In this document: piece after piece, positions 1 through 64,000 of the stretch | Numbering within the stretch: position 1 is the first letter of the stretch | Layout of the letters: every line of letters starts with the position of its first letter | DNA from: a beta proteobacterium MWH-UniP1 | GTDB taxonomy: Bacteria; Pseudomonadota; Gammaproteobacteria; Burkholderiales; Burkholderiaceae_A | Assembly (NCBI GenBank): GCA_036362785.1 | Contig: CP143625.1 | Coordinates: forward strand, 1,799,401-1,863,400 | Length of the DNA: 64,000 nt | Direction: 5' to 3' | Position numbers and translations under genes: made by a program | Notes under the pieces: generated by a model | Database searches by the model: none | What the model saw: only the letters and a program-made list of their open reading frames with translations | What the model was told of the DNA's origin: nothing

Positions 1-2
1 AC

Positions 3-506
3 TTATTTTTTGCTGGCCTTGCTCGCGCGGCCTTTGCCGTTTGACCGGCCGTTTGATTTTGTGCTGACCTCGGCGACCAGGTCCTGAAATTCGGCCACGT
101 CTTGAAAGCTGCGATACACCGATGCAAAACGAATGTAGGCAACCTTGTCGAGTTTTTTAAGTTCGTGCATCACCAATTCGCCAATGCGCTGTGATGCCAC
201 CTCGCGCTCACCACTGGCAGCCAACTGCTCTTCCACGCGGCGAACAGCACCATCCACAATCTCGGCCGATACCGGCCGTTTGCGCAGGGCCAATAAAAAA
301 CTGGCACGAAGCTTTTTCTCATCAAATTCCAGCCGTGCGCCGTTCTTCTTCACAACATAGGGCAGCGACAACTCAATGCGCTCAACGGTTTTAAACCGGC
401 GGCTACAGGCCAGGCAACGACGGCGACGGCGAATCTCAACGCCATCTTCGGACACCCGGGTCTCCGTGACCTGAGTGTCTTCCGATCCGCAGGCAGGGCA
501 TCTCAT
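3..506 (-). CDS. nrdR: NrdR transcriptional repressor of ribonucleotide reductase genes
   Basis: A 167-residue protein with the two parts of NrdR in order: an N-terminal zinc ribbon with Cys3, Cys6, Cys31 and Cys34 around a run of arginines, then an ATP-cone domain (about residues 46-136) that senses ATP/dATP. The family binds tandem NrdR boxes at RNR promoters and represses them when dATP is high. The C-terminal tail is Lys/Ser/Gly-rich and low complexity. It is the last gene in the tyrS-ctaA-glyA-nrdR run, 44 bases after glyA; glyA-nrdR adjacency is common in betaproteobacteria. I see no strong Shine-Dalgarno sequence before the ATG. The likely target, nrdA-nrdB, is also in this window and has two candidate boxes (49235-49282). 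Confidence 0.96.
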
Positions 507-550
507 GATGGCGTTGAATTTAAGGTAATAAAGAGCGTTCCGGCAGAGGC

Positions 551-1795
551 TTAACGATAGACCGGAAAGCGCGCCGTTAAGGCTTCCACCTGGCCACGCA
601 CTCGGGCAATCACAGCAGCATCTTCAGGTGCTTCGAGCACATCGGCAATCAGATTGCCGACCAGCGTCATTTCCTGCGGGCCAAAACCACGGGTGGTACA
701 GGCGGGTGTGCCCAGGCGAATACCGCTGGTCACCATGGCTTTTTCTGGGTCGTTGGGAATGGCGTTTTTGTTGACCGTGATGTGGGCCTGGCCCAAAGCC
801 GCTTCGGCAGCCTTGCCGGTAATGGATTTGGCGCGAAGATCGACCAGCATGACGTGACTTTCCGTGCGACCAGAAACAATACGCAGTCCGCGGGCCACCA
901 GGGCCTGAGACAAGGCCTGGGCGTTGTCCAAAATTTTCTGCGAATAGACTTTGAATTCAGGCTTTAATGCCTCGCCGAAGGCCACTGCTTTTGCAGCGAT
1001 CACATGCATGAGTGGGCCACCCTGCAATCCAGGGAACACCGCGCTGTTGATTGCCTTTTCGTGCTCGGCCTTCATCAAGATGATGCCGCCACGTGGGCCA
1101 CGCAGACTCTTGTGGGTGGTGGAGGTCACCACATCGGCATGCGGCACCGGATTGGGATACACACCACCGGCAATCAGGCCAGAGTAATGGGCCATGTCCA
1201 CCATGAAGATGGCGCCAATTTCCTTGGCGACTTTGGCAAAGCGGGCCCAATCTGTCTTTAAGGCATACGCCGATGCACCAGCGATGAGTAGCTTGGGCTT
1301 GTGCTCGCGGGCGAGCGCCTCCATGCGGTCATAATCAATCTCTTCCTTGGCGTTTAAACCATAGGGCACCACGTTAAACCACTTGCCCGACATATTGAGC
1401 GGCATGCCATGCGTTAGGTGGCCACCTTCGGCCAGCGATAAGCCCATGATGGTGTCGCCAGGTTTTAAAAACGCAAGAAACACCGCCTGGTTGGCCTGCG
1501 CGCCAGAGTGTGGCTGCACATTGGCGCAATCGGCACCGTAGAGTTTTTTCAATCGATCAATGGCCAACTGCTCGACGACATCGACATGTTCACAGCCGCC
1601 GTAATAGCGCTTGCCAGGATAGCCTTCGGCGTATTTGTTGGTGAGCTGCGAACCCTGGGCCGCCATCACCGCTGGGCTTGCGTAGTTTTCCGAGGCAATC
1701 AATTCAATGTGGGCTTCCTGGCGCGCATTTTCAGCGGCAATCGCAGCAGCGACATCGGGGTCGACTTGGGTAAGTGAGACTTGGCGATCAAACAT
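551..1795 (-). CDS. glyA: Serine hydroxymethyltransferase
   Basis: PLP enzyme that interconverts serine and glycine with tetrahydrofolate, the main source of one-carbon units. At 414 residues it matches the family length. The PLP-binding lysine is Lys229 in [20 protein letters not shown] and HSGAQAN are also present. The ATG at 1795 was chosen because MFDRQVSL begins the family homology and AGGAA lies 5 bases upstream. The open frame continues further upstream but only through the end of ctaA. The start overlaps the ctaA stop in ATGTTTGA (8 bases), which suggests translational coupling. No glycine riboswitch fits in the space. Confidence 0.97.
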
Positions 1796-2843
1796 AAGAA
1801 TTCCTATTGGCAGATGGAGAAGCAGGTTGAGATTGGGTATCGGCGGGCGAACGCGCTGCCAGTGATTCATTGGAACGATACTGACTCACGGATAGCACGC
1901 ACCACTGGAACCAGAGCACACCGAAGATGAGATGCGCCACCAGCAGATGTACGGGCTGGGCGATTGCCGGAAAGCCCAAGTGATTCAGGGCACCACCCAG
2001 CAACATTTCAAACGTGACTAAACCCACAAGCCCATAGGCCGCCTTGCCGACAGCAGTGCCGCGCAGACGGCTCTTAAAAACTTTGTAAGTGAGAAAACCA
2101 GCCAGGGCCAAAATGACCCAAGAAAAGGAGCGGTGCACATAAAAAATTTGTGGCACTAACTGAATCCATTCATTTCGCTCCACATCGCTTGCGGTCTTGG
2201 CAATCCAATCCACGCTTTCACGAATCTGAAGCCCCAGCACAATCTGCACAATCAATGCCAGCATTGTGGCGAGCAACAAATGGCGAAACCAGTTGGGCAG
2301 CCCACCCTGAATCTGCTGGGCAAAGCGTTCACGTGCGGCACGCGTGGTGGCATAAATCAAGGCCATCTGCACAAAAAAGGCGCCTGCCATGTGCAAAGAA
2401 ATCATGACCGGCCGAAGATTGGAGGCCACGACTTTTGACCCCAGCCACCCGTTAAACGCAACGGCCAGAAGGCCCAACACCGCCACCCAAAAGACCGGCG
2501 GGTCAATCTTTCGAAAGCGGGCTGCAACAAATACAAAGCCAATGATGAGAAAACCAATGGTCACGCCGGTTAGGCGATTGATGTATTCAATCCAGGTCTT
2601 GGTGGCATCAAAGGGGGCCTTGTCATAGCCGCGATCCGCATAGATTTCACGCCAATTGGCTGGCAGCTGACTTTCGTGCGTGGGCGGAACAATCTGACCG
2701 AAACAAAGCGGCCAATCCGGGCAGCCCATGCCCGCGCCGGTGGCCCGCACCGTGCCGCCCACCAGAATTAAAAAATACACCGCGATCACGGCGATCAGGC
2801 CCACGCGCATGACGCGGCGATCTAGGCGGTTGCTTAGGCTCAT
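1788..2843 (-). CDS. ctaA: Heme A synthase family protein (CtaA/COX15-like)
   Basis: A 351-residue polytopic membrane protein with about eight hydrophobic segments. The family converts heme O to heme A for cytochrome oxidase. Visible family features are [16 protein letters not shown] near residue 40 (a C-x5-C pair in the first periplasmic loop) and histidines in [14 protein letters not shown] and VHLLVAHL. The first heme-ligand motif, normally E-Y-x-H-R, reads EYINRLTG here, so Asn replaces the usual His. No cytochrome oxidase genes are adjacent. The gene sits between tyrS (ATGA overlap) and glyA (8-base overlap). Family membership is clear; whether it makes heme A is less certain. Confidence 0.85.
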
Positions 2844-4105
2844 GTAATGGTCACCCGCGCAAATTTTCGCTTGCCAACCTGCAACACATAAGTTCCTGCG
2901 GCCAGTCGCAGATTGCGATCCGCAACTTTTTCGCCGTCTATTCGAACACCACCCTGCTCGATATTTCGAATCGCCTCGGATGTGGATGGGGCAAGCGCCG
3001 CCTGCTTTAACGCCGCCACAATGCCCACGGGTGCACCCGATAGCGAGACCTGGGCAATGTCATCAGGAATAGCGCCCTGCTTAAAGCGGGCCTCGAAGTC
3101 TTCTAATGCCTGATGGGCGGCCGACTGACTATGAAAACGGGCAACGATCTCCATGGCCAGATCCACTTTCACATCGCGCGGATTTCGACCGGCCTGGACT
3201 TCGGCCTTGAGTGCAGCAATCTGCGACAGGGGCCGAAACGACAGCAGCTCAAAGTACTGCCACATGAGCTCGTCTGAAATCGACATCAGCTTGCCGAAAA
3301 TCTCGGAGGGCTTTTCTGAGATACCGACATAGTTGCCCTTACTCTTCGACATCTTCTCAACGCCGTCTAGGCCAACCAACAGCGGCATGGTCAGAATGCA
3401 CTGCGGCTCCTGGCCATATTCACGCTGAAGTTCGCGGCCCACGAGCAGATTGAACTTTTGATCGGTGCCGCCAAGCTCTAGGTCAGATTTCAGCGCGACC
3501 GAGTCGTAGCCCTGGACCAAGGGGTAAAGAAATTCATGGACCGAGATCGGAACGCCGCCCTTGTAGCGCTTGGTGAAATCGTCGCGCTCTAACATGCGGG
3601 CCACGGTGTAGCGGGCCGCCAGTTGAATCATGCCCCGTGCCCCCAGAGCATCGCACCACTCCGAATTTCGGCGGATCTCTGTTTTGTCTGGGTCCAACAC
3701 CATGGAGGCCTGATTGAAGTAAGTCTGGGCGTTTGCCGTGATTTCCTCGGCGGTCAACGGTGGCCTGGTGGCGTTGCGGCCGGTGGGGTCCCCAATCAAT
3801 GCCGTGAAATCCCCCACCAGAAAGATCACGGTGTGGCCAAGATCTTGCAGCTGACGCAATTTATTCAGCACCACCGTGTGGCCTAAATGCAGATCGGGGG
3901 CCGTTGGGTCTAGCCCCAGCTTGATTCTTAAGGGCGTACCGGTCTTTTCGCTTCGGGCCAGTTTTGCTGCGAACTCGTCCGCAACAAGCAACTCCTCACA
4001 GCCGCGAGCAACCACGGCCATCGCCTGCTGAACCGACTCGGACAGGGGCAAGGCAGGGGCATTCGCCGATGGGGCAGCAGTAGCTGATAAAGAGGCTTGA
4101 TTCAC
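2840..4105 (-). CDS. tyrS: Tyrosyl-tRNA synthetase
   Basis: Class I aminoacyl-tRNA synthetase charging tRNA-Tyr. The HIGH-type motif is HLGHTVV in [15 protein letters not shown], the KMSKS loop is KMSKSKGN, and an S4 RNA-binding domain forms the last 60 or so residues. No ATG lies at the expected N-terminus. GTG at 4105 (421 residues) or GTG at 4117 (425 residues) fits the family length, and neither has a strong ribosome-binding site, so the start is approximate. The frame stays open to 4414, but that part is antisense to the M23 peptidase gene and resembles nothing. The stop overlaps the ctaA start as ATGA. Confidence 0.95.
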
Positions 4106-4169
4106 AAGGTGGCTCACAAAAGGCTGGACAGGACGGGCAAGACGGTAAGAGGCTAGAATTTTAGCCCTT

Positions 4170-5483
4170 ATGCCGCGCTTCTCCATTCCAAGGCCCGAGC
4201 GCCTGTGGACAATTCTTCCCGGTGTCTTCGGCATCTTCATGACGTTTACGACCACCCTAGGGCTGTCGGGCCTCTCCGAGGCAGAGTCACGCATGTTGTC
4301 GGCCCAGGTCAGCCAGGAATTGCAGCCCCAGGGGCTTGCGGCCCAGGTGTCAGCGCTGTCGGTCCACGGCCTGGAACTCACCCGCGAAGACGAAGTCCGC
4401 AAGGGGGACAGCATCGATTCCCTGCTCGAGCGGCTAGGTGTTCAAGACCCGGCAGCAAAGAACTATCTCAACAAAGACACCAGAACCAAGGCGGTTTTAC
4501 GCAGCAATGTGGGCCAGAGCGCCCTGGTGCGGACCGACTTAGATGGCAAGCTGTTGCGGCTGCAACTGCTCAATCGGCTGGATGCCTGGATCGTGGAGCG
4601 CACTGGCGAAGGCCAGTATGTCACCCGAAGCGCCCGGCTGGGGGCCGAAAACCGCATTGAACATCGCTCGGTGCAGGTCGGCCGGTCCTTCTTCGGTGCC
4701 ATGGACGAGGCTGGCGTACCCGACGCCATCACCGAACAGGTGGTGACCCTCTTCGAATCCGATTTGGACTTTCGGCGCCAGGTCAATCCGGGTGACATTG
4801 TTCGCGTGATCTATGAAAACCAACTGGTGGGCGGGCGGGACATTGGGGCCTATAAGCTCATTGCAGTCCGGTTTGAAGCGGGTACCAAGACTTACGAGGC
4901 GCTTTATTTCGAAAATCCCACTACAGGCAAGGGCAACTATTACGACGCGCAAGGCCAATCTGTACGCCGGGGTTTTCTAGCCGCGCCTCTGCGCTACACG
5001 CGGATGTCATCGGGTTATACGACCTATCGGCTCCATCCATTATTTGGCGACCCAAGGGCCCACCGTGGCGTGGACTATGCGGCACCCCATGGCACACCCG
5101 TGCGGGCCGTGGCCGATGGCGTGGTGATCCTTCGAGGGTGGAGCACGGGTTATGGCAACACCGTGGAAATCAAACACAACGAACGTTATTCCACGCTGTA
5201 TGCCCACTTAAGCAGCTTTTCACCCGCCGTTGCCAAAGGCAAAAACGTTCAGATGGGGGACGTGATTGGCTATGTCGGCACCACGGGCTGGGCAACGGGG
5301 CCACACCTGCACTATGAATTTAAAGTCAATGGCCGACACATGGACCCAAGCCGCATTCTGGCAGAGAACCCACAGGTGCCAACGCTCAAGGGTGACGAAC
5401 TCAAACAATTCGCGGTGGTTGCCGCAGATTTGCGCAATCGCTTAACGCTACTGGACAGCGTTAACACCGCGAAAACACAGTAG
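4170..5483 (+). CDS. M23 family murein endopeptidase, membrane anchored (MepM-like)
   Basis: A 437-residue protein with an N-terminal hydrophobic segment (about residues 13-35, signal anchor), a middle region resembling the LysM/OapA-type domains of MepM/NlpD relatives, and a C-terminal M23 metallopeptidase. Zinc ligands are visible as His298-x3-Asp302 (HRGVD) and His379-x-His381 (GPHLHYE). MepM-type enzymes cut peptidoglycan cross-links so that new strands can be inserted. It is divergent from tyrS, with TAGAAT at 4153-4158 as a possible -10. It is followed 33 bases later by anmK, so the pair may form a peptidoglycan-metabolism operon. Confidence 0.92.
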
Positions 5484-5516
5484 TCGACACGATCTCTTGC
5501 CATTAGCACCCCCGCC

Positions 5517-6695
5517 ATGACCGCCCCCAGCAAACCACAGGCCCAGCATTTCATTGGGGTGATGACGGGCACGAGCCTAGACGCCATTGATGTGGCGATC
5601 ATTCGCATGGCCGATGAAGTCACACTCGGTCACGTCACGCCAAGCATCCGTCTGATCGGCCTCTACAGCAGGCCACTTGATGGCCCACTGGCCGAAGCGA
5701 TGCTAGAACTACAAATAAGCGGAGCCGATGAATTACACCGGGCGGCGCTCGTTGCCAATGCCCTGGCCGATGCGATTGGCCGCACCATCTTAGAGGCCAT
5801 TAGTCTTCATGGTCTGCGCAGCCAAGACATCGTGGCCGCAGGCGTACACGGCCAGACCATTCGTCACCAGCCCCAGCTGGGGTACACGATTCAGCTCAAT
5901 GCCCCAGCCCGCATTGCAGAGACCACCGGTATCACCGTGGTCTCTGATTTTCGTAGCCGTGATATTGCAGCAGGCGGGCAAGGAGCGCCGCTGGTGCCCG
6001 CCTTTCATCAGGCTATTTTTGGCCACGAGCAGAATATTCGGGCAGTACTGAATATTGGCGGTATCGCCAACGTCACAGTATTGAACGACACCCTGATCGG
6101 GTTTGATACAGGCCCCGGCAATATGCTGCTCAATCACTGGGCCCAGCGACACCTTGGTCAACCGTTTGACAACCAAGGCGCCTGGGCCGCATCGGGCCAT
6201 GTCGATCACGAATTGCTAACAGCGATGTTGGCCGATCCGTTTTTTAGCGCCCCACCGCCTAAGAGTACGGGCCGAGATCATTTCGGGGCCCACTGGCTGA
6301 ATGCCTTTCTGAAGCAGCCTGCATGGGCAAGATTGGCGAGCAAAGACATTCAGGCAACGCTCACACAACTCACCGCCCAAACCATTGCTGATGCACTGAG
6401 CAAAAGCCTGGCCCAATCGCTGGGCCAACACAGTGGTCCGCAAAGAATTCTGGTCTGTGGTGGTGGAGTACACAACACCGAACTGATGCGCCGGCTTAGC
6501 GCGGCATTCAATACCGATCACAGCCAAGAATTTTTACTCGACTCGACTCAGGCCGCAGGATGGCCCCCGCAGGCCATTGAGGCCGCTGCATTTGCATGGC
6601 TTGCGGCACAGACCATGGCGGGACTGCCTGGCAACTGCCCCAACGTCACGGGGGCACTTGGCCCACGAATCTTGGGGGCGATTACGCCGGCTTAA
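5517..6695 (+). CDS. anmK: Anhydro-N-acetylmuramic acid kinase
   Basis: A 392-residue ASKHA-fold kinase that phosphorylates 1,6-anhydroMurNAc from peptidoglycan turnover, giving MurNAc-6-phosphate. Family motifs are GVMTGTSLDAIDVAI at the N-terminus, GVHGQTIRH, QGAPLVPAFH, NIGGIANVT and GFDTGPGNML. Length is usual for AnmK. It follows the M23 endopeptidase; ampD and mpl, which serve the same recycling pathway, are elsewhere in the window. Its stop overlaps the convergent glcF stop by 4 bases. Confidence 0.96.
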   Translation: MTAPSKPQAQHFIGVMTGTSLDAIDVAIIRMADEVTLGHVTPSIRLIGLYSRPLDGPLAEAMLELQISGADELHRAALVANALADAIGRTILEAISLHGLRSQDIVAAGVHGQTIRHQPQLGYTIQLNAPARIAETTGITVVSDFRSRDIAAGGQGAPLVPAFHQAIFGHEQNIRAVLNIGGIANVTVLNDTLIGFDTGPGNMLLNHWAQRHLGQPFDNQGAWAASGHVDHELLTAMLADPFFSAPPPKSTGRDHFGAHWLNAFLKQPAWARLASKDIQATLTQLTAQTIADALSKSLAQSLGQHSGPQRILVCGGGVHNTELMRRLSAAFNTDHSQEFLLDSTQAAGWPPQAIEAAAFAWLAAQTMAGLPGNCPNVTGALGPRILGAITPA

Positions 6696-7942
6696 TGGCT
6701 TTGGCCAAGACGTTCATCCACCCACTCAAGCCAATGCCGAACGGGCACATCGGTGCCAGACTGAATGTGGGTAATGCAGCCCACGTTGGCCGACAAAATC
6801 ACCTGTGGCTGATGGGCATTGAGCGCCGACACTTTGCGTTGCTTGAGCTCGCCCGAGAGTTCGGGCTGCAATACCGAATACGTTCCGGCAGAACCACAAC
6901 ACAAATGGCTATCGGCCACCGGCACCAATGTGGCGCCACAGGCGGCTAACAAACGCTCCACCACACCGCGAATTTTCTGGCCGTGTTGCAATGTGCAAGG
7001 GGGATGAAAGGCCACCCGGTCCCCCAATGTCTTGCGTGACCCAGAATTAGTTTGAAGTTGTGACTGCAGCTCTGGAATCAGCGCTTCCAACAACTCGATG
7101 GGGTCTTTCGCAATCGCACTGATACGCGCGGCCTTTTCTGCATAGGCGGCATCATCAGCAAACAAATGGCCATAGTCCTTCACCATAACGCCACAGCCAC
7201 TGGCATTGGCAACAATGGCTTCCACCTTGCCCTGCGACACCAGCGGCCACCAGGCATCAATGTTTTTGCGGGCATCGGCAAGGCCGCCTTGGGCGTCAGC
7301 CATATGATGCTTCAAAGCACCGCAACAGCCTGAACCATCAATCACCAGCGACTGAATCAGCAGTGCATCCAAAACGCGACGTGTGGCGGCATCAATACCA
7401 GGCAGCATGGCGGGCTGTACACAGCCCTTGAGCAGAATCACCTGGCGGACATGGGACCGCGTGGGAATGGGGCCCGGTGCGCGATAGGCAGGCACTTTGG
7501 CCTTCACCGATGCGGGCAAGATGCCACGCACCGATTGGCCAAGACGCATGGCAGGCGCAAACCAAGATGAGGTGAGCCCCGCCTTTAGTAAGTTGCGCAT
7601 AAAACGTTCGCCCGCAGGGCGGGCCACGCGCTCTTCCACCATCTCTCGGCCAACATCCACGAGCTTGCCGTATTCCACGCCCGATGGACAGGTGGTCTCA
7701 CAATTTCGACAGGTCAGACAGCGGTCCAGATGGATCTGGGTCTCGCGTGTGACATCCGCGCCCTCGACCATCTGCTTGATCATGTAGATGCGGCCACGCG
7801 GGCCGTCTAACTCATCACCTAGCACCTGATACGTGGGACAAGTCGCGGTACAGAATCCGCAATGAACACAGCGACGCAGAATTTCTTCGACAATTCGGCC
7901 CTTGGCCGTGCCGGCATAACGTGGGGCAAGTGTGGTTTCCAT
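6692..7942 (-). CDS. glcF: Glycolate oxidase iron-sulfur subunit
   Basis: A 416-residue subunit with two 4Fe-4S ferredoxin-type clusters, CVHCGFCTATCP near residue 25 and CLTCRNCETTCP near residue 75, followed by two CCG domains (CCGALKHH and CCGSAGTYS). It passes electrons from the GlcD/GlcE flavoproteins to the membrane during oxidation of glycolate to glyoxylate. Third gene of glcD-glcE-glcF, 50 bases after glcE. The 3' end overlaps anmK. Confidence 0.95.
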   Translation of the reverse strand: METTLAPRYAGTAKGRIVEEILRRCVHCGFCTATCPTYQVLGDELDGPRGRIYMIKQMVEGADVTRETQIHLDRCLTCRNCETTCPSGVEYGKLVDVGREMVEERVARPAGERFMRNLLKAGLTSSWFAPAMRLGQSVRGILPASVKAKVPAYRAPGPIPTRSHVRQVILLKGCVQPAMLPGIDAATRRVLDALLIQSLVIDGSGCCGALKHHMADAQGGLADARKNIDAWWPLVSQGKVEAIVANASGCGVMVKDYGHLFADDAAYAEKAARISAIAKDPIELLEALIPELQSQLQTNSGSRKTLGDRVAFHPPCTLQHGQKIRGVVERLLAACGATLVPVADSHLCCGSAGTYSVLQPELSGELKQRKVSALNAHQPQVILSANVGCITHIQSGTDVPVRHWLEWVDERLGQSH

Positions 7943-7992
7943 TCGAAATCAGATCGTCGCGTTGGTGGGGTGCGGTAGCGTGACCAACTGCA

Positions 7993-9117
7993 TCACAGGC
8001 CGGAATACAGCCGTCCGGGATTAAAAATGCCGTGGCTGTCGAGTTCTTGTTTGAGCCGCTGATGAATCTTCATGAGTGCGGGCGAGACCTGGGTAAACGC
8101 TCCAATCTCAGCACGGGCCGAGTCGCTGGCGGCACGAAACAAGGTGGCATGGCCACCGTGTTGGCGGGCCAGGGCCCTGATGCGCTCTGCGGACGCATTG
8201 GTGTTCAGCCAACGCAATGCGCCACCCCACTCGATCCACTGTGGTGCATCGAGCTCTGCCAGGTGCGGGGTGGTCGACGGCAAGGACAGCCGCCAGAGAT
8301 GCTCCCCCGATCCCGATGATCCGGCCGAAAAAAACCCATGATCATGATCACGAAGGGCGCGCCAAAATGCATCTGCCTGCGCTTGAGGCACCACTTGGCC
8401 GCCAAGTTTTTCAATTGCGCTATTCACTGCGGCGACAGCGCCGGCCAGGCGGACCATCAAGACACCGTCATGCCAGCTCGTGGCCGAGATCGGCAGGGGT
8501 TGGCCGCCCCAGGCATTGACCCACTCAATCGACTGGGCCGCCGACACTTCAAATGAGATGGTCGCCTGGGCAGGCGGTAGCGGCAAGACCTTGATGGAAA
8601 CATCGACAATCAAACCGAGGGTGCCCATGGCACCAGTGTGTAGACGCGATAAGTCATAGCCCGCCACGTTTTTCATGACGGTGCCGCCATAACGCATGGG
8701 CGTGGCCTGTTCATCTAAGACGGTCATGCCCAACACAAAATCTTTCACGGCACCTGCCGACATACGGCGTGGGCCCGACAGCCCCGTGGCCATCATGCCG
8801 CCCACTGTGCCCTTGCCGTCAAACCGCGGTGGTTCAAAGGCCAGCATCTGTTGAGACGCGGCCAGGACCGATTCCAGTTCAACAATGGGGGTGCCCGACT
8901 TCACCACGACCACCAACTCGGTTGGGTCGTAATCCACCACACCCGAATGATCCACAGTCGATAAGACCGTGGCCGAATCTAAAGGCGGTTGGCCATAAAA
9001 ATCTTTACTGCCATGGCCACGAATTGCCAAGGCGGTTTTGTTGGCGCGGGCTTGATGAATCAGATCGGCAGCCTTGGCCAGCCAATCCGCGCTTTGCGCT
9101 TGTGTTGTTGTGCTCAT
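7993..9117 (-). CDS. glcE: Glycolate oxidase FAD-binding subunit GlcE
   Basis: A 374-residue FAD-linked oxidase with the PCMH-type FAD domain: the run from LAIRGHGSKDFYG to GTVGGMMATGLSGPRR and the conserved MKNVAGYDLSRLHTGAMGTLG. GlcE is the second flavoprotein of the glycolate dehydrogenase complex and is shorter than GlcD. It starts 9 bases after the glcD stop, consistent with co-translation. Confidence 0.95.
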   Translation of the reverse strand: MSTTTQAQSADWLAKAADLIHQARANKTALAIRGHGSKDFYGQPPLDSATVLSTVDHSGVVDYDPTELVVVVKSGTPIVELESVLAASQQMLAFEPPRFDGKGTVGGMMATGLSGPRRMSAGAVKDFVLGMTVLDEQATPMRYGGTVMKNVAGYDLSRLHTGAMGTLGLIVDVSIKVLPLPPAQATISFEVSAAQSIEWVNAWGGQPLPISATSWHDGVLMVRLAGAVAAVNSAIEKLGGQVVPQAQADAFWRALRDHDHGFFSAGSSGSGEHLWRLSLPSTTPHLAELDAPQWIEWGGALRWLNTNASAERIRALARQHGGHATLFRAASDSARAEIGAFTQVSPALMKIHQRLKQELDSHGIFNPGRLYSGL

Positions 9118-9126
9118 GATTGGCTG

Positions 9127-10650
9127 CTAGAAACGCGGAAGTTCGGGAAACTTTAATGCGCCACGGTGGACATGCATCTTTCCGTATTCCGCACAACGCG
9201 AGAGGGTTGGAATGGCCTTGCCAGGGTTTAACAAGCCCACCGGATCAAAGGCCCGCTTCACTGCAAAAAAGCTCATGCGTTCTTCAGGCGAAAACTGCAC
9301 GCACATGCTGTTGATTTTTTCTATGCCCACGCCGTGCTCTCCGGTGACCGTGCCACCGAATTCCACGCAGAGTTCCAAAATCTCGGCGCCAAATAACTCG
9401 GCCCGATGGAATTCGCCAGGATTGGCCGCATCAAACAAAATCAGCGGATGCAGATTGCCATCACCGGCGTGAAAGACATTCATGCAGCCCAGGCCATACT
9501 TCAGTTCCATTTCGGCAATCCGACGCAGCATCTCGCCAAGGCGGCGCCGCGGGATGGTGCCATCCATACAGTAATAGTCCGCTGCTACTCGACCGGCCGC
9601 AGGGAACGCATTCTTTCTGCCGGACCAGAAACGCAGGCGCTGCTCTTCAGACTCCGAGACTTTCAAATCGGTGGCGCCACTGCTTGAAAGCACCGCCTTC
9701 ATGCGGCCGATCTCTTCTTCAACCTCTTCGGGTGTGCCATCGGATTCACACAACAAAATCGCCTGAGCATTTAAGTCATAGCCAGCGTGTACAAATTCTT
9801 CAACCGCACGCGTGGTTTTCTGGTCCATCATCTCCAGGCCCGCAGGAATAATGCCAGCGGCGATCAGGTTGGCCACGGCATTGCCCGATTTCTCAACATC
9901 ATCAAATGAGGCCATGATCACGCGGGCCAGCTGTGGCTTGGGCACCAGTTTGACCGTGACTTCTGTGACCACCGCCAACATGCCCTCGGAGCCGACCACC
10001 ACGGACAAAAGATCCAAGCCCGGGCTGTCGAGCGCTTCAGAACCAAGCTCGATGACATCGCCTTCGATCGTGATGCCACGAACACGCAGCACGTTATGGA
10101 CGGTCAGACCGTATTTCAGGCAATGCACACCACCAGAGTTTTCAGCCACATTGCCACCAATCGAGCAGGCAATCTGCGACGACGGATCTGGTGCGTAATA
10201 CAAGTTAAATGGCGCGGCAGCCTCGGAAATGGCCAGATTGCGCACACCGGGTTGAACACGTGCTGTGCGGGCTACCGGGTCAACCGACAAAATATTTTTG
10301 AATTTCGCGAGTGACAACACCAAGCCACCGCGGTGTGGCGTCGCGCCGCCTGACAATCCTGTGCCCGCACCACGGGCCACCACGGGCACATCTAACCGAT
10401 GGGCAATTTTTAAAATCTGAATGACCTGAGACTCCTCAGTGGGCAACACCACTGCCGCAGGCACCTGCCGGTAGCCGGCCAGGCCGTCACATTCATATGG
10501 CCGCAAGGCCTCGGGCGTTGAGAGCAGACTTTTCTCAGGCAGCACCCCAGCCAACTCGAGAATCAGGGCGTCACGTTTGGACGCATCCATGGGTTGCGTG
10601 AAATCCGAGAAACGAAGTTCACCCAGGTGAAGCTCGCGCGGCGCATTCAT
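9127..10650 (-). CDS. glcD: Glycolate oxidase catalytic subunit GlcD (FAD-linked)
   Basis: A 507-residue FAD-linked oxidase. The FAD domain has VPVVARGAGTGLSGGATP and GGNVAENSGGVHCLKYG; the C-terminal cap has FHAGDGNLHP and GEHGVGIEK, as in GlcD and D-lactate dehydrogenases. It oxidises glycolate to glyoxylate. The ATG at 10650 was chosen because MNAPRELHLG begins the family homology; the frame is open upstream but that part is antisense to the adenosyltransferase gene. First gene of glcDEF and divergent from the adenosyltransferase, with about 90 bases between starts. No adjacent glcC regulator is visible. Confidence 0.95.
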   Translation of the reverse strand: MNAPRELHLGELRFSDFTQPMDASKRDALILELAGVLPEKSLLSTPEALRPYECDGLAGYRQVPAAVVLPTEESQVIQILKIAHRLDVPVVARGAGTGLSGGATPHRGGLVLSLAKFKNILSVDPVARTARVQPGVRNLAISEAAAPFNLYYAPDPSSQIACSIGGNVAENSGGVHCLKYGLTVHNVLRVRGITIEGDVIELGSEALDSPGLDLLSVVVGSEGMLAVVTEVTVKLVPKPQLARVIMASFDDVEKSGNAVANLIAAGIIPAGLEMMDQKTTRAVEEFVHAGYDLNAQAILLCESDGTPEEVEEEIGRMKAVLSSSGATDLKVSESEEQRLRFWSGRKNAFPAAGRVAADYYCMDGTIPRRRLGEMLRRIAEMELKYGLGCMNVFHAGDGNLHPLILFDAANPGEFHRAELFGAEILELCVEFGGTVTGEHGVGIEKINSMCVQFSPEERMSFFAVKRAFDPVGLLNPGKAIPTLSRCAEYGKMHVHRGALKFPELPRF

Positions 10651-10740
10651 TGGTGTGGCCTTTATGGTTGGACTTAGCGAATAGAATGACGATTTTAGAG
10701 GAAAGACTTGGCCCAAAACGCCAAGAACCATTTGATTCTC

Positions 10741-11301
10741 ATGGCCAATCGACTCTCCACCATCACCACACGCACTGGCGACAATGGCATTACCGGCCTT
10801 GGGGACGGCACACGCGTGTCCAAAGACCATGCCCGGGTATGTGCCATGGGCGATGTCGATGAACTGAATAGCAGCCTGGGCGTACTCTTGGCCGAACCGC
10901 TGCCAGACGACATTCGCACGTTACTGACAGAGATTCAGCATGATCTTTTCGATCTCGGGGGTGAGCTCTCTATTCCTGGCTATGAGCTACTGAATCTGGA
11001 TCGTCTCTTGGTGCTGGATCAGACCATCAACGACTGGAATGCCAAGCTGCCACGCCTGGCCGAATTTATTTTGCCGGGGGGCTGCCGGGCCTCTGCGTTG
11101 GCCCATATATCCAGAACCATTGCCCGTCGCGCAGAGCGAAGCGTGGTCCATCTGACCACCGCATCGCCGGTGCGCAACGAAATCACCCAATACTTAAATC
11201 GACTATCCGATCTGATGTTTGTGATTGCCCGTGTGCTTAACCGCCGGCCCGAGTGCAACGGGCCCGGCAGTGATGTGCTCTGGCAGCGCGGCAGGAAGTA
11301 A
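10741..11301 (+). CDS. Cob(I)alamin adenosyltransferase, PduO/MMAB type
   Basis: A 186-residue ATP:corrinoid adenosyltransferase that makes adenosylcobalamin. Motifs are TRTGDNGITGLGDG at the N-terminus (ATP binding), the arginine cluster RTIARRAERSV and NEITQYLNRLSDLMFV. Homologues start near MANRLSTI, hence the ATG at 10741, although no ribosome-binding site precedes it. An in-frame TTG at 10708 has GAGGAAA just upstream (10698-10704) and would add 11 residues, so it is a real alternative. No other cobalamin genes are adjacent. Confidence 0.93.
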   Translation: MANRLSTITTRTGDNGITGLGDGTRVSKDHARVCAMGDVDELNSSLGVLLAEPLPDDIRTLLTEIQHDLFDLGGELSIPGYELLNLDRLLVLDQTINDWNAKLPRLAEFILPGGCRASALAHISRTIARRAERSVVHLTTASPVRNEITQYLNRLSDLMFVIARVLNRRPECNGPGSDVLWQRGRK

Positions 11302-11325
11302 AAACTCGCTGCCTGAGGTCAGCAG

Positions 11326-12429
11326 TTAATTACCAGCGACTGCAGCTTCGGCCTTGATCCGGCGAACCTTGACTGCGTTGGCCAGGTTTTCCAGAATCTT
11401 CATGCTGCCTTCCCAGTCAATGCAGCCGTCGGTGATGCTCTGGCCGTAAGTCAGCGGTTGACCGGCGATAAGATCCTGGCGGCCACCCACCAAATGACTC
11501 TCCACCATGACACCGAAGATACGGTGATCGCCACCAGCGACCTGTTGGGCAATGTTTTCTGACACAGGCAGCTGGTTTTCAGGCTTTTTGCTGCTGTTGG
11601 CGTGGCTCATGTCGATCATGAGTCGGCAGGCCATATTCGCCGCAGCTGCTTCTTTGCAAGCGGCCTCGACACTGGCTGCATCGAAGTTGGGTGCCTTGCC
11701 ACCACGCAGAATCACGTGACAGTCTTCATTGCCACCCGTTGACACAATGGCAGACACACCACCCTTGGTCACCGACAAGAAGTGATGGGGATGTGCAGCG
11801 GCCTTGATCGCATCAATCGCAATACGCAGATTGCCGTCGGTGCCGTTTTTGAATCCCACCGGGCACGACAGCCCCGAGGCGAGTTCGCGATGGACCTGTG
11901 ATTCTGTGGTGCGTGCACCGATCGCGCCCCACGACACCAGATCTGCAATGTATTGCGGCGAGATCATGTCCAAAAACTCTGTACCAGCCGGCAGGCCAAG
12001 CGAATTGATGTTGAGCAAGAGCTCGCGGGCGGTTCGCAGGCCAAGATTGATGTCGAAACTGTTGTCGAGCTTTGGGTCGTTGATCAGGCCCTTCCAGCCA
12101 ACGGTGGTGCGGGGTTTTTCAAAGTACACCCGCATGACAATTTCTAGTTCACCGGCATAGCGCTCACGCTGCTTCAAAAGCCGCTGGGCGTAATCCATTG
12201 CGGCCTTGGGGTCATGAATGGAGCATGGGCCAATGATGACCAAGAGCCGATCATCCATTTCATGCAGGATGCGGTGGATGGCATCCCGCGTGCCGCTCAC
12301 GACATTGGCGGCAGTCTCAGTAATGGGAAACTCGCGGATGACATGCGCCGGGGGAGCAAGTTCTTTGATTTGCCGAATGCGAAGATCGTCCGTGCGGGAC
12401 GGGGTTTTAGGGGCTGTTTTGGTATCCAT
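11326..12429 (-). CDS. aroG: 3-deoxy-7-phosphoheptulonate synthase, class I
   Basis: A 367-residue DAHP synthase that condenses phosphoenolpyruvate and erythrose-4-phosphate, the first step of the shikimate pathway. Motifs of the AroG/F/H type are IIGPCSIHDPKAA, EKPRTTVGWKGLINDP, GARTTESQVHRELASG and DMSHANSSKKP. The sequence does not reveal which aromatic amino acid inhibits it. aroE (33.0-33.9 kb) and aroQ (38.6 kb) act in the same pathway. It lies 9 bases after tldD, and the two may be cotranscribed. Confidence 0.96.
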   Translation of the reverse strand: MDTKTAPKTPSRTDDLRIRQIKELAPPAHVIREFPITETAANVVSGTRDAIHRILHEMDDRLLVIIGPCSIHDPKAAMDYAQRLLKQRERYAGELEIVMRVYFEKPRTTVGWKGLINDPKLDNSFDINLGLRTARELLLNINSLGLPAGTEFLDMISPQYIADLVSWGAIGARTTESQVHRELASGLSCPVGFKNGTDGNLRIAIDAIKAAAHPHHFLSVTKGGVSAIVSTGGNEDCHVILRGGKAPNFDAASVEAACKEAAAANMACRLMIDMSHANSSKKPENQLPVSENIAQQVAGGDHRIFGVMVESHLVGGRQDLIAGQPLTYGQSITDGCIDWEGSMKILENLANAVKVRRIKAEAAVAGN

Positions 12430-12438
12430 CGGTTTATT

Positions 12439-13908
12439 TTAGCCTGCGGTGCCGCCAACGGTCAGGGCCTCAATCCGCAGCGTGGGCTGCCCAACGCCCA
12501 CGGGAACACTCTGACCCTCTTTACCGCAGGTGCCCACGCCCGAATCAAGCGCGAGGTCATTGCCAATCATGGTGACGCGTGTCAACGCGTCCGGCCCGTT
12601 GCCAATAATGGTGGCGCCCTTGACGGGGTACTGAATCTTGCCGTTTTCCACCCAATAGGCCTCGGACGCTGAAAAGACGAATTTGCCGCTGGTGATGTCA
12701 ACCTGGCCTCCCCCGAAATTCACGGCATACAGGCCCCGATCAAGCGATTCCACAATGGCTTTGGGGTCGTCCTTGCCTGCCAGCATGTAGGTGTTGGTCA
12801 TCCGCGGCATGGGCAGGTGGGCATAAGACTCTCGACGGCCATTACCCGTGGGGGCCACCTTCATTAGCCGCGCATTCAGACTGTCTTGAATGTAACCACG
12901 AAGAATGCCGTCTTCGATCAATACATTGCACTGGGTGGCGTGTCCCTCATCGTCGACATTAAGTGAACCACGCCGATCTTTGAGTGTGCCGTCATCCACC
13001 ACGGTTACACCCTTGGCGGCCACCTGCTGACCAATGCGGCCTGAAAACGCTGATGACCCTTTGCGGTTGAAGTCGCCCTCGAGTCCGTGGCCCACGGCCT
13101 CGTGGAGCAGCACGCCTGGCCAGCCAGGGCCAAGCACCACGGGCATGGTGCCCGCCGGTGCAGGGCGCGACTCCAAATTGATCAGGGCCTGACGAACCGC
13201 TTCGTCGACATAGTGGCCAATCAAGGCATCTGTAAACATGGTCAAGTCCTGACGGCCACCACCGCCACTGGAGCCCTGCTCTCGCCGGCCATTTTGTTCA
13301 GCAATCACCGTGACGGAAAGCCTGACCAGGGGGCGAATATCCGCGGCCATCACACCATCACTTCGCAAGACCATGACCACATCGTATTCACCGGCCAGTG
13401 ATGCCATGACCTGAATGACCCGAGGGTCACGCTTGCGGGCCATGGCTTCCACGCGGCCCAATAAATCCACCTTGTCTTGTGATGACAGGGCTGCAATCGG
13501 ATCAAAATCCCCGTAGAGCACGCTGTGAGGGATCGAGAGTGCTGGGGCGGTCTGCAGTTTTGTTTTTGCCGACTTGCCAGCCCGGGCAATTGCGCGAGTG
13601 GTCACCGCAGCCTCTTGCAGGGCCTGGGGGCTTAAGACATCGGAATAAGCAAAGGCCGTTTTTTCACCGCTCACTGCACGAACACCCACACCCTGATCAA
13701 TCGAAAAGCTGCCGCTTTTCACGATGCCTTCATCCAGGCTCCAGGCCTCGGAACGGGTGTACTGGAAATACAAATCTGCGAAATCGACTCGGTGCTGAAA
13801 AATGTCCGCAAGGGCCCGATGCAAATGCTGCTCTGATAAACCATATGGTTCCAGCAGCAGGCTTTGCGCGGTGGCTAAAGAGGCAATGGCGGCGTCAGCA
13901 GGTTTCAT
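12439..13908 (-). CDS. tldD: Metalloprotease TldD
   Basis: A 489-residue TldD family protein. The zinc motif HExxxH is His269-Glu270 to His274 within [13 protein letters not shown]; the C-terminal half carries [18 protein letters not shown], typical of TldD. TldD works with TldE/PmbA as a heterodimeric protease that trims unfolded peptides, such as microcin precursors and CcdA antitoxin in E. coli. pmbA is not in this window. It starts 6 bases after the nitrilase-like gene, in the run yhdP, nitrilase-like gene, tldD, aroG. Confidence 0.95.
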
Positions 13909-13914
13909 ATCGAT

Positions 13915-14727
13915 TCACATTACGCGATGGGTCAGAGCCGGCAAGTTTAGGCGAATCTCGGCAAGCCGGTCCCGATCGACCCTGCCCACCACCAGGCCTT
14001 CGCCCTCGGGCAAGACCGAGATCACTTCACCCCAGGGATCGATCAGCATGCTGTGGCCCCAGGTGCGCCGACCGTTTTCATGGATTCCACCCTGAGCGCT
14101 CGCCAGCAGGTAACACTGGTTTTCCACGGCGCGGGCACGCAATAACAACTCCCAATGGGCACGGCCCGTGGTGTAGGTAAAGGCCGCCGGCACGGTAATT
14201 AAATCAAGGGGCCCAAAGCCACGGTACAGCTCTGGAAAGCGCAGGTCGTAACAGACCGACAAACCCGTGCGGCCCGCAACTGTTTCGCAGGCAACCGGTG
14301 CGGTACCCGGCTCAATCGTGCGGGCTTCGTCGTAAGACTCATCGCCTTTTTGGAAGGCGAACAAGTGGATCTTGTCGTAACGGGCCTGTTCTTTGCCGGT
14401 GGGATCAAAGACCAACACCGAATTTCGCACCCGATTCGGCGTGCTGGCCACAAGCGGCACTGTGCCGCCGATCAGCCAGACGCCATGTTGGGCGGCGGTT
14501 TCTGCCAAGGCCCGTTGAATGGGCGAACCCGCCCCTTGGCCATGCGGCTCTCGAATTTTCACCTTGTCGGTCTCAGCCCCCATGACACAGAAATATTCTG
14601 GCAGGAGTACCAACTGCGCGCCCGCCTGGGCCGCCTGGGCAACCCAGTCCCGCATGCGCGATAAGTTATCTTCCACACGTGGCGTGCTCACCATCTGAAC
14701 AGATGCCACCACAACTGAATTCGACAT
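13915..14727 (-). CDS. Carbon-nitrogen hydrolase (Nit1/Nit2-like, probable deaminated glutathione amidase)
   Basis: A 270-residue nitrilase-superfamily protein with the catalytic triad Glu44 (LLPEYF), Lys119 (RYDKIHLF) and Cys159 (SVCYDLRFPEL). The spacing and the DLRFPEL context match the Nit1/YbeM group, whose studied members hydrolyse deaminated glutathione as metabolite repair. Substrate assignment is by family only. It lies between yhdP (33-base gap) and tldD (6-base gap), an order often seen in betaproteobacteria. Confidence 0.9.
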   Translation of the reverse strand: MSNSVVVASVQMVSTPRVEDNLSRMRDWVAQAAQAGAQLVLLPEYFCVMGAETDKVKIREPHGQGAGSPIQRALAETAAQHGVWLIGGTVPLVASTPNRVRNSVLVFDPTGKEQARYDKIHLFAFQKGDESYDEARTIEPGTAPVACETVAGRTGLSVCYDLRFPELYRGFGPLDLITVPAAFTYTTGRAHWELLLRARAVENQCYLLASAQGGIHENGRRTWGHSMLIDPWGEVISVLPEGEGLVVGRVDRDRLAEIRLNLPALTHRVM

Positions 14728-14760
14728 TCGGGTCTCCTGATCACTGCAGGCGCTGCAGGT

Positions 14761-17700
14761 CTATTTTTGAAGCGGTTTGATCTCGGGCGTGTCTGAGCGC
14801 ATCTCGCGCTTGACCGAATCGACCACCGGGTCCGTCCAGCTACCGGTGACGCGATATTCATAAGACAAGAGTTCGCGCACTGGGTTTCGCAAGATGTATT
14901 GGGCAATAAAGGCCCCCAGGCCCACCGCAGGATTAACGAGCGCCGCATAGCCAAGCGAAGCAAGCCCTGCGTTGACTTCCGGCAAGACCAACACCCGAAG
15001 ATCTTGTGTCTCGGATTTAATGTCGGCCGAGCCCTCAAGCAAGACCGAGGCCTGGATGCCCAGAATTCTTAGGTTCTGTGTGCTGACACGGCCGCTATTG
15101 AACTGCAAATCACCGCTAATTTTTTCGTAGGTAAAGCCCTCGGAAAATACATCGCGAAAATCCAACTTGATTCGGCGCGGCAGGGACTGCAGATTCAACA
15201 CGCCAACCAGCCGCGAGATGCCGGGCTCTGCCTTGAGAAACTGGCCTTGGGCAAGATCCAATTTCAAATCGCCATTGAGCGCAGCACCCGAAAATTCAAT
15301 GGGGGAGCCAGGCCAAAACAGGCGGCCCTCGATCTTGCCGCTGGTGTCTTTCACGACATTGGGGTAGCCGGAACGCACCAGATAAGCACCACCATTTTTC
15401 AACTGCAATTCCACACTGAGTGATGTTCTGGACCGAGGCGCGCCACGGGCAGGGGACTTCAACATACTCCATTGGCCCTGGCCACTTAAAACACCATCGG
15501 GATTGGTCAACGCAAACTTCAAGATTTCCCAGCTGCGGGTAGCCGCCACCGGTGAGGCCTGGACTTCCAATTTGCCCCAGGCCCTCTCCCCAACGCGAAA
15601 GTCTTCGACCGACAGATCCACCACCGGCCAATCCTCGGCAATCGAATCCGACATCGCATCAGATTCGCTTGCTTCGTCTGATTTTTTAGATTTCTCTAGC
15701 CAAAGCCTGGAGAGTCTGGCCTGCAGCACTGCTGCACGGCGCGGCGCCGTGGCCGATTTAGTCGACTTCATTGCCGCCTGCTGCGCCGGAATCCACTTGA
15801 ATTGTCCAGCCACATCGCGCGAATCCAAATCAATCTGGGTTTCGCCACGGGCGCTTAAACTGCGATTGATCTTGGCATTGACATGCTGCTGATTGCTGGT
15901 GATCACCCAAGAATCTCCGCCATAACCACCTGGTGTCGTGGCGGCTGTGCGCTGGAGATCAATTTTCAAACCCCAGTTGTCCCGGGCCTGTTTTTTAAAG
16001 GGCCCATAGAAATTAGTCGATAGGCCCTCGAGTGAGGACTCGATTCTTGCCTGTGTGGCGTTACCGCGTGATGTGACCGATGCAGAGTAACGGGCCATGC
16101 CGGACATGGTGTCTTTCAATGACATGCCCAGAGACTGCTCAGCCCACTGCTGTAAACCAGCCGCGGTGGCCTGCCCCTCGATCAAAACATTCAGATCTTT
16201 ACTGCCCTTTGGTGGCGGGCGGTTCGTGATGCGAATAGCGCCGCCAAGGGCCTGGCCCTGCACATCCAGCCCCTGAACCATATCTTGATCAAAAGTGATT
16301 TCTGCAAACTGGGTAGAGATCTCTGGAAGCGACTCCGAAAAAAGAAAGGTACTGCCACGCGCCAAAGAGAGTTTGCCGGCCACTTGAGACCGGTCGGTGT
16401 TGTCTAAATCAAGCCGTAACGCAAGATTTAAATTCGCGTTACCGCGGGCCCGCATCTCCGCAGTCACGTCGTCAAGGTCTGCTTTCAGTGGCGAACGGTT
16501 GGTGGCGTCAATTAATTTTTGCGCATCTCCACTAAGACTTCCGTCCAGCACCAAGATGGGCCTGGCCGCCTCCACATCGTCGATCTTGCCGGTCACTGTC
16601 GAAAACGACAAATCGTTTAACTTTGCGCCGGTAGCGTTAATGCGAAAGGCCTGCCGCTCGAAGATCACATTGGCGTGAATATTGGTGATCGCTGGCCAAT
16701 TTGGCGCGGGGAGAATACTCCCCGCATCGGCCTGTGCCTTGACGATGAATCGATGCTGCGGCTCATCACGAAACGGAAAACGATCCAGTGGCCCATGCAG
16801 TGCAAACGTGGCGGTATACGGCTTTGATGCCAACAGAGATTTTTTTAGCCAGGCGCGGGTGTCGGCGCCAACCTGAAGCGGTACATAACGATGAATTTTT
16901 GTGGGGTCTGCCCGAAGCACTCGGCCATCTAGGGCAGCAACACCAGCGCCGTGTCCAGGCCAATCAAATTTTCCGGCCACTTCAATGGCGGTGTCACGGT
17001 TGGCCAAGGAAAGTTTTTTGATTGACACAGCAAAACTTGGGCGGATCGTCTGGCCATCTGCCGTAAGAATATTTTCTGATCTCCAACTTAACTGCGCGTC
17101 CAACCGATCCAAGTCCAATCGCGGCTGCTCAAACACCCCTGGGAAACTCAGCGCGGTAGAGCGGCTATCCAGGCTGAGTTCGCCACCCGACTCCTTGGCT
17201 TCGACGCGACCCGACAGGCCGCTAAACCCTGGGCGGGTCTTGCCTGCCGCCAACGACAACTGATCAAATCGACTGTCCAATGAAAAACCTGTGATCTGGG
17301 CAGAGGACTCCCGCCAGGTCAGCTTTAGGTCGGTAAACCGGCCCTGCGGCTGCAGCTCTGTGAGATTTTTTTTCCAGGCTGCTGGAAGCGGCACATGCTC
17401 GGCAAACCACATGGCCGCCGAGAGGTCGAGTGTCTTGGCAGAAAGCGCAACCGACAAATCACCCGCCTCACTCAGCTGCTCAATATTCAGGCGGGCCGAT
17501 GGAATATTGATTGCCTCTTGCAGTTGGGCTGAACGCAGCCCGATATTGGTGAGCACCACATCTTGTTTTTTGGCAGACAGCCTGGTCTCTACCCGGCCCG
17601 AGAGTTGTTGCAATGTCATGGGTCGGCGTGTGGTGCCCCACTGCAACGACGCCCCGGTGAGATCGAGATCAACGGTTAAATCTTCAATCTGTTGGGCACG

Positions 17701-18552
17701 CACCACTATCCAAGCCCGCAACGCCCCCTGACCAGCATTGACTTTTAATGGTGTCTGCTCTGGCAAGTGCACAAAACCGAAGAGCTCTGACAGATTGACC
17801 CGGTCAAACTGCACAAAGGTCTCGCCGGTCCAATCCCGAATTGCCGAAGGTTGATCAAACAGGCCGTGATTAAATTTTCCTTGTAAGACAAAACCCTCGC
17901 CCAGGGCCGACGGTGGTGTCGCCCGCAGGGCCCAGGCATGCCGGGGGCCAAAGTTGTTCATGGCAAAGGTAATGTCGCGAAGCTCGGCTGATTTGTTGCG
18001 CTGATCATCGCGCCAGGTCAGCGCACCCCCATCAATTCGTAACCGGCCCTGACGCAACAACCAATTCAAGACCGATGGGTCTGCAGTCTCGCCTGCCAGA
18101 GAGAACCCCGCAACAACCATCTCACCCGATGGACGGCGTTCCACCAAAGCACTCGGATTGGCCAGACGAAGCTCTGAAAAAATTGGCTGCCAATGCAAAA
18201 GCATGGCCAAAGAACGTGGGCCAAGGATGGCCTGCACCTGATCAGCCGACATCACGGATTGACCATCGGCCCTCAGCAGGCGGATGTCTTTTATCTGTAG
18301 CCTGGGCCGATACCAGGATTCCCAGTCCGCCTGGGCCGAACCGATACGAAGTGTCAGCCCCTGGGGCGCGAGCTGAGTTTCAAGCTTGGCCAAGACATCG
18401 TTTTGCCACTGTGGCACCGAGGGCCAGAGCCAAAACCGAATGAGCAGCAGGCCAATAAGCAGCATGGCCGAGAATCCGACCGCCAGATAGGCGGCCACAC
18501 GAATCACGGTCCGAACAACTGGCTCGTAGCGGCCTAGTGCTTGGGTTAGCAT
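14761..18552 (-). CDS. yhdP: YhdP family envelope protein (AsmA-like phospholipid transport)
   Basis: A very long protein (about 1263 residues) with one N-terminal transmembrane helix (about residues 20-45) followed by a periplasmic region of repetitive beta-strand character. This matches the YhdP/TamB/AsmA-like proteins thought to bridge the envelope and move phospholipid to the outer membrane. The C-terminus carries the conserved NPAVGLGAFIAQYILRNP and YEYRVTGSWTDP. The ATG at 18552 was chosen. An in-frame GTG at 18576 sits directly behind AAAGGAG, too close for a normal start. The start lies back to back with glnE, and the CATG at 18550-18553 contains an ATG on each strand. Confidence 0.9.
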   Translation of the reverse strand: MLTQALGRYEPVVRTVIRVAAYLAVGFSAMLLIGLLLIRFWLWPSVPQWQNDVLAKLETQLAPQGLTLRIGSAQADWESWYRPRLQIKDIRLLRADGQSVMSADQVQAILGPRSLAMLLHWQPIFSELRLANPSALVERRPSGEMVVAGFSLAGETADPSVLNWLLRQGRLRIDGGALTWRDDQRNKSAELRDITFAMNNFGPRHAWALRATPPSALGEGFVLQGKFNHGLFDQPSAIRDWTGETFVQFDRVNLSELFGFVHLPEQTPLKVNAGQGALRAWIVVRAQQIEDLTVDLDLTGASLQWGTTRRPMTLQQLSGRVETRLSAKKQDVVLTNIGLRSAQLQEAINIPSARLNIEQLSEAGDLSVALSAKTLDLSAAMWFAEHVPLPAAWKKNLTELQPQGRFTDLKLTWRESSAQITGFSLDSRFDQLSLAAGKTRPGFSGLSGRVEAKESGGELSLDSRSTALSFPGVFEQPRLDLDRLDAQLSWRSENILTADGQTIRPSFAVSIKKLSLANRDTAIEVAGKFDWPGHGAGVAALDGRVLRADPTKIHRYVPLQVGADTRAWLKKSLLASKPYTATFALHGPLDRFPFRDEPQHRFIVKAQADAGSILPAPNWPAITNIHANVIFERQAFRINATGAKLNDLSFSTVTGKIDDVEAARPILVLDGSLSGDAQKLIDATNRSPLKADLDDVTAEMRARGNANLNLALRLDLDNTDRSQVAGKLSLARGSTFLFSESLPEISTQFAEITFDQDMVQGLDVQGQALGGAIRITNRPPPKGSKDLNVLIEGQATAAGLQQWAEQSLGMSLKDTMSGMARYSASVTSRGNATQARIESSLEGLSTNFYGPFKKQARDNWGLKIDLQRTAATTPGGYGGDSWVITSNQQHVNAKINRSLSARGETQIDLDSRDVAGQFKWIPAQQAAMKSTKSATAPRRAAVLQARLSRLWLEKSKKSDEASESDAMSDSIAEDWPVVDLSVEDFRVGERAWGKLEVQASPVAATRSWEILKFALTNPDGVLSGQGQWSMLKSPARGAPRSRTSLSVELQLKNGGAYLVRSGYPNVVKDTSGKIEGRLFWPGSPIEFSGAALNGDLKLDLAQGQFLKAEPGISRLVGVLNLQSLPRRIKLDFRDVFSEGFTYEKISGDLQFNSGRVSTQNLRILGIQASVLLEGSADIKSETQDLRVLVLPEVNAGLASLGYAALVNPAVGLGAFIAQYILRNPVRELLSYEYRVTGSWTDPVVDSVKREMRSDTPEIKPLQK

Positions 18553-18616
18553 GAGCAGAATTCTTGCACAGGACACCTCCTTTCCCTACCAGCGTCGATT
18601 GGCCAACTCAAAAAAC

Positions 18617-21343
18617 ATGCTGAGCCAAGATCATCTCGTCGATCAAATCCCCGACTTGCCCGGCTATGCTGCTGCCCTGTCCCACTCTGCCTTTGCGCGG
18701 CGGGTGCTGCCTGGGGTGCTCGCCCGAGGCCAGGTCATCGATGTGTCCCAGCCCCTGAGCGCTGAGCGGCTACACGCCCACTTTCAAGCCTGCTGGCCAT
18801 CTGCGGATCCTTGTTCTGACCAAGCCGCCGAAATCATGCCCGGCGCCTTGCGCCAGTTTCGCAACAGTGTGGTGCTGGCCATCATGGCCCGTGACCTTGC
18901 CAAACAGGCCTCTTTCGATGAGACGCTAGAAAGCATCACCGCCCTTGCCGAGATGACCGTCAATGCGGCGTATCAGTGCGCGATGACCACATCAATCGCG
19001 CAACATGGCATTCCGCGAGATGCCAGTGGTGCGCCCCAGGACATGATGATTATCGGCATGGGCAAGCTTGGCGGTGGTGAACTCAATGTCTCATCTGATG
19101 TGGATCTGATTTATGTCTTCTCAGAAGATGGCGAGACCGATGCCAGCACGCCCAGATCAAAATCTGTCGACACCACTACTTTTTTTACCAAAGTCGGTCG
19201 GAAAATGGCGGCACTCCTGGGGGAGCTCACCGCCGATGGCATCGTCTTTCGCGTGGATCTTCGGCTGCGGCCCAATGGGGACGCAGGACCACTGGCGGTC
19301 AGTCTTGGCATGCTCGAGGAATACTTCATTGTGCAGGGCCGGGAGTGGGAGCGCTATGCATGGATCAAGGCCCGCGTCGTCAACCAGCATCGCGTGCAAG
19401 ACGCGGCAAGTTTCGCCCAATCGGTGCGCGGTCTTTACGATGTGGTGCGCCCCTTTGTGTTTCGCCGCTATCTGGATTTCAACGTATTGGGCGCCCTTCG
19501 CGACCTGCATAGTCAAATTCGGCAAGAGGCATCGCGCCGTCAATCTAACCGCGAATCACACATGGGGGGAGAACGCTCCCCTGTCGATATCAAACTCGGA
19601 CAAGGCGGTATTCGAGAAATTGAGTTTATTGCCCAACTCTTCCAATTGATTCGTGGCGGCAAGGAAGAGCCGCTTCGGGCCAAGGGCACACGAGAAATCC
19701 TGCGTCACTTGGCGCAAAGCGGGCGTCTCGGAAAAGAAGAAGCAGATCGTTTGCTAGAGGCCTATCAATTTTGGCGCGACCTTGAGCATCGACTTCAATA
19801 CTTTGACGACGCGCAGACCCATGTCTTGCCAGGCAAGGCCGATGCCATTGCCCACATGGGGCGGGCCATGGGCTTTGATGATCCAGAACGTTTTATCGCT
19901 AAGTTGGAATCCACCCAGCAGCTTGTTCGTGAGTCGTTTGAGCCCTTGTTTGCGAGTGTTCCGATCGAGCCTGGCGCCCCCGTGGCCAATGATCGGGCAT
20001 CCCGGCTTGAGCGTTTGTCGGCCAAGATCAAAACCATCGCTGCCGAGTCACCCAACCCAGAACAAACGCTAGCAAGACTGAATCAATTGATTGAAGCCAT
20101 TGGCCGGCGGGCATCGTATCTGGCTCTGTTTGACGAATTTCCCAACGCACTGTCGCGCGTGGCCCATGTGGTGAGCGCATCGGCCTGGGCGGCAGACTAC
20201 TTACGCCAACACCCGATCGTGTTAGATGAGTTACTGGACACACGATCAATCGAGACGCCGCCCGATGATCAGGCGTTTCGGGCCGAACTGTCTGCACGCG
20301 TTGCTGAGGCTAGCCTAAATGGCGTGGCCGACATTGAGCAACAAATGGATGCGCTGCGTGAAGTGCACCATGCCCATCTCTTTCGGCTACTGGTACAAGA
20401 TTTGGATGGCCGCTGGCCCTTAGAAAAACTATCCGACCACCTGTCAGCCATGGCGGATGCCGTTTTGCAAGTGACGTTGGATACGGTCTGGCCCACCATG
20501 GCCAAGCGTCACCTCGACACGCCGCGTTTTGCTGTAATTGCGTATGGCCGACTTGGCGGCAAAGAACTGGGCTATGCCTCTGATTTGGATTTGATCTTCT
20601 TATACGACGATGATCATGAGATGGCCTCTGAGATCTACGCCCGCTTTGCCCAGCGCGTGAATGTCTGGTTATCCACCGCTACATCAGCGGGCACTTTGTT
20701 TGAGATTGATCTGCGGCTGCGGCCCAATGGCAACGCTGGGCTTTTGGTGACATCGCTTGATGGCTTTATTGATTATCAGACCCAGCGGGCCTGGGTATGG
20801 GAGCAACAGGCTCTGACGCGGGCAAGGTTTTGCGCCGGAGACACCGGCATTGGCGCTGCTTTTGAAAAAGAACGTGAACGGATCCTGCGCTTAAAGCGGG
20901 ATGTCGCTCCATTGCTTGAAGAGGTGCTGGCCATGCGACAAAAAATGCATGAAGGCCACCCCAACACGAGCGACTTGTTCGACATTAAGCACGACCAAGG
21001 CGGCATGGTGGACATTGAATTTATTGTCCAGACCCTGGTGCTGCGCTTTAGTCACGACCATCCGGTGCTTACCGGCAATCTGGGCAATATCGCACTACTC
21101 CGAATCGCCGGTGAACTGGGCCTGATTGATGCTGATCTTGGCCAACGGGTTGGCAATGCCTATCGCGAGTTTCGCCGCAGGCAGCACGCCGAACGGCTCT
21201 CTGGCGCGGGCTCCGCTCGGGTTGGGCCCGAAGAGTTTGCCCTCCAACGGCAAGACGTAGGTGCGTTATGGGAGTTTGTGTTTCGCGATGCGCCCAGTCC
21301 CATTCGTGATCTGCAATCAATTCACGAGCGGGCCAGGACCTAA
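18617..21343 (+). CDS. glnE: Bifunctional glutamine synthetase adenylyltransferase / adenylyl-removing enzyme
   Basis: A protein of about 908 residues with two nucleotidyltransferase domains. The N-terminal one has GMGKLGGGELNVSSDVDLIY and the C-terminal one YGRLGGKELGYASDLDLIF, each with the metal-binding D-x-D. The N-terminal half removes AMP from glutamine synthetase and the C-terminal half adds it, under control of PII and glutamine. The ATG at 18617 leaves about 64 bases to yhdP; an in-frame ATG at 18551 would add 22 residues but abuts the yhdP start. Neither has a clear ribosome-binding site. The 3' end overlaps azlD by 4 bases. Confidence 0.94.
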   Translation: MLSQDHLVDQIPDLPGYAAALSHSAFARRVLPGVLARGQVIDVSQPLSAERLHAHFQACWPSADPCSDQAAEIMPGALRQFRNSVVLAIMARDLAKQASFDETLESITALAEMTVNAAYQCAMTTSIAQHGIPRDASGAPQDMMIIGMGKLGGGELNVSSDVDLIYVFSEDGETDASTPRSKSVDTTTFFTKVGRKMAALLGELTADGIVFRVDLRLRPNGDAGPLAVSLGMLEEYFIVQGREWERYAWIKARVVNQHRVQDAASFAQSVRGLYDVVRPFVFRRYLDFNVLGALRDLHSQIRQEASRRQSNRESHMGGERSPVDIKLGQGGIREIEFIAQLFQLIRGGKEEPLRAKGTREILRHLAQSGRLGKEEADRLLEAYQFWRDLEHRLQYFDDAQTHVLPGKADAIAHMGRAMGFDDPERFIAKLESTQQLVRESFEPLFASVPIEPGAPVANDRASRLERLSAKIKTIAAESPNPEQTLARLNQLIEAIGRRASYLALFDEFPNALSRVAHVVSASAWAADYLRQHPIVLDELLDTRSIETPPDDQAFRAELSARVAEASLNGVADIEQQMDALREVHHAHLFRLLVQDLDGRWPLEKLSDHLSAMADAVLQVTLDTVWPTMAKRHLDTPRFAVIAYGRLGGKELGYASDLDLIFLYDDDHEMASEIYARFAQRVNVWLSTATSAGTLFEIDLRLRPNGNAGLLVTSLDGFIDYQTQRAWVWEQQALTRARFCAGDTGIGAAFEKERERILRLKRDVAPLLEEVLAMRQKMHEGHPNTSDLFDIKHDQGGMVDIEFIVQTLVLRFSHDHPVLTGNLGNIALLRIAGELGLIDADLGQRVGNAYREFRRRQHAERLSGAGSARVGPEEFALQRQDVGALWEFVFRDAPSPIRDLQSIHERART

Positions 21344-21675
21344 AGGCCGAAGGCCAGTTTCAAGATCACATAGACCGACAGCCCCGACAGCAAACAGGTG
21401 GCCATCTGCCGGGTAAACCACCAGGCCAGTAAAGCCGTTGCCACCGACAGGGTCTTCGGATGCATCAGTTCAAAAAAGCCCGCACTGGCCGGCTGGGCCA
21501 GCACACTTGGCACAATCACCGCAGCAATCGCCGCCATCGGCGCAAATCGCAAGGCCCGTTGTAAACGGGGGGCTAAGGTGATGGGCCGCGGCCACACCGA
21601 CACACCACATCGCGTTAGCAGGGTCATGGCCATCAGGCCCGCCAGGCCAAGCCATATGTACAACTCATGATCCAT
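21340..21675 (-). CDS. azlD: Branched-chain amino acid exporter small subunit AzlD
   Basis: A small membrane protein (111 residues from the ATG at 21675, or 116 from the ATG at 21690) with four hydrophobic segments, matching AzlD. AzlD pairs with AzlC to export branched-chain amino acids and analogues. Its start lies inside the azlC 3' end, so the two are probably translationally coupled. The convergent stop overlaps glnE. The branched-chain aminotransferase gene ilvE is next door on the other strand, which fits the substrate. Confidence 0.85.
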   Translation of the reverse strand: MDHELYIWLGLAGLMAMTLLTRCGVSVWPRPITLAPRLQRALRFAPMAAIAAVIVPSVLAQPASAGFFELMHPKTLSVATALLAWWFTRQMATCLLSGLSVYVILKLAFGL

Positions 21676-22450
21676 CTGCGGTGCCCTCATTCGTCAAGAC
21701 ACGCTCCTTAGGTGTTCCATCAAAGACCATGGCCGCTGCAACACCCGCCAGAACCGCCAGCAACAGGCCAAGATTAAGCGGCAGTGATACGCACAGGGCC
21801 GCAACGCCCCCCGCAACCCCCACGCAGATCAGGGCCGCCCGATCCGTGATCATGGGCATCAGCAACGCAATCAGCGCCAGGGTCGCCACGAACTCCAGGC
21901 CCCAAGCTGACGGAATCCATTGGGCCAAGAAAATACCCGCTAAGGAGCTGGTCTGCCAGACGGCCCACATCATGAGACTGGCCGCCTCAAAGTAGCGCAC
22001 GGGGGCCTGCTGATCGGCCTGGACATCGTGTAAGAGCGCCGGTGATTCGGCGCGGGCCGGATCAAACCGACGCAAGAGCTGCGCGGCCAAAACATCGACC
22101 ATGCCAAAGCCATAAATGATGCGGCGGCCTAGCGGCAGGTGTCTGAAAAACGGTTTTGCCGCCACGGCATAAATCACAAAGCGCAGATTCACAATCAAAG
22201 CGCTGGCCCAGATGATGGGAAACGGGGCGGAGGCCGCAAAAAGCGGCAGGCTGGTGAGCTGGGCCGAGCCCGCATAGACCATAAACGTCATACCCACCGC
22301 CTGAAGTGGGGTTAAGCCCGACTGGACCATGGCCACCCCCGTCACCGCCCCCCAGGCCACCATGGCCACGGCGGCCGGCAACATGTCTTGAACCGCCATC
22401 CGGGCATTCGGGTCGGATAGGCTGGTGAAAAGCCGCTTTAGCGCTTGCAT
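21665..22450 (-). CDS. azlC: Branched-chain amino acid exporter large subunit AzlC
   Basis: A 261-residue polytopic membrane protein. Conserved AzlC features include the N-terminal MLPAAVAMVAWGAVTGVAM, the central VYAGSAQLTSLPLFAA and the NLRFVIYAVA stretch. With AzlD it forms a two-gene exporter for branched-chain amino acids. It is divergent from ilvE with 67 bases between the starts, so the promoters for export and for synthesis/degradation share a short region. Confidence 0.9.
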   Translation of the reverse strand: MQALKRLFTSLSDPNARMAVQDMLPAAVAMVAWGAVTGVAMVQSGLTPLQAVGMTFMVYAGSAQLTSLPLFAASAPFPIIWASALIVNLRFVIYAVAAKPFFRHLPLGRRIIYGFGMVDVLAAQLLRRFDPARAESPALLHDVQADQQAPVRYFEAASLMMWAVWQTSSLAGIFLAQWIPSAWGLEFVATLALIALLMPMITDRAALICVGVAGGVAALCVSLPLNLGLLLAVLAGVAAAMVFDGTPKERVLTNEGTADGS

Positions 22451-22517
22451 GGCCCAAATTGTAGAGGGGCAGGTCCGCTAAAATGTCGGTTTACTTTATT
22501 TTGAACAGGGGCAAGTC

Positions 22518-23438
22518 ATGTCAATGGCCGATCGTGATGGCTGGATCTGGTTAGATGGTGAATTCGTGCCTTGGCGCGATGCCAAGATCCACGTGCTCAC
22601 GCACTCTCTGCACTACGGCATGGCCGTCTTCGAAGGCGTTCGGGCCTATAAGACTTCCTCTGGCCCCGCAATTTTTCGTCTGAAAGAGCACACCCAGCGG
22701 CTGATGAACTCGGCCAAGATTTTCCAGATGAAGGTGCCGTTTGATACAACAACGCTAGAGCAGGCGCAGAAAGAGGTCGTGAAGCGCAACAATCTAGAGT
22801 CGTGCTACATCCGCCCCATCATCTGGATTGGTTCCGAAAAGCTGGGTATTGCTGCCCGCGACAACAAAATTCACGTGTCGGTATCGGCATGGCCCTGGGG
22901 CGCCTACCTTGGTGAAGAGGGGCTGACAAAGGGCATTCGTGTGAAGACATCGTCATTCTCACGCCACCATGTCAACGTATCGTTGGTGCGGGCCAAAGCA
23001 AGCGGCTACTACATCAACTCGATTCTGGCCAACCAGGAAGTCTGCGCTAATGGCTACGACGAGGCGCTTTTGCTCGACACCGATGGCTATGTGTCCGAAG
23101 GCTCGGGTGAAAACGTATTCATTGTGAAAAACGGCAAGCTCTACACGCCCGACTTGGCCTCTTGCTTAGATGGCATTACGCGTGATGCCGTGCTGACCAT
23201 GGCCCGCGACCTTGGGATTGAAGTCATTGAAAAGCGCATCACACGTGATGAGGTGTACTGTGCTGACGAAGCCTTCTTCACTGGCACTGCCGCAGAAGTC
23301 ACCCCCATTCGTGAGCTGGATGATCGGCCCATCGGAGCAGGACAGCGTGGCCCCATCACCGAAAAATTACAAAATTTATTTTTTGATGTGGTGGCCGGTA
23401 AAGCATCGCAGTATCGCCACTGGATCTATCCGGTCTAA
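22518..23438 (+). CDS. ilvE: Branched-chain amino acid aminotransferase
   Basis: A 306-residue class IV PLP aminotransferase catalysing the last step of leucine, isoleucine and valine synthesis, reversible with 2-oxoglutarate. The PLP lysine is Lys160 in LVRAKASGYYIN; HSLHYGMAVFEGVRAY and SEGSGENVFIV are typical family blocks. The start has AGGGGCAAG upstream. TAAAAT at 22480-22485 is a possible -10 without a good -35. Divergent from azlCD and 17 bases upstream of the zinc-finger gene. Confidence 0.96.
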   Translation: MSMADRDGWIWLDGEFVPWRDAKIHVLTHSLHYGMAVFEGVRAYKTSSGPAIFRLKEHTQRLMNSAKIFQMKVPFDTTTLEQAQKEVVKRNNLESCYIRPIIWIGSEKLGIAARDNKIHVSVSAWPWGAYLGEEGLTKGIRVKTSSFSRHHVNVSLVRAKASGYYINSILANQEVCANGYDEALLLDTDGYVSEGSGENVFIVKNGKLYTPDLASCLDGITRDAVLTMARDLGIEVIEKRITRDEVYCADEAFFTGTAAEVTPIRELDDRPIGAGQRGPITEKLQNLFFDVVAGKASQYRHWIYPV

Positions 23439-23455
23439 TCGCAAAAGGAGACCGC

Positions 23456-23665
23456 ATGTCCTCTGATGCAACATCGGCTCAGCAGCAGTCCCCGGTCATT
23501 CTCAAGGCCGAGGACCTGCCTGCACACTGCCCCAACCCAAAGATGCCGCTTTGGAACCATCACCCCCGGGTGTTTTTAGACGTCACACATCAGGGCCAAG
23601 CACGCTGCCCGTATTGCGGCACGACGTATCAGCTTGAGCCGGGTGCAAAAGTCCACGGCCACTAA
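23456..23665 (+). CDS. Small CHCC-type zinc-finger protein
   Basis: A 69-residue protein with a C-terminal zinc site made from Cys25, a His in the WNHHPRVFLD block, and Cys51/Cys54 (CPYCGTTYQL). This is the zf-CHCC pattern shared with the NDUFS6 subunit of complex I. In many betaproteobacteria a gene of this type sits between ilvE and waaF, as here. Its role is not established. AAAGGAGACCGC before the ATG is a strong ribosome-binding site. Confidence 0.88.
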   Translation: MSSDATSAQQQSPVILKAEDLPAHCPNPKMPLWNHHPRVFLDVTHQGQARCPYCGTTYQLEPGAKVHGH

Positions 23666-24773
23666 TTTCAACGGCGGCCGAGCCGCCTTAGTCATCGCAC
23701 CACAGTGGGTGGGCGATGCCATCATGTCATTGCCATTAATTCATCAACTCGCCCAAGAGTATGGGGCGGTGGATGTCATGGCTGTTCCCGCTGTCAACGC
23801 CGTATACGAGTGCTGCCCCGACATTCGCCAAATCCATACCGTTAGCTTTGTCCATGGCCAACTGCAATGGGGACTGCGACGCGACATTGCCCGCAGGTTT
23901 CGCGGTCAATATCAGACAGCCGTGGTGCTACCGAATTCGCTGAAATCAGCACTTGTGCCCTGGCTTGCTGGCATTCCCATGCGGCGCGGCATGCTTGGCG
24001 AATCACGCTATTGGCTGATTAATGATCGCCGCACACTTGCCCCTGCAGTGGATCAAACCGGGGGGTCAAGACCCTCCATGCTCGACCAATATCTGGCCTT
24101 GGCCGATCATGCGATTGATCGATCTGCGATTGATCGCTTCGGCCAGCATCGGCCGGTGATGGTGATGCCCACTGCCATTGCCAGTTTCGGCAACCATGGT
24201 TTGGGTCAGCAAGCCTTTGATGCGTTTATTCAAAAGTCGATCATGGCGATTTGCCCGGGCGCTGAATACGGCCCCGCGAAACAGTGGCCCGCGGCCTACT
24301 TTGCGCAAGTGGCCAATGACTGGTTAGCAGGCCGAGACGATCGGGCAGTAGTTGTGGTGGGTGGGCCTAAAGATATGGAATCGGCTACGGCCATCTGTGC
24401 TGCGGCCACACCAGCGGATCAAATTTTAAATCTCACCGGCAAGACAAAATTGCTTGAGGCCTTTCGGTGGATTTCGCTGGCGCGTGTTGCGGTCAGCAAC
24501 GACTCTGGTCTGATGCATGCGGCCGCCGCACTCGGTGTGCCTGTGGTTGGCATCTTTGGGTCAAGCGATCCGCATCACACGCCACCGCATGCCAAGACCG
24601 CCCGGGCCTTGTCCCTCAATCTCTCATGTAGCCCGTGTTTTCAGCGGGTATGCCCGTTGGGGACCACCGCTTGTTTACGTGACTTGGCACCCCACCAAGT
24701 CACGGACGCGGTCAACGGCCTGATTGCTGACGCTCCAACTGTTCACGGCGCAACATCGCCCGCATCGTTGTAA
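23643..24773 (+). CDS. waaF: ADP-heptose:LPS heptosyltransferase II
   Basis: A glycosyltransferase family 9 protein of about 376 residues that adds the second L-glycero-D-manno-heptose to the LPS inner core. Motifs are IAPQWVGDAIMSLPL at the N-terminus, ICPGAEYGPAKQWP in the middle and SNDSGLMHAAAALGVPVVGI near the C-terminus. The Cys-rich tail (CSPCFQRVCPLG) is typical of WaaF. No ATG lies near the expected start; GTG at 23643 or TTG at 23634 fits, and both overlap the zinc-finger gene by 23-32 bases. The 3' end overlaps the M48 protease gene by 62 bases, tail to tail. Confidence 0.92.
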   Translation: MQKSTATNFNGGRAALVIAPQWVGDAIMSLPLIHQLAQEYGAVDVMAVPAVNAVYECCPDIRQIHTVSFVHGQLQWGLRRDIARRFRGQYQTAVVLPNSLKSALVPWLAGIPMRRGMLGESRYWLINDRRTLAPAVDQTGGSRPSMLDQYLALADHAIDRSAIDRFGQHRPVMVMPTAIASFGNHGLGQQAFDAFIQKSIMAICPGAEYGPAKQWPAAYFAQVANDWLAGRDDRAVVVVGGPKDMESATAICAAATPADQILNLTGKTKLLEAFRWISLARVAVSNDSGLMHAAAALGVPVVGIFGSSDPHHTPPHAKTARALSLNLSCSPCFQRVCPLGTTACLRDLAPHQVTDAVNGLIADAPTVHGATSPASL

Positions 24774-26307
24774 GCCGTGCATCGACCTTAGACAGGGTGA
24801 TGAAATCGGCATCGGCAGCAGTCCGGGCCAGCGTCAACTGTTCAATCGCGGCCGCATAAGCGCCCGACAACGCATATTGTTCGGCAATAGCCGCATGCTG
24901 CGCGGTGCGTTTGCCGCGGGCGGCCTCTGCCCGGCCAAGCAAGGCCCACGCCTGCGGGTCCCAAGGCCACTGCTGTGTAACTTGTCTTGCTGTCTGTGCC
25001 GCTGTGTCGGCCGAAGCGCCACTGATTAAGTAGGCCTCTGCTGCGCTTCTAAGCAAAGCACGCGACTCTGAATGCTGGACAACGGTTTGGGATGCGATGC
25101 TTTGTAATTCGCGCCGCTGATCCGCATCGGCTGCGGACAGCATAGCGATCTGAAGCTTTAAATAGGCCAGTAAAGGTGTGGTGGCATCGATCACTCGGGC
25201 AGTAATCGCAGCCTGCTCTGCCATCTGGTGGTGACGCCGTGCTGCAGTGAAATCCCGTTGCGAGAGTGCTGCCCATGCAATACCGTAATGAATAGATGCC
25301 TGCTCAAGCGCGGCATCTGGTTTTAATGACTTCAGGCGCAATTCGAAACGCTGGCGTGCAACTCGCAAGCTATCGACCTTGGGGTCAGCCAGCGCGGTGA
25401 GTTTGGCGCGCACCCAATCAAATTCGATTGAGTTGGATTGAGTAGCGGTCAGCTGGGCAACGCGTATCACGGCCGGATCACTCTGCAGCCGCGATTGAAT
25501 ATCCGCAATACGCTCTGTGGTCAGCGGGTGGGTTCGCAGATACGCTGGGGCATTGTTGTCATAAAGCCTGCCGGCTTGGCTCAGCCGCTCAAACATGGAC
25601 GACATTCCCGTGGGGTTAAAGCCTGACTCGGCGAGAATCTGCAATCCAACCCGGTCTGCCTCGCGCTCAGCATCACGTGAAAACGCCAATTGCTCACGGA
25701 TTGCCACCGTCTGCCCAAGTGACAACACGCCCATGGCGGCATCGGGGCTACCCTTGGCGGCCATGGCCGCCAACACTGCAGCCGCAATCATCACGGCCGA
25801 GGTCTGCCGTTGCTGCCCAAACATGCGTGCAATGTGGCGCTGGGTGACATGCCCAATTTCATGGGCCAAGACGGACATGACTTCCGACTCGCGATCAGAA
25901 GCGGTAATCAACCCGGTGTGAACACCGATATAGCCACCCGGCAAAGCAAAGGCATTGATGCTGGGATCTTTGACCAGGAAAAAGCGGAAAGGCCTGCCGT
26001 CATAACTATGGCCGAGTGTGTTCGAAGCGGACAACAATCGATTGGCCTGACGGGATAAAAGATCAGTCACCTCGGGGTCGTCATGGACTACCCCCATCCG
26101 TAAAAATTCTTGAAAAATCTGATCGCCCAGGCGCTGCTCAGCGGCGGGGCTTAGCTCGTCAACTGACGCTTCGCCAAGCGAGGGCAGGTTGTCAATGCCG
26201 CGGCCAATAGACTGGGCGCGCAGCGGACCAAAGGATGTGGCAAGGCACGCCAGCGCCAGGCCGGCTGCGGTCAAACGACGGGAAAACGACAAATTTTTCT
26301 TGGGCAT
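24712..26307 (-). CDS. Periplasmic M48 metalloprotease with TPR repeats (BepA/YfgC-like)
   Basis: A 531-residue secreted protein with a signal peptide at residues 1-31 (cut near LRAQS). The M48 domain has HEIGH (His149, Glu150, His153) and the EREAD motif near 214-218 supplying the third ligand. A helical TPR region fills the C-terminal half. BepA-type proteases proof-read LptD and Bam-dependent outer-membrane assembly, so proximity to waaF fits an LPS/outer-membrane theme. The ATG at 26307 was chosen because it starts the signal peptide; the longer frame is antisense to moaC. Confidence 0.92.
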
Positions 26308-26326
26308 ACGCTCTATCATAGGGTCT

Positions 26327-26815
26327 ATGACTGACTTCACCCATTTTGATTCCGCAGGCCAGGCCCATATGGTCAATGTCGGCGAAAAGGCCGACACCCA
26401 TCGAACCGCCGTCGCCCGGGGCAGGATTCTGATGCAGCCCGAGACGCTGAAAAAGATTCGCCAGGGCGATGCCAAAAAAGGCGATGTGATCGGCATTGCC
26501 CGCATCGCCGCTATTCAGGCGGCCAAGAAAACAGCCGATCTGATCCCCCTGTGCCACCCACTCATGCTGTCTCGGGTTGCGGTTGAGTTTGAGCTTCATG
26601 ATCTCGCCGATGGGCAGCGTTCATCCGTTGAGTGCACCGCCACAGTAGAAGTCACCGGCAAAACCGGCGTCGAGATGGAGGCGCTCACTGCTGTGCAGGT
26701 GGGCCTGCTGACCATCTATGACATGTGCAAAGCTGTAGACCGTGGCATGACCATGACCGATATCGAGCTGCTTGAAAAGCATGGCGGCAAATCTGGCAGC
26801 TATCGTCGACCCTGA
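26327..26815 (+). CDS. moaC: Cyclic pyranopterin monophosphate synthase
   Basis: A 162-residue protein forming cPMP in molybdenum cofactor synthesis. Conserved blocks are [25 protein letters not shown] and [20 protein letters not shown] followed by VDRGM with the active-site lysine. The start is ATG 26327, 19 bases from the divergent M48 gene. The frame open further upstream lies antisense to the M48 signal peptide. No moaA, moaD or moaE is nearby. Confidence 0.96.
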
Positions 26816-26852
26816 GATTTTTTCAATGACGCATTAAAAGAAGAGTTTCTCT

Positions 26853-28031
26853 ATGCAACCCATGGCACTTCAAGGCGTTCGGGTTTTGGATCTCACCCGA
26901 ATTCTGGCCGGCCCATCGGCAACACAACTGCTCGGCGACTTGGGTGCCGATGTGATTAAAGTAGAAAAACCCGGCGAAGGGGATGACACCCGCAAGTGGG
27001 GCCCTCCGTTTGTCACCGGCAAAGATGGCCAGCCCACCACCGAGAGCGCTTATTACCTGTGTGCCAACCGCAACAAACGGTCGATTGCAATTGATATCGC
27101 ATCCAGTGAAGGCCAAGCACTGATTCATCGGCTTTTGGAAAAAGCCGATATCCTGATTGAAAACTACAAGGTCGGCGGATTAAAGGCTTATGGCCTGTCT
27201 TACGAGCAATTAAAAGAGAAGTTCCCGCGGCTGATCTACTGCTCTATCACGGGCTTTGGCCAGACCGGTCCTTACGCACCCCGTGCTGGCTATGATTTTC
27301 TGATTCAAGGCATGGGCGGCATCATGAGCTTGACCGGTGAGCCCAATGGTGAACCCATGAAAGTCGGCGTGGCGGTGGCCGATGTCATGGCTGGCATGTA
27401 CGCTACGGTGGGTATTCTGGCGGCCCTGCGGCACCGTGATCAAACGGGCCAAGGCCAGTACATCGACGTGAGCCTGCTCGACACGCAGATTGCATGGCTG
27501 GCCAATGCCGGCACCAACTTTTTAGAAAGCGGAAAAAATCCACAGCGCCTCGGTAACGGCCACCCCAATATCGTGCCCTATCAGGTCTTTCCCACAGCCG
27601 ATGACCCGATCATCGTGGCGGTGGGCAACGACAGTCAATTCCGAAAACTCTGCGACACGATTGGCGTATCCGAACTGGGGGCGCACCCAGATTACGCAAC
27701 AAATGTTGCACGCGTCAAAAATCGTCAAGTCTTAATTGAAAAGCTGTCAGTGGCCTTACAACGTCAGGGCCGGCAGCACTGGATTGATGCGCTGGAAAAA
27801 GTAGGCGTGCCCTGCGGGCCAGTCAACACCTTGGCCCAGGTCTTTGATGATCCGCATGTGCAAGCCCGTGGTGCCGTGGTTAGCATGCCGCACGAAGCCT
27901 CTAGTCGTGGCCATGTCCGAGTGCTGGCCAATCCGATTCGTTTTTCAGAAACGCCCGTGCAATATCGCATCACCCCGCCCATGCAGAACCAGCATGAGCA
28001 GGAGATTCTGCGGGACTGGCTTGGCCAATAA
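26853..28031 (+). CDS. Class III CoA-transferase (CaiB/BaiF family)
   Basis: A 392-residue family III CoA-transferase, the type that moves CoA between carboxylic acids through an aspartyl-CoA intermediate. The N-terminal block is VLDLTRILAGPSATQLLGDL followed by GADVIKVEKP; the conserved catalytic Asp region is GVAVADVMAGMYA. The carnitine/formyl/succinyl specificity cannot be read from sequence. It follows moaC by 37 bases, and its stop overlaps the ROK kinase start in TAATG (1 base), which suggests coupling. Confidence 0.9.
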   Translation: MQPMALQGVRVLDLTRILAGPSATQLLGDLGADVIKVEKPGEGDDTRKWGPPFVTGKDGQPTTESAYYLCANRNKRSIAIDIASSEGQALIHRLLEKADILIENYKVGGLKAYGLSYEQLKEKFPRLIYCSITGFGQTGPYAPRAGYDFLIQGMGGIMSLTGEPNGEPMKVGVAVADVMAGMYATVGILAALRHRDQTGQGQYIDVSLLDTQIAWLANAGTNFLESGKNPQRLGNGHPNIVPYQVFPTADDPIIVAVGNDSQFRKLCDTIGVSELGAHPDYATNVARVKNRQVLIEKLSVALQRQGRQHWIDALEKVGVPCGPVNTLAQVFDDPHVQARGAVVSMPHEASSRGHVRVLANPIRFSETPVQYRITPPMQNQHEQEILRDWLGQ

Positions 28032-28987
28032 TGTTTCGGCTCGGCATTGATCTTGGTGGCACAAAAATTGAAGCAGCACTGCTGAGCCCATCAGGCGAAG
28101 TGGTCTGGCGCAAACGCATTTCCTCACCAAGACACGACTATGGCGAGACCCTGCGGGCAGTGGTTGGCTTAATTAAGGATGCGCAGCAGGCCCACAGTGC
28201 TTCTGATTTTTCAATTGGCATGGGCATCCCCGGTTCGCTCTCCCCCAAAGATGGTCGAGTCAGAAACGCGAATTCCACCTGGCTTAACGGCCAACCACTC
28301 AAGACAGATTTAGAGCAAGCCATCGGTCATCGGGTCGAGGTCGCAAACGATGCGAACTGCCTGGCGATATCCGAAGCAACCGATGGTGCAGCCCGCGATG
28401 CGACATCAAGCTTTGCAGTCATTCTGGGCACGGGTGTAGGCGGTGGGTTAGTACTGCACAAAAAACTGGTCGTGGGGGCCAATGGCATCGCTGGCGAATG
28501 GGGCCACACGCCCCTGCCCTGGCAGCAAGAAGACGAACGACATCGAAACCCCTGCTGGTGCGGTCGGCAAGGCTGCATTGAAACCTTTTTAAGCGGGCCT
28601 GCCCTGGTCAAAGAATTTAATGCAGCAAGCCGCAGCACGATCACCAATGTAGAGGCCCTGCTAGAAAAGCGCAGCGCCGGCGATCCGATTGCGATGACCG
28701 TGATGGAAAACTTTTTTGACCGACTGGCCCGCGCATTGGCCATGGTGATCAATATCCTGGACCCCGATGTGATTGTGGTGGGCGGGGGCCTTAGCAACAT
28801 CGATGAGATCTACACAGAAATTCCCAAGCGATGGCAGCAGTGGATTTTCTCGGATCAGCCTACCAAGACCCATCTGCTACCCGCCATGCACGGTGATGCA
28901 TCGGGTGTGCGCGGTGCGGCCTGGCTGCCCAGCCGGCATGACACACTCCATTCCGATCGTCTGCAACAAGACGAGTCTGGGGACTAG
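28031..28987 (+). CDS. ROK family sugar kinase
   Basis: A 318-residue ROK kinase with the N-terminal phosphate loop GIDLGGTKIEA, catalytic Asp107 in NDANCLA, ExGH at Glu156-His159 and the zinc motif CWCGRQGC (Cys175, Cys177, Cys182). These fit N-acetylglucosamine kinase or fructokinase-type members; the substrate cannot be fixed by eye. An NagK-like role would fit the amino-sugar recycling genes elsewhere (anmK, mpl, ampD), but that is inference. It overlaps the CoA-transferase stop by 1 base. Confidence 0.92.
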   Translation: MFRLGIDLGGTKIEAALLSPSGEVVWRKRISSPRHDYGETLRAVVGLIKDAQQAHSASDFSIGMGIPGSLSPKDGRVRNANSTWLNGQPLKTDLEQAIGHRVEVANDANCLAISEATDGAARDATSSFAVILGTGVGGGLVLHKKLVVGANGIAGEWGHTPLPWQQEDERHRNPCWCGRQGCIETFLSGPALVKEFNAASRSTITNVEALLEKRSAGDPIAMTVMENFFDRLARALAMVINILDPDVIVVGGGLSNIDEIYTEIPKRWQQWIFSDQPTKTHLLPAMHGDASGVRGAAWLPSRHDTLHSDRLQQDESGD

Positions 28988-28999
28988 CCACCAATTACT

Positions 29000-29428
29000 A
29001 TGGGCTCAAAACTAATTCTTGGCGATTGGGGCAAATGTGCCGAGATGGCCACGCCGATTCGTTTCAAAGTTTTTGTCGATGAGCAACGAGTCCCTGCAGA
29101 AGAAGAGCTTGATGAACTAGACGCGGTATCAATCCATGCCGTGATTACGCTAGACGGAGAACCTATCGCCACTGGCCGGCTCTGCCCCGACGGCCGCATT
29201 GGCCGCATGGCGGTCTTAAAAGAATTCCGTGGCGAGGGCTTTGGCGGGCTATTGCTGTCCGCACTGATTGAAGCCGCGCGAGACCAAGGCCACCAGGAAG
29301 TCTTTCTGCACGCCCAATGTCAGGCACTGGGCTTTTATGAATCGCTTGGGTTTGTTGCAGAGGGCCCCGTCTTTTCCGAGGCGGGTATTGATCACCGGCT
29401 GATGCGGCGATCACTCCTTATCGGGTGA
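29000..29428 (+). CDS. GNAT family N-acetyltransferase
   Basis: A 142-residue GNAT protein. Acetyl-CoA binding motif A is visible as MAVLKEFRGEGFGGLLLSAL, and the C-terminal ALGFYESLGFVAEGPVFSEA is typical of the ElaA/YjcF-type subgroup. Substrate unknown. It starts 12 bases after the ROK kinase and is the last gene of the moaC-CoA-transferase-ROK-GNAT run. Its 3' end overlaps rmuC by 18 bases on the opposite strand. Confidence 0.88.
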   Translation: MGSKLILGDWGKCAEMATPIRFKVFVDEQRVPAEEELDELDAVSIHAVITLDGEPIATGRLCPDGRIGRMAVLKEFRGEGFGGLLLSALIEAARDQGHQEVFLHAQCQALGFYESLGFVAEGPVFSEAGIDHRLMRRSLLIG

Positions 29429-30682
29429 TGCAAGCCCCACCAGTGTGTCCGGCAAACTCTTGCTCGGCTTTACGCCCAGCTCTTTCAGCATCTCAGCCTG
29501 ACGAATGACATTGCCCCGGCCGCTGGTGAGCTTGCCGTGGGCTGCATCGTAATCCTGTTGGGCTTGACGAATTCGGTCACCAATTGATTCGAAATCTTTC
29601 ACAAAGCCAACAAACTTGTCATAGAGCTCCGCGCCACGGTTGGCAATGTCTTGGGCATTACGACTCTGCGCCTCCTGACGCCACAAATGGGCAACAGTGC
29701 GCACCACAAAAAGTAAGGTCGACGGACTAACCAACAAAACATTCTTTTGCCAGGCCTCCATGAATAATCCACGATCATGAGTCACCGCTGCCATAAATGC
29801 AGGCTCAATTGGCACGAACATCAGCACAAAATCCAGTGATTCGATCCCGTAAATTGTCTGATAATTTTTATCAGAGAGCCCTTTCATATGCTTACGAACT
29901 GACTCTAAGTGCTGCTTCACAGCAATTTCCCGCTCGGCGTCAGTCTCCGCTGCAGCAAAGGCATCATAAGCAACCAAGGAGACTTTCGAGTCCACCACCA
30001 GATGTCGGCGCTCGGGAAGATAAATCACAACGTCAGGCTGAAGTCGAGAGTTGTCTTCTTGGGTGTGGCTCTGTTGAACCACATACTCTTGCCCCTTGCG
30101 CAGGCCAGAGGCCTCGAGCACTCTTTCCAAGATCAATTCGCCCCAATTACCCTGAGTCTTTGCCGAACCCTTTAAAGCACTCGTTAAATTTTTTGCATCA
30201 TCGCTCAGCAGCTTGTTGAGTTCCATGAGCTGCTTAACTTGTTCGGCAAGGGCGGTTCGATCCTTACCCTCTTGCACATAGACTTCTTCGACCTTGCCTT
30301 GGAATTGTGAGAGCCGCGTCTTAAGTGGCTCAAGCAGTTCGCCCAGGCTTGACTTATTTTGCTCGCTAAATTTTTTTGATTTTTCCTCAAGAATCTCGTT
30401 GGCCAAATTTTTGAACTGATTCGAAAGATCTTCCCGAGCAGCCTGAAGCATCTGCAATTTCTCAGAAGACTGCCGACGCTCAGCATTCAATTCTGTTTCT
30501 AACCTAGCGATTTCGGCTGCGCTAGCTGCTTTCGCATTGGCAACCTCGCTTGCAGATTGAGTTGACACCGCCGCAAGCTGCTCCGCATTCCGGCGTTGTG
30601 CATTTGCAAAACGCCAACCCATGAACGCGGCACCGAGCGCAACGCCAACAAGAAGCATCAAAAGAGAAGACATTTCAAGCAT
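29411..30682 (-). CDS. rmuC: DNA recombination protein RmuC homologue
   Basis: A 423-residue RmuC protein: an N-terminal transmembrane helix (about residues 5-24), a long Ala/Glu/Gln-rich coiled coil (about 25-150), then the RmuC nuclease-like core with VDSKVSLVAYDAF, SLDFVLMFVPIEPAF and LLVSPSTLLFVVRTVAHLWR. The family limits recombination at inverted repeats and has recently been linked to phage defence; neither role is shown here. M1 or M4 could be the start. The region around its 5' end is more AT-rich than the rest of the window. Confidence 0.93.
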   Translation of the reverse strand: MLEMSSLLMLLVGVALGAAFMGWRFANAQRRNAEQLAAVSTQSASEVANAKAASAAEIARLETELNAERRQSSEKLQMLQAAREDLSNQFKNLANEILEEKSKKFSEQNKSSLGELLEPLKTRLSQFQGKVEEVYVQEGKDRTALAEQVKQLMELNKLLSDDAKNLTSALKGSAKTQGNWGELILERVLEASGLRKGQEYVVQQSHTQEDNSRLQPDVVIYLPERRHLVVDSKVSLVAYDAFAAAETDAEREIAVKQHLESVRKHMKGLSDKNYQTIYGIESLDFVLMFVPIEPAFMAAVTHDRGLFMEAWQKNVLLVSPSTLLFVVRTVAHLWRQEAQSRNAQDIANRGAELYDKFVGFVKDFESIGDRIRQAQQDYDAAHGKLTSGRGNVIRQAEMLKELGVKPSKSLPDTLVGLASPDKE

Positions 30683-30806
30683 AAAAATTGGTCCTAAAAC
30701 ACGCGATTAACTGGAACGATACGACAGGAGAGGCTCAACAAATGACTTAGCCCGAGTGACTGATTGAAACAGGGCCGGCGCAAAGGCAAAACTAGGGCTT
30801 TTTCTC

Positions 30807-30844
30807 TTGTCAGAAAGGATAAGCCCCCTTATGATATCTATCAT
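30807..30844 (+). promoter_or_regulatory. Predicted vapBC promoter with overlapping palindromic operator
   Basis: TTGTCA at 30807-30812 and TATGAT at 30830-30835 are 17 bases apart, a near-consensus sigma-70 promoter. The inverted repeat ATGATA-TC-TATCAT (30831-30844) sits across the -10, where a VapB or VapBC complex could autoregulate. The implied transcription start near 30842 excludes the upstream in-frame ATG codons as vapB starts. Confidence 0.65.
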
Positions 30845-30872
30845 TGAGACATACCAAAAGAGCCAAGCCCTC

Positions 30873-31106
30873 ATGGATAGCGCAAAAATTTTCCAAACCG
30901 GACGCAGTCAGGCAGTAAGACTGCCAAAAGCCTATCGCTTTGCAGGCAAAGAGGTTTACATCAAAAAAACAGATCAGGGAGTTTTATTAATCCCCAAGGA
31001 AGACGCTTGGTCGATCGTGGAAGCGGCTGTTTCTGAATTCGAGCGGGGGTTCAAAGTGGAACGGGAACAGGCCGGAAATCAGTCACGACCAGAGCTGCGT
31101 AAATGA
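30873..31106 (+). CDS. vapB: VapB-type antitoxin (SpoVT/AbrB-like DNA-binding domain)
   Basis: A 77-residue antitoxin. The N-terminal MDSAKIFQTGRSQAVRLPKA is the swapped-hairpin DNA-binding fold of the VapB/MvpA group; the C-terminal third is charged and would wrap the toxin. The ATG at 30873 was chosen for the family start and because the predicted promoter ends near 30842. The stop overlaps the vapC start as ATGA. Base composition here is clearly lower in GC than in neighbouring genes, as expected for an acquired module. Confidence 0.92.
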   Translation: MDSAKIFQTGRSQAVRLPKAYRFAGKEVYIKKTDQGVLLIPKEDAWSIVEAAVSEFERGFKVEREQAGNQSRPELRK

Positions 31107-31498
31107 AAATCCTGGACACCAATATCTGTATCTACATCATTAACGAGAAACCAAAAGAAGTGTTCGACCGCCTCCGTCAACACACTATTGAGGAAATCGC
31201 ATTGTCGAGTATCACTGTGGCTGAATTGGCGTTTGGCGTCGAAAAATCCCTTTCCAAAAAGAATCAAATTGCGCTTGAAAAGTTTATTGCTCCCCTCCAG
31301 GTGGTGGATTTCAATAGTAATGCCGCTTGGGTCTACGGAAGAATCCGTCATGCCCTGCAAAAGAAAGGGCTGCCCATCGGCCCCATGGATCAGTTGATCG
31401 CAAGCCAGGCGATTTCTCTAAATGCAACACTCGTCACGAACAATGAACGCGAGTTTCGAAGAATTCCGAACCTCAAGTTAGAGAACTGGCTTCGCTAG
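31103..31498 (+). CDS. vapC: VapC-type PIN-domain ribonuclease toxin
   Basis: A 131-residue PIN-domain protein with Asp5 in ILDTNICIYI, the acidic residue in SSITVAELAFGVEKS, Asp in GPMDQLIASQAI and the C-terminal TLVTNNEREFRRIPNL. This is the VapC/MvpT subgroup, whose members cleave initiator tRNA or rRNA; the target here is unknown. Co-translated with vapB through ATGA. Its stop overlaps the convergent mgtE stop by 4 bases, so it sits flush in the locus. Confidence 0.92.
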   Translation: MKILDTNICIYIINEKPKEVFDRLRQHTIEEIALSSITVAELAFGVEKSLSKKNQIALEKFIAPLQVVDFNSNAAWVYGRIRHALQKKGLPIGPMDQLIASQAISLNATLVTNNEREFRRIPNLKLENWLR

Positions 31499-32973
31499 GC
31501 AAAAAACAAAGTCGCCAGACCCAGGAAAATGAAAAAGCCCATGGAGTCGGTGCTAAAGGTCAGCAGCACCGACGAGCCAATGGCCGGGTCTCGGCCAAGC
31601 CGCTCGAGTGTGAGCGGCACCAAAATGCCAATGAGCGCGCCAATGAGCAGATTCAGCAAGATCGCCAGCATCATGGTGAGCCCCAGCATGAGCCCTTGAT
31701 CTGAGTCGCTGTAAAGCCACCAGGCAAAGAGCCCGGCAATCGAGCCCCAGACCAGCCCATTTAAGCCGGCAATGCCAAACTCTTTGGCAAACACACGGGG
31801 CGCATTCTTGGCATTGACCTGACCAAGCGCAATGGAGCGAATAAACAACGTCATGGTCTGATTACCCGAATTGCCGGCAATCCCTGCCACAATCGGCATC
31901 AAAGCTGCCAATGCCACCACCCGTTCAATCGTGCCCTCAAAGGCCCCAATCACGCGGGAAGCAAAAAATGCCGTACAAAGATTTAAAGCCAGCCAGAGCC
32001 AGCGGTTCTTTGCTGACTCCCATACCGATGAAAACAAATCCTCTTCATCGCGCAGACCGGCCTGGGCAAAGACATCGGACTCGCCCTCTTCACGAATCAC
32101 GTCCACCACTTCATTCACCGTGAGTCGGCCCAACAGTCCCCCGTGGTGATCGAGCACGGGGGCGGACACCAAGTCATATCGCTCAAAAGCCTGGGCTGCT
32201 TCGCCCACATCGTCATGGGGATGCAGGGTCATGAACTCCCGAACCATGACATCGCTGACCATCGTCTCTGGCTCGTGCACCAGTAATTTCGAAATCGGCA
32301 GTGAGCCCAACAACTTCTCATCGCGGTCTACTACAAAGACCTGATCGGTATGGTCAGGCAGTTCATCGAAACGCCGCAGATAGCGCAACACGACTTCAAG
32401 CGTCACATCATCACGAATGGTAACCATCTCGAAATCCATACGGGCGCCCACACTACCCTCGGGATATGACATGGCCGCGCGAAGCTGCTCGCGCTCTTCG
32501 ATGGACAACCCCTCACTGACCTCTTCCACCACCTCTTCAGGCAGGTCAGGCGCAAGGGCCGCAAGATCATCTGTGTCGAGCGTCTCAACCGCTGCGACCA
32601 GCTCTTCCACATCCATCGACGCAATCAGCGTTTCTCGGACAGCGTCGGAGACCTCCACCAGAATTTCACCCTCGCGGTCGGCGCGGACCAGATCCCAAAT
32701 CGCGAGACGCTCTTCGCGTGGTAGTGCTTCTAAGATGTAAGCAATATCGGCCGGGTGCAATTGATCGAGTCGGCCCTGCAGAGCCGCGTGCTGCTGCTTG
32801 GCCACCAGCTGCTCGACCAAGGCCTGACGATCGGAACCTACCGCATGCTGCTCACGATGCACGATCTGACTCTCGACCTTCTGGCGCGCCAATAACTCCT
32901 GCACTTCGACGAGTGCAAGCTGCGCGGCCTCGGGGTCGCGTATCGGCGTTGGAGTCAGGTTCTGTTCGGTCAT
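31495..32973 (-). CDS. mgtE: Magnesium transporter MgtE
   Basis: A 492-residue magnesium channel/transporter. In order: an acidic helical N-domain (about residues 50-165), two CBS domains (about 170-300, with ARMDFEMVTIRDDVTLE and MSDVMVREFMTLHPHDD-like segments), a connecting helix and five transmembrane helices (about 320-492), including PIVAGIAGNSGNQ, the conserved pore-region motif. It follows the RNB-AroE gene by 51 bases on the same strand. I see no magnesium-responsive leader in that gap. Confidence 0.94.
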   Translation of the reverse strand: MTEQNLTPTPIRDPEAAQLALVEVQELLARQKVESQIVHREQHAVGSDRQALVEQLVAKQQHAALQGRLDQLHPADIAYILEALPREERLAIWDLVRADREGEILVEVSDAVRETLIASMDVEELVAAVETLDTDDLAALAPDLPEEVVEEVSEGLSIEEREQLRAAMSYPEGSVGARMDFEMVTIRDDVTLEVVLRYLRRFDELPDHTDQVFVVDRDEKLLGSLPISKLLVHEPETMVSDVMVREFMTLHPHDDVGEAAQAFERYDLVSAPVLDHHGGLLGRLTVNEVVDVIREEGESDVFAQAGLRDEEDLFSSVWESAKNRWLWLALNLCTAFFASRVIGAFEGTIERVVALAALMPIVAGIAGNSGNQTMTLFIRSIALGQVNAKNAPRVFAKEFGIAGLNGLVWGSIAGLFAWWLYSDSDQGLMLGLTMMLAILLNLLIGALIGILVPLTLERLGRDPAIGSSVLLTFSTDSMGFFIFLGLATLFFA

Positions 32974-33024
32974 TAAATCAACAGGTCAAGATTGCTTTGA
33001 TCGCCGCTTTTCGTGGCCAGAAAA

Positions 33025-35901
33025 TTAAGTTGCCGCTAACTGTAAACGCAATTGGCTCAGGACCGAAGCAGTTTCTGGCCGGACACCCCGCCAAAGACTA
33101 AACGCCTCGGCGGCCTGCTCCACCAGCATGCCCAGGCCATCGGCCACCATAGCCGCACCGGCCGCCTGGGCTTGTTGCAGAAAAGAGGTCATTGATGCCC
33201 CATACATCATGTCCACGACCAGGCGGGCATTGGCAAATCGAGACGGATGGATCGCAATCGTGGCACCCGCAAGGCTGGCCGATGTCGCATTGATCACGAT
33301 CTCATCTAACTGCCGTTTATCTGGATCTTCAGCGGAGAGCTGTTCCGCCTCGGCGAGTAACTCTAGCGGCATGGCCGACAGCCACTCGGAAGAAGTGGCA
33401 TCAATTGCCGCCCAACGGCTAACCACTGCTTGGGCTTTCTCAAGGTTGCGATTGGCAATTCGAATGTGGCGCACACCAGCAGCCCGCAGCGGCCCAATGA
33501 CCCCTTGGGCCGCACCACCGGCACCGATCAGCAAGACCCGCTGATCATCCAACGCGCCTGTTGCCCCCAGTAAACGTTCAAGATCTCTGACCAATCCTAT
33601 GCCGTCGGTGTTGTCTGCCGAGACAAAACCATTGGCGCCGAAGCACAGTGTATTGATCGCATTGGCGGCCATGGCCCGATCCGACACTTCCCAATCCTGA
33701 CTCTGGGCCAGCGCAAAGGCCTGTTCTTTGAGCGGCACCGTCAGGTTAACGCCACCATAACCTGCTTGAATCAACCGCTCTAGCTCGCTGGCCAGCTGCT
33801 CAGGCACGACTTCAATCGCCTGATAATCCATGGCCTGTTGGGTCTGGTCTGCAAATTGACGGTGAATCCATGGTGATTTGCTGTGTGAGATGGGATGCCC
33901 AAGAACAGCATAGTGTTCACTTAAACTCATCGGTTCTTCCTCCGTGGCAACACCTTGGGATGTGACGGCTACAAATTTTGCCTGCAGAGCAAGCTCCAAT
34001 GCATCGGCTGCCAAGAGCTCCACTTCTACTTCCACGCCGGGACTCAAGACGGGGGCATCAGGGCAGCGAAACACAATGGGGGCTCGGCGCAGCCGGAATG
34101 CACCCTCACGCAGCGCAACCGCCCGCTCACGCACCGACTTGGCCTGGGCAATGGCAGACCAAGACTCTTGTTCAATCAACCCATGCTGCCGACCAATCCA
34201 ACGCTGGGCCCAATAGCGCTCAATCAAATCCTGAAAATCGCCATATTGGTTGTAAACCGTGTCGAACTGGGTCACGGTCGAAAATAAATCGGCCTCATTG
34301 CCTTTAAAGACCGGCGGCCGCTGGCCCAGTACAGCAAGAATCTGCCACTGATTGATCAGGTCGCTATAACGCCGCAGTGGCGATGTTGCCCAGATGTAGT
34401 TGTCGACCCCAAGGCCCTGATGTGGGCCGGGTTGGGTCTGCATGCGCACACGGCCCATGGTCTGCACACGGTAGATTCCCGGTAATCGTGCAAGCGCCAA
34501 GACATCGCCCCAGGTCGTATTGGCCAAAATCATGAATTCAGAGACCAAGACATCAACGGGCGAACCACGGCGCCGCTCCACAATTCTTGGCACACCGTCG
34601 CCATGAAGGCTTGCCTCAGGGTTGTTGGTATTCCAATCGACGTAAAAATTAAAGTCCACCCGGCCTGTGATTTCAGGTTTGCCCCGGACTTGCTCGCGTT
34701 TTGCACGCAGGCCACGGGCAATCATGAGCATGGGTTTTAACCCGGCCCAGGGCAACGCTTGTGGATCAATCTCATCAAAGGCGGAATCAAGTACTGACTC
34801 CCAGTCCCCAAGGCGAATGTTTTTCTCGATTCGCACCCGCTCTACTTTGGAATAACTAGATCGCTTTTCTCCCGTCGCATCGAACTCCACATAAAGCGAT
34901 AACGCCGGCTGTTCACGGCCCTCGTCAAGAGAAAATGCGGCCACAATGGGTTCGGGCAGCATGGTGATCTTGTCGCCCGGAAAATACACGGTCGAAGCAC
35001 GCTCACGGGCAAACTTTCCCAGAGCACTCTCTGGCGTAATGCCAATGCCCGGTGCTGCAATATGAATACCAACCCGCCAACCACCGCCTTCGATTTCCTC
35101 TAAAGAAAAGGCGTCATCTATTTCCGTGGTGGTGCTGTCGTCAATGGAATAAGCTGGCCTGGTGGCCTGCGGTAAAGACTGCTTGGCAGCCAGCTCTGCT
35201 GTGGCCTGCAGTTCAGAATCCGTAATCGAACACCCAGTGCCTGCCGGAAAACATTGGTGCATAAACCGGGCCCGATGCAGGCTGTAGACCGAATGCAGTG
35301 CGCCACGGTCCAGCAGTAGTCGGGCCGGGTTGGTCTGCAATGCATTGGCCGCCGCCTCAAGCGCCTTGTAGGTGATCGATTGCTTGTCGGGCCGAATTAA
35401 TAACGACAACGCCTGCGCCTGTATCTCGGCTGGCATACCGCCCGCCACGATCGACTCTTGGAGCGCTTGCTGAGCCTCGGCCGCCAATCGCTTGCGCTCT
35501 GCCCCGGCGAGTGCGGCCTGCAACGACTCGATTGGTGCGCGCCGATATTGGCCACGGCCCTTGCGATAAAAATACATCGGGGCCTGGTGCAGGGCCAGCA
35601 GCAGCCCGGCCGACTCGGCCGTGCTCGGTGTTTCAGAAAAGACTTCTTTAGCAAAGTCTTGAAAGGCGAATTCTTCAGCTGGGGCGCACTCCCAAAGAAA
35701 CTGCGGCTCTAATTGCGCAGCAATTTCCTGAGCCTGCGGCAGCAAGGCATCCCGCGCCGGCGTGGTGAACATCAACAACACCGTATTGCGTTTGATTTTG
35801 CTGCGCTTGCCTGTGGGGGTCTCGACCTGAATGGTGGCATCGGCCTCGGAAAAAAGAGTGGCAACTTTAAAGCTGCCATCTTCTTCAAATAATACAAACA
35901 T
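33025..35901 (-). CDS. aroE: RNB-domain ribonuclease fused in frame to shikimate dehydrogenase (AroE)
   Basis: A single 958-codon open frame. Residues 1-657 are an RNase II/R-type exoribonuclease: a helical N-terminal region without an obvious cold-shock domain, then the RNB domain with IDDSTTTEIDDAFS at 253-266. Residues 658-958 are a complete AroE: HPISHSKSP (shikimate site), NLTVPLKEQAF with the catalytic Lys, DNTDGIG and GAGGAAQG (NADP loop). AroE reduces 3-dehydroshikimate to shikimate. No stop codon separates the parts, but a strong ribosome-binding site precedes the AroE ATG at 33930, so a free AroE could also be made. It lies 12 bases after mpl. Confidence 0.9.
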   Translation of the reverse strand: MFVLFEEDGSFKVATLFSEADATIQVETPTGKRSKIKRNTVLLMFTTPARDALLPQAQEIAAQLEPQFLWECAPAEEFAFQDFAKEVFSETPSTAESAGLLLALHQAPMYFYRKGRGQYRRAPIESLQAALAGAERKRLAAEAQQALQESIVAGGMPAEIQAQALSLLIRPDKQSITYKALEAAANALQTNPARLLLDRGALHSVYSLHRARFMHQCFPAGTGCSITDSELQATAELAAKQSLPQATRPAYSIDDSTTTEIDDAFSLEEIEGGGWRVGIHIAAPGIGITPESALGKFARERASTVYFPGDKITMLPEPIVAAFSLDEGREQPALSLYVEFDATGEKRSSYSKVERVRIEKNIRLGDWESVLDSAFDEIDPQALPWAGLKPMLMIARGLRAKREQVRGKPEITGRVDFNFYVDWNTNNPEASLHGDGVPRIVERRRGSPVDVLVSEFMILANTTWGDVLALARLPGIYRVQTMGRVRMQTQPGPHQGLGVDNYIWATSPLRRYSDLINQWQILAVLGQRPPVFKGNEADLFSTVTQFDTVYNQYGDFQDLIERYWAQRWIGRQHGLIEQESWSAIAQAKSVRERAVALREGAFRLRRAPIVFRCPDAPVLSPGVEVEVELLAADALELALQAKFVAVTSQGVATEEEPMSLSEHYAVLGHPISHSKSPWIHRQFADQTQQAMDYQAIEVVPEQLASELERLIQAGYGGVNLTVPLKEQAFALAQSQDWEVSDRAMAANAINTLCFGANGFVSADNTDGIGLVRDLERLLGATGALDDQRVLLIGAGGAAQGVIGPLRAAGVRHIRIANRNLEKAQAVVSRWAAIDATSSEWLSAMPLELLAEAEQLSAEDPDKRQLDEIVINATSASLAGATIAIHPSRFANARLVVDMMYGASMTSFLQQAQAAGAAMVADGLGMLVEQAAEAFSLWRGVRPETASVLSQLRLQLAAT
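33928..33943 (-). promoter_or_regulatory. Internal ribosome-binding site and ATG at the AroE boundary of the fusion
   Basis: Read on the minus strand, GGAGG (33943-33939) is followed after 8 bases by ATG (33930-33928), exactly where AroE homology begins (MSLSEHYAVLG). The preceding codons read through in frame from the RNB domain. This is good evidence that aroE was, or still is, translated independently. Confidence 0.75.
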
Positions 35902-35913
35902 GGTCTGATCGCT

Positions 35914-37368
35914 TTAGTGGCCAACACCCGAGCGCGGTGTCTGACACCCGGCCGCACCCGACCGCAGGGCCGAAAGAATTTTTTCGTGAATTCCGCCAAA
36001 ACCGCCATTGCTCATGACCAAGATGCGATCACCGGGTTTTGCCGCTAAGGCAATTGCAGCCACCAAATGGTCCATGTCTGGGTGAACCTGAGCGCGCAAC
36101 CCAAGCGGCGATAAAGCCGAAGTCAGGTCCCAATCGATACCCCCTGAATAGGCAAAAGTCAGTTCAGCATCCGTCAGGCTGTCGGCAAGCTTGGCCGCCA
36201 TGACCCCAAGCTTCATGGTGTTGGATCGCGGCTCGATCACCGCAAGGATGCGGCCAGACTCTCCGGCACGGCGCATCTGGTCTTTTAATCCCGCTACTGT
36301 CGTCGCGATGGCCGTTGGATGGTGGGCAAAATCATCAAGTACGGCAATGCCGTTGACATCGCCGCGCACTTGCATGCGGCGCTTGACACCTTCAAAGCGC
36401 GCTACCGAGGCACAAGCCGTGGCTGCCGGCACACCATAAGCAACCGCCGCAGCAATCGCTGCCAAGACATTACTGCGATTGTGCGCACCAGTCAGGGGGC
36501 TTTCCACATGGCCCACGATCTGCCCTTCGAACCAAACATCGAATCGGTCCATGCCATCAATCGATCTTGCTGAATTGGGAGCTGTCTTGTTGTCGGGCTG
36601 GAACTCATGAATGCACCAGCCTGCCGGGTCGTTGAATGCGTTGACCGGTGTCCATGCGCCCTTGGCGATCACACGGGCAAGGGCGGACTCTTGATGGTTC
36701 ACAATCAGCCTGCCTTGCGAAGGCAGAGTCCGTACCCAATGGTGGAACTGAGTCTCAATGGCCGCAAGATCTGGAAAAATATCGGCGTGATCGAATTCAA
36801 GATTGTTCAGAATCGCGATCTCTGCGCGGTAATGTAAAAACTTTGATCGTTTGTCGAAAAAGGCGGTGTCGTATTCGTCGGCCTCGATCACAAATGGCGG
36901 CCGGGTATTACTGGCTGCCGACAATCGCGCAGAGACGCCGAAATTTTCCGGAACGCCGCCAATCAAAAAAGATGGCGAAAGGCCAGCGTCTTCCAACAGC
37001 CAAGCCAGAATCGAACTTGTGGTGGTCTTGCCATGGGTGCCTGACACCGCAAGGATACGATGGGTACTCAAAATATTTTCAGCCAGCCACTGGGGCCCGG
37101 ACTGTAGCCGCGCCCCCTGATTCAACAGCGCTTCAATCAAAGGCATGCCCCGACGGGCCACATTACCCACCACCCAGACATCGGGCTTAAGCGCCAATTG
37201 ATCTTCAGAAAAGCCCTCCATCAGGGTGATGCCCGCCTGCTCGAGCTGGGTGCTCATTGGCGGGTAGACATTGGCATCGCAGCCCGTGACTTTGTAACCG
37301 CAGGCGCGGGCCAATTGCGCCACACCGCCCATGAAGGTGCCGCAAATACCAATAATGTGAAGATGCAT
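35914..37368 (-). CDS. mpl: UDP-N-acetylmuramate:L-alanyl-gamma-D-glutamyl-meso-diaminopimelate ligase
   Basis: A 484-residue Mur ligase family enzyme that reattaches recycled murein tripeptide to UDP-MurNAc. The N-terminus is HIIGICGTFMGGVAQLARAC, the ATP loop is VSGTHGKTTTSSI, and EADEYDTAFFDKRSKF and FDDFAHHPTAI are Mpl-type motifs. It works in the same recycling route as AmpD and AnmK, both in this window. First gene of mpl-(RNB-AroE)-mgtE. Its start is only 15 bases from the divergent hypothetical gene. Confidence 0.95.
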   Translation of the reverse strand: MHLHIIGICGTFMGGVAQLARACGYKVTGCDANVYPPMSTQLEQAGITLMEGFSEDQLALKPDVWVVGNVARRGMPLIEALLNQGARLQSGPQWLAENILSTHRILAVSGTHGKTTTSSILAWLLEDAGLSPSFLIGGVPENFGVSARLSAASNTRPPFVIEADEYDTAFFDKRSKFLHYRAEIAILNNLEFDHADIFPDLAAIETQFHHWVRTLPSQGRLIVNHQESALARVIAKGAWTPVNAFNDPAGWCIHEFQPDNKTAPNSARSIDGMDRFDVWFEGQIVGHVESPLTGAHNRSNVLAAIAAAVAYGVPAATACASVARFEGVKRRMQVRGDVNGIAVLDDFAHHPTAIATTVAGLKDQMRRAGESGRILAVIEPRSNTMKLGVMAAKLADSLTDAELTFAYSGGIDWDLTSALSPLGLRAQVHPDMDHLVAAIALAAKPGDRILVMSNGGFGGIHEKILSALRSGAAGCQTPRSGVGH

Positions 37369-37383
37369 GCGCCCATTGTAGCG

Positions 37384-38046
37384 ATGGGCATAATGCAGCC
37401 CATGGAATTTATCGACCCAACCGCCACAGGCCTGCGGGCAGAGATCGCCGCCGCAGCGGCCAGCCTGATCGCAGAGGACGGCTTTGATTACGAGAGTGCC
37501 AAGCGCAAAGCCTATGAGCGACTCACTGGCGCAAAGGGCAGTCGTATTGCCCGCGAAGTGTTGCCCTCAAATGAAGAGGTTGAAGATGCGGTACGCGAGT
37601 ATCAGCAGATTTTCCAATCAGACACGCAGCCCGCCCGATTGGTTAGCCTGCGTCGAAAGGCCCTGGCACTCATGGAACTGCTTCGGGACTTCGCGCCAAC
37701 GATCACGGGAGCCATTGCCAATGGGACAGCGGGCGAACACAGCGACATCCACATCCAATGTTTCGCCGATAACGCCAAGGCCCTTGGGCTTTTTTTGATC
37801 CATCAAGGAATCTCAGCTGAGGCTGGTACCCTGCCCCACTTTCGGCCTGGCCAGCCAGACGTGGAAGCCTTGGCCATGCAATGGCAGGGTGAATTGGCCA
37901 CGATTGCCGTCTACCCTGAGACCGACCAGCGGGGTGCCCTGAAACCGGATGGCCGCGGCCGTGTCCAACGACTGGACTTGGCTGGCCTGAAGTCTCTTTT
38001 GGCACAGACCACCGCTTCCACTGACCCAGAAAATCATCATGAATAA
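37384..38046 (+). CDS. Conserved hypothetical protein with a degenerate nucleotidyltransferase-like motif
   Basis: A protein of 220 residues from ATG 37384 (214 from ATG 37402). I do not recognise an assigned function. The centre contains TGAIANGTAGEHSDIHIQCF, which resembles the G-x-DxD core of polymerase-beta-type nucleotidyltransferases, but the second Asp is His, so the metal site would be incomplete. The N-terminal half is helical and charged. A gene of this kind often sits beside mpl in betaproteobacteria. It starts 15 bases from mpl on the opposite strand, and its end overlaps the tlpA-like gene by 8 bases. Confidence 0.75.
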   Translation: MGIMQPMEFIDPTATGLRAEIAAAAASLIAEDGFDYESAKRKAYERLTGAKGSRIAREVLPSNEEVEDAVREYQQIFQSDTQPARLVSLRRKALALMELLRDFAPTITGAIANGTAGEHSDIHIQCFADNAKALGLFLIHQGISAEAGTLPHFRPGQPDVEALAMQWQGELATIAVYPETDQRGALKPDGRGRVQRLDLAGLKSLLAQTTASTDPENHHE

Positions 38047-38566
38047 AAATCGCCGATCTCTTCTCGTGGCCGTTGGCCTCATCACCCTGATTGCCGGAGT
38101 CGCCATTGGCCTGTGGCGGATCAAGCCAAACACGGTATCCACCCCGGCCGACTGGGTTTTTGAGTTGAGCTTCCCCGACCCAAAAGGCCAGACCACCCCG
38201 CTACGTTCGACCCGCGGGGAAAAGCTCACCCTGGTGAATTTCTGGGCCACCTGGTGCCCCCCTTGTATCGAAGAGATGCCAGAACTTTCACGATTTCACA
38301 GCGAAATGTCGTCAAAAGGTATCAAAGTAGTGGGATTAGCCGTTGATTCACCATCCAATGTCCGGGAATTCCTGCAGAACAAGACGTTTAGCTACCCCCT
38401 GCTGATTACCGGTGGCGCGGGAACCGAGTTGGCCAAAAAGATGGGGAATGCCGTTGATGCCCTGCCTTATACGGTACTAATCGACGAGAAAAACCGAATA
38501 ATCAAGCAAAAAGCCGGCAGGATACGCGAAGAAGAGCTCAAATCATGGATTTCTGAAACGCGCTAA
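38039..38566 (+). CDS. TlpA/ResA-type membrane-anchored thioredoxin
   Basis: A 175-residue protein with an N-terminal signal anchor (about residues 8-27) and a periplasmic thioredoxin fold whose active site is WCPPC in [17 protein letters not shown]. The cis-Pro region is [10 protein letters not shown]. TlpA/ResA proteins reduce disulfides, for example in apocytochrome c or CuA assembly; the partner is not evident here. Its start overlaps the upstream hypothetical gene by 8 bases, so the two are probably coupled. Confidence 0.92.
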
Positions 38567-38600
38567 AATCCACGGCATCGAATCCTTGGGAGGGTTGCCG

Positions 38601-39050
38601 ATGTCGTCATCTTCGTTGATCTGGGTCCTACATGGCCCGAACTTGAATCGACTTGGCCTTCGCGAGCCCCAAATTTATGGGACCACCACGCTCGACCAAA
38701 TTAACCAAACCCTGGTTGAAGAGGGCAAATCCTTGGGGCTAAATGTCGAGTGCTTCCAAAGCAACCACGAGGGCGAGATCATTGATCGCCTGCACCAGGC
38801 ACCCGCCAAAGGCGTGAGCTTTATCCTGATTAACCCCGCCGCTTTTACGCACACCAGCGTCGCAATTCGGGATGCGATGGCCGCTGTCGCCATTCCTTTT
38901 GTCGAAATCCACCTCTCCAATGTCCACCGTCGCGAGGCATTTCGCCACCACTCCTATTTTTCCGACCTGGCCGAAGCCGTGATCTGCGGCCTTGGGCCAG
39001 CGGGCTATCAGGCCGCTTTGCGGTTTGCTGCCCAGAAAGTTCACCAATAA
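38601..39050 (+). CDS. aroQ: 3-dehydroquinate dehydratase, type II
   Basis: A 149-residue type II dehydroquinase (third step of the shikimate pathway). Motifs are [19 protein letters not shown] at the N-terminus (catalytic Arg and the Tyr of the lid), [10 protein letters not shown] and [17 protein letters not shown]. The ATG at 38601 is preceded by GGGAGGG and 6 bases of spacing. TAAAAT over the tlpA stop is a possible -10. Position upstream of accB-accC is widely conserved. Confidence 0.96.
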
Positions 39051-39095
39051 ACAATGAACCAATCAAAGAAACAAGTCGCAAAGGAACGATCCACC

Positions 39096-39578
39096 ATGGA
39101 CCTAAGAAAACTCAAGACCTTGATCGATCTGGTTGCCGAATCTGGCATCTCGGAACTTGAAATCACCGAAGGCGAAGACAAAGTCCGTATCGTTAAATCG
39201 GCCGGTGGCCCACAGACTTCCCATATCAGTCATGTCTACGCCGCGCCGACTGGCGTGGTGAGTGCTCCAGCACAGGCCGCCCCCGCTTCTGCGACAGAGT
39301 CGGCTGGTGCCGCTACTGCCGCAGCCGCCCCCGCAGCGCCTGAGGGCAAGGTCATCAAATCCCCCATGGTCGGCACCTTTTATCGTGCCTCGGCACCAGG
39401 CGCAGAGCCTTTCGTGTCGGTCGGCGCCAGTGTCAGCGAAGGCCAGACAGTCTGCGTGATTGAAGCCATGAAACTGATGAACGAGATTCCCGCCGATATG
39501 TCCGGCGTGGTGAAAGAAATCCTGGTGGAAAACGGCCAACCCGTGGAATTCGGCCAGCCATTGTTTGTGATCGGCTAA
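39096..39578 (+). CDS. accB: Biotin carboxyl carrier protein of acetyl-CoA carboxylase
   Basis: A 160-residue BCCP: an N-terminal domain ([18 protein letters not shown]), an Ala/Pro-rich linker near residues 55-85, then the biotinyl domain with the biotinylated Lys in EAMKLMNEI. It carries carboxybiotin in the first step of fatty acid synthesis. The ATG at 39096 follows AAGGAACGATCCACC. It is 13 bases upstream of accC, its partner. Confidence 0.97.
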
Positions 39579-39590
39579 CAGGACGCATTC

Positions 39591-40952
39591 ATGGCTCTTT
39601 TTGAAAAAGTCTTAATTGCCAACCGCGGCGAGATCGCACTGCGAATTCAGCGGGCCTGCCGCGAGCTTGGCATCAAAACAGTGGTTGTCCACTCCGAGGC
39701 CGACACCGACGCCAAATATGTGAAGCTGGCCGATGAGTCCGTCTGTATTGGACCGGCACCATCACGCCAGAGCTATCTCAATGTGCCGGCGATCATTGCA
39801 GCAGCTGAAGTCACAGACGCCGAGGCCATTCACCCTGGCTATGGTTTTTTGTCAGAAAACGCCGATTTCGCAGAGCGTGTCGAACGCAGTGGCTTTAAAT
39901 TCATTGGCCCAACCGCTGATGTGATTCGCATGATGGGCGATAAGGTCGCCGCAAAGCGGGCCATGATCGCTGCGGGCGTGCCCTGTGTGCCCGGCTCAGA
40001 CGGTGCCCTGCCCGATGACCCAAAGGAAATTATCCGCACCGCCCGCAGTGTTGGCTATCCCGTCATCATCAAAGCGGCCGGCGGTGGCGGTGGACGCGGC
40101 ATGCGTGTCGTCCACACCGAGGCAGCCTTGCTTAATGCCGTTGCAACGACGAAGTCTGAGGCGGCCGCAGCCTTTAACAATCCCGAGGTCTACATGGAGA
40201 AATTCCTGGAGAACCCTCGGCATATCGAGATTCAGATTCTGGCCGACCACCACGGCAATGTCGTCCATCTGGGCGAGCGGGACTGCTCCATGCAGCGTCG
40301 CCACCAGAAAGTGTTAGAAGAGGCCCCCGCACCCAAATTGCTCGCCCGGCTTCGCGACAAAACCGGTGAGCGCTGTGCGGATGCCTGCCGGCGCATCGGC
40401 TATCGCGGTGCTGGCACGATTGAGTTTCTGTTTGAAAACAATGAGTTCTACTTTATTGAGATGAACACGCGGGTCCAGGTGGAACACCCTGTGACTGAAC
40501 TCATCACCGGCATTGATATTGTTCAAGAGCAGATTCGCGTGGCCAGCGGCCAGAAGCTTCGCTTCAAACAAAAAGATGTCCACTTCAAGGGCCACGCCAT
40601 CGAGTGCCGAATCAATGCGGAAGACCCCTATAAGTTCACGCCCTCGCCGGGGAAAATCACCACCTGGCATGCCCCGGGCGGGCCAGGGGTTCGTGTGGAT
40701 AGCCACGCCTACAGTGGCTATGTTGTGCCACCCCACTATGACTCCATGATTGCCAAGCTCATCGTCTATGGCGACACGCGCGAGCAGGCCATTGCACGGA
40801 TGCAGATCGCCCTATCCGAAACGGTGGTCGAGGGCATACAAACCAATGTGCCACTTCACCGTGAACTCATGCGGGATACCCACTTCATTGACGGCGGAAC
40901 ATCGATTCACTACTTGGAGCACATGCTGGCCGCACGAGAACGCGATCGATAA
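39591..40952 (+). CDS. accC: Biotin carboxylase subunit of acetyl-CoA carboxylase
   Basis: A 453-residue ATP-grasp enzyme that carboxylates the biotin of AccB. The N-terminus [16 protein letters not shown], the Gly-rich ATP loop [27 protein letters not shown] and [14 protein letters not shown] are all canonical. Full usual length. It forms an operon with accB and is followed after 5 bases by prmA. Confidence 0.98.
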
Positions 40953-40957
40953 GCCCC

Positions 40958-41899
40958 ATGCGTGAACTGGTTTTCGAGACCGAGCTCGACGATACCGATG
41001 AGATTTCAGATCTTCTGATGGCGCTTGGCGCACTCTCGGTCACCGTGGAGGATGCGCAGGCCGATCGGCCCACCGAGCAGCCGATTTTTGGGGAGCCCGG
41101 CATGCCACTGGATGTCCAGGCCTGGCCCTCTTCGAAGTTTGTCGCACTGCTGGACCAAGACACCGACCCGGTGTCGTTTTGGAAAGACTTCTGTGCCCAG
41201 GATTCACGATTTGAATCCGCGGCCATGGAGATCCGTGAGATTGCCGACCAAGACTGGGTCCGTGAGACCCAACGGCAGTTCACACCGCTGGTCATCGGTC
41301 AAACACTATGGGTTGGTCCAAACTGGACCGAACCACCGCCTGAATTCAAAAAGCAAGGGATCGTAATTCGTCTCGACCCTGGCATGGCGTTCGGCACGGG
41401 AAGTCACGCCACGACACAACTCTGTCTCGAGTCGCTGATTCGCGTGATGGACAAGGGGCCCAAACCTGCCAAGCACGGCACGCTGCGCGTCTTGGATATG
41501 GGCTGCGGTTCTGGCATTTTGGCCATTGCTGCCGCCAAGCTTGGCGCGCAAGAGGTGATTGCCGTAGATATCGATCCCATCGCTGTCCAAACCGCAAAAG
41601 ACAACGCTGCTGCCAATCACGCCAACATCATGGCCTTTGATGCCGAACAAAACCTGCAAGGCAGCTTTGACATCGTGCTGGCCAATATTCTGGCCCAACC
41701 TTTAAAGGTGTTGGCACCAGCACTCACACGATTCACCCGCCCGGGCGGGGCCCTGCTGTTATCTGGGATCCTGGCCCGCCAGGCCGACGAGATTTTGGCC
41801 TGCTATCAGCCGCTGTCACAGCATTTGGGGACGCTTGAAGTACTGCAGGAGCGAGACGGGTGGGTCTGTATTGGCACACTCGGCCAGATGCCACAATAG
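40958..41899 (+). CDS. prmA: Ribosomal protein L11 methyltransferase
   Basis: A 313-residue SAM-dependent methyltransferase that trimethylates L11. The N-terminal substrate-recognition domain is followed by the methyltransferase core: GMAFGTGSHATTQLCLE, then DMGCGSGILAIAAAKLGA (SAM loop) and DIVLANILAQPL (NILA motif of PrmA). The accC-prmA order is a regular betaproteobacterial arrangement. Confidence 0.96.
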   Translation: MRELVFETELDDTDEISDLLMALGALSVTVEDAQADRPTEQPIFGEPGMPLDVQAWPSSKFVALLDQDTDPVSFWKDFCAQDSRFESAAMEIREIADQDWVRETQRQFTPLVIGQTLWVGPNWTEPPPEFKKQGIVIRLDPGMAFGTGSHATTQLCLESLIRVMDKGPKPAKHGTLRVLDMGCGSGILAIAAAKLGAQEVIAVDIDPIAVQTAKDNAAANHANIMAFDAEQNLQGSFDIVLANILAQPLKVLAPALTRFTRPGGALLLSGILARQADEILACYQPLSQHLGTLEVLQERDGWVCIGTLGQMPQ

Positions 41900-41968
41900 G
41901 ATTCGTTCGCTCGAATACCGGGTGCGTGGCCTGTTTATTTCCAACCGTTTATTGCAAAGAGAGTCTTT

Positions 41969-42940
41969 ATGTCGGTTCAAATCAGTGGTTCGATTGCCTT
42001 TGACACCATCATGGTGTTCGAAGGCCGCTTTCGTGAACATATCTTGCCCGACCAGGTACACATGCTGAACGTGGCCTTTCTCGCCCCGCAAATGCGACAA
42101 GAGTTTGGTGGTTGTGCAGCAAATATTGCCTACACCCTGCGTGGGCTGGGCCAGCCTTGCGGCCTGCTTGGCGCGATCGGTAAAGACGGTGCGGATTATC
42201 TGCAACGCTTACAGCAGCTTGGTATTCACACCAGCCAGGTCTTATCCGCCGATGATTGTTTTAGTGCCCAGGCCTTTATCACCACCGACATGGATGACAA
42301 CCAAATCACGGCCTTCCACCCTGGCGCCATGAGCCGTGCGGGGGAAGTCGGTCTACCAACCGAAGAGATTCGCCTTGGCATCGTCTCTCCCAATGGCAAA
42401 GATGCCATGCTGCGCCATGCCCGCGAATTCGCCGGCCGCAAGATTCCATTTGTCTTTGATCCGGGCCAGGCCATGCCCATGTTCAACGCTGACGAACTCG
42501 ATGGGTTCGTTGAGCAGGCCCACTGGGTCGCAGTGAACGACTATGAGGGCCACATGCTGGCCGAAAAACTTGGTACATCGCTTTCTGCGTTGGCCAAACG
42601 GGTGCCAGGCGGGCTAATCGTGACCCGGGGTGCAGAAGGGGTGGACCTGATTGAACAATCCGGCATGACGCGTGTCGAAGGCCTAGATGCAGCAAATGTT
42701 TTTGGTCACAAGGCGGTGGATCCAACGGGCTGCGGCGATGCCTTCCGTGGCGGCCTTCTTTTCGGCCTGGCAAAGGGCGCCTCATTGATCGACAGTGCAC
42801 GCTTGGGCAATATCATGGGTGCTATGAAAGTGGTGCATCGTGGCGGCCAGAACCATCCGGTGGACCCGCGTATCGTTGCACAGCATCTGAAAGCGCTTTA
42901 CCCCGATTCGGCAAGCCGACTTGGGTCACATCTGGAATAA
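41969..42940 (+). CDS. PfkB family carbohydrate/nucleoside kinase
   Basis: A 323-residue ribokinase-fold kinase. The second PfkB signature, DPTGCGDAFRGGLLFGL, holds the catalytic Asp and anion hole; the N-terminal FGGCAANIAYTLRGLGQPC is the substrate lid region. The closest described types are adenosine kinase-like or sugar kinases; the substrate is not determinable here. It follows prmA by 69 bases, where ATTCG/CGAAT form only a weak hairpin. Confidence 0.9.
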   Translation: MSVQISGSIAFDTIMVFEGRFREHILPDQVHMLNVAFLAPQMRQEFGGCAANIAYTLRGLGQPCGLLGAIGKDGADYLQRLQQLGIHTSQVLSADDCFSAQAFITTDMDDNQITAFHPGAMSRAGEVGLPTEEIRLGIVSPNGKDAMLRHAREFAGRKIPFVFDPGQAMPMFNADELDGFVEQAHWVAVNDYEGHMLAEKLGTSLSALAKRVPGGLIVTRGAEGVDLIEQSGMTRVEGLDAANVFGHKAVDPTGCGDAFRGGLLFGLAKGASLIDSARLGNIMGAMKVVHRGGQNHPVDPRIVAQHLKALYPDSASRLGSHLE

Positions 42941-42970
42941 CCCAGTTATCGACTACTTGTGGAGATCATC

Positions 42971-43471
42971 ATGACCCCATCTGTATCCATCCCATCCAAG
43001 AAACAGCCATCGTTGCGTGCCATGGTCGGCGTTACCGCAGCACTCGGGCTTGCTGTTCTGGTCTCGGGCTGTGCCACCCAAAGCAGTTCTTCTGCCGTCT
43101 ATCGTGCTGATGAGACACAGCGGGAACAGACCGTGCGTATGGCCACGGTGGAGTCCGTTCGCAAAGTCATGATTCAACGAGACAGCAAAGGCATCGGTGT
43201 GATTGGTGGTGCCGTGGTGGGTGGCCTGGCCGGCAGTTCAGCCGGTGGCGGTCGTGGGCAAGATATCGCCACTGTCTTGGGTGCCATCGGCGGCATGGTG
43301 GCAGGCCAGGCCATTGAGAACCAGTCCAATCAGCGCGAAGGCTTAGAGGTGATCGTGAAATATGACTCGGGCGAGACCCGTGTGATTGTTCAAGAAGCGG
43401 ATGTGGACGTGAAAGCCGGTGATCGGGTGCGCGTGATCAGCGGCGGTGGCGTACTGCGAATCAGCAAATAA
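42971..43471 (+). CDS. Glycine-zipper outer-membrane lipoprotein (SlyB/Pcp-like)
   Basis: A 166-residue lipoprotein: the signal peptide ends in the lipobox LVSGC (about residue 32), then a glycine-zipper segment (GVIGGAVVGGLAGSSAGGG and GAIGGMVAGQAIE) that resembles the SlyB/PcP 17-kDa antigen family, then a C-terminal beta-rich domain. SlyB relatives support outer-membrane integrity under stress. The ATG at 42971 has TGGAG upstream. Confidence 0.88.
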   Translation: MTPSVSIPSKKQPSLRAMVGVTAALGLAVLVSGCATQSSSSAVYRADETQREQTVRMATVESVRKVMIQRDSKGIGVIGGAVVGGLAGSSAGGGRGQDIATVLGAIGGMVAGQAIENQSNQREGLEVIVKYDSGETRVIVQEADVDVKAGDRVRVISGGGVLRISK

Positions 43472-43476
43472 GTCCG

Positions 43477-43497
43477 CGCCGCCAGAACAAGGCGGCG
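43477..43497. other. GC-rich hairpin between convergent genes
   Basis: A perfect 7-bp inverted repeat, CGCCGCC (43477-43483) and GGCGGCG (43491-43497), with a 7-base loop lies between the ends of the lipoprotein gene and yggT. There is no T-run on either side, so it is not a standard intrinsic terminator, though it could block 3' exonucleases or assist termination. Confidence 0.4.
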
Positions 43498-43506
43498 ATC
43501 AAACCA

Positions 43507-44106
43507 CTAAAACAAGTGCCGCATCACGCCGGATTCCATTTCGGCGATGACGGCACTTGCAATTTGCAGCATCAAAAAAGCGCCAATCGGCGACAGATCT
43601 AGGCCTGCCTGACGGCCTGGCCCCCGGCCCATAAGTTTTTGAAAAGGCAGCAGCATCGGGGCCACCAACAGGTCAAACACAGGCTTTAATGGATGCAGCG
43701 GGTTTAACCACGACAGCGCGACACTCACGATCAGCAACACTACCGCCAGCTGGAGCGACCAAGACAGCATCCACAGGGCGGCCAAGGCCACCAACCAACC
43801 AAAAGGACGCACTGGTTTTTGTAGAGAGGGGCTGTCGGCGAAGAGCCCCACCCCCATCAGAAAATAAAAAATCACCACCAACACCAGGGCAATCAACAGC
43901 CCAGCCAAGGCGCTTGCCCAGTCAAACCCGCCAAACCCAGGCAGTAAGCGCCGCAACGGCAGCACGATCCAATCCGTCATCTGAAAAGTTAGTCGACTAA
44001 TGGGGTTTTGCGCATGCAGGCGCACCACCTGAAGATAGGCGCGCAGCAGGCAGGCCACCACAAATAGGCTTCCCACTGTCTTGATGGCTAACCAGAGAAT
44101 ATTCAT
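43507..44106 (-). CDS. YggT family membrane protein
   Basis: A 199-residue membrane protein made of two YggT repeats, each with a hydrophobic hairpin and a conserved arm: NPISRLTFQMTDWIVLPLRR in the first and NPLHPLKPVFDLLVAPMLLP in the second. The family is linked to osmotic/potassium stress and is near cell-division genes in some bacteria; function is not settled. It lies behind the histone-like gene's terminator, so it probably has its own promoter. Confidence 0.9.
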   Translation of the reverse strand: MNILWLAIKTVGSLFVVACLLRAYLQVVRLHAQNPISRLTFQMTDWIVLPLRRLLPGFGGFDWASALAGLLIALVLVVIFYFLMGVGLFADSPSLQKPVRPFGWLVALAALWMLSWSLQLAVVLLIVSVALSWLNPLHPLKPVFDLLVAPMLLPFQKLMGRGPGRQAGLDLSPIGAFLMLQIASAVIAEMESGVMRHLF

Positions 44107-44141
44107 AGTGGCAATGATACGGGCAGACGGAGGAGCATAAA

Positions 44142-44166
44142 AAAAGTCCCGCCAGGGCGGGACTTT
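44142..44166 (-). terminator. Rho-independent terminator of the histone-like gene
   Basis: On the minus strand, GTCCCGCC and GGCGGGAC arms form a GC-rich stem with a very short loop and are followed by TTTTTTT. It lies 38 bases past the histone-like stop and before yggT. Confidence 0.85.
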
Positions 44167-44204
44167 TAAGGTTTCGAATCAGAAAATTCTGATCGAAAGA
44201 CTGC

Positions 44205-44666
44205 TTACGGACGGCTGCCCGTTGGGAACGGCCAGGTGCTCGACAGCGTTGCAGCAGCGGCAGGCGCAGCAGCGGCTTTCTTAGCGCGCTTCTTGCCAGC
44301 TTTACGCTTAACGCCGGCTTTCTTAGCAGCGGGCTTCTTAGCAGCTTTACGCTTAGCGCCAGCTTTCTTGGCAGCAGGCTTCTTAGCGGCTTTACGCTTA
44401 GCGCCAGCTTTCTTAGCGGCAGGCTTCTTAGCGGCTTTACGCTTAGCGGCAGGCTTCTTAGCAGCTGCGCGCTTTTTAGCGGCGGGCTTCTTAGCAGCCT
44501 TACGCTTAGCGCCAGCTTTCTTAGCAGCAGGCTTCTTAGCAGCTACGCGCTTTTTAGCGGCAGGCTTCTTAGCAGCTGCGCGCTTTTTAGCAGCAGGTTT
44601 CTTGGCCGCAGTTTTTTTCTTTGCTGCGGGACGCTTCTTTGCTTTCTTCTTTGCTTCTTCAGCCAT
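44205..44666 (-). CDS. Histone H1-like, lysine/alanine-rich DNA-binding protein
   Basis: A 153-residue, extremely basic protein built of AAKKPAAKK-type repeats, like the eukaryotic H1 C-terminal tail and the HctB/AlgP/BpH1 proteins. Residues near 50-125 include four copies of a 15-residue unit (AGAKRKAAKKPAAKK and variants). The C-terminus loses the repeats and ends in an Ala/Pro stretch and WPFPTGSRP. Such proteins compact DNA and affect global expression. The ATG at 44666 has AAGGAG at 6-base spacing. It is followed by a clear terminator and lies 128 bases after nrdB. Confidence 0.92.
   Translation of the reverse strand: MAEEAKKKAKKRPAAKKKTAAKKPAAKKRAAAKKPAAKKRVAAKKPAAKKAGAKRKAAKKPAAKKRAAAKKPAAKRKAAKKPAAKKAGAKRKAAKKPAAKKAGAKRKAAKKPAAKKAGVKRKAGKKRAKKAAAAPAAAATLSSTWPFPTGSRP
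44302..44481. repeat. 45-bp tandem repeats inside the histone-like gene
   Basis: The 9-mer TTACGCTTA recurs at 44302, 44347, 44392 and 44437, exactly 45 bases apart, each followed by closely similar sequence; a further, differently spaced copy begins at 44500. Each unit encodes 15 residues, so gain or loss of a unit keeps the frame. Confidence 0.85.
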
Positions 44667-44794
44667 GGAGTACTCCTTCAAGCTAGAACAAAAGGGGATT
44701 CGCACCGGACGGTCCGAACCATTCATTTGCGCAAGAGAACAAGCCCCCAACGCTAATGAATTCTGTGTGGCGCAGACCTGGAGTCACCCTTTTG

Positions 44795-45988
44795 TCACTC
44801 CCAGGACAGTGCGCCGCCCGTCTGATACTCGATCACACGGGTTTCAAAGAAATTCCGTTCCTTTTTCAGGTCGACCATCTCGGCCATCCAGGGGAACGGG
44901 TTTTCCTCGTTGCCGAAAATTGGCTCCAGGCCAATTTGCTGGCAACGACGGTTTGCGATGTAACGCAGATAGGACTTGAACATCGACGCATTCAAGCCCA
45001 GCACACCGCGTGGCATGGTGTCTTCAGCGTAGCGATATTCGAGCTCTACTGCCTTTTGGAACAGGCCCCGCAACTCTTCCCGGAACTCGGGCGTCCAGAG
45101 GTGGGGGTTTTCCAGCTTGATGGTGTTGATCAGGTCGATGCCGAAGTTGCAGTGCATCGATTCGTCGCGAAGAATGTATTGATACTGCTCGGCAGCACCC
45201 GTCATTTTGTTCTGGCGACCCAAGGCCAGAATCTGAACAAAACCCACATAGAAGAACAGACCTTCCATCAGGCAGGCAAATACGATCAGAGACTTGAGCA
45301 GCTTTTGGTCGGCTTCCGGTGTGCCAGTCTTGAATTCCGGGTCGGTCAGCGTATCGATAAAGGGGATCAGAAACTCGTCTTTGTCCCGAATCGAGGCGAC
45401 CTCGTGATAGGCGTTGAAGATTTCACCTTCGTCCAGGCCCAGGGATTCCACGATGTACTGGTAGGCATGAGTGTGGATGGCCTCTTCAAAGGCCTGACGC
45501 AGCAAATACTGGCGGCACTCGGGCGCGGTGATATGGCGGTAGGTGCCCAACACGATGTTATTGGCCGCTAATGAATCCGCGGTCACAAAAAAGCCCAGGT
45601 TGCGCTTAATCAGGCGGCGCTCGTCTTCGGTCAGTCCGTTGGGGTCTTTCCATGTCGCGATGTCGCGCGACATATTGATTTCTTGGGGCATCCAATGGTT
45701 GGCGCAGCCGGCCAGGTACTTTTCCCAGGCCCACTTGTATTTAAACGGCACCAACTGATTGACGTCGGTTGCAGCATTAATAATGCGCTTGTCTTCAACA
45801 CGGACGCGGCGGGCTTGCGCAGAGTCCTGTGAAGGCACAGCGGATGCGGTGCCGACACCAGCAGGCGCTTGGGCCTGCGGCGTGAAGGACGCAGCGACCG
45901 GCTGCAAGGCCGGTGTGGCATTCAAAGCACCTGTCGCCAGGTTTGGCGTTTGTGCGATGGCGGTGGAGCTATCTTCCCAGTTCAGCAT
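44795..45988 (-). CDS. nrdB: Class I ribonucleotide reductase beta subunit
   Basis: A 397-residue ferritin-like subunit that generates the radical for NrdA. Metal ligands are Asp138 (TADSL), Glu169 and His172 (EEAIHTHAY), with later Glu and Glu/His in the core. By alignment, Tyr176 occupies the radical-tyrosine position (E-x2-H-x3-Y). The surrounding AFEEAIHTH and YHEVASI blocks resemble the Chlamydia-type NrdB lineage, which has Phe at that position. The first 60 or so residues are a low-complexity Ala/Pro/Thr extension. The ATG at 45988 was chosen for MLNWEDSS. Downstream of nrdA with a 229-base gap and a likely promoter of its own. Confidence 0.95.
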
Positions 45989-46108
45989 TTCGACTCTCAC
46001 TTTACTTTTTCCCCCTCTTTGCCAGAGAGGTCTGACGATCACAGATTAGAAAACGGTTGTATCGACAAATGAAAGCAACGTGAGATTCGGTTGTTGTACA
46101 CAGCGCGA

Positions 46109-46137
46109 ATAATGCAAGAACATTTTTCACGTTGCAA
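46109..46137 (-). promoter_or_regulatory. Predicted nrdB promoter
   Basis: On the minus strand, TTGCAA (46137-46132) and CATTAT (46114-46109) are separated by 17 bases, a plausible sigma-70 promoter about 120 bases upstream of the nrdB ATG. It would let nrdB be transcribed independently of nrdA. Confidence 0.5.
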
Positions 46138-46163
46138 TCATTTTTTTAATTTTTTTTTAAATT

Positions 46164-46196
46164 CAAGAATGCGAGCACATTCGTGTCGCATTCTTG
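46164..46196. other. Long perfect hairpin in the nrdA-nrdB intergenic region
   Basis: CAAGAATGCGA (46164-46174) and TCGCATTCTTG (46186-46196) are perfect 11-base inverted arms, extended inside by GCAC/GTG pairing around a small loop. On the minus (nrd) strand it is followed by an A-rich stretch, not a U-run, so it is unlikely to be an intrinsic terminator. It may be an mRNA processing or stability element or a protein site. Confidence 0.7.
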
Positions 46197-46217
46197 CCAC
46201 TCCAAAACATCACTCCA

Positions 46218-49160
46218 TCACTGACAAGCCTCGCACTCTGGATTGTCGATGGAGCAAAACTTCACATCGCTGCCGGCAGCCGAATCGGCAACTGCACCAG
46301 CGACAACACCGCCCGCGACTGGCACTGCATTTAACTGGCCGGTCGTAATGGTGGATTTCTCAGCATGCGTTGCACCCATGGTCCGCAGGTAGTAAGTTGT
46401 TTTCAGCCCGCGCAGCCAAGCGAGTTTGTAGGTTTCGTCTAGCTTTTTGCCAGAGGCCCCCGCCATGTAGATGTTGAGCGACTGGGCCTGATCGATCCAT
46501 TTCTGGCGGCGGGCAGCACACTCCACCATCCAGCGAGTGTCGACCTCAAAGGCGGTTGCATACAGCTGGCGCAGCTCAGGCGGCACCCGGTCAATCTTGG
46601 CCAAGCTGCCATCGAAGTACTTCAGATCGGCGACCATGACCTCGTCCCAAAGGCCGAGCTTCTTTAAGTCCTGCACCAGATACTCGTTGACCACCGTGAA
46701 CTCCCCAGAGAGGTTCGACTTCACGTAGAGGTTTTGATAGGTGGGCTCGATGGAGGCCGAAATGCCAACGATGTTCGAAATGGTGGCGGTCGGCGCGATG
46801 GCCACGCAGTTGGAATTGCGCATCCCATGGGTCTTGATTCGGCTGCGCAGCGACTCCCAGTCCAGGGTCGATGACATATCCACTTCCACATAGCCGCCAC
46901 GCTCGTCGGCTAACATCTTCAGGGTGTCGAGCGGCAAAATGCCACGGTCCCAGAGCGAGCCACGGAACGAGGAATACGCGCCGCGCTCTTCTGCCAACTC
47001 GGTGGAAGCCCAATAGGCGTTGTAGCAGACCGCCTCCATGGAACGGTCTGCGAACTCCACGGCCTCTTGGCTAGCGTAGGGCACGCGCATGGCGTGCAGG
47101 GCCTCTTGGAAGCCCATGATGCCCAGGCCGACCGGGCGGTGACGGATGTTCGAGTTACGGGCCTTGGCAACCGCGTAGTAGTTGATGTCGATCACGTTGT
47201 CGAGCATCCGCATGGCCGTTTTAATGGTGCGATGGATCTTGTCGAGATCGAGCTCAAGTCCGGGCCGGCCAACGGCAGGCTTTAAGTGATGGACCAGGTT
47301 GACCGAACCCAGGTTGCAGACGGCAATCTCGCTGTCATTGGTATTGAGCGTGATCTCCGTGCAGAGATTGGATGAATGCACCACGCCAACATGCTGCTGG
47401 GGGCTGCGAATATTGCAGGGATCTTTGAAGGTGATCCAGGGGTGGCCCGTCTCAAAGAGCATGGTCAACATCTTGCGCCACAAAGACAGGGCCGGCATGC
47501 GCTTGAAGTGTTTGATGTCACCACGGTCAGCCTTGGCTTCATAGGCCACATAGGCCTCTTCAAACGCCTTGCCGAACTTGTCGTGAAGGTCTGGCACATC
47601 CGAAGGCGAAAAGAGCGTCCACTCACCGGCTTCCATGACCCGCTTCATGAAGAGGTCAGGAATCCAGTTGGCGGTGTTCATGTCGTGGGTGCGACGGCGA
47701 TCGTCACCGGTGTTCTTGCGCAGCTCCAGGAATTCTTCCACGTCCAGGTGCCAGGACTCGAGATAAGTGCAGACCGCGCCCTTGCGCTTGCCACCCTGGT
47801 TCACGGCAACCGCCGTGTCGTTGACGACTTTCAGAAAAGGCACCACACCCTGGCTCTTGCCGTTGGTTCCCTTGATATGGGCGCCAAGTGCACGCACCGG
47901 CGTCCAGTCATTGCCCAGGCCGCCCGCATATTTGGCGAGCAGGGCATTTTCTTTGATCGCCTCGTAGATGCCATCGAGATCATCGGCCACCGTTGACAGG
48001 TAGCAAGACGACAGCTGGGAGTGGGTGGTGCCCGAGTTAAAGAGGGTTGGTGTTGAGCTCATGAAATCAAAGCTCGACAGCAGCTGATAAAACTCAATGG
48101 CTCGGTCTTCACGGTTTAGCTCATTTAAGGCCAGGCCCATGGCGACCCGCATGAAAAATGCCTGAGGCATCTCGATACGGCGGCCCTCGCCGCTGAAATT
48201 GTCGTTGCGATCAATCAGGAAATAGCGGTCATACAGGGTCTGCAGGCCCAAGTAATCAAACTGCAGGTCGCGCTTGGCATCAATCGCTGCAGCCATTTTC
48301 TGCAGGTCAAAACGGGAGAGCTCTTCGTTTAGTAGGCCAATCTCGACGCCCTTCTTGATGAATCGAGGGAAGTACTCCTTGTAGCGACTAGACATTTCGG
48401 CCTGCGGGACATCGGCCTGCAGGATTTCCTTGCGAATCGTGTGCAGCAACAGACGGGCGGTGACTTTTGCATAGGCGGGATCCTTTTCAACAAGTGCGCG
48501 GGCCGCCAGGATGGCGGATTTGAAGACCTCTTCGAGCGGCACACCGTCATAGAGATTCTTAACGGTGTCTTCCATCACGGCGTCAGCGCTGACCGCATCG
48601 CCAAGCTCGGCGCATGCCGAGGTGATGATGTCGCGCAGCCAAGCCTGATTGAGTGGCTGTGGCTGGCCGTCGACCAGCATACGCAGTGCTGTGGGTGCAT
48701 GCTCGACCGAAGATGGGTCTGCCTTTTGTTTGGCGGCACGCTCCTGAGCGCGACGCTCGCGATACAGCACATAAGCGCGGGCCACTTCGTGCTCGCCCGA
48801 ACGCATCAGGCCAAGTTCGACTTGGTCTTGGATGTCTTCAATATGCAGGGTGCCGCCAGCCGGCAGGCGGCGCAACAGGGCCATCACCACCTGATTGGTG
48901 AGTGACTCCGTGATCTCGCGAATACGTGCAGAAGCCGCACCCTGGTTGCCCTGAACAGCCAAAAAGGCCTTGGTCATGGCCACCTGAATTTTGGATGGCT
49001 CAAACCCAACAACGGCTCCGTTTCGCCGAATGATCTTAATGTCCGAGATATTGGCCTGCGCAGACAGTCCGCCCAAGGTTTGACCCGACTCGCCCATGCT
49101 GCCTGGCATGACGCCAGATGGGGGGTTGGTGGTTTGTGATTCTGCGCTCCATTGCATCAT
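46218..49160 (-). CDS. nrdA: Class I ribonucleotide reductase alpha subunit
   Basis: A 980-residue catalytic subunit that reduces ribonucleoside diphosphates. The N-terminus carries an ATP-cone (about residues 30-135: IKIIRRNGAVVGFEPSKIQ) and possibly a second, degenerate one before the core. Active-site features are the first Cys in SSCYLST, N-x-C-x-E as SNLCTEI, the second Cys in AVCNLGSVN, and the redox pair at the C-terminus (CEACQ). GAGGGAG precedes the tandem ATG ATG. The upstream region holds a promoter and two candidate NrdR boxes. Confidence 0.97.
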   Translation of the reverse strand: MMQWSAESQTTNPPSGVMPGSMGESGQTLGGLSAQANISDIKIIRRNGAVVGFEPSKIQVAMTKAFLAVQGNQGAASARIREITESLTNQVVMALLRRLPAGGTLHIEDIQDQVELGLMRSGEHEVARAYVLYRERRAQERAAKQKADPSSVEHAPTALRMLVDGQPQPLNQAWLRDIITSACAELGDAVSADAVMEDTVKNLYDGVPLEEVFKSAILAARALVEKDPAYAKVTARLLLHTIRKEILQADVPQAEMSSRYKEYFPRFIKKGVEIGLLNEELSRFDLQKMAAAIDAKRDLQFDYLGLQTLYDRYFLIDRNDNFSGEGRRIEMPQAFFMRVAMGLALNELNREDRAIEFYQLLSSFDFMSSTPTLFNSGTTHSQLSSCYLSTVADDLDGIYEAIKENALLAKYAGGLGNDWTPVRALGAHIKGTNGKSQGVVPFLKVVNDTAVAVNQGGKRKGAVCTYLESWHLDVEEFLELRKNTGDDRRRTHDMNTANWIPDLFMKRVMEAGEWTLFSPSDVPDLHDKFGKAFEEAYVAYEAKADRGDIKHFKRMPALSLWRKMLTMLFETGHPWITFKDPCNIRSPQQHVGVVHSSNLCTEITLNTNDSEIAVCNLGSVNLVHHLKPAVGRPGLELDLDKIHRTIKTAMRMLDNVIDINYYAVAKARNSNIRHRPVGLGIMGFQEALHAMRVPYASQEAVEFADRSMEAVCYNAYWASTELAEERGAYSSFRGSLWDRGILPLDTLKMLADERGGYVEVDMSSTLDWESLRSRIKTHGMRNSNCVAIAPTATISNIVGISASIEPTYQNLYVKSNLSGEFTVVNEYLVQDLKKLGLWDEVMVADLKYFDGSLAKIDRVPPELRQLYATAFEVDTRWMVECAARRQKWIDQAQSLNIYMAGASGKKLDETYKLAWLRGLKTTYYLRTMGATHAEKSTITTGQLNAVPVAGGVVAGAVADSAAGSDVKFCSIDNPECEACQ

Positions 49161-49234
49161 GGACGAACTCCCTCAATTTATTGATTTGTTTGGTGGTGGT
49201 TGCGATCGGGGCGCTACGACGGGGCGCCTAAAAA

Positions 49235-49282
49235 CACTAGATCTAGTAGTTTTTATGTCGTTCGGGACCTAATTCTAGTAGT
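49235..49282. promoter_or_regulatory. Two candidate NrdR boxes upstream of nrdA
   Basis: Box 1 contains the perfect 12-base palindrome ACTAGATCTAGT (49236-49247). Box 2 (49267-49282, ending TTCTAGTAGT) matches box 1 (49235-49250) at 12 of 16 positions. Their centres are 32 bp apart, about three helical turns, which is how NrdR box pairs are usually arranged. Box 2 covers the predicted -10 of nrdA. The palindrome resembles published NrdR consensus sites, but I could not score it. Confidence 0.6.
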
Positions 49283-49301
49283 CAGGAGAAAAACGGAGCA
49301 A
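49272..49301 (-). promoter_or_regulatory. Predicted nrdA promoter
   Basis: On the minus strand, TTGCTC (49301-49296) and TAGAAT (49277-49272) are 18 bases apart. The leader to the nrdA ATG at 49160 would be about 105 bases. The -10 lies inside the second candidate NrdR box, which fits direct repression. Confidence 0.5.
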
Positions 49302-49481
49302 GTGCTTTTTTTTGAGAAAAAACCCCCAGAGACACCGCATCTTCAGCCCAAAGCCTTATGCCAATTGGAAAAAATATTGAAGGCCCATATAGAGCGGGGC
49401 TTGCAGACAGAAAAGTCCGAGAAAGGCGCTTAAATTGGGCCTCTCCCAAACAAGCGCTTCGTTAGAACTGCGGAAAAACCC

Positions 49482-50072
49482 TTAGAGCGAATCCGGCAAT
49501 GGCCGATGCAAAACACAGCCTCGGTTTTTCAATCGGCCAAGAAAGTCAGACCAAGAGAAGTTTGGTCCAGGGTCTGTCTTGCGACCAGGTGCGATATCGC
49601 TGTGGCCGGCTACCCATCGCAGGCTAGGAAGTTGATCGGCGATCGCCGCCGACAATTTGGCGAGCTGGGTCATCTGCACTTCGGCGAAAGCATCTGAATC
49701 ACAGCCTTCCAACTCGATCCCCACTGAAAAATCATTACAGGCTGTGCGCCCCTGAAATGCTGACTGACCAGCATGCCAAGCCCGCCCATAGAGACCAACA
49801 AATTGAACGATCACCCCATCACGTCGAATGAAAAAGTGTGACGAGACCCGAAGCCCCGCCAAATCCGAAAATGACGGATGGGCCTGTAGATCAAGCCGGC
49901 CTTGAAACAAGGCCTCGATGTGGCCGCCTCCATAGACTCCTGCAGGCAGACTAATGTTGTGAATGACCAAAAGATCGATGGGCAGCCCGGTAGGCCGCTC
50001 ATCTGCATGAGGCGATGGGATTTTTTCTGCGCCATCGATCAACCAGCCCTGGGCATCAAATCGAAGCTCCAT
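49482..50072 (-). CDS. ampD: 1,6-anhydro-N-acetylmuramyl-L-alanine amidase AmpD
   Basis: A 196-residue cytoplasmic amidase_2 protein that removes the peptide from anhydroMurNAc-peptides during peptidoglycan recycling. Zinc ligands are His38 (LVIHNISLP), the His of AGHSDIAPGRK and the Asp of KTDPGP; the catalytic Glu is in VGIELEG. AmpD length and the PGRKTDPGPNF motif separate it from the secreted AmiD. The ATG at 50072 was chosen over an in-frame TTG at 50078. It completes, with anmK and mpl, three recycling genes in the window. Confidence 0.95.
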   Translation of the reverse strand: MELRFDAQGWLIDGAEKIPSPHADERPTGLPIDLLVIHNISLPAGVYGGGHIEALFQGRLDLQAHPSFSDLAGLRVSSHFFIRRDGVIVQFVGLYGRAWHAGQSAFQGRTACNDFSVGIELEGCDSDAFAEVQMTQLAKLSAAIADQLPSLRWVAGHSDIAPGRKTDPGPNFSWSDFLGRLKNRGCVLHRPLPDSL

Positions 50073-50113
50073 GTTCAAAACCCGTGGCGCAATCGAACGC
50101 TTAGAAAAATGGG

Positions 50114-50338
50114 CTATCGGGGGCCAAGATTACGATGGGTCATGCTGCAATAGCCCTGGCCCTCTTTCCAAACGGCATCGGTTGCAGGAAGCCTTGCGCC
50201 GCAGTGGGCGCATTGAATCAGTTTGGCCTGATTGGCCGCCTGATCGCTCGGGGGTGGTCTGCGTGAGCCCATGGTTTTTTTCAGCAGCCATAAACCAAGG
50301 CCCACCAACACCATGATGATCAGAATGCGTCCGAGCAT
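50114..50338 (-). CDS. PP0621-like small membrane protein with a Cys-rich tail
   Basis: A 74-residue protein: an N-terminal transmembrane helix (residues 4-20), a short polar linker, and a C-terminal putative metal site CAHCGARLP...YCS..HR. This is the layout of the conserved PP0621 family of beta- and gammaproteobacteria; its function is unknown. It lies 9 bases after the ccsA-like gene and 41 bases before ampD, and all three probably form one transcript. Confidence 0.85.
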   Translation of the reverse strand: MLGRILIIMVLVGLGLWLLKKTMGSRRPPPSDQAANQAKLIQCAHCGARLPATDAVWKEGQGYCSMTHRNLGPR

Positions 50339-50347
50339 GGCTATTCC

Positions 50348-51178
50348 TTATCGCTTGAGCAAGACTTCTAAAACGAAACTCGAGCCCACATAGGCCAGCA
50401 GCAGCGCAATAAATCCCGCAAGTGTCCAACGTGCAGCCACCTTGCCGCGCCAGCCCCACCAGCGATGGCCCAGCAGTAGGGTCAACGACAGACACCAAGA
50501 GGCGATCGTAAAGACCGTCTTGTGGTCCCAACGCAGCAAGCCATAGCCACGCTCAAGGCTAACCGCCATTCCAGAAATCAGGGTGAACGTCACCAGTGCA
50601 AAGCCAAAGAAGACCACGCGAACCAGCATCTGATCCAGGCCAATCAAGGGTGGCAGGCCCTGCCACCAGCCAGGCTGATCGATTGAAAACTTGCGTGTCT
50701 GATGCAGCGCCTTTTCCATGGCCAACATGACCAGGGCCGTGGCAGCGGCAATCGTGAACGTGCTGTAGGCCAGCATGGCCAAAAGCAAATGAATGCGAAA
50801 GACGCCGTCCACCGAGCTAGTCAGCAGCCTGCCCGGAAAGACCATGGGCAACACGACCGACACCGCTGCCGCGATGAATACACCACGTGTAATCGGCGGC
50901 AGTCGCTGAAACCAAGACTCAATCCAAAGCAGCACCACCGCCAGCCAGAGCGTCCAGGAAATCGAGATGGCAAAGCCAAACTTCAGGCCATTTTGATGAA
51001 ACCAGTTGGGCAGTAGCGATGCGCCATGCAGCCCAATCACCAGAAGCAGGCCAATCTGGCCAGCCCGGGACGCCAAGGGCATCACCGCAGCCTGGCCGCT
51101 AGAGCGGTGCAGCCAGGCCAGGCCAAAATAGCCGATGCCAGCAAGCAGGGTCACAGCGCCGTAAAATGTGGTTTCCAT
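50348..51178 (-). CDS. CcsA/YpjD family inner-membrane protein (cytochrome c assembly type)
   Basis: A 276-residue protein with about eight transmembrane helices. It matches the COG4137/YpjD group of the CcsA/HemX superfamily, which next to ffh is a common proteobacterial arrangement. The CcsA-like feature is GYGLLRWDHKTVFTIASW, where the WD(H/N)K context carries a conserved His. A role in heme or cytochrome c assembly is inferred from the superfamily. The ATG at 51178 lies 22 bases from the divergent ffh start; the longer frame is antisense to ffh. Confidence 0.85.
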   Translation of the reverse strand: METTFYGAVTLLAGIGYFGLAWLHRSSGQAAVMPLASRAGQIGLLLVIGLHGASLLPNWFHQNGLKFGFAISISWTLWLAVVLLWIESWFQRLPPITRGVFIAAAVSVVLPMVFPGRLLTSSVDGVFRIHLLLAMLAYSTFTIAAATALVMLAMEKALHQTRKFSIDQPGWWQGLPPLIGLDQMLVRVVFFGFALVTFTLISGMAVSLERGYGLLRWDHKTVFTIASWCLSLTLLLGHRWWGWRGKVAARWTLAGFIALLLAYVGSSFVLEVLLKR

Positions 51179-51200
51179 ACTGATTGCAGTGTAGCGCAGC

Positions 51201-52604
51201 ATGCTCGAAAACCTAACTGAACGGCTCGCCCGGGTTGTCAAGACCATCAAGGGTGAGGCCCGCCTGACCGAATCCAACACGCAGGACATGCTGCGTGAAG
51301 TTCGGCTCGCGCTTTTGGATGCCGACGTTGCGCTCCATGTGGTCAAAGACTTTATCGCCAAGGTCAAGGAAAAGGCCCTTGGTGAAGAAGTTCAGAGCAG
51401 CCTGACACCGGGCCAGGCGCTGGTGGGCATTGTGAACCGCGAGCTTGTGGCCCTGATGGCGGGCGAAGACGATCCGCTCCAACTGCGCCGCGGCCTGAAT
51501 CTGGCCACCACACCGCCCGCGATTGTCTTGATGGCCGGCCTTCAGGGTGCCGGTAAAACCACCACCGTCGGCAAGCTCGCCAAATGGCTTAAAGAAACTC
51601 AGAAGAAAAAAGTACTCACCGTCTCTTGTGACGTCTACCGACCCGCCGCCATTGAGCAGCTGCGTCTGGTCAGTGAGCAGGCCGGGGTGGACTTCTTCCC
51701 CACGCCCGAGAATGCCAAGCCAGTCGATATCGCCAAGGCGGCGGTGGATTGGGCCAAGCGCCATCTGCATGATGTGGTCTTGGTCGATACGGCTGGTCGA
51801 TTGGCCATTGACGAAGCCATGATGCAAGAGATCGCCGCACTGCATCGGGCACTCAATCCAATTGAAACGCTCTTTACCGTCGATGCCATGCAGGGCCAAG
51901 ACGCGGTCCGGACCGCATCGGCGTTTAAAGACACCATTCCGCTCACCGGCGTCATGCTGACCAAGATCGATGGCGATTCCCGTGGCGGCGCGGTGCTCTC
52001 CGTTCGTGCCGTGACCGGCTGCCCCATTAAGTTCGTCGGCACATCAGAAAAAATTGATGGCCTAGAAGCCTTTGATGCCGAGCGGATGGCCAACCGTATT
52101 CTGGGCATGGGTGACATTCTGGCGATCGTTGAACAGGCCCAGAAAACCGTTGATCTGAAATCGGCCGAGAAGATGGCCGAGAAATTTAAGTCGGGCGGCA
52201 AATTCGACTTAAATGATTTCAAAATGCAGATCGGCCAGATGCGCAATATGGGCGGCTTATCGAACCTGATTGATAAGCTTCCCGCCCAAATGCAGCAGGC
52301 GGCCAAAGGTGCTGATCTCTCCCAAGCTGAAAAATCCATTCCTCGCATGGAAGGCATCATTAATTCCATGACCCCAAAAGAGCGGGCCCATCCTGAACTA
52401 CTCAAAGCCAGCCGCAAACGCCGCATTGCCGCAGGCGCTGGTGTGAGCGTGCAAGAGGTCAACCGCATGCTCAATCAGTTTGAGCAGATGCAAGACATGA
52501 TGAAGAAAATGCAAAAGGGTGGCATGGCCAAGATGATGCGGGCCATGGGCGCCATGAAGGGCTTGGGTGGCATTGGCGGCATGGGTGGGTTTGGAAAACG
52601 ATGA
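51201..52604 (+). CDS. ffh: Signal recognition particle protein Ffh
   Basis: A 467-residue SRP54 GTPase. The N domain is followed by the G domain with GLQGAGKTTTVGKLA (P-loop), DVYRPAAIEQL and DTAGRL, then a Met-rich M domain (about 300-467) ending in a Gly/Met-rich tail (GGIGGMGGFGKR). With 4.5S RNA it directs membrane proteins to FtsY/SecYEG. The stop overlaps an out-of-frame ATG (ATGA), and the TRAP dctQ gene begins about 25 bases later. Confidence 0.98.
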   Translation: MLENLTERLARVVKTIKGEARLTESNTQDMLREVRLALLDADVALHVVKDFIAKVKEKALGEEVQSSLTPGQALVGIVNRELVALMAGEDDPLQLRRGLNLATTPPAIVLMAGLQGAGKTTTVGKLAKWLKETQKKKVLTVSCDVYRPAAIEQLRLVSEQAGVDFFPTPENAKPVDIAKAAVDWAKRHLHDVVLVDTAGRLAIDEAMMQEIAALHRALNPIETLFTVDAMQGQDAVRTASAFKDTIPLTGVMLTKIDGDSRGGAVLSVRAVTGCPIKFVGTSEKIDGLEAFDAERMANRILGMGDILAIVEQAQKTVDLKSAEKMAEKFKSGGKFDLNDFKMQIGQMRNMGGLSNLIDKLPAQMQQAAKGADLSQAEKSIPRMEGIINSMTPKERAHPELLKASRKRRIAAGAGVSVQEVNRMLNQFEQMQDMMKKMQKGGMAKMMRAMGAMKGLGGIGGMGGFGKR

Positions 52605-52629
52605 AATTTCTCTGCAGACTGTCATTCGA

Positions 52630-53118
52630 GTGAAACGACTACCAGAAGACACCCTTGGGGCCCTGCTGCTTGCAGCCCTGCTTTTGATCACCCTGGTCAA
52701 TGTTTTTGTTCGGTATTTCACCGACCAGTCCTTTGCCTGGACCGAGGAAATCTCCAGCTTTCTAATGTTGGTGTTGTGCATGGCCGGCAGTGCTTCTGCA
52801 ATTGCCCGGGACAGCCACATTCGTGTGGAATATTTTTTCGATGGCGGTGGCGCAACGCGTCGCTCCCGACTCGCAAAAGTCTCAGCCATTGCCAATGCCC
52901 TGTTCTTTCTGGCTTTGGGCGTGCTTTCGGCACAAATGGCCTGGGATGAGTTTCGGTTTGATGACACCTCGCCTGCCATTGGCCTGCCCAAGTGGTGGTA
53001 TTCCGTCTGGCTGCCCATCTTTTGCGGAATTCTTTGTGCACGCTCGATCCAGCGTTTTCGCCAACGCGATCAAGACCAAGGCATGGTCGAACACGATCCC
53101 AGCAAAGGCAGCCTATGA
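52630..53118 (+). CDS. dctQ: TRAP transporter small membrane subunit DctQ
   Basis: A 162-residue four-helix membrane protein: LGALLLAALLLITLVNVFVRY, then AWTEEISSFLMLVLCMAGS and two further helices, the DctQ pattern. It bridges the binding protein and DctM in sodium-driven TRAP uptake of organic acids. The start is uncertain: GTG 52630 fits the protein but has no clear ribosome-binding site, while the open frame extends back into ffh to 52567. The stop overlaps the dctM ATG as ATGA. Confidence 0.88.
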   Translation: MKRLPEDTLGALLLAALLLITLVNVFVRYFTDQSFAWTEEISSFLMLVLCMAGSASAIARDSHIRVEYFFDGGGATRRSRLAKVSAIANALFFLALGVLSAQMAWDEFRFDDTSPAIGLPKWWYSVWLPIFCGILCARSIQRFRQRDQDQGMVEHDPSKGSL

Positions 53119-54413
53119 TCGGCGGGCTCTTGTTCACACTGTTTGTGGTGCTAATGCTGGCGGGCGTGCCCATCGGCGTGGCCCTGGGCATTGGCGCGGC
53201 CGTGGCGATCGGCCTGGCCAATGTGGACACCGCCACGTTCGGTTTGTTGGCGGTGCCACAGAATTTTTATGCCTCGCTGACCAAATACCCCTTACTGGCG
53301 CTGCCCATGTTCGTGCTGGTGGGATCAATCTTTGACCGCTCCGGTGTTGCGCAACGCCTAGTTAACCTCGCGATCGCACTGGTCGGCCGTGGGCCCGGCA
53401 TGTTGCCGGTGGTGGCCATTGCAGTGGCCATGTTCCTGGGCGGCATTTCGGGATCTGGCCCAGCCAATGCTGCGGCAGTGGGCGGTGTCATGATCGCGGC
53501 GATGGCGCGGGCGGGCTATCCCGCCGCATTTTCTGGCTCAGTAATCGGCGCAGCAGCTTCAACCGATATTTTGATTCCGCCATCCATCGCGCTGATTGTG
53601 TACAGCATTCTCGTGCCGAGTGCTTCGGTCCCCGCACTTTTTGCAGCAGGCATGATCCCCGGCGTGCTCGTGGGGCTTGCACTGATGATCCCTGCTTTTT
53701 GGTTATCGCGCCGACACCAATTCGGTGCCCATGAGGCCAAAGAACCAAGGCCACCTCTACTCAAAAGCCTACAAGAGGCCTCTTGGGGATTGGCTGCACC
53801 TGTATTAATTCTGGGGGGCATGCGACTGGGGTGGTTCACCCCCACAGAGGCCGCTGCCGTTGCCGTGGGCTACGGACTGTTTGTGGGGATGGTGATTCAC
53901 CGCACCATTGGCGTGCGCGATCTTGGATTGATCTTTCGCGAAGCAGCAGAGTTGTCGGCCGTGATTCTGATGATCATTGGCTTGGCATCCATTTTTGCGT
54001 ATTCACTCTCAACCCTGTCGATCATTGACCCAATCGCCAAGGCCATTCTCTCGAGCGGAATCGGCAGCGCGGCGGCCTTGGCCTGCATTGTGTTGCTGCT
54101 CTTGATCGTTGGCATGTTCTTAGATGGCGTATCCATCTTCCTGATTTTTGTGCCGCTACTCACGCCGTTTCTTCTGGCCTTTGGCTGGGATCCGGTCTGG
54201 TTTGGTATTCTCATGACCATGATGGTGGCGGTTGGCCAGTTCACACCGCCAATGGCCGTCAATCTGATGGTGTCTTGCAAGATGGCCAAGGTTTCCATCG
54301 ACCAAACATTTCCGTGGGTTTGGTGGTTCGTCATCGCCGTATTGATTGCGGTGGCCGCCGTCATCGTGTTTCCAGACTTGGCGCTCTGGCTGCCCAGATC
54401 AATGGGCTACTAA
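53115..54413 (+). CDS. dctM: TRAP transporter large membrane subunit DctM
   Basis: A 432-residue membrane protein with about twelve helices, matching DctM of the ion transporter superfamily. Conserved blocks include GGISGSGPANAAAVGGVMIA and STDILIPPSIALIVYSI; both the N- and C-terminal halves carry the pseudo-repeat ending in FTPPMAVNLMV. The ATG at 53115 follows the dctQ ATGA overlap. It forms the transport pore with DctQ. Confidence 0.94.
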   Translation: MIGGLLFTLFVVLMLAGVPIGVALGIGAAVAIGLANVDTATFGLLAVPQNFYASLTKYPLLALPMFVLVGSIFDRSGVAQRLVNLAIALVGRGPGMLPVVAIAVAMFLGGISGSGPANAAAVGGVMIAAMARAGYPAAFSGSVIGAAASTDILIPPSIALIVYSILVPSASVPALFAAGMIPGVLVGLALMIPAFWLSRRHQFGAHEAKEPRPPLLKSLQEASWGLAAPVLILGGMRLGWFTPTEAAAVAVGYGLFVGMVIHRTIGVRDLGLIFREAAELSAVILMIIGLASIFAYSLSTLSIIDPIAKAILSSGIGSAAALACIVLLLLIVGMFLDGVSIFLIFVPLLTPFLLAFGWDPVWFGILMTMMVAVGQFTPPMAVNLMVSCKMAKVSIDQTFPWVWWFVIAVLIAVAAVIVFPDLALWLPRSMGY

Positions 54414-54450
54414 ACCCGGTTTCCTTCCACATCAAAAAGGAGTTGTTCGC

Positions 54451-55506
54451 ATGACATTTCTTTCCAAATCTATGGTGCGTGGTGTCGCCCTGATCGGCAT
54501 GGCGCTTGGCTTTGGGCTGGGCGCTGCCCACGCCCAACAAGCGGCTGTCCCAGCAGGCTACAAGGCCGAGTACAAATTGTCTGTGGTGCTGGGCAACGCA
54601 TTCCCCTGGGGCAAGGGCGGCGATATCTGGGCCGATTTGGTTCGTGAGCGCACCAAGGGCCGCATCAACATCAAGATGTACCCCGGCACATCACTGGTTG
54701 GCGGTGACCAGACCCGCGAGTTCACCGCGATTCGCCAAGGCGTGATTGATATGGCGATTGGGTCTTCCATTAACTGGTCACCCCAGGTGAAAGAGCTCAA
54801 CCTCTTTTCCTTGCCTTTCCTGGTCAAAGACTTCAAATCGATTGATGCCCTAACCAGCGGCGAAGTCGGCAAAGATATTTTTGGCACCCTGGAAAAGTCT
54901 GGTGTCGTGCCACTGTCATGGGGCGAAAATGGTTTTCGTGAGCTCTCCAACTCCAAACGGGAAATTAAAGTACCGGCTGACTTAAAAGGCATGAAGATCC
55001 GTGTGGTGGGCTCCCCGCTCTTTATTGACATGTTCACTGCCCTTGGTGCCAACCCCGTGCAGATGAGCTGGGCCGACACGCAGCCAGCCTTGGCTTCGGG
55101 CGCGGTAGACGGTCAAGAAAACCCGCTGACGATTTTCACCGCAGCAAAACTTCACACCGTGGCCCAGAAGCATCTGACCATGTGGGGCTACATGATTGAC
55201 CCGCTGATTTTTGTGGTGAACAAAGAGGTGTGGAACAGCTGGACACCGGAAGACCGCGAGATCGTTCGCAAGGCCGCCATTGACGCAGGCAAACAGCAAA
55301 TCGCGATTGCCCGCACTGGTCTGGTGGAGCCCGGCAAGCCACTTCTGAAGACTATTGAGGGCCTGGGCGTAAAAGTGACCACCCCGAGTGCTGCAGATCG
55401 TGATGCTTTTGTAAAAGCCACACGCGGCGTTTACAACAAATGGAAGTCGCAGATTGGTGCCCCGCTGGTCGACAAAGCCGAAAAGAGTCTGGCTGCGGTG
55501 AAGTAA
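54451..55506 (+). CDS. dctP: TRAP transporter substrate-binding protein DctP
   Basis: A 351-residue periplasmic binding protein. Signal peptide residues 1-28 end in GAAHAQQ. The mature part has the DctP fold with the conserved Arg region KGMKIRVVGSPLF and the helix PALASGAVDGQENPLT. The substrate is probably a carboxylate, but it is not determinable. AAAAAGGAG lies 8 bases before the ATG. Last gene of dctQMP, followed by a strong bidirectional terminator. Confidence 0.94.
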   Translation: MTFLSKSMVRGVALIGMALGFGLGAAHAQQAAVPAGYKAEYKLSVVLGNAFPWGKGGDIWADLVRERTKGRINIKMYPGTSLVGGDQTREFTAIRQGVIDMAIGSSINWSPQVKELNLFSLPFLVKDFKSIDALTSGEVGKDIFGTLEKSGVVPLSWGENGFRELSNSKREIKVPADLKGMKIRVVGSPLFIDMFTALGANPVQMSWADTQPALASGAVDGQENPLTIFTAAKLHTVAQKHLTMWGYMIDPLIFVVNKEVWNSWTPEDREIVRKAAIDAGKQQIAIARTGLVEPGKPLLKTIEGLGVKVTTPSAADRDAFVKATRGVYNKWKSQIGAPLVDKAEKSLAAVK

Positions 55507-55562
55507 CAAACCCGTGTGCCGTCAACGACGTGGCCCTAGCGTCACGTCAGAATCACCGAAAC

Positions 55563-55595
55563 AAAACGCCCGAAACATTCGGGCGTTTTGTTTTT
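55563..55595. terminator. Bidirectional intrinsic terminator between dctP and proS
   Basis: AAAACGCCCGAA (55563-55574) and TTCGGGCGTTTT (55578-55589) form a perfect 12-bp stem with a 3-base loop, followed by TTGTTTTTT on the plus strand and by a T-containing stretch on the minus strand. It separates the convergent dctP and proS genes. Confidence 0.9.
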
Positions 55596-55640
55596 TGTGG
55601 TGCCGCTTGAGTGAGAACCCTGGTTTCCCCGGTGATGTTC

Positions 55641-57380
55641 TTACATCAGGGCACGCACCGCCGAAACAACATCCTTGCGCTCGCAGGCCGATGCCACCAT
55701 GCCCGTGCGTTTTAATAATTCCAGCTTGCCTTCTTTGAGCGAACGCTCTCCAACCGTAACCCGCACTGGCACGCCAATCAACTCCCAATCGGCAAACATC
55801 GCACCCGGCCGCTCGTCACGATCATCAAGAGCCACATCAATACCCGCCGCCAACAGCTCTTGATAAATCGCCTCGCTTTCGGCCTTGACCAGCTCTGACT
55901 TTCCCGCACCCACCGGGCAGATCACCACCTCAAAAGGCGCAATACCAACCGGCCAGGCAATGCCTTTGTCGTCGTGGTTTTGCTCAATGGCCGCGCCCAC
56001 GATCCGTGTCACACCAATGCCGTAGCAGCCCATCTCCATGAGCGCGGGCTTGCCGGTCTCATCTAAATAAGTTGCCCGCATGGCCTCGGAGTACTTGGTC
56101 CCCAAATAAAACACATGGCCCACTTCAATGCCGCGTTGAATGGCCAGTGTTCCTTTGCCGTCAGGCGAGGGGTCACCCTCCACGACATTGCGAATATCCG
56201 CCACCATATCGGGCTCGGGCAGATCCCGGCCCCAGTTCACGCCACGAATGTGGTGATCCCACTGGTTGGCCCCCGTTGTGAAGTCACTCATATTGGCCAC
56301 CGTGCGATCGGCAATCACCGTCACCGGTTTTAGTGTCTTCACCGGACCAAGGTAGCCGGGCTTGCAGCCAAAGTGGGATTCAATTTCTTCAACCGTGGCA
56401 AAACGAAAACCGCTGGCAAAGCCATCTAACTTGCCTGCCTTGACTTCGTTGAGATCGTGGTCACCACGCAGCAGCAACAGCCAGACCTTGGTGGCCACCA
56501 CATCGCCTTTGTCGTTCTTGGTGTCGGTGGCCAGCACAATCGATTTCACCGTGCGTTCAATCGGCAGGCTAAGCAAAGCGGCCACATCAGCGCAAGTCGA
56601 TTTGCCTGGCGTGGGCACAATCTGCATGGGCTCAGCTGGTGCAGCACGTGTTGTCAGCAATGCCACGGCTTCGGCCAGCTCGATATTGGCGGCGAAGTCT
56701 GAGTTCGGGCAATAGACAATGGCGTCTTCACCCGTGTCGGCAATGACTTGAAACTCGTGTGATCGCGAGCCACCAATGGCGCCGGTATCCGCCGCCACGG
56801 CGCGATACCGCAGGCCAAGACGATCAAAGATACGGCAGTAGCAGTCAAACATAATGTCGTAGCTTTTTTCTGCGCCCGCCACATCTCGGTCAAAGGAGTA
56901 GGCGTCTTTCATGGTGAACTCACGGCCCCGCATCACGCCAAAGCGCGGGCGGCGCTCATCCCGGAACTTGGTCTGAATGTGATAAAAGTTCTTGGGCAGC
57001 TGACGCCAACTCTTCAATTCTTGGCGGGCGATATCGGTAATGACTTCTTCGGAAGTCGGCTGAATCGCAAAGTCACGGCCATGGCGGTCTTTCACGCGCA
57101 GCAATTCAGGCCCCATCTTGTCCCAGCGGCCCGTCTCTTGCCAGAGTTCGGCGGGCTGGACCAGAGGCATCAGCAACTCAATGGCACCCGATCGGTTCAT
57201 CTCCTGGCGAATGATGTTTTCCACCTTGCGAATCACCCGCAGGCCAAGGGGCATGTAGTTGTAGATACCCGCGCCAAGACGGCGGATCATCGATGCGCGC
57301 AGCATCAACTTGTGGCTAATCACCTCTGCGTCAGAGGGGTCTTCTTTCAAGGTCTGAAAGTGGAACTGGGAAATGCGCAT
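55641..57380 (-). CDS. proS: Prolyl-tRNA synthetase (bacterial type with editing domain)
   Basis: A 579-residue class II synthetase. The catalytic core is split by a YbaK-like editing insertion (about residues 225-400), typical of the bacterial ProS architecture that removes mischarged Ala. Motif 2 region: [28 protein letters not shown]; the C-terminal anticodon-binding domain ends in the last 110 residues. The start is ATG 57380 (MRISQFHF); the longer frame has no homology. Divergent from rppH with 121 bases between. Confidence 0.97.
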
Positions 57381-57449
57381 TGCGGCCCTTTTAGAAATGT
57401 CGACAAGCCCGCCCGGGCAACAAATGGTTTCTTTTGCCGGAGTGACTCT

Positions 57450-57455
57450 TATAAT
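57450..57455 (+). promoter_or_regulatory. Probable rppH -10 element
   Basis: TATAAT at 57450-57455 is a perfect -10 about 47 bases upstream of the rppH ATG. No good -35 lies at 16-18 bases, so this is a partial call; a leader of about 40 bases would result. Confidence 0.4.
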
Positions 57456-57501
57456 CAGCGCAATTCTATGATTAATCGGACAACCGTCACTGCGCAGTCC
57501 C

Positions 57502-58132
57502 ATGCTTGACGAACACGGCTACCGACCCAATGTCGGCATTATTCTGATCAACGCCAAGCGCCAGGTCTTCTGGGGCAAGCGGGTCCGTGAGCATTCCTGG
57601 CAGTTTCCCCAGGGTGGCATCAAGTCCGGGGAAGACCCCGAGCAGGCCATGTACCGGGAGCTTGAGGAAGAGACCGGCCTAAAGCCCCACCATGTCGAAG
57701 TCATTGGCCGCACGCAAGACTGGCTTCACTACGATGTGCCTGACCGCTGGGTGCGCCGCGAATGGCGTGGCCATTATCGGGGCCAAAAACAGATCTGGTT
57801 TTTGCTGCGTATGCTGGGCCAAGATTCGGATGTCACCCTGAAATGTGATTTTGAAAAGCCGGAGTTCGATGCCTGGCGCTGGAATGATTTCTGGGTGCCC
57901 CTGGACTCTGTGATCGAATTCAAGCGCAACGTCTATAAATCTGCCTTAGATGAGCTTTCCAGGTACATCTTTTCGGAAGACGAACTGGTGCGGATCCACC
58001 GACTGGCAACCGAGACCTTTACCCAGGCAGTGGATCAGGCTGTTCACGCCAGCCTGTCGATCGCCAATGCCATGATGGGTGGTGCTAGTTCGATTGCCAC
58101 ATCGCCCGCAAACGCTGACGCCAAGCAATCTG

Positions 58133-58161
<29 letters not shown>
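57502..58161 (+). CDS. rppH: RNA pyrophosphohydrolase RppH
   Basis: A 219-residue Nudix hydrolase that converts 5'-triphosphate RNA to monophosphate and starts RNase E-dependent decay. The Nudix box runs from Gly38 to Leu60 with Glu44, Arg52, Glu53, Glu56, Glu57 and Gly59 in the required positions. [11 protein letters not shown] and WQFPQGGIK are RppH-type. The C-terminal 60 residues beyond the core are Ala/Ser-rich. It is adjacent to proS in many betaproteobacteria. The 3' end overlaps proB by 29 bases tail to tail. Confidence 0.95.
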
Positions 58162-60801
<2,640 letters not shown>

Positions 60802-60806
60802 TTTGC

Positions 60807-61121
60807 TTAGCCTTTGTTGATCTGATCAATGCTGAGTTCAGTGTAGTTCTGACGGTGACCCTGAGTCTTGGCGTAATGCTTACGACGACGGTGCTTGAAA
60901 ATGCGCACTTTGTCGTGACGGCCCTGGGACAGCACGGTGGCGCTGACCGAAGCACCGTTCACACGGGGTGCACCGACCACAACGGACTCGCCCTCGCCAA
61001 CCGCGAGTACTTCGGATAGCGTGACTTTGCTGCCGACGTCAGCGGTCAGGGACTCTACTTTTAGTTTCATTCCAGCGGTAACGCGGTACTGCTTACCACC
61101 GGTTTTAATCACGGCGTACAT
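60807..61121 (-). CDS. rplU: 50S ribosomal protein L21
   Basis: A 104-residue L21: [22 protein letters not shown] at the N-terminus (only the family core is cited) and [20 protein letters not shown] towards the end. First gene of the rplU-rpmA unit. Its promoter and a leader hairpin are visible upstream (61163-61227). Confidence 0.98.
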
Positions 61122-61162
61122 GGTTTGTGCCTAACTCTAAGGTGTCGATTAACTGTTTGGAA

Positions 61163-61178
61163 TTCTTGGCGGCAAGAA
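61163..61178 (-). promoter_or_regulatory. Hairpin in the rplU leader
   Basis: TTCTTG and CAAGAA arms around a GC-rich 4-base loop lie in the roughly 70-base 5' leader of rplU. Its place shortly after the predicted start site fits a structured leader that could bind a ribosomal protein, but this is not shown. Confidence 0.45.
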
Positions 61179-61198
61179 CCAACGCCGCAGAACCCGCT

Positions 61199-61227
61199 AA
61201 TGTAGGGCTAAGTGGCTGTTTTGTCAA
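61199..61227 (-). promoter_or_regulatory. Predicted sigma-70 promoter of rplU-rpmA
   Basis: On the minus strand TTGACA (61227-61222, full consensus) and TACATT (61204-61199) are spaced by 17 bases, giving a start near 61192 and a leader of about 70 bases. This is the best promoter match in the window. Confidence 0.8.
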
Positions 61228-61279
61228 TTAAAAGCCGGCCGGCGGCGCCAAAAAATCAGGGGGGTGTCATAATTTCGCG

Positions 61280-62326
61280 GTGAACGCGATCGCCTCCCCC
61301 ACCCCCCTTTCAGACCATCCGCCTTCTGGCCAAGGCCCCCAATCTATCGTTGCTGCGGAGATGTCCGCAGTCGACCAGGTCATCCGCGACCGGCTGGCCT
61401 CGGACGTGGTGCTGATTGGTCAGATTTCGGAATACATCATTCAAAGTGGAGGGAAACGGGTTCGACCATCCCTGCTTTTAATGGTTTCTGGGGCACTAAG
61501 TGCTCACTTACAAAAGTCTGGTAAGCCCATGGGGCTGTTGGATCCAGGGCGGTCCAGAACCATGGCCGCCGTGGTGGAGTTTATTCACACGGCCACCCTG
61601 CTGCACGACGACGTGGTGGACGAATCTGGCCTGCGCCGGGGCCGGCCCACCGCCAATGTGCTCTTTGGCAATGCGGCCAGCGTCTTAGTCGGTGACTTCC
61701 TGTATTCCCGGGCCTTCCAGATGATGGTGGATGTGGGCTCGCCCGGCGTGATGGCCGTGATGGCCGAGAGCACCAATGTGATCTCAGAGGGCGAAGTCTT
61801 GCAGTTGATGAACTGCCAGGACCCTGACGTGACCGAGGATCGTTATCTCACCGTCATTCGATTCAAAACGGCAAAACTCTTTGAGGCCGCCGCCAAAGTG
61901 CCCGCGGTACTGGCCGATGCGCCCCCGGCGGTCATTGAAGGCTGCGCGGCGTATGGCCGCCACCTGGGCACCGCCTTTCAATTGATCGACGATGCGCTGG
62001 ATTACGCTGGCAGCGAATCCGAGATTGGCAAACGGGTTGGCGATGACCTACGCGAAGGCAAGCCCACTCTGCCGCTGATTCGCATCATGGACCAGGGCAC
62101 CCCGCAAGAAAAAGAGTTGGTCCGTAATGCCATCGTCAACCCAGACGAGGCCAACTTTGATCAGGTGGTGGCCGCCATTCACCGCACCGGCGCCATGCAA
62201 TACACGTTGGACTGCGCAGCCCGCGAGTGCGAACTAGCCAAAAATGCGATCGCTGTCTTAGAAGACTCGCCTTACAAGCAGGCCATGACCACGTTGCTGG
62301 ACTACGTGATCGAGCGGCGCAGTTAG
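61280..62326 (+). CDS. ispB: Polyprenyl diphosphate synthase (octaprenyl type)
   Basis: A 348-residue trans-isoprenyl diphosphate synthase that makes the ubiquinone side chain. The first Asp-rich motif is LLHDDVVDES (Asp110, Asp111, Asp114), followed by RRGRPTANVLFGN; the second is QLIDDALDYAG. Chain length (octaprenyl) is inferred from the betaproteobacterial context. The start is GTG 61280, with only a weak signal upstream; an in-frame ATG at 61361 would lose 27 residues. Divergent from rplU and followed by tRNA-Pro. Confidence 0.94.
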   Translation: MNAIASPTPLSDHPPSGQGPQSIVAAEMSAVDQVIRDRLASDVVLIGQISEYIIQSGGKRVRPSLLLMVSGALSAHLQKSGKPMGLLDPGRSRTMAAVVEFIHTATLLHDDVVDESGLRRGRPTANVLFGNAASVLVGDFLYSRAFQMMVDVGSPGVMAVMAESTNVISEGEVLQLMNCQDPDVTEDRYLTVIRFKTAKLFEAAAKVPAVLADAPPAVIEGCAAYGRHLGTAFQLIDDALDYAGSESEIGKRVGDDLREGKPTLPLIRIMDQGTPQEKELVRNAIVNPDEANFDQVVAAIHRTGAMQYTLDCAARECELAKNAIAVLEDSPYKQAMTTLLDYVIERRS

Positions 62327-62352
62327 CGCGTGCTAGACTTCTGCCTTCATTT

Positions 62353-62431
<79 letters not shown>

Positions 62432-62462
62432 ACACATTAATTAACGCGCGATTCTCCGCGTG

Positions 62463-64000
62463 TTAAAAACCGACCGCCATTCCGTCTCGCCGGTGGTCCG
62501 ATCCCGATACATAGCCCTTTTGGTGATCCGCCGCATCAAGCCGTGCAATGCCCTGGGCGCTTCCAAAATCCAGGCTATCAGCGGGCATCACAGCGACCTG
62601 GTGGCCCAATGCGCGCAGGCCATCCACCACGTCTTTTGGCATGTTGTGCTCGACCGTGAGATTGCCGTTGTCATCAATTCGCCAGCGGGGCGCGTCAGAA
62701 GATGCCTGCGGGTTTAATTGCTCATCAACAAAGCGCATCACAAATTGCAGATGGCCCTGCGGCTGCATATTGCCGCCCATCACACCAAAGGCCATGACCG
62801 GCTTGCCCGACTTGGTTAAAAAGGCCGGGATGATGGTGTGAAACGGCCGCTTGCCAGGTGCGACTTGATTCGGGTGGCCGGGCACAAGCGAGAACCCGCT
62901 GCCGCGATTTTGAAACGCAATACCACCAGGGGCGACCACACCAGAACCGAAGCCTTTGAAATTGGACTGGATATACGAGACCATCATGCCCGATGCATCT
63001 GCTGCGCAGAGATAGACGGTTCCACCAGAATGGGGCTGGCCCGCACCGTAACGGTCGGCCTGATTCAAACTAATTAAGGCGGCGCGAGACTTTAGATAGT
63101 CCCGATCCAGGAGTGCCTTGGGATCAAACTTCATAAAGCGTGGGTCTGCCACATGGGCATGAACATCGGCAAATGCAAGGCGCATGGCCTCGATCTGCAA
63201 ATGAATACGCTGGGCTGAGTTTGCAGGATATTGCCGCGCATCCAGAATATCCAAAATGCCAAGTGCAATTTGTGCCGCCATGCCAGAACCATTGGGCGGA
63301 ATTTCTAACAAAGTGTATTCGCCGTAGTTGGATGCCAGTGGCGCCACCCAGTCGGCCTGATGGGCAGCAAAGTCTTCATGCGTCAACACGCCGCCGGTGC
63401 GTTTTGCAAAAGCCACCATGCGATCAGTGATGGCACCGCGATAAAACGCCTCGCCCTTGGTGGCGGCAATCTCAGCAAGCGTGTCGGCCTGGGCTTGAAA
63501 GCGCCATATCTCGCCCGCAGTCGGTGATTGGCCATTTTTCAAAAAAGAATCCGCAAACCCGGGCTGGCTAGACAACGTATCGCGTGCGGTTGCCCACTGG
63601 CGCGCAATCACTGGCGACACAGGAAAGCCATCTTTTGCGTAGCCAATTGCCGAACGAAACAATTGCTCAAAGGGCAGCTTGCCAAATCGCTGCGACAGAC
63701 TCACCCACGCAGAGACAACGCCCGGCACCGTCACACTGCCCCAACCAATTGGCGGCATCTTGTCTTGGCCCGCAAAAAACTCTGGTGTCCAGGCGGCCGG
63801 GGCGCGGCCAGATGCATTAAGCCCATGAATTTGATTTCCATCCCAGATGATGGCGAACGCATCGCCACCAATGCCGTTCATCGTCGGCTCAACCACCGTT
63901 AAGGTGATGGCAGCCGTCAAGGCGGCATCGACTGCGTTGCCCCCTTGCGCCAAGGCATTTAAGCCAGCTTGCGCTGCCAGTGGCTGAGAGGTGGAGACAA
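62463..64000 (-). CDS. ggt: Gamma-glutamyltransferase family protein, 5' part cut by the window edge
   Basis: At least 512 residues are visible and the frame continues past the right edge; the true start is outside. The typical N-terminal block GGNAVDAALTAAITLTVVEP and the HSGGTVYLCAADASGM catalytic-Thr region (start of the small subunit after self-cleavage) are present, as is FGSGVVAPGGIAFQNR. The enzyme transfers or hydrolyses gamma-glutamyl groups, as in glutathione breakdown. A signal peptide cannot be judged. It converges on the tRNA-Pro gene, with 33 bases between. Confidence 0.92.
   Translation of the reverse strand, partial: VSTSQPLAAQAGLNALAQGGNAVDAALTAAITLTVVEPTMNGIGGDAFAIIWDGNQIHGLNASGRAPAAWTPEFFAGQDKMPPIGWGSVTVPGVVSAWVSLSQRFGKLPFEQLFRSAIGYAKDGFPVSPVIARQWATARDTLSSQPGFADSFLKNGQSPTAGEIWRFQAQADTLAEIAATKGEAFYRGAITDRMVAFAKRTGGVLTHEDFAAHQADWVAPLASNYGEYTLLEIPPNGSGMAAQIALGILDILDARQYPANSAQRIHLQIEAMRLAFADVHAHVADPRFMKFDPKALLDRDYLKSRAALISLNQADRYGAGQPHSGGTVYLCAADASGMMVSYIQSNFKGFGSGVVAPGGIAFQNRGSGFSLVPGHPNQVAPGKRPFHTIIPAFLTKSGKPVMAFGVMGGNMQPQGHLQFVMRFVDEQLNPQASSDAPRWRIDDNGNLTVEHNMPKDVVDGLRALGHQVAVMPADSLDFGSAQGIARLDAADHQKGYVSGSDHRRDGMAVGF

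Follow-up and report, generated by a model that had tools for sequence, protein, structure and literature searches.

In the 64,000-nucleotide stretch of DNA analysed here (the window), a gene for a protein of the RNase II type (RNB) and the gene for shikimate dehydrogenase (AroE) are joined in one reading frame without a stop codon between them. Very probably, this is a real, vertically inherited fusion that arose by stop loss and yields a protein of two domains that work independently of each other, the gain being compaction and co-expression. The fusion combines two known families into a new domain combination; a full-text literature search found no report of an RNB-AroE domain combination, and a paper that it listed, on RNA editing in Streptococcus (PMC11472039), is unrelated to judge by its title.

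The fused open reading frame (33025..35901, reverse strand, as are all its parts) starts with ATG and translates into 958 amino acids plus a stop codon, and the same join without a stop is present in relatives. Pfam matches the RNB domain in two stretches: the first (34462..35157, profile positions 8-227) carries D254, E260, D262 and D263, the second (34327..34464, profile positions 279-324) carries R510/R511, and approximately 50 profile positions between them have no match. In the predicted model the RNB part ends with five strands at residues 590-648 (33958..34134), which are probably S1-like. They are followed by a linker (residues 649-661, 33919..33957) and by a complete AroE (residues 662-958, 33028..33918), identified by profile matches and conserved residues. 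A Mur ligase family gene (35914..37368, reverse strand), which we take to be Mpl, is encoded 12 bases ahead of the fusion and is a probable operon partner; a gene for an MgtE-type transporter comes after the fusion. Approximately 2.7 kb from the fusion, the opposite strand encodes a class II dehydroquinase (AroQ, 38586-39050, forward strand), the pathway step preceding AroE. The window also contains a gene with a MazE-type antitoxin domain followed by a PIN-domain gene (30807-31498, forward strand), likely a VapBC-like toxin-antitoxin pair.

The RNB part scores 172.8 bits with the Pfam profile RNB (PF00773, cut-off 29.3), the better of the two stretches covering residues 249-480, and stays below the RNase R and RNase II equivalog cut-offs (TIGR02063, 94.9 of 597.85; NF003455, 93 of 542). 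By these curated cut-offs it is a predicted divergent exoribonuclease of the RNase II superfamily, not RNase R or RNase II proper. A second RNB match is located elsewhere in the genome, within an 805-amino-acid frame. In an alignment of 67 RNB rows D254, E260, D262, D263, R510 and R511 are invariant; positions were matched to the RNase II residues D201, D207, D209, D210 and R500, which we take to be the metal ligands and the catalytic arginine. The D207 position is occupied by glutamate (E260, 35124-35122) and not aspartate in all 67 rows, so nuclease activity is uncertain. Since both fused and unfused proteins carry this glutamate, the trait predates the fusion. Glutamate at a metal-ligand position together with an unmatched middle of the Pfam domain marks the RNB rows, and by sequence the type with Glu260 possibly represents an unstudied nuclease subfamily. 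A search for viral relatives of the RNB part gave one stretch matching a pattern, and none was confirmed.

By sequence (E 2.7e-26), the RNB part is matched best by structure 2r7d of Deinococcus radiodurans, presumably the RNase II-family protein DrII. This structure is also among the top fold matches (TM 0.76, normalised by target length, with 20% identity over the fold alignment); its RNB domain, like that of the fusion, is covered by two separate matches and has a PGPH..G motif. It differs in lacking AroE and, like RNase R, in having aspartate at the position of Glu260. Yeast mitochondrial Dss1 (6f3h) gives a fold match that spans 805 columns with an rmsd of 23 across the whole alignment, and it has no metabolic enzyme attached; structures of RNase R and Dis3L2 match as well. 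According to the available part of one source, DrII has a helix-turn-helix (HTH) in place of both cold-shock domains, and Dss1, an RNase II-type enzyme, carries winged-helix and HTH domains where a cold-shock domain would otherwise be (PMC5758563). The RNB part resembles this DrII/Dss1 type in its fold relationship and in being matched in two stretches. At the N-terminus, where this type would have winged-helix/HTH domains, the predicted model of the whole protein has strands and then helices.

The AroE part is matched by Shikimate_dh_N (residues 666-752), Shikimate_DH (782-831) and SDH_C (922-952) in Pfam, and end to end (residues 662-957) by the NCBIfam shikimate dehydrogenase model NF001310 with 304.5 bits against a cut-off of 221. 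N719, K725, N750, T765, D766 and Q929 are invariant in 38 of 38 aligned rows; these include the catalytic lysine and aspartate, presumably corresponding to K65 and D102 of E. coli, and substrate residues. The AroE N-domain was detected in 25 of 26 family genomes, as a single match in 24 and as two in G015, which are pieces close to contig ends; G025 has none. The fusion is thus the sole AroE detected in fused genomes, and because no other AroE N-domain was found there, it must supply AroE unless the internal start described below also does so in the window's genus.

The junction is open in all seven examined genomes of the window's genus and in all 11 of its sister genus, where direct translation places both domains within one stop-free frame. 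The gene is split across contigs in G002 and G015, and in each a frame still spans the junction; in G015 the contig breaks off after the first 58 positions of AroE. In G012 (83% complete) the first part of the fusion lies in a different frame. A variety of isolate names occurs among the 17 named records from both genera, including that of the cultured strain LSUCC0115 of the sister genus; this strain is a member of the MWH-UniPo clade (PMC6952679). As given in the available portion of another source, the MWH-UniP1 aquatic group comprises the genera UBA2463 and UBA954 (PMC12381374). One record of the window's genus carries the name UBA954, and going by that portion, the window's genus is probably UBA954 and the sister genus UBA2463. 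A metagenome-assembled record titled Bordetella parapertussis (L051, genome G007) bears a fusion of the sister-genus type and groups with that genus; its organism label looks wrong.

Among eight genomes of the third genus of the family (70-92% complete) no fusion was found. G019 has RNB, two TAA codons and AroE, all in one frame, and G018 has RNB and AroE as separate neighbours. Five genomes (G020-G024, 70-87% complete) contain AroE with no match to the fusion-type RNB beside it and may have lost the nuclease; G025 gave no AroE match. Elsewhere in the Burkholderiales the orthologous RNB and aroE genes also occur as unfused neighbours on one strand that encode separate proteins; in G089, G043, G327, G983 and G984 they share a frame with stop codons in between. 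A tree was calculated from 67 hand-picked RNB rows, for which 42 unfused loci were chosen and the cut genes of G015 and G317 were excluded. The window's genus and its sister genus group together (92/85); the third genus has a long branch and a deviating composition, and its position is not firm. One shared fusion event for both fused genera is the simplest reading, which is not proved since their linkers are unequal in length.

Among the matches listed for 300 genomes of the order, just one more runs over the full length without a stop, that of G197, which belongs to another family (f4). In its genus (g103) the junction is open in seven of eight genomes; six have the fusion as one open reading frame and in G317 it lies on a contig that is cut, while the RNB and AroE genes of G313 are separate and in different frames. 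The fusions of this genus and the unfused G313 form their own clade (100/99) amid unfused relatives. Since the two sets of fusions occupy separate clades, the tree argues for at least two origins, the fusion in the second family probably having arisen independently. No other f4 genus has a fusion among the matches listed for 268 f4 genomes, and no further fusion was seen among those listed for 369 genomes of the class, in which matches from beyond the order covered AroE only. A survey for AroE only gave a match in 155 of 160 order genomes; among the 148 that are in the matches listed, AroE frames longer than 900 occur only in five sampled members of the window's genus and its sister. The surveys of the order, the class and the families f4 and f19 comprise the best matches listed, so that a low-scoring fusion with a split match may escape them.

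A fusion was accepted only if one stop-free open reading frame contains both domains, as tabulated frame lengths can run through stops. A third fusion proposed for an f19 genus (g451; G980 and G982, tabulated open frames 1000 and 1078) was rejected after direct translation gave separate open reading frames. The long AroE frames of the class genomes G702, G803, G782 and G726 were discarded as well, their upstream portion looking by eye like out-of-frame translation of GC-rich DNA, as were the long RNB frames of G256, G409 and G525, whose open reading frame is without AroE.

The sequence-only reading had described an RNB frame that runs without a stop into a complete AroE, and this is borne out by the 958-codon frame, by the profile matches and by all 18 genomes of the two genera. 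It had proposed loss of the RNB stop codon as the origin, which the RNB-TAA-TAA-AroE arrangement of G019 backs, and a search of related genomes for the same fusion, which is now known from three genera.

We propose that, before the window's genus and its sister genus split, one or more stop codons were lost between tightly packed genes in the same frame, the exact event being one we infer. A ribosome past the RNB part would find no stop and continue into AroE, so the fusion protein should be made whenever RNB is translated, as follows from the sequence. The product would be an RNase II-superfamily part related to DrII and Dss1 and, tethered to it through a short flexible linker, a complete AroE. 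The conservation of active-site residues, together with purifying selection, suggests that each part works on its own substrate independently. Genome compaction and the packing of operons may have favoured the fusion or allowed it to persist, and compaction and co-expression rather than regulation are most likely the gain. The linker may also be cleaved.

Alternatively, the arrangement could be mainly translational, read-through being a by-product and the working AroE coming from an internal start; as the main explanation this is unlikely, although it is compatible with the stop-loss fusion in the window's genus. In the window an SD-like CGGAGG (33939..33944, with GGAGG at 33943-33939; five of the six letters of AGGAGG) is located 8 bases ahead of an internal ATG (33928..33930, codon 658) at the AroE boundary. 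All seven loci of the genus have a start codon at this boundary (ATG in six, TTG in L006, for which the spacing was read by eye), and it is preceded by an AGGAGG-like site with six of six letters in five loci and five of six in L004 and L005. In L007-L010 the perfect AGGAGG at the boundary ATG is unmatched by the other in-frame ATGs (19-21 per gene); in L004 and L005 the boundary ATG ties at five of six with one and two other ATGs. Because these loci are related, they are one line of evidence and not seven. Only two of the 11 sister-genus loci (L023, L025) have an in-frame ATG in the 15 codons ahead of AroE, and only one of the seven fused g103 loci (L095) has a methionine at this distance. 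Furthermore, the junction is open in all, yet a useless by-product should gather stops or frameshifts. That an internal start is kept, as the sequence-only reading had it, thus holds for the window's genus and fails as a general rule. With a nearby ATG in only two of 11 loci, the fusion itself must be the AroE in most of the sister genus, and free AroE is not generally needed; the internal start is mostly gone there, leaving the fusion as the only AroE detected. In the window's genus some free AroE may additionally be made from the internal ribosome-binding site and its start codon. The choice between GAG and GAA codons was uninformative as a test for selection on the SD site, GAG already making up 68% of glutamate codons.

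Selection for functional coupling, with AroE tuning the nuclease through NADPH or shikimate binding or the nuclease placing AroE on RNA, is decidedly improbable. The fusion is maintained across deep divergence with at least two origins, and the second independent fusion could be a sign of such selection. Both parts also appear to be under purifying selection: among 10 pairs (two g103 pairs gave no value), dN/dS in computable pairs was approximately 0.05-0.22 in both parts, rough values as most dS exceed 1. Values for RNB and AroE were 0.068 and 0.073 for L008/L010, and 0.118 and 0.168 for L026/L028. A low synonymous divergence in the linker of L008/L010 (0.077 versus 0.765 and 0.782) was set aside, being absent in L008/L009 and based on 22 codons only. 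Against coupling, the linker is poorly kept: counted by eye, it is approximately 6-13 residues shorter in the sister genus than in the window's genus, and in g103 it varies between a short form (L096) and long ones with much aspartate and glutamate (L071, L093, L098). The predicted model (pLDDT 86, pTM 0.58, linker pLDDT below 50 at residues 653-659) suggests well-formed domains whose relative placement is unsure and gives no fixed domain arrangement. In addition, RNB and AroE are apart in nearly all relatives among the matches listed for the 300 order and 268 f4 genomes. It is very improbable that an exoribonuclease tied to and regulated by an AroE that reports the supply of NADPH or aromatic precursors evolved at least two times; if true, RNA turnover would track the biosynthetic state. 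Regulation may link RNA decay to aromatic synthesis, but no observation made here calls for such a link. The suggestion that a sequencing or assembly error deleted a stop codon is rejected as having next to no chance of being correct, because the same open junction is found in 18 family genomes and in seven of another genus, under many isolate names and in one cultured strain. Nothing was found in favour of such an error, although the window's genome by itself would not have excluded it.

AroE is known from other multi-domain proteins in the PDB (dehydroquinate dehydratase/AroE, 2gpt; chorismate mutase/AroE, 3fbt; pentafunctional AROM, 7u5s). Their partner domains act in aromatic synthesis, whereas the one in this fusion is a member of an RNase family. 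The fusion is present in every examined genome of two genera of freshwater and coastal bacteria with small genomes, and it appears to have evolved at least twice. Separate in-frame genes, a fusion with an internal start and a fusion without one are visible together as stages of the process. With a DrII-like nuclease joined to the sole AroE detected in these cells, the function of this nuclease type becomes testable.
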